This document shows positions 1-28,252 of a stretch of 28,252 nucleotides of DNA, in pieces; the stretch's first letter is position 1; every line of letters starts with the position of its first letter. Below the pieces are notes generated by a model. It searched no databases, was not told the DNA's origin, and saw nothing but the letters and a program-made list of their open reading frames with translations. Both the position numbers and the translations under genes were made by a program. The stretch comes from a virus, in the IMG/VR virus record IMGVR_UViG_3300009499_000025, positions 1 through 28,252 of that record. One strand, written 5' to 3'.

Positions 1-1
1 G

Positions 2-2059
2 GCCAAACAAGGACCACAGGAGACCTTCTTCCAGCTACCAGAGCAGTCGCAGATGGGATCTGTGGAAGGGATCCCGCCTGAATTGTGGATGTCACAGGTA
101 ACGGCTGATGGTTGGGATGAAATCCGGCCGGTGATCGATGCCATGAAAGAGAAGATGGCCGGACCGGATGGGTGGACCCGCGAGATCGGTATGGATGATG
201 TTCAAACTCGCTTGAACGCCGAACAGCAGGATGCGTTTAGAGGTTGGATCCGGGGTGTAAGGGGTGAGATGGCGTCTACCAAGATGGGCGCCGTGCGCTG
301 GGGTGAAGCGTCGCGTGACTTTTCGCTGCTCAACTATAACGCCAGGCGCGGGGCTGATGTCGGTATGACTATGGGTTTTCCTTACTGGTTCTGGCCCAGC
401 CGGACGTTCTTGAATTGGGTGATGCGAGCCGTAGATCGACCCGCGTTGATCGCCAACCTTCATCGTATCAGGCACCTTCAGTCGCATTACCAGACCGTCC
501 CAGGCTTCCCGCAGCGGTTGAAAGGCAAAGTGAGAGTTCCGATGCCCTTCTTACCGGAATGGATGGGCGGCGGTATCTACGTTGATCCTCTGCGCAGCAT
601 GTTCCCGCCGGCGATGTTCTTAGGTCTGGCGGATCGGTATGCAAACACCAAACAGCGGGAGGTTGGAAAGGCAGAATCTATCATCAGCAATTGGGTGGTT
701 GAGGGAAAAGTTGACTCGGCGGCGGCTGAACATGCCCTGGTTACTCGCGAGGGAGATATATGGGAACGGGCGATTGACCAGGCGCGGCTCGAGGAAGGTG
801 AGCAGTTCTCTACGCCATTGGACTACATTAGTCTGTTTACCAGTCTTGCCTTGCCCCTTGAATGGGCGCACCAATATGCAAAAGGGACTCCAGAGAATAT
901 CGGGCCTCTACCGATTACTCGGTTCATCAAGGGCGTGACGGCTCCGCTGGGTATCGGCGGGCCTGGCGGGATCAACATTGAGGCACCGGTTAGACGCGCT
1001 GCAGGTCTTCCTGAGTATGACAAATTTGAAGACTACCGTATCGAGCGCATGATCTCCAACATGATCGCTGATGGTGTTGTGGATCCCGAAGAGGGTCAGA
1101 TGGCGATGATGGAGCATAGAGGGCCGGCCTGGGATGAAGCCGAGCGCAGGGTGAACATGGCTCGTTTCTACGGGACATACGCCAATCCGTTGTACTACTT
1201 CGGCTTCCCGGCCGACAGCTTCCCAACTGGAGAAGTCGAGCAGCGGGCACTCAGCCGGAAATGGTCAGCCGCGCTGGAAGCCAGGAACGCCGGCGACGAC
1301 AGCGCAATACAAGAATTCTTGGAAGAATACCCCGAGTATGAGTCCAGGCTAAACCTGTTCAAGGATCCCGAGGAGCGCCTAAGATTTTTCCTGGTCGATG
1401 AAATATGGACCCGGTACATGGCGCTCGGCTCAGCCAACAAAGAAGTGGCCAGGCTTCAACTAGGTGATGACTTTCTCGACAGCTTCCTGAGCACCGAGAC
1501 CAGAAGCTATGAGGACATTCCCATCAACATCCTTGCGTTCTGGGCCAAGCGATTAGGAGCGTACCTGCCCGAGACTCCGGAGAATCGCATTGAGATTCCG
1601 GAGGAGACCAGGGGCGTTGAGCTGCTCGATCCTAGACTAGCGCTGGCTGTGGATACCTACAGGGAATTGCGAAGTACGAAACACCCCAACTGGTTCGCGG
1701 TGCAGCAAGGCTATTACGAGCTGCCCCCAGGCACTCAGCGGCGCAACTATCTGGTCCGTTTCCCCATGCTCAAGAAATATTGGGATTGGAGAAGGAAATA
1801 CTTCAAGGATCACCCCGAGGTGGCAGCGTACAATCAACGCTATGACCTGGAAACGCAGGAGGGCGAGGTAATCAGCAGCCTGAGCGTGCCGGAGATCTTG
1901 ACCAATAGCGCTCTGATGCGGCAGATATTAGGTAACAGAATGATTGGAGAGCCTCTAAGCTCGGGCGCCCTGGCTGAGTTGTACCGGATCTGGGAAAACT
2001 TAAATCGTCCATTTGATGACATCGACACATGGATCAAAAACCTGGATATGACACAATGA
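2..2059 (+). CDS. large virion protein, C-terminal part (5' end outside window)
   Basis: The reading frame is open from base 2 with no stop before it, so the true start lies upstream of the window; the first in-window ATG is at 53. The visible 686 codons encode a mostly helical, Trp/Tyr/Pro-rich protein. An aromatic stretch (FPYWFWPSRTFLNWVMRAV, about residue 120 of the visible part) could touch membrane. Two similar short motifs occur later, EEYPEY and KDHPEV, each in a helix-rich, acidic context. Its place directly upstream of scaffold and capsid genes, and its size, suggest a large internal or ejected virion protein of the polyvalent-protein kind. No catalytic motif was recognised in the visible part. 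It could instead be part of a portal fusion. The stop codon overlaps the start of the HNH gene at 2056 by four bases. Confidence 0.6.
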   Translation, partial: AKQGPQETFFQLPEQSQMGSVEGIPPELWMSQVTADGWDEIRPVIDAMKEKMAGPDGWTREIGMDDVQTRLNAEQQDAFRGWIRGVRGEMASTKMGAVRWGEASRDFSLLNYNARRGADVGMTMGFPYWFWPSRTFLNWVMRAVDRPALIANLHRIRHLQSHYQTVPGFPQRLKGKVRVPMPFLPEWMGGGIYVDPLRSMFPPAMFLGLADRYANTKQREVGKAESIISNWVVEGKVDSAAAEHALVTREGDIWERAIDQARLEEGEQFSTPLDYISLFTSLALPLEWAHQYAKGTPENIGPLPITRFIKGVTAPLGIGGPGGINIEAPVRRAAGLPEYDKFEDYRIERMISNMIADGVVDPEEGQMAMMEHRGPAWDEAERRVNMARFYGTYANPLYYFGFPADSFPTGEVEQRALSRKWSAALEARNAGDDSAIQEFLEEYPEYESRLNLFKDPEERLRFFLVDEIWTRYMALGSANKEVARLQLGDDFLDSFLSTETRSYEDIPINILAFWAKRLGAYLPETPENRIEIPEETRGVELLDPRLALAVDTYRELRSTKHPNWFAVQQGYYELPPGTQRRNYLVRFPMLKKYWDWRRKYFKDHPEVAAYNQRYDLETQEGEVISSLSVPEILTNSALMRQILGNRMIGEPLSSGALAELYRIWENLNRPFDDIDTWIKNLDMTQ

Positions 2060-2508
2060 GAACACTTGAAGAACGTTTCTGGACCAAGGTTGACGTGCGT
2101 GGTCCTGATGAATGCTGGCCGTGGCAGGGAGCTAAAAGCCATGGTTATGGGACGATTTGGCTTGAGGGGAAAAATCTAAGGGCGCATCGAATGGTATGGG
2201 AATTAACCTTTGGCCTTATCCCTGATGGGTTTTGCGTTTGTCATAGTTGCGATAATGGATTGTGTGTAAACCCGGCGCATTTATTTTTGGGAACACAAGC
2301 AGAAAACATGGCAGATATGAAAAGTAAAGGCAGAAGTAGTAAAGGCCGGCTGAGTGGTCGAGCAAAACTAACCGAAGATCAAGTAATTTCAATTCGGAAA
2401 GAATACGCACAAGGCAACATTACTCATATGGAACTAGGAGCTAAATACAATGTTGTTCATAGAACCATAGGATTTGTTACTAGTCGAGAAACCTGGAGCC
2501 ATTTGTGA
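2056..2508 (+). CDS. HNH homing endonuclease (copy 1 of 3)
   Basis: A 150-residue protein with an HNH_3-type core: His43, then HxCDNxxCxNPxHLxxGT at residues 63-80, which carries the zinc and metal ligands. A C-terminal helix-turn-helix (about 105-145, KLTEDQVISIRKEY) probably binds DNA. I chose ATG 2056 because it overlaps the upstream stop as ATGA; an in-frame start at 2029 would lie inside the previous gene. It closely resembles the proteins at 9866 and 21474 in length and in both domains. Its base composition is more AT-rich than the virion genes around it, which supports separate acquisition. It is a free-standing homing endonuclease: it would cut a phage genome lacking the insertion, and it has no expected virion role. 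Confidence 0.9.
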   Translation: MRTLEERFWTKVDVRGPDECWPWQGAKSHGYGTIWLEGKNLRAHRMVWELTFGLIPDGFCVCHSCDNGLCVNPAHLFLGTQAENMADMKSKGRSSKGRLSGRAKLTEDQVISIRKEYAQGNITHMELGAKYNVVHRTIGFVTSRETWSHL

Positions 2509-2564
2509 TGCCCCCCTTGATTAATTTTCCAGATATGTTATTTTGAATTCGCAGGAGGTGCAAA

Positions 2565-3287
2565 TTGGGTGAGTTAGGACCAGGCGCGGTTTCTGAGGAT
2601 CCCCTAGGCACAGGGGTTGGAACTTCAAACGGAGAACCAGAACCCAAGGGAGCCGAGCCAAAACCCCTTACCCGCGCAGAGACCCAGGCTTTGATTGACG
2701 CTGGAATGACTAAAGCGGTCAGACTGAGCCAAGGTCTCGTTGACAAGGCTGACCATCGAATTAGCGGCAGGTTAACATCCGAGCTCAAGAGCCTGGCAAC
2801 CTTCGTGGACGACATGAAAGCAGCCGGCCATGAGGTTCCAGCAGAGGTTGTTGAGCGAGCAAAGCAGGACGTGGTTTTGCGTTCGCTTACGGGTGAGCCT
2901 GCCCAGGTAGAAGGATCATCGGCGGGCCAAGCTAGGCCAACGGGTGAACCTGGAGAGGTTGATTCGGCAAAAGCCACCGGCATAGTTGCGATCGCAATGA
3001 TGGAGGAAGCTGATTGCTTCATCGAGGACGACGACCCTGAGCTGAAACTGATCGACATGAAGACAGACAGTCCAAGGGTTTTCATCCGGAGCATCGATAC
3101 TGCCATCGACACCAAGCAGAAGCGACTGGCCGGCATCTCCGAGGATGAACCCGAGGGCGACGAGACCGACCTGGCGGCCGGACGACGCGCAAGAACACCC
3201 ACCGGAAAAGGGAAGCGCACGCCGGCAGCGATACCAGACGGCCTCTCGCCTATGGAGTACCTGAAAAGGGGATACTCCAAGAAATAA
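2565..3287 (+). CDS. probable capsid scaffolding protein
   Basis: A 240-residue acidic, low-complexity protein directly upstream of the major capsid gene. I chose TTG 2565 because AGGAGGTG ends six bases before it. The N-terminus is Pro/Gly/Glu-rich. The middle (about 45-110) is helical and charged, a second helical block lies around 130-190, and the C-terminus is basic, ending in MEYLKRGYSKK. Position, acidity, helical prediction and a short basic C-terminal tail are typical of scaffolds that bind the capsid protein while the procapsid forms and are absent from mature heads. No protease motif was seen. The role rests on context rather than on a recognised family signature. Confidence 0.55.
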   Translation: MGELGPGAVSEDPLGTGVGTSNGEPEPKGAEPKPLTRAETQALIDAGMTKAVRLSQGLVDKADHRISGRLTSELKSLATFVDDMKAAGHEVPAEVVERAKQDVVLRSLTGEPAQVEGSSAGQARPTGEPGEVDSAKATGIVAIAMMEEADCFIEDDDPELKLIDMKTDSPRVFIRSIDTAIDTKQKRLAGISEDEPEGDETDLAAGRRARTPTGKGKRTPAAIPDGLSPMEYLKRGYSKK

Positions 3288-3292
3288 GCCGG

Positions 3293-3313
3293 ACCGAAGG
3301 CCGTACCTTCGGT
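3293..3313 (+). promoter_or_regulatory. perfect hairpin before the capsid gene
   Basis: ACCGAAGG (3293-3300) pairs perfectly with CCTTCGGT (3306-3313) around a five-base loop. The hairpin lies between the scaffold stop and the capsid ribosome binding site AGGAGG (3314-3319). There is no T-run after it, so it is more likely an mRNA processing or stability element than a terminator. It carries the octamer ACCTTCGG that recurs across the window. Confidence 0.6.
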
Positions 3314-3326
3314 AGGAGGCTAACCG

Positions 3327-4292
3327 ATGGCCTACAATCTAGCTGATTACTCGCGGTTGGCTGACAGCGATCTGAAGCGGGGTGTGGTTGATATTTTCCG
3401 ACGCGAGTCGTTCGCGATGGACGTCCTTTCGTGGGAGGATTCAGACACCCTCTCGATCCAAGCCATTCGCACCAAAGAGCTACCTGACGTAGGTTTCCGC
3501 AAGATCAACGAGCCCTTCAGCGCAGGCAAGGGGACCGTTGAGCCGATTCAAGAGCGGATCTTCGACATGGGGGGTCAAGTCGATGTTGACAAGCTGCTTG
3601 TGAGGGCAAAGAGCATTACTGACCAGCGTGCTCTCCAGACCGATATGTACACCACCGCCCTTGCCTACAACTTCAGCGATTACTTCATCAATGGACAGCC
3701 GACCGTGGACGAGGACGGTTTCACCGGGTTGTACTACCGGATCGCCAATTATGTGCCCACACAGGTAGTTGCTGCTGGAGGGTTGGACGTGTCTCCGGAC
3801 TGCGCCACCCTGGATGTAGGTTTCCAAACCCTGCTGGATCATCTCCAGTCTTTGATCCATAAGTGTGACGGTCATAAGTGCGACGACTTGTTCATGAACT
3901 CCACCATGTATCTCCGGCTCATGAGCGCCCTGCGGCAGCTCAATATGTACGCCACGACCAAAGACAGCTACAACCGAACCATCGTGACCTACGGGGAGGG
4001 TGGACCAAAGATCCACGACATCGGCTGCAAGGCCGACCAGCTCACGGAGATCATCCTCGATACCGAGCACGACACCACTGGAGCACTGACCGGCGGAAAC
4101 TCGACCTCGATCTATGCTGTAAAGACGGGAGAGAAGTACCTGATGGGCTTCCAGCTTTATGGCATCGAAGTGAACGACATCGGCATGTTGGAGGACGGTG
4201 TTACTTATCGCACCGTCATCGACTGGCCGGTCGGTCTGTACCACATTCATCCACGAGCGTTTGCCCGCCTGCACGGCGTTGTAGCGGCATAA
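3327..4292 (+). CDS. major capsid protein
   Basis: A 321-residue protein, MAYNLADYSRLADSDL at the start, with the general look of HK97-fold capsid proteins of the gp7-like group. It has an N-terminal arm, an early ELPDVGFRKINEPF segment, a charged helix after DVDKLLV, and a C-terminal part where a small DDLFMNSTMYLRL block precedes a beta-rich end. Its length is normal for this group and no N-terminal prodomain is evident, which fits a separate scaffold gene upstream. AGGAGG lies eight bases before ATG 3327. It would form the icosahedral shell. The next gene, 12 bases downstream, looks like its cement protein. Confidence 0.88.
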   Translation: MAYNLADYSRLADSDLKRGVVDIFRRESFAMDVLSWEDSDTLSIQAIRTKELPDVGFRKINEPFSAGKGTVEPIQERIFDMGGQVDVDKLLVRAKSITDQRALQTDMYTTALAYNFSDYFINGQPTVDEDGFTGLYYRIANYVPTQVVAAGGLDVSPDCATLDVGFQTLLDHLQSLIHKCDGHKCDDLFMNSTMYLRLMSALRQLNMYATTKDSYNRTIVTYGEGGPKIHDIGCKADQLTEIILDTEHDTTGALTGGNSTSIYAVKTGEKYLMGFQLYGIEVNDIGMLEDGVTYRTVIDWPVGLYHIHPRAFARLHGVVAA

Positions 4293-4303
4293 GGAGAACT
4301 GCA

Positions 4304-4696
4304 ATGTATGATATTGAACTGATGCTGCGAAGCGGCCTTGACGCAGAGGGGGCCGAAGTCGAACTCGAAGCAAGCGAGCTGGCCAACGCTTTTGTGGATT
4401 TTGGCGGTCCTGATCGGCTTCCGTTGACCTATGATGTGGTTGTTCCGGCGATAGCTGCTCCAGCAGACACTCTGGATGTCGTCATTCAGGTAAGCGATGA
4501 CGCAGAGGGAGCCGTAGTGGAAGATACCTTTACGCTACCCCAGATCACCGGGGCTGCCGCGGTAGGGGTTTACCGTATCACCTTCAAGACGCCCCACCGG
4601 TATCGAAACGCTACCCTCACCGTTGCTGGTGTTACTCCGAACTTCGGCGTTGTAGTCATTGGCCCGCAGCTTGGCGGCGAGTACGACCAGTTCTAA
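4304..4696 (+). CDS. capsid cement/decoration protein, Bbp16-like
   Basis: A 130-residue, mostly beta protein straight after the capsid gene, with AAGGAGA before ATG 4304. The pattern (ASE...VDFGG near 23-35, LTYDVVV at 41, LPQIT at 78, TVAGVTPNFG at 106) matches the small jelly-roll cement proteins next to capsid genes in BPP-1-like podoviruses. They sit on the shell and staple capsomers. Residues 21-122 align over their whole length with residues 220-316 of the protein at 5283, so the same domain occurs twice in this phage. The cement role comes from position and family resemblance. Confidence 0.65.
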   Translation: MYDIELMLRSGLDAEGAEVELEASELANAFVDFGGPDRLPLTYDVVVPAIAAPADTLDVVIQVSDDAEGAVVEDTFTLPQITGAAAVGVYRITFKTPHRYRNATLTVAGVTPNFGVVVIGPQLGGEYDQF

Positions 4697-4703
4697 TCTG
4701 TGA

Positions 4704-4753
4704 GGGAGGGCCTAAGGTAGGCCGAACCTACGGCGGCACCTCCGGCTCCTCCC
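4704..4753 (+). repeat. structured spacer holding one copy of the exact 27-bp repeat (4720-4746)
   Basis: The gap between 4696 and 4772 contains nested inverted repeats: GGGAGG (4704-4709) with CCTCCC (4748-4753), and inside them GTAGG (4717-4721, read from the last G of AAGG) with CCTAC (4727-4731). Bases 4720-4746 recur exactly at 27699-27725 in the terminase region. There is no T-run. The function is unknown. Confidence 0.6.
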
Positions 4754-4771
4754 CCACGATGGAGGCTTGCT

Positions 4772-5281
4772 ATGTCGGAAGAAATTCAGTCTTCCGAGAC
4801 TGATAATGTTCCCGTTCGAGTCGAAGAAGAAGAGTCGGCCTACGGTCCAGTAAGGGTCATATCACCTGAGGGTGAGTGGGTGCCTGAGGTAGACCTTCGG
4901 CCTGCGGCCCAGGTCGACGAAAGAACGCGGGTGATTCTTGGTGTTTTAGAGGGAAATGCCAAATCTGTAGTTAAAGCCATCCGGCAAGCTGAGAGCACCG
5001 AGATACTCGAACTTACCTTCGAGCTCGAGACTGCGAACAAGAAGCGTAAGACAGTTCTTGATGTGATCAGGAAAAGATTGGCCGAGCTCGCAGAAGCGGC
5101 TAAGCCCAAGGAACCTGAGATCTTTGTTCACGGGAACATCAAAGAGGTCCGAGGATCGCTCTGGGAAGATGACGCCGGCAATTTGTATGTGCTCGCCGGG
5201 AAGGTGGGAGAACCCAGTGGGGTCTTTTCTCTGAGGCCGACAAGACGCACCAGCCGAAGGTCCGGCACCTCCGGGAGCTAA
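4772..5281 (+). CDS. hypothetical head-module protein
   Basis: 169 residues, not recognised. The N-terminal 60 residues are acidic and probably disordered. Residues about 65-115 form a charged helical, possibly coiled-coil segment (TFELETANKKRKTVLDVIRKRL). A short beta-like segment (FVHGNIKEVRGSLWEDDAGNLYVL) follows. The last eight or so residues (RRSGTSGS) are encoded by a GC-rich dispersed repeat motif at 5253-5275, so the C-terminus may have been extended by that element. A GGAGG lies about six bases before ATG 4772. It sits between the cement and adaptor genes, so a head-completion role is possible, but nothing in the sequence proves it. Confidence 0.6.
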   Translation: MSEEIQSSETDNVPVRVEEEESAYGPVRVISPEGEWVPEVDLRPAAQVDERTRVILGVLEGNAKSVVKAIRQAESTEILELTFELETANKKRKTVLDVIRKRLAELAEAAKPKEPEIFVHGNIKEVRGSLWEDDAGNLYVLAGKVGEPSGVFSLRPTRRTSRRSGTSGS

Positions 5282-5282
5282 C

Positions 5283-6443
5283 ATGACCACCCTAGCTGAT
5301 GCTACTCTTGCACTGGCTGGGGAGTTGGGCGGGCTTTTCGATGGCCGGGCTGGTGCAGGTTGCACTACGACCACGCTTGACGATGAGAACCTGCGGGTAA
5401 AGGCAGGTAGCCTTCAGTATGGATCTCTTTGGTTCAAGACCGGCAACCTGGCCGGCGTAAGCCTTCCCATATCCCTGCACAGTGCTGGAAAACTAACCTT
5501 TCCACAGCAAGGTAAGGCTCCCACCCTGGGAGACCTATACTCTGTTCTACCTCCCCGATTTTCCCTGCATCTTCTAAGACGCTCGGTCAATCAAGCTCTC
5601 CAGGATATTCCCAAGTTTACTAAATCCTATAACGATGCCAGCTTTGTGACCGTGGCCGATCAGCAGGAGTACACGCTGCCTACCGAAGGTCCGGAACCTC
5701 CGGCCGGTATTAGCGACCTGGTCATGGTCGAGGTTGCCCAGTGGGCCGCCGAGCCTTGGGCCTGGCAGGAGAGCCTACACTGGCGGGAGACTGCCGGCGG
5801 CAAGCTCCGCTTTATCTATGGTTGGCAGCCGATGTTGGCTGGATATCGGATTCAACTTTCGTATAACATCAAGCATCCCCAGCTTCCCCAACAGGATATC
5901 GATACCGACAAGATATTGAGAGCTGCGAGTGAAGGGGATCTCACCGCCAGCGAGCAGGATGCAGATTGGGTTGACTTCGCCAGCGCTGATCAATGCGCTC
6001 TGACTTATGTGTTCGTCATTCCCAAGGCAGACGGCACTACCCCCACGCTTGACGTGAAGGTGGAGTTGAGTAGCGACGGCATCAGCTCCGAGGATGAGTA
6101 CGTTCTTCCACAGATCACCCAGGCCGGGATGTATGAGATGTCTTTCGAGACCTCGTACCAATATCGGCGGTACTATGCGACAGTTGGTGGGACGGATCCA
6201 GACTTTGGCGAAGTGATTATCGCCCCGCGTGTTCCTCCTCTTATTCTCCCCGGGATCAACCTGGACAGGTTGAAGTGGGAGGCAGCGATACACGCCTATC
6301 GCTTCCACTTGCAGGTTTTGAGATCAACCGGCGCCGATGATCCATCGACTGATTTCATGGCTGAGGCCAGGGGGAACGCTAGAGCTGCCGGCCCGCATGA
6401 TGTCAAGCGGATCTCGAGGGCGCCCATCTTAGCGGGGTACTAA
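5283..6443 (+). CDS. head-tail adaptor-like protein with inserted cement-like domain
   Basis: 386 residues starting one base after the previous stop. Residues 1-90 resemble small beta domains at the N-terminus of phage neck proteins (TLADATLALA, then a GSLWFKTGNLAG motif). Residues 90-200 carry the helical SVNQALQDIPKFTK and the YTLP...ISDLVMVEV pattern of connector/adaptor proteins. Residues 220-316 are a beta domain homologous to the cement protein at 4304 (ASE..VDF, LTY, LPQIT, TVGGTDPDFGEV). After it the helical part resumes (LKWEAAIHAYRFHLQVL). The most economical reading is an adaptor that gained a copy of the neighbouring jelly-roll domain. The dispersed motif at 5682-5703 lies in frame here, encoding TEGPEPPA. 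Confidence 0.6.
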   Translation: MTTLADATLALAGELGGLFDGRAGAGCTTTTLDDENLRVKAGSLQYGSLWFKTGNLAGVSLPISLHSAGKLTFPQQGKAPTLGDLYSVLPPRFSLHLLRRSVNQALQDIPKFTKSYNDASFVTVADQQEYTLPTEGPEPPAGISDLVMVEVAQWAAEPWAWQESLHWRETAGGKLRFIYGWQPMLAGYRIQLSYNIKHPQLPQQDIDTDKILRAASEGDLTASEQDADWVDFASADQCALTYVFVIPKADGTTPTLDVKVELSSDGISSEDEYVLPQITQAGMYEMSFETSYQYRRYYATVGGTDPDFGEVIIAPRVPPLILPGINLDRLKWEAAIHAYRFHLQVLRSTGADDPSTDFMAEARGNARAAGPHDVKRISRAPILAGY

Positions 6444-6445
6444 AG

Positions 6446-9082
6446 ATGGCCGTCAGAGTTTCTCCCGACGAGCCACGTTCCACACACCACCTTAGTCTTG
6501 AAGAGGAAGGCGGCGCAAAGCTAGGTATTATCCTGTGTGATCAGCGGGGTAAGCCGGATAAGAACGCTATCTCGCGAACCTCCCTGCAATCCACGTCGCT
6601 GAAAATCTCCGAGGGAAACCCCAAGTATTCAGACTTCGAGCTTCCATTTACCCCGATCGCTCAAGAGGACTGGTCAGGCGGGCGCGGGCATGAGATGTTC
6701 GAGCTGGACGTTACCCGCTTCCTGGATTCGCGTCGCCTCAACACCATGCCCCAAGGTAAAGCGTTTCTGGGAGGCAGGGAGTTCTACACCTCGGGCTACA
6801 GAAACCACCTTTTCAACCTTCCTGGAAGCGTCAAGTGGCAGCCGATGTTACCTGGCGGCCGTCGCTACCTGGCTAATCATTTCACCACGATAGCCGGCTT
6901 CGATGCTGATGCGCTTTATATCCTGGTCAAACGAAAAGGTGAACCCAACGGACCTTGTACCCTCAAGTTGCGCCAGGACAATGAGGGTAATCCCGGCGCA
7001 CTCGTAAAGACCATGACCCTGACGGTGGCCGACGTCCCCGACGTGCTGGGGATCCTCCAGAAGTTCGATCCTGAGGATGAAACCCTGGCTCCGGCGACGA
7101 AATACTGGATTGAGGTCTACGGTCCGGCGGAGGACGTGAGCGAGGATCACTGGCAGATCGGGGTCAACGCCACCGCAGGGACCAGCAAAGAAAGCAGCGA
7201 CGAGACCACCTGGACTGCTTCGGGCGTCGATCTCTACTATCGGATAAAAGACGCCGATGACACCTGGGTGCCAATTATCTACGAATATAAAGGGCAGCTT
7301 TACCTGGTGACTGTTCCCGATGACAGCTCGGCGCCGCAAATTTTCATGAATGGTTATCGCGGAGCTGCAGACGCCAATACCGGCAATCTTAGCCGGCTGA
7401 ATGATGGTTCCCAAAGCTGGGCAGCCGACGAGCTGGTGGGGGGAATCGCTTACATCACCGCGGGTCCGGGCTCGCTCGAGGCGCAGCCCTGGCGGGTTAT
7501 CACATCAAACGATGCCGGATACGCTGTGGTGGTTCCCCCGTGGAAGATCGAGCACACACCCAGCACCGAGTATGTCATCCTGGGGCTCGACACCTGGCGG
7601 GAGATCACCGGTCATGGGATGACTGTTCCGGTGACCGACATGATGATCAGCAAGGAGGTAATCTACTACGCGCTGGGAGAGGCAACCAACATCCGGCGCC
7701 ATAGAGAATATAACAACGGCGGAGATTGGACCGAGAGCGACTTTGCCGATGATGGGACTAACAAATCTACATTCTTGCGTAAGGTCCATGATTCGACGGC
7801 TGGGATTGAATTATGGCGAGGCAAGAACGACGTGGTAGAGGTCTCCAAAGCGCCTCCGGTGGTGTGGCCTAACAATCTGGCATTTGAAGCGGGAATCCAG
7901 GTAGGAGATCTGGAGGATAAGTTCTCGGGTCTAGCGCAGTATATAGATCCCACCTATGGCGACAAGATTTTATGGTGCCTGAAGCGCGGCAGCCTATGGG
8001 CGCTCAAGGATGATAAGCCCGACGTGGTGCAGCTAGACGAGATGAAAACCGTAATGTCTGAAAAGAACGGTCGGGCGTTCCTGGTGCATGATGTTTATTT
8101 GTACTTCTCACTCCTGGATGGCATCGAGCGTTTTTATAACGATCAAATTGATGACATTGGACCAACCCGAGATCGTGGGCTACCTCCGGATCGGCAGGGG
8201 CCATGCTTTCATATGATCGGATACCCCGGCAGATATTTTGCCGCCTACGACGCTGGACCGGAAGGCTATTCAAGCATCCTGGGGAGCAGTGGCGGCAGAG
8301 ATTGGCATGAAATGTATCGCTGCGATGAGAAGGGCCAGCGGATCAGACGCCTGCACATTCAGGTTATCCCAGGCCCTACGGTTGATCGGCTGTGGTTCTC
8401 GCAGGGTCAAGATTTTCTCTGGTTGCCGATATCGCTCAATCCTACGCAGGACGAGAACTATCCATTTACCCATGAAGGCACGATCATAACCTCACGAATG
8501 TACTGCGGTATGCAGGATATCCTCAAATTATGGTACGCGTTCAAAGTGATGGCTGACCATTTGGAAGAGGATGTCTGCTGGATAGAGGTTGATTACAAGA
8601 TAGACGATGAAGACGCCCAGTGGACGACTATCGAGAATCCTTACATCACCTCCCCCAAGCAAACTGAGACCATGGGAGGCGGAAAGGGAGTAACGGGGGG
8701 CTTCTGTATAGCTCGTTTACGTTTCCAGAGCTCTGATTGCACCAAGACGCCTATCCTCCGGTCCACTGTGACCAAATCGATCTCCAGGCTTCCCATCAAA
8801 CACGGCTACGCTTGTGCAGCCAGGTTGAGAGACAACGATATAGACCTTCAAGCGGAGCCGGACGACATCCAAGAGGCAGATGAGAAAATCCTACAGCTTG
8901 ATGAGTGGGCAAACGGACTTACCGTACTGAAGATGAGGTCAGTGAGCAAGGTGTTCGACAACCTGGATGTTTTCATAGACGACACCCGGCTCAGGCCATA
9001 TTTCGATTCCGAAGGGGCAGAGATTGAAGGGTACATTGGTACTATTCCCATCACCCAGGTGATCAGTGAAGAGGGCGAATGA
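6446..9082 (+). CDS. large tail/neck structural protein
   Basis: 878 residues, mostly beta. Residues about 147-228 look like a lectin-like sandwich (ALYILVKRKGEPNG, GNPGALVKT, then LAPATKYWIEVYG), a pattern also seen in bacterial anchor proteins. The long middle (about 230-680) has spaced aromatic beta repeats such as VYLYFSLLDGIERFY and YPGRYFAAYDAG that suggest a propeller. The C-terminal part is mixed. In short-tailed phages, large beta proteins of this size form the tail tube base or nozzle, which would suit the absence of a tape-measure gene. The exact role is not shown by any catalytic or family motif. The stop overlaps the next start by four bases. Confidence 0.5.
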   Translation: MAVRVSPDEPRSTHHLSLEEEGGAKLGIILCDQRGKPDKNAISRTSLQSTSLKISEGNPKYSDFELPFTPIAQEDWSGGRGHEMFELDVTRFLDSRRLNTMPQGKAFLGGREFYTSGYRNHLFNLPGSVKWQPMLPGGRRYLANHFTTIAGFDADALYILVKRKGEPNGPCTLKLRQDNEGNPGALVKTMTLTVADVPDVLGILQKFDPEDETLAPATKYWIEVYGPAEDVSEDHWQIGVNATAGTSKESSDETTWTASGVDLYYRIKDADDTWVPIIYEYKGQLYLVTVPDDSSAPQIFMNGYRGAADANTGNLSRLNDGSQSWAADELVGGIAYITAGPGSLEAQPWRVITSNDAGYAVVVPPWKIEHTPSTEYVILGLDTWREITGHGMTVPVTDMMISKEVIYYALGEATNIRRHREYNNGGDWTESDFADDGTNKSTFLRKVHDSTAGIELWRGKNDVVEVSKAPPVVWPNNLAFEAGIQVGDLEDKFSGLAQYIDPTYGDKILWCLKRGSLWALKDDKPDVVQLDEMKTVMSEKNGRAFLVHDVYLYFSLLDGIERFYNDQIDDIGPTRDRGLPPDRQGPCFHMIGYPGRYFAAYDAGPEGYSSILGSSGGRDWHEMYRCDEKGQRIRRLHIQVIPGPTVDRLWFSQGQDFLWLPISLNPTQDENYPFTHEGTIITSRMYCGMQDILKLWYAFKVMADHLEEDVCWIEVDYKIDDEDAQWTTIENPYITSPKQTETMGGGKGVTGGFCIARLRFQSSDCTKTPILRSTVTKSISRLPIKHGYACAARLRDNDIDLQAEPDDIQEADEKILQLDEWANGLTVLKMRSVSKVFDNLDVFIDDTRLRPYFDSEGAEIEGYIGTIPITQVISEEGE

Positions 9083-9525
9083 TGTCCAAACGGCGCCGGC
9101 GAAAGGTAGAGCTGCCCGAGGTCGAGAAGCTCAAGTACGAGCAAAGAGAGGAGAACCTTCCAACCTCCCTAATGGGGATCCCGGTCAGGAGCATGGAGGA
9201 GGCCAGAGTAGGTGTTGGGCTCGGATTTCTTGGCTGGTATTTCAATTACCAGGTGCGGATCTTCGGCGGGGCTGATTTTCGAGGAGGGCAGATCATTGAC
9301 TTTCTGGTCTTTACTGTGCCTTTGCCAACGCCGCTTTATGTGCAATCAGTGTATTGGCATGGACCAACAATGGTGCGGGGTGATAAAGATAAACTCAACC
9401 AGGCGAGGGTGAGACGGGCGATGTCTGGCGCGTGGCTGGATCCTAGAGAAGTATGGGACTATCAACTTCAAAGTGTGGAACAGGCAGTCGGAACTCTCAG
9501 GTCCATGTTTGGGAGGAATCTATGA
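9079..9525 (+). CDS. PD-(D/E)XK-like fold protein in the tail module
   Basis: 148 residues, ATGA-coupled to the tail gene. The pattern is that of restriction-endonuclease-like folds: an early acidic helix (MEEARVGVGL, Glu40/41), a glycine-rich beta hairpin, GGQIIDF with Asp74, then YVQSVYWHG (88-95). In related small nucleases the strand before YWH usually carries Glu-x-x; here the position is Gln89, so the active site may be incomplete. The basic N-terminus (KRRRRK) could bind DNA. Either it is a nuclease carried in the virion module or a structural protein that keeps the fold. The assignment is by motif only. Confidence 0.4.
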   Translation: MMSKRRRRKVELPEVEKLKYEQREENLPTSLMGIPVRSMEEARVGVGLGFLGWYFNYQVRIFGGADFRGGQIIDFLVFTVPLPTPLYVQSVYWHGPTMVRGDKDKLNQARVRRAMSGAWLDPREVWDYQLQSVEQAVGTLRSMFGRNL

Positions 9526-9869
9526 GCGCAGGTAAATACGATTTTGTGATCGAAGCCGGCACGGATTGGGGTCCTACGCTTTGGCTTGAAGAAGAAGACG
9601 AGACACCCAAGGATCTGACCGACTACACAGCCATGATGCACATACGCGAGAGATTTGAGGGTCCGCTGATCAAGGAGCTCAAGATCGGATCGGGTATAAC
9701 AATTACTGGAGGGGAGGGGAAGATCCAGCTCGCCCTGACCGTAACTGAGACATCGGCATTGCAGATCACCAACGGTGTGTACGATCTGGAATTAAGTAGT
9801 CCGGCCCCTGTTAAAGTTACTCGTCTTTTGGAGGGCGACATAATTGTTACGCCGGAGGTAACAAGGTGA
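9522..9869 (+). CDS. small virion protein (tail/baseplate-type beta domain)
   Basis: 115 residues from ATG 9522, which overlaps the previous stop and is preceded by GGGAGGAATC. An in-frame start at 9453 lies inside the previous gene and is unlikely. The pattern (DFVIEAGTDWGPTLWL, then DLTDYTAMMHIRE, GKIQLALTVTETSAL, YDLELSS, ending VTPEVTR) matches small all-beta phage proteins found in tail modules. These have two short sandwiches and probably link fibres to the tail. No enzymatic motif. The stop overlaps HNH copy 2 by four bases. Confidence 0.6.
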   Translation: MSAGKYDFVIEAGTDWGPTLWLEEEDETPKDLTDYTAMMHIRERFEGPLIKELKIGSGITITGGEGKIQLALTVTETSALQITNGVYDLELSSPAPVKVTRLLEGDIIVTPEVTR

Positions 9870-10327
9870 CTCTTAAAGAGCGTTTTTGGAACAAGGTAGA
9901 TATTCGCGGCATTGATGAATGTTGGGAATGGTTAGGAGGTAAAACAGGGAGCGGGTATGGGGCAATCAGACGAGGAAGAAAGCGCGAGGGAATGGAACTC
10001 GCCCATAGAGCTGCATGGACGTTGGTTAATGGCGACATCCCAGACAAAATGCAAGTTTGCCATCATTGTGATAACAAGGGATGCGTTAACCCTCTGCATC
10101 TATTCTTGGGAACGCAGGCAGATAATGTGTCAGACATGGTGAGAAAAAGGCGACAGAACAAGGGGGAAAATCACGGTAGGGCAAAACTGACTAGAGATCA
10201 AGTTATAGCAATCCGAGAAGAATACGCGGGTGGTGGTATCTCGCAAAGGAAGCTAGCAGCTAGATACCATGTAGACCGAGCACTTATATGGGGCATTTTG
10301 AGTAGAAAGTTGTGGAGGCACGTCTAA
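9866..10327 (+). CDS. HNH homing endonuclease (copy 2 of 3)
   Basis: 153 residues starting at GTG 9866, which overlaps the upstream stop as GTGA. It has the HNH_3 core (CHHCDNKGCVNPLHLFLGT, about residues 67-85) and the same C-terminal helix-turn-helix (KLTRDQVIAIREEY) as copies 1 and 3. It lies between a small virion gene and the tail fibre gene, separating two genes that would otherwise be adjacent. The tail fibre start GTG 10329 follows one base after its stop. Like the others it is probably a mobile homing gene that borrows translation from the upstream gene. Confidence 0.9.
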   Translation: MTLKERFWNKVDIRGIDECWEWLGGKTGSGYGAIRRGRKREGMELAHRAAWTLVNGDIPDKMQVCHHCDNKGCVNPLHLFLGTQADNVSDMVRKRRQNKGENHGRAKLTRDQVIAIREEYAGGGISQRKLAARYHVDRALIWGILSRKLWRHV

Positions 10328-10328
10328 G

Positions 10329-10952
10329 GTGAAAATAATAATCGAGGAAAAAGTCACTCAAGTAGAAGTAGAACAAACCAATCAAATAATCCTGAAATTG
10401 GCAGATTTTGATGTCCAGCACTTAGCGATCGAGAAGAGTCTTATCGATGCCAAGGGTGATTTGATAGTAGGCACTGCAGACAATACTCCGGCGAGACTTC
10501 CTGTTGGGAATGATGGTGAGATACCTACAGCAGACTCCGGAGAAGCCTGCGGGATTAAATGGCTGGCATCAGCCGGTGGTGACGTTGGTTGTTTGGTGTT
10601 ATTGGATGGCGCAGGTGGAGTGATAACGACCGGCATAAAAGCAGATATTATATTCCCCGCGAACCTTACGGTCAAAGAGTGGGTGATGTTCGGTGATCGG
10701 TCGGGCTCGGTGATATTGGATCTCTGGCACTGTACTTATGACGAATTCGACAACTCGACCCATCCAGTGGTAGGGGACAGTATTTGCGATGCAGCCAAGC
10801 CGACGATTTCCAGCGCGCACAAGGCCAAGGATGACGTTCTATCTGGTTGGACTGTGGCAGCGTTGGTAAGGGATTGCTGGCGCTTGAACATTGACAGCTT
10901 GAGCAGTTTCACAAGGTTGTCTTTCTTGCTGATATTCGAGAGAACTGCGTAA
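10329..10952 (+). CDS. tail fibre protein
   Basis: 207 residues from GTG 10329. After an N-terminal helical segment it has the typical fibre linker AKGDLIVGTADNTPARLPVG and then GEIPTADSGEACGIKW (about 43-80). The C-terminal part follows the fibre-tip pattern with SVILDLWHCTYDEFDN, AKPTISSAHKAKD and LSGW. It probably trimerises, attaches to the tail and contacts the host surface. It is the first gene after HNH copy 2 and is followed by a second surface-binding candidate at 10967. Confidence 0.75.
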   Translation: MKIIIEEKVTQVEVEQTNQIILKLADFDVQHLAIEKSLIDAKGDLIVGTADNTPARLPVGNDGEIPTADSGEACGIKWLASAGGDVGCLVLLDGAGGVITTGIKADIIFPANLTVKEWVMFGDRSGSVILDLWHCTYDEFDNSTHPVVGDSICDAAKPTISSAHKAKDDVLSGWTVAALVRDCWRLNIDSLSSFTRLSFLLIFERTA

Positions 10953-10966
10953 AGTAGGAATTACTC

Positions 10967-11707
10967 ATGCTTGCACCTTCATTTGAGGCCACAACAAATA
11001 ACCCGGGTACTGGCGGGACGACTCATAGCTTTACGTCCCCAGCGATTACCGACGCCAATTACGCTATCGTCTCTATGGTTTATGAGCGTGATGGCGCAAA
11101 CATAAATAGTCCCGCCTGCACCTTTGATGGAGTTGGCCAAACAAGGATTGCATGGCACTGGGGGGAAACGGGAGGCAACTACTGGGGCGTGGCACTGTGG
11201 AGGGTTGCTAGTCCCGGTAGCTCAAAGAATATTGTTGTAAGTTGGGGAGTGAGTGGTGGATACCATGTAAGTACATGCCGTACCTACAAGAGCGTAGGGC
11301 TCGGAGATCCGCATGGCGCGGTTGCCACAGCTACGGGAGAAAGCGCGACGCCGAGTGTGAATGTGTCAAGTGCTGTAGGCGAGCTTGTGCTTGATATTGC
11401 CAACCAGAACGCAGATAGTTTTAGCGCTGGCGGTGGCCAAACGGAGCGGCATAAGATCCGCTACGAAGCAGTCATGGCGGCGGGATCGGACGAGGCGGGC
11501 GCTGCGCCGACTGTAACGATGTCATGGACAACTGACCAGCCGACCCGTCGTTGGGTAATTGCAGGGGTGTCCTTGAAGCCTCAAAAAGCGGGTAGTCAAG
11601 TCATCTGGATTTTCTCAAAGATGCAGAACTTTATGAGAGAGCTGAAGCTAGGCCGGATCACGGCCAACGAACTACTTGAATGGTACGGGGAGTTATTGCC
11701 AATATGA
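10967..11707 (+). CDS. tail-associated beta-sandwich protein, possible receptor binder
   Basis: 246 residues with no signal peptide. Residues 1-205 form one lectin-like beta domain: AITDANYAIVSMVY, a CTFDGV hairpin, TYKSVG, SATPSVNVSSAVGELVLDI, GSDEAGAAPTVTMSW and the closing RWVIAGVSLKP. This motif chain is common in phage and bacterial surface proteins with a glycan-binding look. The last 40 residues are helical (MQNFMRELKLGRITANELLEWY) and may fix it to a partner. It sits between the tail fibre and endolysin genes. ATG 10967 has only a weak Shine-Dalgarno match. Confidence 0.55.
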   Translation: MLAPSFEATTNNPGTGGTTHSFTSPAITDANYAIVSMVYERDGANINSPACTFDGVGQTRIAWHWGETGGNYWGVALWRVASPGSSKNIVVSWGVSGGYHVSTCRTYKSVGLGDPHGAVATATGESATPSVNVSSAVGELVLDIANQNADSFSAGGGQTERHKIRYEAVMAAGSDEAGAAPTVTMSWTTDQPTRRWVIAGVSLKPQKAGSQVIWIFSKMQNFMRELKLGRITANELLEWYGELLPI

Positions 11708-12654
11708 TCAAACCGGATCTCGTAGTCAGCGTATGGCAGCCTTGGAGTCTAGTTCGCTGGCCGAGCCGTATCCCGATCAAGGATCAGGTCGGTGCGGCGC
11801 TTGCTCTCGGCGTCCGGTCGATAGCGATTAAAGGCACCAATCGGAATGTGATCTTCGGCGCAAAAGAGAGGATGATCTACCCCGGCAATCAGCATAGCAA
11901 CGATCACCTTGAAGTAGAGGCCAAGGCGAACGGCCTTGAGGTGGATCTATGGTGCTACCTGAGTCTCCGATACCCGGAGGTAGAAGCTGAGGCGGTGAGA
12001 CAGGCGAACGCTCGATGGAACCCTAGAAACATTTACCTGGATGCTCAAGGTCATGCTAAGCCTTATGGTCACAACACCGGAGCTTTTCTGCGCAGTCTAG
12101 GCCGGCTTTATCGGCATGACGGAACTCCGGTCAGAGTGTGGCTGCAATCCTATCGGCGGCCAAGCGTGCATCCGGAGATCGACTGGGTGAAGTGGCTATC
12201 ATATGTCGGGCAGGATAGTCTGTATCTGCTCGAAGGGATCGCTCCCCAGGCTTATTACGTTGGGACGCAGAACAGCATAGCCGACTATAAGAGAATGCTT
12301 CAGGACTACTTAAACATCGAAGACCAGATCAAGCGACCTTTGAATTGGTTTGTCACCTTGCCCACCTATCGAGAGCATGGCTGGCAGCCTACACCTGAGA
12401 GCTTGGAGGCAGGGATCAGCTTCCTCCGAGATACCCTTGGGGATAAGTTAGTCGGTTTCAACTTCTTCCGCCTGGGCTGGCTGATGAATAGTCAGCTAAC
12501 CGATGTCTGGGCGATGCTGCTTGCGTACGATTGGGGCGAGGAAGAGGAACCAGAACCCGAGCCGGCGCCGTTCGAGCAGCGTCCTGAACCTGAACGTTGG
12601 GAGATCGTGGGCGGCGACTTACGACACCGAGGAGTGATCAACAATGCCGCCTAA
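11704..12654 (+). CDS. probable endolysin with TIM-barrel glycosidase-like domain
   Basis: 316 residues from ATG 11704, which overlaps the previous stop as ATGA; an in-frame ATG at 11680 would overlap more. Alternating strands and helices fit a TIM barrel: SVWQPW, VRSIAIKGT, VDLWCYLSL, RNIYLDAQG (with Asp113 at a strand end), VRVWLQSY, IAPQAYYVG, NWFVTLP, VGFNFFRLGW. Asp113 and nearby acidic residues could serve catalysis as in lysozyme-like glycosidases. The last 40 residues are Glu/Pro-rich (EEEEPEPEPAPFEQRPEPE), a linker without an obvious cell-wall-binding repeat. Two small membrane-protein genes follow, the usual lysis order. The specific hydrolase family is not identified. Confidence 0.55.
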   Translation: MIKPDLVVSVWQPWSLVRWPSRIPIKDQVGAALALGVRSIAIKGTNRNVIFGAKERMIYPGNQHSNDHLEVEAKANGLEVDLWCYLSLRYPEVEAEAVRQANARWNPRNIYLDAQGHAKPYGHNTGAFLRSLGRLYRHDGTPVRVWLQSYRRPSVHPEIDWVKWLSYVGQDSLYLLEGIAPQAYYVGTQNSIADYKRMLQDYLNIEDQIKRPLNWFVTLPTYREHGWQPTPESLEAGISFLRDTLGDKLVGFNFFRLGWLMNSQLTDVWAMLLAYDWGEEEEPEPEPAPFEQRPEPERWEIVGGDLRHRGVINNAA

Positions 12655-12859
12655 TACTCAATTACCGGAAGACTGTCCAGCCTGGTTGGCGCAGTGGATC
12701 GGTAAGAACGACGAGCGGCTGCACAATATCGAGAAGACCTTGAAGACTCTGGCACACGACAACCCGCACGGTAAGATAACGTTCAAATGGGTGGTCGAGA
12801 AGTTGGCAGTGCCGGGGATGTTTCTACTTGCCGGCTATCTCATCGCCCGCGGAGGCTGA
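12644..12859 (+). CDS. XhlA-like small membrane protein (lysis)
   Basis: 71 residues. Residues about 18-40 form a charged helix (IGKNDERLHNIEKTLKTL) that could be a coiled coil, and residues 52-70 are one hydrophobic segment (VPGMFLLAGYLIARGG). This matches the XhlA type, where a short cytoplasmic coiled coil precedes a single membrane helix and the protein acts with a holin. It overlaps the end of the endolysin gene by 11 bases. The stop TGA (12857-12859) is part of a repeated gene-end module seen again at 19811. Confidence 0.6.
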   Translation: MPPNTQLPEDCPAWLAQWIGKNDERLHNIEKTLKTLAHDNPHGKITFKWVVEKLAVPGMFLLAGYLIARGG

Positions 12860-12899
12860 AAGTCCCGAAGGTGCGGGACGTTCCGCCAGCACCGCTGGG
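12855..12899 (+). repeat. gene-end module with two hairpins (copy 1)
   Basis: The segment starts with GCTGAAAGTCC, where TGA is the stop codon of the XhlA-like gene. GTCCCG-AAGGTG-CGGGAC (12862-12879) is a perfect six-base-pair hairpin, then CCAGCACCGCTGGG (12886-12899) forms CCAGC-ACC-GCTGG. The first 11 and last 14 bases recur at 19811-19833, where the intervening bases are absent. It carries one CCGAAGGT octamer (12865-12872). Confidence 0.6.
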
Positions 12900-12929
12900 A
12901 TGATGCTCTAAGGAGTAAAGGAGATTCAA

Positions 12930-13244
12930 ATGGTCGAGACTATAAAGACATACGCAACTGCATTACTACTGGCATTTGGGATCGAGTTTGCCATCGAAAC
13001 TTACGTTGTTCCATGGTTCAATTGGATCCCGAAGGAAAGCATCTGGCGCAATGGCTTCAAAGCACTTTCTCTAGGTGCCAGCGTCGGATTGGCATTGTTT
13101 TACTGCTTGGATGCCCCCTCCCTATTGCTAGAGGAGCCGGCTACACAGATCGGGATGATCTTCACCGGCATCATCATCGGCGGTGGGGTGGATGTTGTTC
13201 ACACGGCGTTCCGGAAGTATGTGCTGGAGAGGCCTAGCCAATAG
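12930..13244 (+). CDS. holin-like membrane protein
   Basis: 104 residues with three hydrophobic segments: about 8-28 (ATALLLAFGIEFAIETYVV), 46-63 (LSLGASVGLALFYCLD) and 72-92 (QIGMIFTGIIIGGGVDVV). A short basic tail (FRKYVLERPSQ) follows. AAAGGAGA lies seven bases before ATG 12930. Size, topology and place after the endolysin and XhlA-like genes suggest a holin that forms membrane lesions and releases the endolysin. No family signature beyond this was recognised. Confidence 0.6.
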   Translation: MVETIKTYATALLLAFGIEFAIETYVVPWFNWIPKESIWRNGFKALSLGASVGLALFYCLDAPSLLLEEPATQIGMIFTGIIIGGGVDVVHTAFRKYVLERPSQ

Positions 13245-13276
13245 AACGTGGCCAGACGTGCAAAGAGAGACGTTTG

Positions 13277-13423
13277 ATGGCTGATGACAAGGACAAAGAG
13301 AAGGACGAGCGTAAATCAGAGGATAAACGCCTGCACAAAAAAATAGGGCGCCGGCTTACTCGACCAGCGCCCGCTGCGGACCTTCGGCCGCAAACCTGGA
13401 GCAATAGGAAAGAGTGGCGTTAG
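13277..13423 (+). CDS. possible small charged protein
   Basis: A 48-codon frame starting MADDKDKEKDERKSEDKR, with a purine-rich AGAGAGA upstream. It is dominated by Lys, Asp, Glu and Arg and has no hydrophobic segment. Codons 24-36 coincide with the terminator of the opposite-strand operon (13337-13372), and later codons with the hairpin around 13375-13391, so the frame may be fortuitous. It could be a final gene of the lysis operon, but support is weak. Confidence 0.3.
   Translation: MADDKDKEKDERKSEDKRLHKKIGRRLTRPAPAADLRPQTWSNRKEWR
13337..13372 (-). terminator. rho-independent terminator of the leftward operon
   Basis: Read on the minus strand, GGGCGCTGG (13372-13364) pairs with CCGGCGCCC (13354-13346) around a nine-base loop, with one G-U pair. 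The stem is followed by TATTTTTTT (13345-13337). It lies about 95 bases beyond the stop of the last leftward gene (13465) and stops leftward transcription before it enters the lysis genes. Confidence 0.85.
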
Positions 13424-13464
13424 ATTTACGTTAGAGGGTTTTAGGGGTTTGGCGGCGCTCGTCG

Positions 13465-13704
13465 CTAATGACGTTCATGGTACTCCCCGCCTAGTTGAAC
13501 GATTGTACCTGGTAAACGATCAAGTAATCGGTAAATCATTTCTCCACAAAATTTATTGATTTCACCCACACTCTTTGCTTCCTTTATTACGCGCCTATAT
13601 TCATCCAGGATTTCATCGGCAATCTTTTTGCATTCGTCCTCGTCGCTCCCCTCTGGGTAAATAAGGCCTAAAGTAAATAGTTTATCATGAAGTCTAATCG
13701 GCAT
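13465..13704 (-). CDS. hypothetical protein
   Basis: 79 residues, not recognised. It is helical and acidic in the middle (SDEDECKKIADEILDEYRRVIKEA) with a hydrophilic C-terminus ending YHERH and no signal or membrane segment. GAGGAGA lies six bases before ATG 13704, a convincing ribosome site. It is the last gene of the leftward operon, before the terminator at 13337-13372. About 110 bases separate it from the gene at 13816. Confidence 0.6.
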   Translation of the reverse strand: MPIRLHDKLFTLGLIYPEGSDEDECKKIADEILDEYRRVIKEAKSVGEINKFCGEMIYRLLDRLPGTIVQLGGEYHERH

Positions 13705-13815
13705 TTCGTTCTCCTCTCAATCTCCTATACCCCATTTGTAACATACGCTCGGATGACGTGCTAGGGTTAATCAACCGCTTCATCTGCTCGGTCCCGGGTA
13801 TCTTGTAATCTTTCA

Positions 13816-14358
13816 CTAAGCGGTATCTTCATTTTCATCTTTTCCTGACATGAGTAACCTGAGTTCTTCACCTGGGATACCAGCATAGCGTTCCGGAATG
13901 ACGCCCGGGGTCTGATCGAGCAATAGCAACAACCTATCAGGAATAAGCTTACCTTTCATCTTTTCGAGAACATCTATCCATTCTCCAGATTCCTTTACTG
14001 CATCAAGATGCGACATAGCAGTTTGAAGGCGCGCCATCGCATGGGCGACGTTGAAAATAACATTGCTGGCCTGGTCTCCAGGCTCCCCAATGTAATGGCC
14101 TCTGGCGACATGCAAAGCGATAGGGATACCGTTGATGATCATTTCAAGTTTGACGTGTTGCCAGATACGCCCCGCTTCCCAGGTGGGTTCGCCCTCATCA
14201 TCCAGGGCAATATCGAACTGTTTAGCCCATTCATGCACAGTGATATGGCGTGGGATTTCACCTGATGTTTCTGTCTTGCTGACCCATACAGCTCCTACGT
14301 CCTTCATCCATTGCTCAGTTCGTAGAGCGAGGTCAAAATAATCAGATGTATCAGCCAT
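13816..14358 (-). CDS. hypothetical protein downstream of ParB-like gene
   Basis: 180 residues from ATG 14358, one base beyond the ParB-like stop and with GGAG seven bases before it; an upstream ATG at 14379 lies inside the ParB gene. The fold looks mixed: an N-terminal helix (TSDYFDLALRTEQWMKDVGAVWV), beta-like segments (VKLEMIINGIPIALHVARGHYIG) and helices (NVIFNVAHAMARLQTAMSHLDAV). The tail is acidic (KDENEDTA). No catalytic motif or known family was recognised. Tight coupling to the ParB-like gene suggests a joint function. Confidence 0.65.
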   Translation of the reverse strand: MADTSDYFDLALRTEQWMKDVGAVWVSKTETSGEIPRHITVHEWAKQFDIALDDEGEPTWEAGRIWQHVKLEMIINGIPIALHVARGHYIGEPGDQASNVIFNVAHAMARLQTAMSHLDAVKESGEWIDVLEKMKGKLIPDRLLLLLDQTPGVIPERYAGIPGEELRLLMSGKDENEDTA

Positions 14359-14359
14359 C

Positions 14360-15322
14360 TCACTGCTCCAGTTCCGCAATCAACCGGTCGATGTCTTCCC
14401 GTATAGCGCGCAGCCTTTGTGCAACGAATGGTCTCCCCTCTGGAGCGAGCTTGCCGATGTCAACTGTCTTTCGGAACGCGCCTATGGTTTCGCGGAATGC
14501 GCTTGCTACTTCGAGAAAAGCCGCAACCTCAGGCGCTTCTCGCCAGTCAGCATCAGCCCGTGGCCTCTTCTCGCGATACATAACATCATGCGCGCCATAC
14601 TTCTTGGCTCGAGCTTGGATGCGCTCAGGATCGTGTAGTGTTGGGCTGTATTCCCACTCAAGCACCTTCTTCTTAGCTTGCTCACTGGGTGCAGCTTTCA
14701 CAGTCTCGGCCACCCGGCGTGCTTGTTGAGCCGTTAGACCTTCTTTAGCAGCCTTCTCAATGACCGCTTCGCGCTCTGGTTGGGATAGGCCAGTTTGTCT
14801 TACCTCAATTATATGACTACTTGTGACCTTTCCTTCAGGAGCATGTGTGCCGCCACCGCGCCCCAGTGGCGCGCCCCTCTCAATAAGTTTGTGAATCTTC
14901 GGGCTTTCCCTCAGAAGTGACATGTAATTCGATATGGTTTTCTCAGGCAATATGCCCATTCGTGCCATTTCTTTTTGCGACCAGCCAGTTTCTTCCTGTA
15001 TTGCAAAGAGGGTTCTTGCTATGTCAACAGGATTCATATCCTCGCGCTGAACGTTCTCAATCAAGGCTTGTACTAAAACGCCGGTATCGTCCACGCCTTC
15101 GACAATAGCTTCTGTCTCCTTGATACCAGCTCGCCGCATTGCCTTGACGCGTCGGTGGCCATAGACGATCTCATATTTCCCGTTCCCGTCTGGCCTGACT
15201 TTGATGGGTACAATCAACCCATGCTCCTTGATCGATTGGGCCAACTGCTCTAGTGCTTCTTCATCCCAAGTCTTTCTGACTGCAAGGGGCGATGGCTTGA
15301 TTTGCTTAAGTGAGATTTTCAT
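14360..15322 (-). CDS. ParB/Spo0J-like DNA-binding protein
   Basis: 320 residues. The N-terminal ParB domain has IKPSPLAVRKTWD, LAQSIKEHGLIVPIKVRP, the GHRRVKAMRRAG motif (residues 55-66, equivalent to the CTP/DNA-binding box GERR) and LIENVQREDMNPVD (87-100). A helix-turn-helix follows at about 100-140 (GWSQKEMARMGILPEKTISNYM). The C-terminal half is helical and charged. AAAGGAGAACC precedes ATG 15322. ParB proteins bind a palindromic centromere and spread or slide on DNA. No ParA gene is visible here, so it may regulate replication or transcription rather than partition. Phage ParB-like proteins of this kind are known. Confidence 0.88.
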   Translation of the reverse strand: MKISLKQIKPSPLAVRKTWDEEALEQLAQSIKEHGLIVPIKVRPDGNGKYEIVYGHRRVKAMRRAGIKETEAIVEGVDDTGVLVQALIENVQREDMNPVDIARTLFAIQEETGWSQKEMARMGILPEKTISNYMSLLRESPKIHKLIERGAPLGRGGGTHAPEGKVTSSHIIEVRQTGLSQPEREAVIEKAAKEGLTAQQARRVAETVKAAPSEQAKKKVLEWEYSPTLHDPERIQARAKKYGAHDVMYREKRPRADADWREAPEVAAFLEVASAFRETIGAFRKTVDIGKLAPEGRPFVAQRLRAIREDIDRLIAELEQ

Positions 15323-15548
15323 ATGGTTCTCCTTTCATTCTTTCGTCTAGTTGCTCGAGCATCGCTTGTCCTTCTGCTACACAACTCCAATCATCTGTTT
15401 TTATGCCGCATTCTATTGCTGCCATGGCAGTAATCAGATGTACTTTGGGAGAGCGTTCATGTGGTGACGCAAATGGAGACTTACGATCTATTGCGTCAAA
15501 CTCGACATTTTGTTTGCGTGCCTCATCCATCAACTTGTCGTAATCCAT
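15306..15548 (-). CDS. hypothetical protein upstream of ParB-like gene
   Basis: 80 residues from ATG 15548, with AAAGGAG about eleven bases before it; an earlier frame start near 15638 lies across a terminator and is unlikely. The protein is hydrophilic with a helical C-terminus (TAMAAIECGIKTDDW and AEGQAMLEQLDERMKG). Its end overlaps the ParB-like gene by 17 bases, so the two are probably translated together. No family was recognised. It is the first gene after a terminator-like hairpin at 15603-15635. Confidence 0.55.
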   Translation of the reverse strand: MDYDKLMDEARKQNVEFDAIDRKSPFASPHERSPKVHLITAMAAIECGIKTDDWSCVAEGQAMLEQLDERMKGEPYENLT

Positions 15549-15602
15549 CTCGTTCAATCTCCTTTGATTGTGAGTTCGGAAAGGTTGGCGATGATAACAC
15601 TC

Positions 15603-15635
15603 AAATAAAAACACCCACCGAGTCTCGCTGGCGGG
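15603..15635 (-). terminator. terminator inside the leftward operon
   Basis: On the minus strand CCCGCC (15635-15630) pairs with GGTGGG (15619-15614), one G-U pair, followed by TG and TTTTTATTT (15611-15603). It separates the Rad52-like gene (ends 15814) from the next gene (starts 15548), so later genes need read-through, antitermination or a promoter I could not see. Confidence 0.7.
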
Positions 15636-15697
15636 CACTTGCGCTTTGCTAGATTGATGTATACTCTAGTAGCTGCGCTGCCCTGTCAGCGTGGCCG

Positions 15698-15751
15698 GAT
15701 TGCGCCTCGCCTCGGGTAGATCCCGAGGTGTTGGCTTTAAATGGCAATCCA
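15698..15751 (-). ncRNA. structured element in the 15549-15813 gap
   Basis: GGATTGC (15698-15704) pairs with GCAATCC (15745-15751), enclosing a perfect stem CCTCGGG (15711-15717) with CCCGAGG (15723-15729). The fold lies upstream of the terminator at 15603-15635 on the leftward transcript. It could be a regulatory 3' or intercistronic RNA. No coding frame of note and no known riboswitch motif was seen in the gap. Confidence 0.45.
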
Positions 15752-15813
15752 GCTGATGATTATATTGATTTTAAGTTTCCTTGCAAATGTTCCCAATGTT
15801 CACTCCTTTCAAA

Positions 15814-16626
15814 CTATATCGGCAATTCACCCTGCCCACTATCAACCATGTGCTGCCGGATGATCGCCTGCGCCTCTTTGACTGCCATAGGATCAGGAGC
15901 GTAGGCGTCACCACTGTTTTTTGTTGGCTTGAGCCAGTCGAGCAGGGCCAGGATTTCTCCGTTTCTAAGATTGGATCCACTATCAACATCAAATAGATAA
16001 ACAAGCACCGATCGACGCTTTTCAGTAGATGCATTGTCGCCGGCAAAACAAGTCTCGAGCATACCCATGGCGAGACCTTGCTGATCAGGGCTGGCTTGTC
16101 GAGAGTCGTATTTCTTTGCTTTCATCGCCAGAGCTTTCCGCAAGTATTCTGGATCCAATGGACGAACAACACCATTTTCTCCATTTTCTCCACCGTTGGA
16201 GGGCGACGTTCTGTGGAGGTCGAGCGCCAGGCCGAGAAGAGAGGCGGCTTTCTTTAGCCCATCACTGGAAGCAGCCTTGAATCTGGCTCCAATAGTTATG
16301 CCTTGTTTCATCTTGGCGGATCCGAATTGCATCTTGACAATGTCACCTTTGGGGGAATGCACGGTAAGCCTTCCTAATACGCAGACCTCATTGGGATCTT
16401 GATCGTTAGGAAGCAACATTGCCTCCTTGATCTCCCAAGACCAATTCCACTTGAACGCCAGGTTGAGCTGCTCGGTGACCCAGCCATGCTCGACATAAGA
16501 TAGTGTCTTACCCCTTGGCCCTTCACGCGTCAAGATGGCGTATTCGGGTGTGGTTTGGGTAAGTATTGCCTGCTGTGCTTCGTTGAACGCGGGCGTTGTA
16601 ACCATCAAATCATTATCGTCGGGCAT
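15814..16626 (-). CDS. Rad52-like single-strand annealing protein
   Basis: 270 residues. Residues about 40-137 carry the Rad52/Rad22 core pattern: YVEHGWVTEQLNLAFKWNW, a beta segment VCVLGRLTVHSPKGD, then ARFKAASSDGLKKAASLLGL and ALDLH. Proteins of this family bind single strands and anneal them, usually as rings, in phage recombination and end-processing. The C-terminal part is more variable and ends in an acidic SGQGELPI tail that could contact a single-strand-binding protein. It starts two bases after the previous stop in the leftward operon. A partner exonuclease gene was not seen. RusA (25028) is encoded far away on the other strand. Confidence 0.78.
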   Translation of the reverse strand: MPDDNDLMVTTPAFNEAQQAILTQTTPEYAILTREGPRGKTLSYVEHGWVTEQLNLAFKWNWSWEIKEAMLLPNDQDPNEVCVLGRLTVHSPKGDIVKMQFGSAKMKQGITIGARFKAASSDGLKKAASLLGLALDLHRTSPSNGGENGENGVVRPLDPEYLRKALAMKAKKYDSRQASPDQQGLAMGMLETCFAGDNASTEKRRSVLVYLFDVDSGSNLRNGEILALLDWLKPTKNSGDAYAPDPMAVKEAQAIIRQHMVDSGQGELPI

Positions 16627-16627
16627 T

Positions 16628-16891
16628 TTACTGATCCTTGGCGTATTTCATTTTTAGCCGATCTCGAATCTCACTCCAAAATGCAGGGAGTTTGTCGATG
16701 CCTTGGTAACCGGGCAGGATCTCGCTGCATAACATTTCGATCAAGCTCATGGCCTGGTCGAAGTCAAGTTGAGTCTCGAGCTCCAAAAAATCCGCCAGCT
16801 CAACCTTCTCTCTTGAAAGAGTCTGCAGGACATCAATATATTCTTGATGCGCGAGCTCACGCTTTATTGTGGCGAATGAGTTGCGTGTCAT
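16628..16891 (-). CDS. hypothetical early protein
   Basis: 87 residues, first gene of the leftward operon. It is helical and acidic (SREKVELADFLELETQLDFDQAMSLIEMLC), ending basic (DRLKMKYAKDQ), with no zinc or membrane motif. GAGGAGC at 16899-16905 (complement) precedes ATG 16891, and the leftward promoter at 16924-16953 lies just upstream. It is placed directly before the Rad52-like gene, so a recombination or anti-host role is possible but not shown. Confidence 0.65.
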   Translation of the reverse strand: MTRNSFATIKRELAHQEYIDVLQTLSREKVELADFLELETQLDFDQAMSLIEMLCSEILPGYQGIDKLPAFWSEIRDRLKMKYAKDQ

Positions 16892-16923
16892 CTTTTCTGC
16901 TCCTCAGTATTTATCTATTAAAC

Positions 16924-16953
16924 AGTATAAACTATAATTGACATCATTGTCAA
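16924..16953 (-). promoter_or_regulatory. leftward sigma70-type promoter
   Basis: On the minus strand TTGACA (16953-16948) and TATACT (16929-16924) are separated by 18 bases, both consensus-like. It would drive the Rad52-like/ParB-like operon. The -35 box is one arm of the inverted repeat at 16938-16953. Confidence 0.75.
16938..16953. promoter_or_regulatory. inverted repeat, candidate operator
   Basis: TTGACA (16938-16943) and TGTCAA (16948-16953) face each other across four bases. TGTCAAG (16948-16954) also mirrors CTTGACA (16973-16979). These arms cover both divergent -35 boxes, so the regulator at 17009 could bind here and switch both directions. Confidence 0.5.
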
Positions 16954-16973
16954 GCTCAATATATACGATATAC

Positions 16974-17002
16974 TTGACAGGTTTTTTATTATCCTATATA
17001 CT
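16974..17002 (+). promoter_or_regulatory. rightward sigma70-type promoter for the regulator gene
   Basis: TTGACA (16974-16979) and TATACT (16997-17002) are 17 bases apart, a near-consensus promoter. Transcription should start around 17009, which is the first ATG of the regulator gene. A weaker second promoter is possible with TTGACA at 16938 and TATATA at 16960-16965. Confidence 0.78.
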
Positions 17003-17008
17003 GCGGAT

Positions 17009-17263
17009 ATGAATGGAGGGAAGATGGAAGTTATGACACCTGGGACACCGAAATTACGGGTCCCCGAACTGCTCAAAAAGAAAGGCATGACTGCATCTGA
17101 CTTGATGAGAAAGTCTGGTCTTTCTTGGCCTACTGCCCAAGGCTTAGCTGCCGGCAAGCAAATGAACATCACACTTGATACCATCAATAAGCTTTGTGAT
17201 GTTCTGGAAGTTAGCGTTGGGGAGCTTGTCGTTATTGAGCCTAAAGAGGTGGAGAGCGGCTAA
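17009..17263 (+). CDS. Cro/CI-type (XRE) transcriptional regulator
   Basis: 84 residues if started at ATG 17009; in-frame ATGs at 17024 and 17033 follow GGAGGG (17015-17020). The XRE helix-turn-helix spans about residues 16-76: VPELLKKKGMTASDLMRKSGLSWPTAQ, then TLDTINKLCDVLEVSVGELV, the usual five-helix pattern. There is no C-terminal oligomerisation or cleavage domain, so it is a short Cro- or YozG-like protein. Divergent promoters with inverted repeats lie directly upstream, fitting a lysogeny switch. A terminator follows its stop. With start 17009 the mRNA would be leaderless. Confidence 0.82.
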   Translation: MNGGKMEVMTPGTPKLRVPELLKKKGMTASDLMRKSGLSWPTAQGLAAGKQMNITLDTINKLCDVLEVSVGELVVIEPKEVESG

Positions 17264-17320
17264 GGGACAAGAAAATCCCCTGCACAAAGCAGAGGATTTC
17301 CCCGAGCCGCTTTATTTATC
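17255..17320 (+). terminator. terminator after the regulator gene
   Basis: AGCGGCT (17255-17261) pairs with AGCCGCT (17305-17311), and inside it AAATCCCCTG (17273-17282) pairs with CAGAGGATTT (17290-17299) with one mismatch. TTTATTTA follows. The stem begins within the last codons of the regulator and separates it from the convergent integrase gene. Confidence 0.72.
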
Positions 17321-17335
17321 GGCCCGCCATCATTC

Positions 17336-17460
17336 CCTATCCGCCTGGCAGCTAATCCGAAGCGGATAGGTCGCACAACAGCCTAGAGGCTGAAGATGCC
17401 CTTTCCAGTATTCGTTCAAATTCTCATAGCATAAAACCTCTGCCGGCCGTAGGTGCCGGC
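17336..17460. other. non-coding attP arm region with repeats
   Basis: In the gap 17264-17534 there is a perfect nine-base inverted repeat CCTATCCGC (17336-17344) and GCGGATAGG (17362-17370). Two GCCGGC hexamers lie 13 bases apart (17442-17447, 17455-17460). No reading frame of note is present. These could be arm-type integrase or excisionase sites next to the tRNA-like core at 17490. Confidence 0.4.
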
Positions 17461-17489
17461 GAGTGTACATTAACAACTTCATAGTTTCT

Positions 17490-17527
17490 TGGGGTGCCCG
17501 ACGGGGATCGAACCCGCAGCCTCCTGC
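17490..17527 (-). other. attP core: 3' fragment of a tRNA gene (tRNA-His-like)
   Basis: On the minus strand the sequence reads as the 3' end of a tRNA: anticodon-stem half GCAGG (17527-17523), variable loop AGGCT, T-arm GCGGG-TTCGATC-CCCGT (17517-17501), acceptor CGGGCAC, discriminator C and CCA (17492-17490). A cytosine discriminator is typical of tRNA-His. The 5' half is missing, so it is not a functional tRNA. It lies directly downstream of the integrase stop, as in phages that integrate at a tRNA 3' end and restore it. Confidence 0.75.
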
Positions 17528-17534
17528 TGCGTTT

Positions 17535-18413
17535 TCAAGAATTGTGTTCCGTGTTCAAACCCATAACGAACAATGATGGGAAATACGGATCGAAGTGGCT
17601 TACATTGAGAGCTCGGGTGTAGCTCTCTACCTGTTTAAGCGACTTCCACCGGCCTGCAATCTGCAGCAGACGCGAAGGCGCACCTGCTCGGAGAGAAAGT
17701 GTTGCAAATGTCCGGCGCAGATCGTGAGGCGAGAACGGATAGATCCCTGCTTGTTTGCCGATGTAGCGGAATATCACCGTTAGGCCGTACCGGGTTAAAG
17801 GTGACCCGGGATGATTTCCCCCGACCGATACAAAAACAGTCCTAACACCAACCCGGGCAAATCTATCTCGCAACTTCAGCCAGGCTTTTAGCATCGAGGC
17901 GGTGTAATAGCTAAAAGCCCCCTCAGCCCAACGGCCACCCTTCACTCGCACCATAAATCTCCGCTTTGAAAGCTCAAGATGATCCAAGCTCAATCGACAT
18001 AACTCGGAGCTCCTCAGACCCGAATCGAGCATGATCAGAAGTATTGCTGTGTCACGGATCCCTTTCGGCTTTGATGTGTCGATGCTGCTTAGGATCTGAA
18101 TGACCTGATCTTCGGTGAGTGTGCGCTGAGGTTTATATTCGCGACGAGGCAGCGGGATTCTACGCATGGGCGATTTCGCTTCACCAACTGACCAGCGGAA
18201 AAATGAGCGCAGTGCGCAGATTGCCACGTTCTGACTGGATGATCCCCAATTAGTGTGGCTGCCTAGCCAGGCTATAACCTCTTTCTCGGTTGCCTTACGT
18301 CCCGCAGGCAACCAATCAGCAAAATCCCTCAGGCAGCGATCGTACTTATAAACGGTCTCCGAAGACCATTTACCCCTCTGACTTCCCAAGAAACAATCGA
18401 TTAGTTCCTGCAT
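17535..18413 (-). CDS. int: tyrosine integrase
   Basis: 292 residues from ATG 18413, preceded by AAGGAGA seven bases upstream; a TTG at 18473 would add 20 residues but lacks a ribosome site. Residues 1-85 form the SAM-like core-binding domain (ELIDCFLGSQRGKWSSETVY). The catalytic domain shows Arg134 (SGLRSSEL), Lys158 (RVKGG), His230 and Arg233 (SPHDLRRTFAT), and Tyr265 (ESYTRA). The usual second His is Trp256 (GRWKSLKQ), a replacement also known in Cre and Flp. The gene ends 7 bases from the tRNA-like attP core. It catalyses integration and, with a directionality factor not identified here, excision. Confidence 0.93.
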   Translation of the reverse strand: MQELIDCFLGSQRGKWSSETVYKYDRCLRDFADWLPAGRKATEKEVIAWLGSHTNWGSSSQNVAICALRSFFRWSVGEAKSPMRRIPLPRREYKPQRTLTEDQVIQILSSIDTSKPKGIRDTAILLIMLDSGLRSSELCRLSLDHLELSKRRFMVRVKGGRWAEGAFSYYTASMLKAWLKLRDRFARVGVRTVFVSVGGNHPGSPLTRYGLTVIFRYIGKQAGIYPFSPHDLRRTFATLSLRAGAPSRLLQIAGRWKSLKQVESYTRALNVSHFDPYFPSLFVMGLNTEHNS

Positions 18414-18464
18414 GATTTCTCCTTGGTGCATCGCTTGGAGTAGCTCAGATAACGCAATCAGGAG

Positions 18465-18479
18465 CTTTCTCAAAGAAAG
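18465..18479. promoter_or_regulatory. inverted repeat upstream of integrase
   Basis: CTTTCT-CAA-AGAAAG (18465-18479) is a perfect six-base inverted repeat about 50 bases before the integrase start. It could be an operator or excisionase site. No consensus promoter was identified here. Confidence 0.35.
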
Positions 18480-18500
18480 TTCCGTCTTCGCTCAAGAAAA

Positions 18501-18550
18501 CTGGGCTACTCCCAGGGGTGCGTCAAGCGGTAGCACCCTTTCTCTTCTAC
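18501..18550. other. tandem hairpins between integrase and the rightward operon
   Basis: CTGGG-CTACT-CCCAG (18501-18515) is followed by GGGTGC (18516-18521) pairing with GCACCC (18533-18538) and then TTTCTCTTCT. On the plus strand this resembles a weak terminator or attenuator. On the minus strand the first hairpin is followed by TTTTC and could lie in the integrase leader. The gap 18414-18648 holds no other gene. Confidence 0.45.
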
Positions 18551-18648
18551 AGGGGCTGGCTAGTTGTTGAAGGGCCATCGTGCCAGTCCCACAGCTAAAT
18601 CATAGGGGAGAAAACCGGGCTTGTCAGAACTTCATAGGAGGGATTGAG

Positions 18649-19062
18649 GTGGAAAAGAAGCTCGTGCGCGTTTTGTGGATGTTAGTCGCCCTTCTGATTG
18701 TAGGTGGTCTCATCATGATAATCCTTGGATTAAAAGAGCTAGGGGCCCTTCTAACGATCGGTCTGGTCTTCTTCGCCGGCGGGATCCTGGTGGGTTCCTG
18801 GCTAAAGCATCTGGATCATCGCCTTGAAGAAATCGAAGAGCTGCGCGATCAGCTAAAGCGTCGCCGTCACACCTATGCAACAGCAGACGGGCTAGATGAC
18901 GCTCAAGCAGTAATTGTAGAAATGTTGCTCAGGCAAAAGCTGGAGGCTGAATATGCCGCCGCAAGGCTTGCCCAATTGTCTGAGATTGTGGGATTAGTGC
19001 AGAAAGGACCCCAAAAATACGACGGCGAAAGGCCGAATCATCGGCCAACGCCGCCTGGTTAG
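18649..19062 (+). CDS. membrane protein with coiled-coil tail
   Basis: 137 residues from GTG 18649, chosen because AGGAGGG lies six bases upstream; an ATG at 18580 has no such site. Two membrane segments lie near the N-terminus: about 7-27 (VLWMLVALLIVGGLIMIILGL) and 30-51 (GALLTIGLVFFAGGILVGSWL). A charged coiled-coil helix follows (HRLEEIEELRDQLKRRR), then a helical region rich in Leu/Ala (MLLRQKLEAEYAAARLAQL). The end is polar. It is the first gene of the right-hand operon, beside the integrase. A membrane role in lysogeny or superinfection exclusion is possible but not shown. No family was recognised. Confidence 0.65.
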   Translation: MEKKLVRVLWMLVALLIVGGLIMIILGLKELGALLTIGLVFFAGGILVGSWLKHLDHRLEEIEELRDQLKRRRHTYATADGLDDAQAVIVEMLLRQKLEAEYAAARLAQLSEIVGLVQKGPQKYDGERPNHRPTPPG

Positions 19063-19233
19063 ATGATAGCAGATATGAAAGCTGAAAAGAAGCGGGAATT
19101 AACTCCTATAAGCCCGATCTATGCGTCGATAGTGCCCGTGACGTTTTTGGAGTGGGGAGCACGCACAGAGGACGGGGAGACGAAGATGTGTTTAGTGTGG
19201 GCACCGCAGGCGCCTGAGATAAAAGACGAATGA
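19063..19233 (+). CDS. small hypothetical protein
   Basis: 56 residues from ATG 19063, directly after the previous stop (TAG, ATG). After a basic N-terminus (MKAEKKRELTP) there is a beta-like, hydrophobic stretch (PIYASIVPVTFLEW) and TKMCLVWAPQAP, with an acidic end. There is no membrane helix and no Cys pairs. Translational coupling and a normal codon pattern support it as a gene. Function unknown. Confidence 0.5.
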   Translation: MIADMKAEKKRELTPISPIYASIVPVTFLEWGARTEDGETKMCLVWAPQAPEIKDE

Positions 19234-19246
19234 AGTGCTAATGAAA

Positions 19247-19331
19247 GTGCTGGGCCACTATCCCACAAATCTGCTCATCACCCAGCACATCACCTAGCTG
19301 GCTGGGGGGCAGCCTGACCCCCTCAGGTTGC
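19247..19331 (+). other. structured leader before the gene at 19369
   Basis: GTGCTGGG (19247-19254) pairs perfectly with CCCAGCAC (19281-19288). A second hairpin, GCAGCCTGA (19309-19317) with TCAGGTTGC (19323-19331), has one G-U pair and a CCCCC loop. A run of Gs (19304-19309) lies directly before it. These could be mRNA structures controlling the downstream small genes. Apart from the listed genes the gap is non-coding. Confidence 0.4.
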
Positions 19332-19368
19332 TCTCCAGTCAGCGCACAGAGGCTAAAAGGAGAAAACA

Positions 19369-19557
19369 ATGGATGACGGAAAGGGAACATTTGTACCATT
19401 CAAGACCGAAGAGGAACTTGCTAAGTTGCAGAAGGAGAATCCCCTTCACGGTGGGTGGTTCCGTGTCGGTGAAGAGGTTGAGTTGAAAGGCTCTCGCTTC
19501 CGCGTGAAGGCTGTAAAGCCGACAGAGTTGCGCCTGAAGCTACTAAGAAGGCGGTAA
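19369..19557 (+). CDS. small conserved-looking hypothetical protein
   Basis: 62 residues, with AAAGGAG seven bases before ATG 19369. The N-terminal half is helical and polar (FKTEEELAKLQKENP). The C-terminal half (FRVGEEVELKGSRFRVKAVKPTELRLKLLRRR) looks like a small beta barrel with a very basic end, a pattern seen in small phage proteins. It may bind nucleic acid, but no family name is certain. It is followed six bases later by the zinc-ribbon gene. Confidence 0.6.
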   Translation: MDDGKGTFVPFKTEEELAKLQKENPLHGGWFRVGEEVELKGSRFRVKAVKPTELRLKLLRRR

Positions 19558-19563
19558 GCGCCA

Positions 19564-19815
19564 ATGCCCAGAATGGAGGATATTACGAAAATCTGGAGAC
19601 CATGGGCCCCCATCAAAGCCGATCTCGAAGCCCATGGATATCAACCGGGTGCTACCTCAGTGGATGAATCCCGAGCTGATCAACGTGCTGCGCTCCTCAC
19701 CACTTGCCCTGAATGTGGGCATCACTGCAATTACGCTGGCTTTAACAAGGGCATGAGATCCTACCGTTCATATGTCGTATGTTACTCATGCAATATCGCC
19801 CATCGACTTAGCTGA
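19564..19815 (+). CDS. small zinc-ribbon protein
   Basis: 83 residues, start ATG 19564 or possibly 19573. Two CxxC pairs, Cys48/Cys51 (TCPECGHHC) and Cys73/Cys76 (VCYSCN), about 20 residues apart, make a zinc ribbon. The N-terminal 40 residues are helical and polar. Such small ribbons often bind DNA, RNA or a polymerase. The stop TGA (19813-19815) lies inside the gene-end module shared with 12855. The replication initiator gene follows after a structured 240-base gap. Confidence 0.6.
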   Translation: MPRMEDITKIWRPWAPIKADLEAHGYQPGATSVDESRADQRAALLTTCPECGHHCNYAGFNKGMRSYRSYVVCYSCNIAHRLS

Positions 19816-19833
19816 AAGTCCAGCACCGCTGGG
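19811..19833 (+). repeat. gene-end module (copy 2)
   Basis: GCTGAAAGTCC followed directly by the rest of CCAGCACCGCTGGG (19820-19833). The same two blocks flank about 20 extra bases at 12855-12899. In both places TGA inside the first block is the stop codon of a gene. CCAGC-ACC-GCTGG can form a small hairpin. Confidence 0.55.
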
Positions 19834-19875
19834 TTGAGAAGAGAGCACGATATTTGGATGGACCAGTCCGACAAA

Positions 19876-19893
19876 TTTCATGCCGGCATGAAA
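19876..19893. promoter_or_regulatory. perfect 18-bp palindrome, candidate ParB or regulator site
   Basis: TTTCATGCCGGCATGAAA reads the same on both strands with no spacer. It lies in the 19816-20057 gap before the initiator gene. Its TTTCA...TGAAA ends resemble bacterial parS sites, and the phage encodes a ParB-like protein. A replication-control operator is an alternative. Confidence 0.45.
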
Positions 19894-19961
19894 ATCTGTT
19901 TGACGAAAGAGTTGAGGCGGTAATCAGGTAGAGATTTGTGAGGGTCAAATATGAAGGAGTC

Positions 19962-20045
19962 ATCGGCTTTGATCGGGGTCGGAGGAACGCCCTCCCGACT
20001 CCGGAGGTTTGACCCCCTCCGGCTCCGGTCAGAGCCGATTTTATT
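19962..20045 (+). other. long hairpin in the initiator leader, possible attenuator
   Basis: Bases 19962-19985 pair with 20016-20039 over 24 positions in which every departure from Watson-Crick pairing is a G-U pair. The 30-base loop contains CCTCC (19991-19995) and GGAGG (20003-20007), which can pair with each other or compete with the GGAGG (19981-19985) and CCTCC (20016-20020) of the stem. TTTTATT follows the stem. The initiator ribosome site AAAGGAG is at 20047-20053. Confidence 0.6.
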
Positions 20046-20057
20046 GAAAGGAGAGAA

Positions 20058-20828
20058 ATGAGCAAGCTAACAGACGAATGGGGCTTTTTCACCCCTATGC
20101 CCGAATGTGTCATCGAGAGGACAGCAGAGATTGGAAGCGATGCTGTCTTTTTATTTATGTACTTCCGGTATCGCACGAATAAGGAACGTGGCTGTGCCTT
20201 TCCGAAATACGAGACGATGTGCGAAGACATCGGATGGGGCAGGCGCAGGATCAAGATAGCAATAGATAAGTTGGAGGAGTTCGAATATTTGAGGAGACGC
20301 AAGAGATTCGGGAAATCGACGGAATATTTCTTGACGCAACCGCCAGATGTGGGGGGTACTACAATCGAGGAAACCACCAGTATTTCCACTACGGAAATAC
20401 TGCATGAAAATGACGGCACAGTATTTCCGCAGCGCGACTCCAGTATTTCCACTACGGAACCATCAGTATTTCCACCCACGGTGAAGGACTCAAGACTCAG
20501 TTTAACCAAGACTGAGTTTAACCAGACTGAGTTAAAAGATTCGCCTTCTTTTTCTCAAGACAACTGGGTTAAAGCTCTTTTGGTCATCGATCTTGATTAC
20601 TACCCCGGCCGAGCTCGTCACTTTGAAAGAGACTGGAGCGGCACAGGATATGTTGGCCGGCAAGATAGGAAATTCGTCGTTAGCTGTCGTGATGAGGAAC
20701 AGCAATTATGGCTAAAGGACCGTGGCAAGAAGATAGCCGAGAATATTTTGGTCGGGATCCTGGGCGAGAGGGTTGAAGTTGAGTTTGTGGTGGCCGAAGG
20801 TCCCGGCACCTTGCGGGTGGAAATATGA
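20058..20828 (+). CDS. replication initiator (winged helix plus DnaA-domain-I-like C-terminus)
   Basis: 256 residues. Residues about 1-95 form a winged-helix domain (SDAVFLFMYFRYRTNK, PKYETMCEDIGWGRRRIKIAIDKLEEFEYLRRRK). Residues about 97-166 are a Ser/Thr-rich linker with repeated short motifs (SISTTE, FNQTE). Residues about 168-246 resemble DnaA domain I: WVKALLVIDLD, FERDW, FVVSCRDEEQQLWLKDRGKKIAENIL, VEVEFVV. The linker-coding DNA holds iteron-like repeats (20378-20473, 20494-20537), as in lambda O where the origin lies within the initiator gene. AAAGGAG precedes ATG 20058. The C-terminal domain may recruit host helicase-loading proteins. The stop overlaps the next start by four bases. 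Confidence 0.75.
   Translation: MSKLTDEWGFFTPMPECVIERTAEIGSDAVFLFMYFRYRTNKERGCAFPKYETMCEDIGWGRRRIKIAIDKLEEFEYLRRRKRFGKSTEYFLTQPPDVGGTTIEETTSISTTEILHENDGTVFPQRDSSISTTEPSVFPPTVKDSRLSLTKTEFNQTELKDSPSFSQDNWVKALLVIDLDYYPGRARHFERDWSGTGYVGRQDRKFVVSCRDEEQQLWLKDRGKKIAENILVGILGERVEVEFVVAEGPGTLRVEI
20378..20473 (+). repeat. iteron-like repeats, candidate origin
   Basis: CAGTATTTCC occurs four times in direct orientation (20378, 20419, 20441, 20464). It occurs once inverted (GGAAATACTG, 20393-20402), forming with the first copy a perfect ten-base inverted repeat around ACTAC. Spacings of 41, 22 and 23 bases are close to whole helical turns. They lie within the initiator linker codons. Confidence 0.75.
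20494..20537 (+). repeat. tandem AT-rich repeats, candidate unwinding element
   Basis: Three tandem units begin GACTCAGTTTAACCAA (20494-20509), GACTGAGTTTAACCA (20510-20524) and GACTGAGTTAAAA (20525-20537), a period of 15-16 bases. They follow the iteron-like repeats by 20 bases and precede a pyrimidine-rich run (20541-20557), the usual order of binding sites and duplex-unwinding element. Confidence 0.7.
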
Positions 20829-21469
20829 AAAGGGCTATGGCGCTAAGCATCGCTCAGAACCTGGTCGAGGAGATTTCCCCGGTCTGCGACAGGATCCAGA
20901 TTGCCGGCAGCTTGCGCAGAGAGAAGCACGAGGTCAAGGATATCGAGATCGTAGCCATCCCTGCGATGGGGGAGACGCATGTAATCGATATGTTCGGGAA
21001 TATTCTCGAATCGAAGAAGTGCAGCACCTTGGATACGTTGCTCGACTTCAACCTGGGTCAGGAAGCTTTTGCCTGGGAGAAAGACGAGGAGCTTAAGCGG
21101 TGGGGTCCTCGATATAAACGCCTGCGTCATCGCGAGACCGGGATCTGCTGTGATTTATTTTTCACGACGGAGCGGGGGTGGGGAGGCTGCCTGGCGATCA
21201 GGACCGGACCCTGGGACTTCAGCAGGGCGCTAGTGACATTGGCTCGTCGGCAGGGGAAGCACGTGGCTGACGGATATCTCATACATCATCATCCGAAGCC
21301 GAAATGCGGCTGCTCCAAAGGCGCCGGCTGTCCGCTGATCGTCCCTACGCCGGAAGAAGCAGACTTCTTCGCCGAGATCGATCTGCCGTGGATCGAACCA
21401 GTGGAAAGAGCGGCGTCATGGGTGTGGGAGAAAGCGAAAAAGAGGATTTTTCGAGAGGTCGAAGGGTGA
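20825..21469 (+). CDS. DNA polymerase X-like nucleotidyltransferase
   Basis: 214 residues, ATGA-coupled to the initiator. Residues 26-44 show the Pol-beta signature AGSLRREKHEVKDIEIV, with Gly28-Ser29, Arg31-Arg32 and acidic Asp39/Glu41, where the family usually has Asp-x-Asp. The third metal ligand is probably Asp110 (CCDLFF). TGPWDFSRAL (127-136) and PTPEEADFFAEIDLPWIEP (174-192) match the family's later motifs. The N-terminal helix-hairpin-helix part of full PolX enzymes is missing. A Cys-rich insertion (CGCSKGAGC, 161-169) may bind zinc. It may fill gaps or add nucleotides during phage replication. Confidence 0.78.
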   Translation: MKRAMALSIAQNLVEEISPVCDRIQIAGSLRREKHEVKDIEIVAIPAMGETHVIDMFGNILESKKCSTLDTLLDFNLGQEAFAWEKDEELKRWGPRYKRLRHRETGICCDLFFTTERGWGGCLAIRTGPWDFSRALVTLARRQGKHVADGYLIHHHPKPKCGCSKGAGCPLIVPTPEEADFFAEIDLPWIEPVERAASWVWEKAKKRIFREVEG

Positions 21470-21473
21470 ACTA

Positions 21474-21923
21474 GTGGATATAAAAAGATTTTGGGACAAA
21501 GTTAATATAAGGGGAGATGATGAATGTTGGCCGTGGATGGCGGCCGTGAGCGGCAACGGTTATGGCCATATTAGATTTGAAGGAAAGGACTATTGTTCTC
21601 ACCGCATTGCTTATGAACTTACGACTGGCCCTATTCCAGAGGGTTTATGCTGTTTGCATAAGTGCGACAATAAATTGTGTATTAATCCAGCCCATTTATT
21701 TTTGGGAACCAGGGCGGACAACCAAAAAGATATGGCCAATAAAGGTAGGGCTGCAAAAGGCGAACGTCACGGGGCATCAAAGTTGACCAAGGATCAGGTT
21801 ATATCAATTCGTCAGGAATACGCTCGAGACGGTACTAGCCATAGAAAATTAGCTGCAAGATATGACGTCGATCAGGCCAATATAAATCTAATTGTCAATC
21901 GCAAAACATGGAAACATATATAG
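21474..21923 (+). CDS. HNH homing endonuclease (copy 3 of 3)
   Basis: 149 residues from GTG 21474, four bases after the polymerase-X-like stop. It has the HNH_3 core (HKCDNKLCINPAHLFLGT, about residues 63-80) and C-terminal helix-turn-helix (KLTKDQVISIRQEY) shared with copies 1 and 2. Its codons are clearly more AT-rich than the upstream gene. The same run TTATTTTTGGGAAC appears at the core of copy 1, consistent with recent common descent. It probably spread by homing within the genome or between related phages. Confidence 0.9.
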   Translation: MDIKRFWDKVNIRGDDECWPWMAAVSGNGYGHIRFEGKDYCSHRIAYELTTGPIPEGLCCLHKCDNKLCINPAHLFLGTRADNQKDMANKGRAAKGERHGASKLTKDQVISIRQEYARDGTSHRKLAARYDVDQANINLIVNRKTWKHI

Positions 21924-22094
21924 CTCTAACCGGAGAATGATCTTTTCAGTGCACTAAAGCCGCCTTGGCCACAGGCGCCGGCAGAGAGGACAGCGGAGTG
22001 GTTGTGGGACCTTCGGGAGAGAGCACGAGTGACTCTTTAATGCTTTCGATAAGGACAGATATCGTAACCATGCCTACGGCAGAGGGGCAGCAAG
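21924..22094 (+). other. gap of 171 bases, mostly non-coding
   Basis: A frame with a possible GTG or TTG start runs from about 21966 to a stop at 22106-22108 and could encode about 47 residues, but no ribosome site supports it. The octamer ACCTTCGG occurs at 22009-22016. No strong promoter or terminator was seen. Confidence 0.4.
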
Positions 22095-22295
22095 TTGAAA
22101 ATTGGTGAGAAGACGCTAATGGAAGTATGCAAATTGGGGCAAGGCGGAGCCTGTTGTCGTTACATCCTGCTGGACCGCAAGGGCTTCAAGTGCGTCAAGT
22201 TCACCAAACTACACAACTATATTGATGTGCGGGTGGCAAAAGGCGTGATAAAGGCCAGGGGGAATAATTGCCCGGGTCTAATGAGAATGAATTGA
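22095..22295 (+). CDS. small Cys-containing hypothetical protein
   Basis: 66 residues from TTG 22095 (GAGGGGCAGC upstream); ATG 22121 is an alternative. It has GACCRYILLDRKGFKCVKFTKLHNYIDVR, with Cys pairs and basic residues, and ends GNNCPGLMRMN. This resembles small phage proteins with a conserved C-C-R-Y/C motif of unknown function. The three to four Cys could bind a metal. Its stop overlaps a possible TTG start of the next gene at 22292. Confidence 0.55.
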   Translation: MKIGEKTLMEVCKLGQGGACCRYILLDRKGFKCVKFTKLHNYIDVRVAKGVIKARGNNCPGLMRMN

Positions 22296-22303
22296 ATAGC
22301 AAA

Positions 22304-22699
22304 ATGAACCGCGATGATCTAAGGACCATAACGACCCGTACCGAGCTCAGGATCAGACTGATGGAGGATCCCCGGCGCCAGGTGAGGGTAGACGGCCGTG
22401 TGTGCAATTGTGAGGGCCAGGCGTATGTCCGGCACAAGTGCTCGAGCGGGCTTCACATAAACGAAATTCTTGTACCACGTAATGTCTTTCATCAAATAGC
22501 CAAGGAGCTGCACGATTATTTTTTATTGAGTGAGATCAACTGCAGCCTGAATTGTGCCTGGTTGAACCGAGGGCTGGGGGACTCTCGGTTTTATCGTAAT
22601 TGGTTCCTGGATAGGATGATCGAAATATACACGAAGGAGGTGGTCGAGAGCTGGATCGCTAACATGCCGCCGAAGGCCTGCGGAAAGCAGGTCAAATGA
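22304..22699 (+). CDS. hypothetical protein
   Basis: 131 residues from ATG 22304; TTG 22292 would overlap the previous stop and is also plausible, since neither has a strong ribosome site. The N-terminal part is charged (RTELRIRLMEDPRRQVRVDGRVCNCEGQ). A Cys/His patch follows (CNCEGQAYVRHKCSSGLH). The rest is helical (VFHQIAKELHDYFLLSE, RFYRNWFLDRMIEIYTKEVVESW), ending PPKACGKQVK. The Cys/His patch may bind zinc. No family was recognised. The stop overlaps the next gene by four bases. Confidence 0.55.
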   Translation: MNRDDLRTITTRTELRIRLMEDPRRQVRVDGRVCNCEGQAYVRHKCSSGLHINEILVPRNVFHQIAKELHDYFLLSEINCSLNCAWLNRGLGDSRFYRNWFLDRMIEIYTKEVVESWIANMPPKACGKQVK

Positions 22700-22902
22700 T
22701 AAAGGAGATAGCTAAGATGCTAGATAGAATCTGCATATTCATTGCTTGGCTGTTACCTCACAGATTGGTGATGTGGTGTGCCTACCGCATAGGGGCCAAT
22801 GCCACCCAAGGTAAGTATGGGGCTGAAATAGTTCCCGACTTAACTTTCATGGACGCCATGAAGCGTTGGCCGAAGGTCGAAGTGAAAGGAGAAGTACGAT
22901 GA
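22696..22902 (+). CDS. small membrane-associated hypothetical protein
   Basis: 68 residues, ATGA-coupled on both sides. Residues about 10-32 (DRICIFIAWLLPHRLVMWCAYRI) form one amphipathic or membrane helix with a helix-breaking Pro. The rest (GKYGAEIVPDLTFMDAMKRWPKVEVKGEVR) is soluble. This LLPxRLVxWCAxRxGA...PELTxMDAxKRW pattern is seen in small phage proteins of unknown function. A palindrome (TTCATGG-ACG-CCATGAA, 22846-22862) lies within the gene. Confidence 0.55.
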   Translation: MIKEIAKMLDRICIFIAWLLPHRLVMWCAYRIGANATQGKYGAEIVPDLTFMDAMKRWPKVEVKGEVR

Positions 22903-23177
22903 GCGCAACACCAAGCGTCGGAGCAGAAGAGCGCACGATAATGGGCGAGCTGGAGAACTTGCAAGAAGCAGTATTGGCTGTCGAGTCTTCTGTTGGTGGG
23001 TTGGTTTCCAAGTTGGGCGTTGTGCCCAGCGAGGATCAAAGCGCTAAAGGCCCTTCTACGGGAGAAAATTCTGTGGTTCAGGAGCGGATCACGGAGATAA
23101 TCGGGTTGAAATTACGTGTTCGAGCATTGATACCCTTACTCGCAGATGTCAGAAATGAGGTAGATCGGATCTGCTAA
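22899..23177 (+). CDS. small coiled-coil hypothetical protein
   Basis: 92 residues from ATG 22899, overlapping the previous stop, with AAAGGAG ten bases upstream. Two helices with coiled-coil character (ERTIMGELENLQEAVLAVESSV; ERITEIIGLKLRVRALIPLLADVRNEV) are joined by a Ser/Gly-rich linker. There are no metal or catalytic motifs. It may be an assembly or regulatory small protein. No family was recognised. Confidence 0.55.
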   Translation: MSATPSVGAEERTIMGELENLQEAVLAVESSVGGLVSKLGVVPSEDQSAKGPSTGENSVVQERITEIIGLKLRVRALIPLLADVRNEVDRIC

Positions 23178-23208
23178 TAAGCGACACAAGAAGGGAGAAA
23201 GAGGAGTG

Positions 23209-23385
23209 ATGAGTGAGAAGATTATGGTTTGGATAAGAAATGCTCTGGAGTTTCATCATCGTATGGCTGCAAGGTTCCTTCGACGACGAGGGTGGGTGGT
23301 ATTCTACCTGCCCGAAGATCAACGAGAATGCAAAGATATGTGCTGGCTTAAGCTTTACAAGGCAGAGGAAGCTAGGAGCTGCTAA
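23209..23385 (+). CDS. small basic hypothetical protein (RRRGWVVFYL motif)
   Basis: 58 residues from ATG 23209, with AGAGGAG upstream. The core HHRMAARFLRRRGWVVFYLPEDQRECKDMCWLKLY has an Arg-rich helix followed by a short strand and a Cys pair. Similar small proteins recur in phage accessory regions without a known role. An overlapping frame on the same strand starting at 23240 lacks a ribosome site, so I prefer this one. Confidence 0.6.
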   Translation: MSEKIMVWIRNALEFHHRMAARFLRRRGWVVFYLPEDQRECKDMCWLKLYKAEEARSC

Positions 23386-23480
23386 AGAGGTACAAGCAGC
23401 CGGGCAGGCCCGCTATCTCATCTTCAACTAATGTCAAGACTCACCCGGCGAGGGATGAGTGAGGCGGGCAAGAGGCGGAT

Positions 23481-23720
23481 TTGATTCTTACTGACGGCGT
23501 CCACCTGATCTCGGATGAGTCGCTCGAGGAGCTCCATGCTTTCGCCGGCAGGATGGGCTTGAAGCGTTGCTGGTTTCAAGGCGGAAAGCACCAAAGGCAT
23601 CCGCATTACGATCTGACTACGCCTCGAGCGGTAAGTAGAGCGATCAGCAAGGGTGCGAAGAAAGTCACGGCATTGAAGTTAGTCAGGGCATCTTTGGATG
23701 CTCCATGGAGGCAGGTATGA
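23481..23720 (+). CDS. DUF4031 domain protein
   Basis: 79 residues from TTG 23481 with AAGAGGCGG upstream. The sequence MILTDGVHLISDESLEELHAFAGRMGL, a WFQ motif, then HPHYDLTTPR matches the small family DUF4031 throughout its length. Its function is unknown; the conserved Asp/His residues could form a metal site. It is the most confidently named unknown in the accessory block. Its stop overlaps the next start (ATGA). Confidence 0.85.
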   Translation: MILTDGVHLISDESLEELHAFAGRMGLKRCWFQGGKHQRHPHYDLTTPRAVSRAISKGAKKVTALKLVRASLDAPWRQV

Positions 23721-23995
23721 GAGCATGGGAAGTCTTTCCAGTTGATAGAGAGTGGTCGGTGATTGTTCATGCAGATACAAGAGGCTGCGCCGTTGCAAAG
23801 GGCTGTAGTGTGGATCATCTAGACTTTATAGATATGAGGGCAAGACGCATTCAACAAATGGACGACAAGGCTGTAACTAGAGAACTAATGATTGAGGCAG
23901 GTTGGCCTGAAGAGCGCCTTGAAGAACCATTCGATTCAAGATTATGGACTTTCGTATGTGGATGTGAGCATTGCACACGAGGAGGTGAGGGATGA
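23717..23995 (+). CDS. hypothetical protein with Cys cluster
   Basis: 92 residues from ATG 23717, overlapping the DUF4031 stop and following GGAGGCAG. There is a beta-like start (RAWEVFPVDREWSVIVHADTRGC), a helical middle (FIDMRARRIQQMDDKAVTRELMIEAG) and a C-terminal CGCEHC cluster that could bind zinc. The stop overlaps the next start by four bases. No family was recognised. Confidence 0.55.
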   Translation: MRAWEVFPVDREWSVIVHADTRGCAVAKGCSVDHLDFIDMRARRIQQMDDKAVTRELMIEAGWPEERLEEPFDSRLWTFVCGCEHCTRGGEG

Positions 23996-24210
23996 AAGTA
24001 AGATATTTCATCTGTAAATCCTGTGAAGGCGAACCGATGTTCACAGGACAAGACGAATTAAAGAAGCATCTTGAGGAGATACACCCCGAATCTCCGAAGA
24101 AAGGCAATCGCAAAGGCATTCTGTTCCTTGATGGTGCGGGGTGGTATCGAAACGTTTTTGAGTGGAAGTTAGGCGAGATCAAACTGACTGAGATCGACAC
24201 GAATCAATGA
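23992..24210 (+). CDS. small C2H2-like zinc-finger protein
   Basis: 72 residues. The start FICKSCEGEPMFTGQDELKKHLEEIHP reads as a C2H2 finger: Cys8-x2-Cys11, a helix, then His25 and His30. The rest is basic (PKKGNRKGILFLDGAGWYRNVF). It may bind DNA or a protein. It is ATGA-coupled to the gene before. A 40-base gap with GGAGG precedes the gene at 24254. Confidence 0.6.
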   Translation: MKVRYFICKSCEGEPMFTGQDELKKHLEEIHPESPKKGNRKGILFLDGAGWYRNVFEWKLGEIKLTEIDTNQ

Positions 24211-24253
24211 AAGATTAAGATAAAGTCAATTATCGAAAGCATAGGAGGCTAAA

Positions 24254-24427
24254 ATGGAACTCTGGAGAATTAGGGTAAAAGATTGGAGTGTATATTACGT
24301 GGCCGCTAAAGATATGAAAGAAGCAATCAGAAAGGTTAAGGAATATATTTGGAAGGATTTGGAAGATAGCAAAGTAGATTATGTTCCAGAAGAACTGGAA
24401 TTGATTACGGATAATCTACTAATTTAA
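24254..24427 (+). CDS. small hypothetical protein
   Basis: 57 residues, with AGGAGG eight bases before ATG 24254. It begins with a strand (MELWRIRVKDWSVYYVAA) and continues as a Lys/Glu-rich helix (AIRKVKEYIWKDLED), ending VDYVPEELELITDNLLI. There are no Cys and no membrane segment. The clear ribosome site and length make it a likely gene. Its codons are distinctly AT-rich compared with the virion genes. Function unknown. Confidence 0.55.
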   Translation: MELWRIRVKDWSVYYVAAKDMKEAIRKVKEYIWKDLEDSKVDYVPEELELITDNLLI

Positions 24428-24470
24428 TGCTTATGATAATGACTCATATCAAAAGCCCTCGGAGGTGAAC

Positions 24471-25013
24471 ATGAACTTCATACCTGATCAACCCAAGACG
24501 GCCCAAGACGTGCCGTTCTATGAAGACGTGACGGCCTCTGGCGGCTGGCAGGGACATAGAACAAGAAAATCAGTATCTTCTTTGAAATCTGAAATCACCG
24601 CATCGATCGGGAGATTGGGCGGTTTGGTCTCGGGTTTTCAAAGTGGCACTTTCAAGATCAACGAACAATTGAGGGATGGATTTCAAATACATTATGTCAT
24701 TGAGCAACCTGATGGTGGCATGATGAGAGGGCGACTGGACGTGGCCGCATTGCCGGTAAAGAAAAACATTGAAACGCGTAGGGAAAAGTGCCTGAAAATG
24801 GCACTCTATATGGTGCGCGACGCCCTCGATGGCACCTGGTTCCTCCAGCAACTTTCGCCGGGCTATGCGCCGCTCATGCCCTGGATGATCGAAGACAATA
24901 GCGGGAAAAGCCTTACCCAATTATGGAGCGAGAGCGCGGCGATGAAGCAACTGTTACCGCCTTCTGATGGCGATTTCGTCGAAGGCGATTTTGAAGAAGT
25001 CGGAGGTGAGTGA
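24471..25013 (+). CDS. hypothetical protein upstream of RusA
   Basis: 180 residues from ATG 24471, six bases after GGAGGTG. An N-terminal basic segment (GHRTRKSVSSLKSEI) is followed by a mixed fold (GFQSGTFKINEQLRDGFQIHYVIE; ALPVKKNIETRREKCLKMALYMVRDALDGTWFLQQLSPGYAPLMPWMI). The C-terminus is acidic (GDFVEGDFEEVGGE), which in replication proteins can contact single-strand-binding partners. No known family was recognised. It overlaps or adjoins the RusA gene, so a recombination function is possible. Confidence 0.6.
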   Translation: MNFIPDQPKTAQDVPFYEDVTASGGWQGHRTRKSVSSLKSEITASIGRLGGLVSGFQSGTFKINEQLRDGFQIHYVIEQPDGGMMRGRLDVAALPVKKNIETRREKCLKMALYMVRDALDGTWFLQQLSPGYAPLMPWMIEDNSGKSLTQLWSESAAMKQLLPPSDGDFVEGDFEEVGGE

Positions 25014-25027
25014 GTTGGAGAGGTAGG

Positions 25028-25429
25028 ATGCCTAAGCTGTTCACGTTCAAGGTCGAAGGCAAGCCAGAACCCAAGCCACGAATGACACGGCGGGATCGGT
25101 GGGCAAGGCGGGCGAAAGTTCTGCGCTATCGTGAATACGCCGATGAGATCCGAGCAGCAGCGATCGACTGTAAACGACGGTTCAGGCTAGGGGATGATTA
25201 TGTATTGACGGGTCCAGTCGAAGTCAAGATCATTTTTAGGGAGGATTCGACGTTCGTTGAGGTGAGAGAACTAGAAGGACCGATGCCAAAGAAGCGAGGC
25301 GATCTGGACAATTGCGTGAAAGCTGTCCTTGAAGGGCTGAGTGCGCAGGCCGGTGGAGTAGAGTCACTGGCCCCGATCCTGATCAATGACGACCGCCAGG
25401 TGGTGCGCATAATGGCAGAGTTCGCGTAG
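25028..25429 (+). CDS. rusA: RusA-family Holliday junction resolvase
   Basis: 133 residues from ATG 25028; GTG 25010 would overlap the previous stop. The start KPEPKPRMTRRDRW and the core RGDLDNCVKAVLEGL (90-104), with Asp92, Asp94 and Lys98, plus INDDRQVV (119-126, Asp121/Asp122), match the RusA family including its metal-binding acids. RusA dimers cut Holliday junctions symmetrically. It is of normal length. In this phage it could resolve branched replication or annealing products from the Rad52-like protein before packaging. Confidence 0.88.
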   Translation: MPKLFTFKVEGKPEPKPRMTRRDRWARRAKVLRYREYADEIRAAAIDCKRRFRLGDDYVLTGPVEVKIIFREDSTFVEVRELEGPMPKKRGDLDNCVKAVLEGLSAQAGGVESLAPILINDDRQVVRIMAEFA

Positions 25430-25436
25430 AGGACAA

Positions 25437-25676
25437 ATGACTACCAGAGTGCGCCCTACGGCTTGTAACGCCATTCAGACAAGACTATTTGAGCTTTATG
25501 ACCATCTACATAGCTGGCGTGCAGTTGGGCTTGAATTAGAAATTTCTGGGGCGATGGCATGGCGCGTCGCCAATCAGGGATATGAACCAAAAGATCCCGA
25601 AATCAGAGCGAAGTTGGGATTACCACAGATAGTTGAAATCGGCGGAAAGAGATACGAGCTGACGGAGGTTGGATGA
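25437..25676 (+). CDS. small helix-turn-helix protein
   Basis: 79 residues from ATG 25437 (GAGGAC upstream). The central motif HLHSWRAVGLELEISGAMAWRVANQGYEPKDPEIRAKLGLP is a helix-turn-helix of the kind found next to RusA in phages. The end (IVEIGGKRYELTEVG) is beta-like. It may be a regulator. The stop overlaps the next start. Confidence 0.65.
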   Translation: MTTRVRPTACNAIQTRLFELYDHLHSWRAVGLELEISGAMAWRVANQGYEPKDPEIRAKLGLPQIVEIGGKRYELTEVG

Positions 25677-25885
25677 GAACAATTGAAGAACAGGACATGG
25701 AGCTCGAGATTAGCTTGTTGATCGATCTGGTTGTGGCTCATGAATTAGTGAGGCTATGTCCATACCCGCACGAAAGCCCGCAATATAAGGAGAGAATAAG
25801 ACGGCGCGCCGGAGCTCGAGGATTGCTGTCGCCTTTAAAGAGACAGAGGATTATAGTAGGGTTGGAAAGGCATCGTCAAAGATAG
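25673..25885 (+). CDS. small hypothetical protein
   Basis: 70 residues, ATGA-coupled. The N-terminal helix is acidic and hydrophobic (EEQDMELEISLLIDLVVAHELVRL). The C-terminal half is basic (RIRRRAGARGLLSPLKRQRIIVGLERHRQR) and may bind nucleic acid. There are no Cys pairs. It may be a DNA-binding accessory to the helix-turn-helix protein. No family was recognised. Confidence 0.5.
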   Translation: MRTIEEQDMELEISLLIDLVVAHELVRLCPYPHESPQYKERIRRRAGARGLLSPLKRQRIIVGLERHRQR

Positions 25886-25895
25886 GAGCAATGGG

Positions 25896-26516
25896 ATGAA
25901 TAGAGCAAAGGTGCTGCCCTTGATCGGCACGATGATTGTAATGGTTGCCTGTGCGCCGATGACGAGAGAATCGTCTACTCCCACGCCGACAAAGATACTT
26001 CCCACCCTTACGCCGACAGAGACATTGACTAAGAATGATCAATTATTTGCGACAATCAATGCCAGGCTGACAGAGGCACCAACAGCAGAAGAATTTATTC
26101 CCAAAGGTTATTACGAAAGTCCATGTCTTATACCAAAGGGAGTTTCCATCAATTCATACCTAACTGAATATGAATGGGTCGATCCATACCAAGAGAATAT
26201 CTGGGATTGTTCGCAGATGTCGGCTTATATTGAATGGCTGGTAGAAAACTGTGGCTATGAGGCGAATATCGTTATCGCAAGCCAAATAGATCATGTATGG
26301 GTGGAGATAAAAATAGGCGGTAAGTGGCGACCATATGAAGCTACATGGGGAAGTTTTTATCTTGCACCGAAGGTACTTAGAGAAATCTCCGCGGGCAACA
26401 CAGTAACCCTTGAAGACATTTACGAAGTGTACGATTTTTCAACGAGGAGAAAAGCATCATGGGGGGACGTATGGATCCGCATGGCAATGAGAGAGTGGAC
26501 CTGGTGGGAGGAATAA
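25896..26516 (+). CDS. lipoprotein with transglutaminase-like domain
   Basis: 206 residues. The N-terminus has a basic start, a hydrophobic stretch (VLPLIGTMIVMV) and a lipobox ending in Cys19 (VACAP). A Thr/Pro-rich linker (TPTPTKILPTLTPTETLT) holds the folded part away from the membrane. The domain has the order Cys105 (WDCSQMSAYIEWLVENCGY), His133 (DHVWVEIKIGGKW) and Glu148 (PYEATWG), the Cys-His-Asp/Glu triad of transglutaminase/protease folds, with Glu in the place of the usual Asp. It would sit outside the cell membrane of the lysogen or infected cell. Peptidase, cross-linking or exclusion functions are all possible. AGGAGC precedes ATG 25896. Confidence 0.65.
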   Translation: MNRAKVLPLIGTMIVMVACAPMTRESSTPTPTKILPTLTPTETLTKNDQLFATINARLTEAPTAEEFIPKGYYESPCLIPKGVSINSYLTEYEWVDPYQENIWDCSQMSAYIEWLVENCGYEANIVIASQIDHVWVEIKIGGKWRPYEATWGSFYLAPKVLREISAGNTVTLEDIYEVYDFSTRRKASWGDVWIRMAMREWTWWEE

Positions 26517-26518
26517 GC

Positions 26519-26713
26519 ATGGGTGATCAATACATTCTAATTTGTCACGATTGTTCCTCAAAAGTAGGTTTGGATCACCTGTTCCTGTCAATGCCCTGGG
26601 TAACAAAGTCATGTGAGTTCTGCGGCAAAAGAAAACCCTGTATCCATCTCGACGCCGGCCGGAAAGAGCAGATAGAAAAGGCTCTGTCAGATGAAAATAG
26701 TGAAACGGTGTAA
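26519..26713 (+). CDS. small zinc-binding protein
   Basis: 64 residues from ATG 26519, with GGGAGGAAT just before; an in-frame ATG at 26459 lies inside the lipoprotein gene. Cys pairs in CHDC (start ILICHDCSS) and CEFC (SCEFCGKRKPC) are about 25 residues apart and make a probable zinc ribbon. The C-terminus is helical and charged. Function unknown. It overlaps the next gene by 23 bases. Confidence 0.6.
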   Translation: MGDQYILICHDCSSKVGLDHLFLSMPWVTKSCEFCGKRKPCIHLDAGRKEQIEKALSDENSETV

Positions 26714-27092
26714 GGGCTGCGGGCGTCGTTTTTCTCAAAAGGTGGGCTTCAAAAATCCATATAAATATTGCGAAGCATGCCGGAAAAAGTATGAAGGTAA
26801 GGAGTCGATTGAATACCAGGCAGTTATGAAGGGTTTGCCTGATGGCGAGTACGTAGTTATGCAATGTGACTATGTGGGAATGATTGGGAATGAGTTAAAT
26901 AAGAATACGTTGGTTAGATCCGCAGTGGATGGGTACTGGCCGGAGGGGATGATTGTCTTCAATGTGCCCACCAGGGAAGTATATAAGATTATGGGGGAAG
27001 AGTTGAAAGCACAGCGAATCGTGCCGCTAGAAGAAATACCAGAAGCAGTTAGCAGAAGAATTAAAGACAGTTATCCTTGTAAGGTCTCATAG
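26691..27092 (+). CDS. zinc-ribbon hypothetical protein
   Basis: 133 residues. Residues 6-30 (KRCKGCGRRFSQ...YKYCEACRKK) form a CxxC...CxxC zinc ribbon. The rest (AVMKGLPDGEYVVMQCDYVG..., WPEGMIVFNVPTREVYKIMGEELKAQRIVPLEEIPEAV) looks like a small globular domain. The basic ribbon suggests nucleic acid or ribosome binding. The start overlaps the previous gene. No family was recognised. Confidence 0.6.
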   Translation: MKIVKRCKGCGRRFSQKVGFKNPYKYCEACRKKYEGKESIEYQAVMKGLPDGEYVVMQCDYVGMIGNELNKNTLVRSAVDGYWPEGMIVFNVPTREVYKIMGEELKAQRIVPLEEIPEAVSRRIKDSYPCKVS

Positions 27093-27140
27093 ATACCCCC
27101 CTAGAAACAGACCCTCGAATGTGATAATAAATAGTTTGAC

Positions 27141-27326
27141 ATGCCGATTAAGTTCAGAGGCGGTAAGAGTCTGACGTTTTGGCAGCTCGTTCGTAAGCTG
27201 ATGAAAAAGCGAGGGACGAGCAGAAAGAGCGCGAGGAGACTGGCGGGGTGGATCGAGTCCCATGGGCCAGGCGTAATCTCTTCTCCGCGCAGGAAGAGCA
27301 AAGGACGTGGGAAGGCTAACCGGTAA
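27141..27326 (+). CDS. small basic protein before the terminase genes
   Basis: 61 residues, very basic (LVRKLMKKRGTSRKSARRLAGWIESHG, SSPRRKSKGRGKANR). The KSARRLAGWI motif followed by a Lys/Arg tail is seen in small phage proteins near terminases. It may bind DNA. The ribosome site is weak. Its end overlaps the small terminase gene by 20 bases, so translation is probably coupled. Confidence 0.55.
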   Translation: MPIKFRGGKSLTFWQLVRKLMKKRGTSRKSARRLAGWIESHGPGVISSPRRKSKGRGKANR

Positions 27327-27756
27327 ACAACACGGATTCGTTATCGCATATCTAACAAACGGTTTCAATGCCACAGAGGCGGCTAGGACAGCAGGATATA
27401 AAGGCGATGACAACACATTGGCGGTCGTAGGTTATGAAAACCTAAGAAAACCTAAGATTCAAGAAAGAATTGCAGCCTACTTTGAAGAAAAAGCCATGGC
27501 CGCCAACGAAATCCTGTTCAGGCTCACGTCAATGGCCCGGGGCCAGCTTCGAACTCGCAGCTCCGATACGAAAGATGGGACGATGGATCATCATGATGCC
27601 ATCAAAGCCCTGGAGCTCCTCGGCAAGCATCATCGTCTATTTGTGGAGAGGGTTGAGCATGATGGTGAAATATGCTTGATATTCGACGCCCCGGTGCCGG
27701 CCGAACCTACGGCGGCACCTCCGGCGGAGGCAACGGAAGAAGCAGAGAAGAAGTAA
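27307..27756 (+). CDS. terS: terminase small subunit
   Basis: 149 residues from GTG 27307. The start LTGKQHGFVIAYLTNGFNATEAARTAGYKGD is the DNA-binding helix-turn-helix of Terminase_2-type small subunits. A helical oligomerisation part follows (FEEKAMAANEILFRLTSMARGQ). The C-terminus (PVPAEPTAAPPAEATEEAEKK) is Ala/Pro/Glu-rich, and its bases 27699-27725 are the 27-bp repeat also found at 4720-4746. It recognises phage DNA for packaging and hands it to the large subunit. The last 85 bases overlap the likely start of the large subunit. Confidence 0.85.
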   Translation: MGRLTGKQHGFVIAYLTNGFNATEAARTAGYKGDDNTLAVVGYENLRKPKIQERIAAYFEEKAMAANEILFRLTSMARGQLRTRSSDTKDGTMDHHDAIKALELLGKHHRLFVERVEHDGEICLIFDAPVPAEPTAAPPAEATEEAEKK

Positions 27757-28252
27757 GCATTTGGAAGCTCTGCAATTTCGAGGCGATCCCGAATCAAGTA
27801 AAGGCGTGGGAAGCGATCTTCACCCATAAATTTATACTTTTCGGCGGGGCCAGAGGAGGGAGCAAGTCGTACTGGCTCCGTTGGTCATTATTGATGTACC
27901 TGATTTACCTTTGGGGTAAATATCACATCAAGGGGATAAGGGCTGGATTGTTTTGTGAGACCTATCCCGACCTGCGGGACCGGCAGATATCCAAGATTGC
28001 ATTGGAGTTTCCGTTGTGGCTAGGGCAGCTAAAGGAGACTCAGATAGATGGTCTTTGTTTTCATATCGAGGATAAGTTCGGTGGGGGTAAGTTGGCGCTC
28101 AGGAATCTCGACGATCCAAGTAAATACCAGTCGGCAGAGTTCGCGGCACAAGCAGTCGATGAGCTGACAAAGAACCCGCTGGAGACATTCAACGTCCTTC
28201 GTGGATCGAAGCGATGGCCTGGTATAGAGCACTCGCCCTTTCTGGGCGCGAC
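27672..28252 (+). CDS. terL: terminase large subunit, N-terminal part (runs out of window)
   Basis: The frame is open from ATG 27672 to the window end (193 codons visible). The earliest residues (MLDIRRPGAGRTYGGTSGGGNG) are encoded through the repeat at 27699-27725. The conserved part starts near IWKLCNFEAIPNQVKAWEA. The Walker A motif is FGGARGGSKSYW (about residues 56-67), and a probable Walker B is AVDELTK, about 100 residues later. This is the packaging ATPase; the nuclease half lies outside the window. There is no other good start between 27672 and the conserved region, although a non-ATG start such as ATT 27759 cannot be excluded. Confidence 0.82.
   Translation, partial: MLDIRRPGAGRTYGGTSGGGNGRSREEVSIWKLCNFEAIPNQVKAWEAIFTHKFILFGGARGGSKSYWLRWSLLMYLIYLWGKYHIKGIRAGLFCETYPDLRDRQISKIALEFPLWLGQLKETQIDGLCFHIEDKFGGGKLALRNLDDPSKYQSAEFAAQAVDELTKNPLETFNVLRGSKRWPGIEHSPFLGA
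27699..27725 (+). repeat. 27-bp repeat (second copy) in the terminase overlap
   Basis: Identical to 4720-4746. Here it is read in two frames at once, as part of the Ala/Pro-rich tail of the small terminase and as part of the Gly-rich start of the large subunit. Flanking bases differ from those at 4720-4746. Confidence 0.7.

Follow-up and report, generated by a model that had tools for sequence, protein, structure and literature searches.

A candidate replication origin formed by iterons within the gene of a phage initiator with a winged helix and a DnaA domain I-like tail

Uncultured phages, like many prophages and plasmids, have origins that are not known. A cluster of short repeats inside a putative initiator gene of such a phage raises the question of whether the gene contains the site at which its own product starts replication. 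We analyzed this locus in a stretch of 28,252 bp from an uncultured bacterial virus (positions 1-28,252 of the IMG/VR record IMGVR_UViG_3300009499_000025), hereafter referred to as the window. It carries a gene set of a temperate tailed phage, including an integrase, a major head protein, terminase subunits, and a Cro/CI-type regulator, together with recombination and partition genes encoding Rad52-like, RusA-like, and ParB-like proteins. No helicase or loader family was recognized among the window genes searched, in which small ORFs were partly covered, and the record may be incomplete.

Several other features of the window were recorded. Three small proteins that resemble one another (2029-2508, 9866-10327, and 21474-21923; similarity judged by eye), with HNH-like motifs and a tail conserved at the C-terminus, lie between unrelated genes, which suggests several homing-type insertions in one phage. 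The Rad52-like gene (15814-16626) shows a mild excess of short repeats (10 pairs versus 1.8 expected), partly due to a tandem of CCATTTTCT at 16172-16192. Upstream of the initiator gene, an uninterrupted GC-rich stem of 24 bp followed by TTTT (19962-20039, z -3.1) resembles a terminator and ends just 5' of the Shine-Dalgarno sequence; it could act as a terminator, an attenuator, or a leader controlling the initiator. The gene that overlaps the 3' end of the initiator gene (20825-21469) matches the thumb domain of DNA polymerase beta, and no relatives of it were found among viral contigs.

The initiator gene is directly preceded by a Shine-Dalgarno-like AGGAG and its product has a winged helix, a linker, and a C-terminal module (Table 1). 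The N-terminal region scored 34.1 bits for HTH_36 (PF13730), above the cut-off of 25 (2.3e-8), and the protein matched phrog_270, annotated as replication initiation protein, at 4.6e-9. Nearly all of its PHROG matches were replication initiators or DnaD-like loaders. A Pfam scan at E values up to 1 returned HTH_36 only, with no match to Phage_rep_O (PF04492) and no direct match to DnaA_N (PF11638), and the weak O-like PHROG matches (phrog_391) spanned only the winged helix. A single-sequence AlphaFold model had a pLDDT of 36, too poor for a fold search.

The nature of the C-terminus was established by profile comparison. Residues 165-254 matched, by tblastn, true DnaA genes of Chloroflexota genomes, one of which (L126) was identified as DnaA by Pfam and another (L127) by eye. 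Four DnaA domain I sequences, the window protein not among them, were used to build a profile, which recovered the window protein among about 8,100 ORFs at 3.5e-9 (hmmsearch) and aligned with it at 97.7% in hhalign, as compared with at most 2.1% for shuffled controls; a joint profile including the window protein matched solved DnaA domain I chains. As judged from these profiles, the C-terminus of the initiator is a DnaA domain I, and the description of the protein in an earlier note on this DNA, as a winged-helix and DnaA-I-like initiator, was thus borne out by the HTH_36, phrog_270, and profile matches. The same combination with HTH_36 was found in L149 (by Pfam), in L157 and L150 (by profile), and more weakly in L139 and L180 (by profile), and therefore the architecture is not unique. 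Among these genes, spaced repeats were present in L139 and L180 and absent from L149, L150, and L157. A likeness to DnaA domain I seen by eye at the C-terminus of L134 was rejected, as hhalign gave only 3.9%.

In E. coli, and shown only there, DnaA domain I contacts DnaB via Glu21 and Phe46 (PMC5448010). The Phe46 column, a conserved Phe in the DnaA chains of the PDB, appears to hold a Glu in the window protein in an alignment made by eye, and the partner of the tail may therefore be other than DnaB. In four Chloroflexota genes (L129, L130, L132, and L133), a DnaA domain I is N-terminal and six repeats spaced 22-24 bp apart, read as DADGS/DANGS, lie near the C-terminal third; as far as the sequences indicate, these genes form a second initiator architecture with an apparent internal origin.

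Table 1. Positions of the repeats, of the initiator gene, and of the two other DNA-binding protein genes discussed in the text (window coordinates).
Feature	Position	Strand	Remarks
Initiator gene	20058..20828	+	ORF, 256 aa: winged helix, linker, DnaA domain I (by profile)
HTH_36 winged-helix DNA-binding domain codons	20130..20291	+	Residues 25-78; Pfam PF13730
Iteron 1, CAGTATTTCC	20378..20387	+	Left arm of perfect 25-bp palindrome; read as SIS
Inverted iteron	20393..20402	-	Right palindrome arm; codons read as EIL (within TEILH)
Iteron 2, CAGTATTTCC	20419..20428	+	Read as VFP
Iteron 3, CAGTATTTCC	20441..20450	+	Read as SIS
Iteron 4, CAGTATTTCC	20464..20473	+	Read as VFP
Three tandem 16-mers, consensus CAAGACTGAGTTTAAC	20491..20537	+	Putative site of unwinding, or a further binding array
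Pyrimidine run, CCTTCTTTTTCTC	20544..20556	+	13 nt
DnaA domain I-like module	20550..20822	+	Residues about 165-255; tblastn, hmmsearch, hhalign
ParB-like protein	14360-15322		ParB_N + HTH_ParB
Cro/CI-type repressor gene	17009-17263

The 10-mer CAGTATTTCC occurs five times in the window, and all five exact copies, four direct and one inverted, fall within 96 bp (20378-20473) of the initiator gene. From one direct iteron to the next, the starts are separated by 41, 22, and 23 bp. The inverted copy starts 15 bp after the start of iteron 1, with which it forms a perfect 10-5-10 palindrome, CAGTATTTCC-ACTAC-GGAAATACTG (20378-20402). Iterons 1 and 3 share the same 20-nt context (20440-20459 for iteron 3), an exact duplication over a distance of 63 bp. 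Nowhere else in the window did a 9-mer occur at least three times inside 200 bp, and local shuffles (n = 200) gave at most three copies. The four direct and one inverted copies placed by the earlier note in the codons of the initiator linker were therefore confirmed at their coordinates and are unique in the window.

These repeats are selected as DNA. Among 3,000 synonymous recodings of the initiator gene, no 10-mer exceeded 3 copies, as compared with the 5 observed, and nearby exact 9-mer pairs numbered 39 versus 1.6-1.8 expected, an excess that none of 21 other window genes approaches. Moreover, CAGTATTTCC is coded in two sense frames plus one antisense, being read twice as SIS, twice as VFP, and as EIL when inverted, and selection therefore acts on the DNA and not on the peptide. 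On the basis of this frame test, the readings of the array as a neutral duplication or as a peptide repeat were rejected.

Searches of viral contigs, of phage records, and of species genomes gave no close homologue of the initiator, and conservation was therefore tested only in distant relatives. A search with the terminases yielded related phages, none with a close initiator, and the palindrome GTATTTCCN5GGAAATAC was present in 16 viral contigs, none of which had a repeat cluster like that of the window. The codon test was thus run on other initiators with HTH_36 or DnaA_N, in homologous pairs that were hand-picked from redundancy groups and form six groups. In five of them, codons in the repeats were kept at synonymous sites in 90 of 100 cases, versus 719 of 1119 outside (stratified p 1.4e-7). 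The group of L148 and L152 showed the opposite (5/16 in repeats versus 34/81 outside), and the test over all six groups gave p 5.2e-6. The earlier note had proposed to check whether homologues keep the DNA of the repeats; in the form in which this check was run, on distant HTH_36/DnaA_N pairs, they did so in five of the six groups.

The recurrence of such repeats was analyzed in HTH_36 genes from Chloroflexota, Desulfobacterota, Acidobacteriota, and terminase-related phages, 60 of which were left after removal of redundancy. Repeats exceeded all 300 synonymous shuffles in 22 of these 60 independent genes, the other 38 failing this strict test, and in 20 of 249 control ORFs (Fisher p 1.8e-7), for which the number of shuffles was slightly different (200). 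Lambda O, taken as a positive control, passed with 22 pairs versus 1.3 expected. Three of the strongest hits among the controls (L049, L040, and L118) look like initiators, and some other control hits are low-complexity genes. In the HTH_36 genes, the sequence of the repeats varies from gene to gene, and the repeats lie mostly 3' of the winged helix and in mixed reading frames. The spacing of direct 9-mer pairs peaked at 21-24 bp, found in 9, 13, 15, and 7 genes, respectively, versus 1.6-2.6 expected for each, with a second mode near 42-46 bp. A finder of 10-mer families allowing one mismatch missed the degenerate iterons of lambda and returned spurious families in GC-rich genes, and the spacing is therefore based on the histogram of exact 9-mer pairs. 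A long low-complexity array was also observed in L019 (positions 437-848); one strand encodes tandem repeats of the SVRDSVRASV type, and the opposite strand encodes DTIPDTSPDT.

Downstream of the iterons, the earlier note had described three tandem AT-rich repeats followed by a pyrimidine run. The repeats themselves are real: the 16-mers, starting at 20491, 20507, and 20522 and read in two frames, rank first among the tandem arrays of the window, with a Tandem Repeats Finder score of 72, but their A+T content is only about 60%, which corrects the qualification as AT-rich. The pyrimidine run was likewise present, but past the end given for the feature. Within the initiator gene, no 60-bp stretch is less stable than 20482-20541, but this segment reaches only the 97th percentile of the window, in which 24 other places are at least as unstable. 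In relatives with repeat clusters, the 60 nt downstream of the clusters were slightly A+T-richer than the gene average in 18 of 26 genes (p 0.02). A change in cumulative GC skew, also expected by the earlier note at the candidate origin, was absent, the skew tracking gene direction. An unwinding element at 20480-20560 is thus only moderately supported, with 16-mers that are only moderately unstable, and is the weakest part of the reading as an origin; alternatively, the 16-mers may form another binding array.

We consider it probable (about 85%) that the repeats belong to an origin of the lambda/SPP1/pSK41 type lying inside the initiator gene, with the DnaA domain I as the module contacting the host. 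The N-terminal winged helix would bind the CAGTATTTCC sites, copies of which are about two helical turns apart, so that several initiators could be placed on one face of the DNA, the inverted pair taking two initiator subunits. The resulting nucleoprotein complex might then strain the adjacent region 20480-20560 and lead to its opening, while the flexible linker encoded by the iterons would be tolerated as a spacer. We infer that the C-terminal DnaA domain I would contact the initiation machinery of the host, by which the host DnaB helicase could be loaded.

Binding of a winged helix to the same palindromic repeats could serve to regulate transcription, and the window also encodes a Cro/CI-type repressor; the array might accordingly be an internal operator or silencer acting on transcription or on the level of the initiator, with the true origin elsewhere. 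Iteron arrays often both regulate and initiate replication. However, all five exact copies of CAGTATTTCC are intragenic and none is found at any promoter, no other repeat cluster in the window is fit to be the alternative origin, and the genes with which such repeats are associated across the family are initiators. An operator in place of an origin is thus unlikely. The presence of a protein with ParB_N and HTH_ParB domains raises the alternative that the repeats are a partition centromere for this ParB-like protein, and centromere sites are often palindromic and sometimes intragenic. The repeats are nevertheless 5 kb away from its gene and within the initiator, a location that recurs in HTH_36 genes of many genomes, and no ParA was recognized among the window genes searched, a subset of the ORFs. 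We regard this explanation as very unlikely.

It could finally be argued that the array is a neutral tandem duplication or a repetitive linker with no role at the DNA level, as the exact 20-nt duplicate and the frequent expansion of disordered linkers would allow. The frame test and the tests on synonymous sites largely refute this reading, since one 10-mer is used in two sense frames and one antisense, the array never arises on synonymous recoding, and relatives keep synonymous sites within their repeats; the spacing mode common to unrelated repeats also speaks against it, and we give it hardly any credence.

If the repeats are indeed an origin, HTH_36-DnaA-I genes may be portable replicons of a single gene, in which about 770 bp would hold the origin together with the protein that binds it and with a part copied from the chromosomal initiator of the host. 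The DnaA domain I would then capture helicase loading by the host without a phage loader, and the sequence of the repeats would vary freely among HTH_36 initiators, co-evolving with the winged helix, while the spacing of 21-24 bp stays fixed. We put this forward tentatively, at somewhat less than even odds. If origins lie in the linker of HTH_36 initiators and repeat tests based on synonymous shuffles can locate them from sequence, the origin and its cognate initiator could be predicted together for many elements. The DnaA-I tail would allow one to test whether a phage has borrowed a module of the host initiator instead of using a helicase loader.

Origins within initiator genes are a kind already known, since lambdoid phages, SPP1, and pSK41-type plasmids have them: they have been described in lambda and Stx phages (PMC7466680), in gene 38 of SPP1 as oriL (PMC6316719), and in rep of pSK41 (PMC5703833). 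As in the lambda origin, the iterons of the window lie in the middle of the gene, 20-24 bp apart in lambda and each with dyad symmetry, and are followed by an AT-richer stretch (PMC7466680); the annotated iterons of lambda start 20, 24, and 23 bp apart, as compared with 41, 22, and 23 bp in the window. The N-terminal half of lambda O also binds DNA. The window differs from lambda in its unrelated iteron sequence, in its weaker AT-rich tract, and in a protein that combines HTH_36 with a DnaA-I tail, and no lambda P-like loader was recognized. The lambda-type order with unrelated repeats put forward by the earlier note is thus supported, the same layout being found in distant HTH_36 genes with a lambda-like spacing.

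In SPP1, a phage initiator binds direct repeats in its own gene beside an AT-rich unwinding element (PMC6316719), but this phage has its own loader (gp39), its own helicase (gp40), and a second origin, none of which was seen in the window. The Rep proteins of pSK41 and pPR9 (RepA_N) bind four boxes in the center of the rep gene by an N-terminal winged helix, which in pPR9 belongs to pfam13730, the same Pfam domain as in the window initiator; Rep proteins of the pSK41 type can do without the linker that the origin encodes, and their C-terminus is specific to the host (PMC5703833). These are plasmid proteins, with a control by antisense RNA in the leader, whose C-terminus binds the DnaG primase, whereas the window is from a phage and encodes a DnaA domain I at this place. 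In a search of the open-access literature, outside of which most subscription papers lie, no paper was found that describes either a phage gene combining a DnaA-I tail with iterons or the recurrence and spacing of repeats in HTH_36 genes. Compared with the known systems, the new elements are thus a phage gene in which iterons and a DnaA domain I-like tail occur together, and the fact that spaced repeats recur across HTH_36 genes of three phyla.
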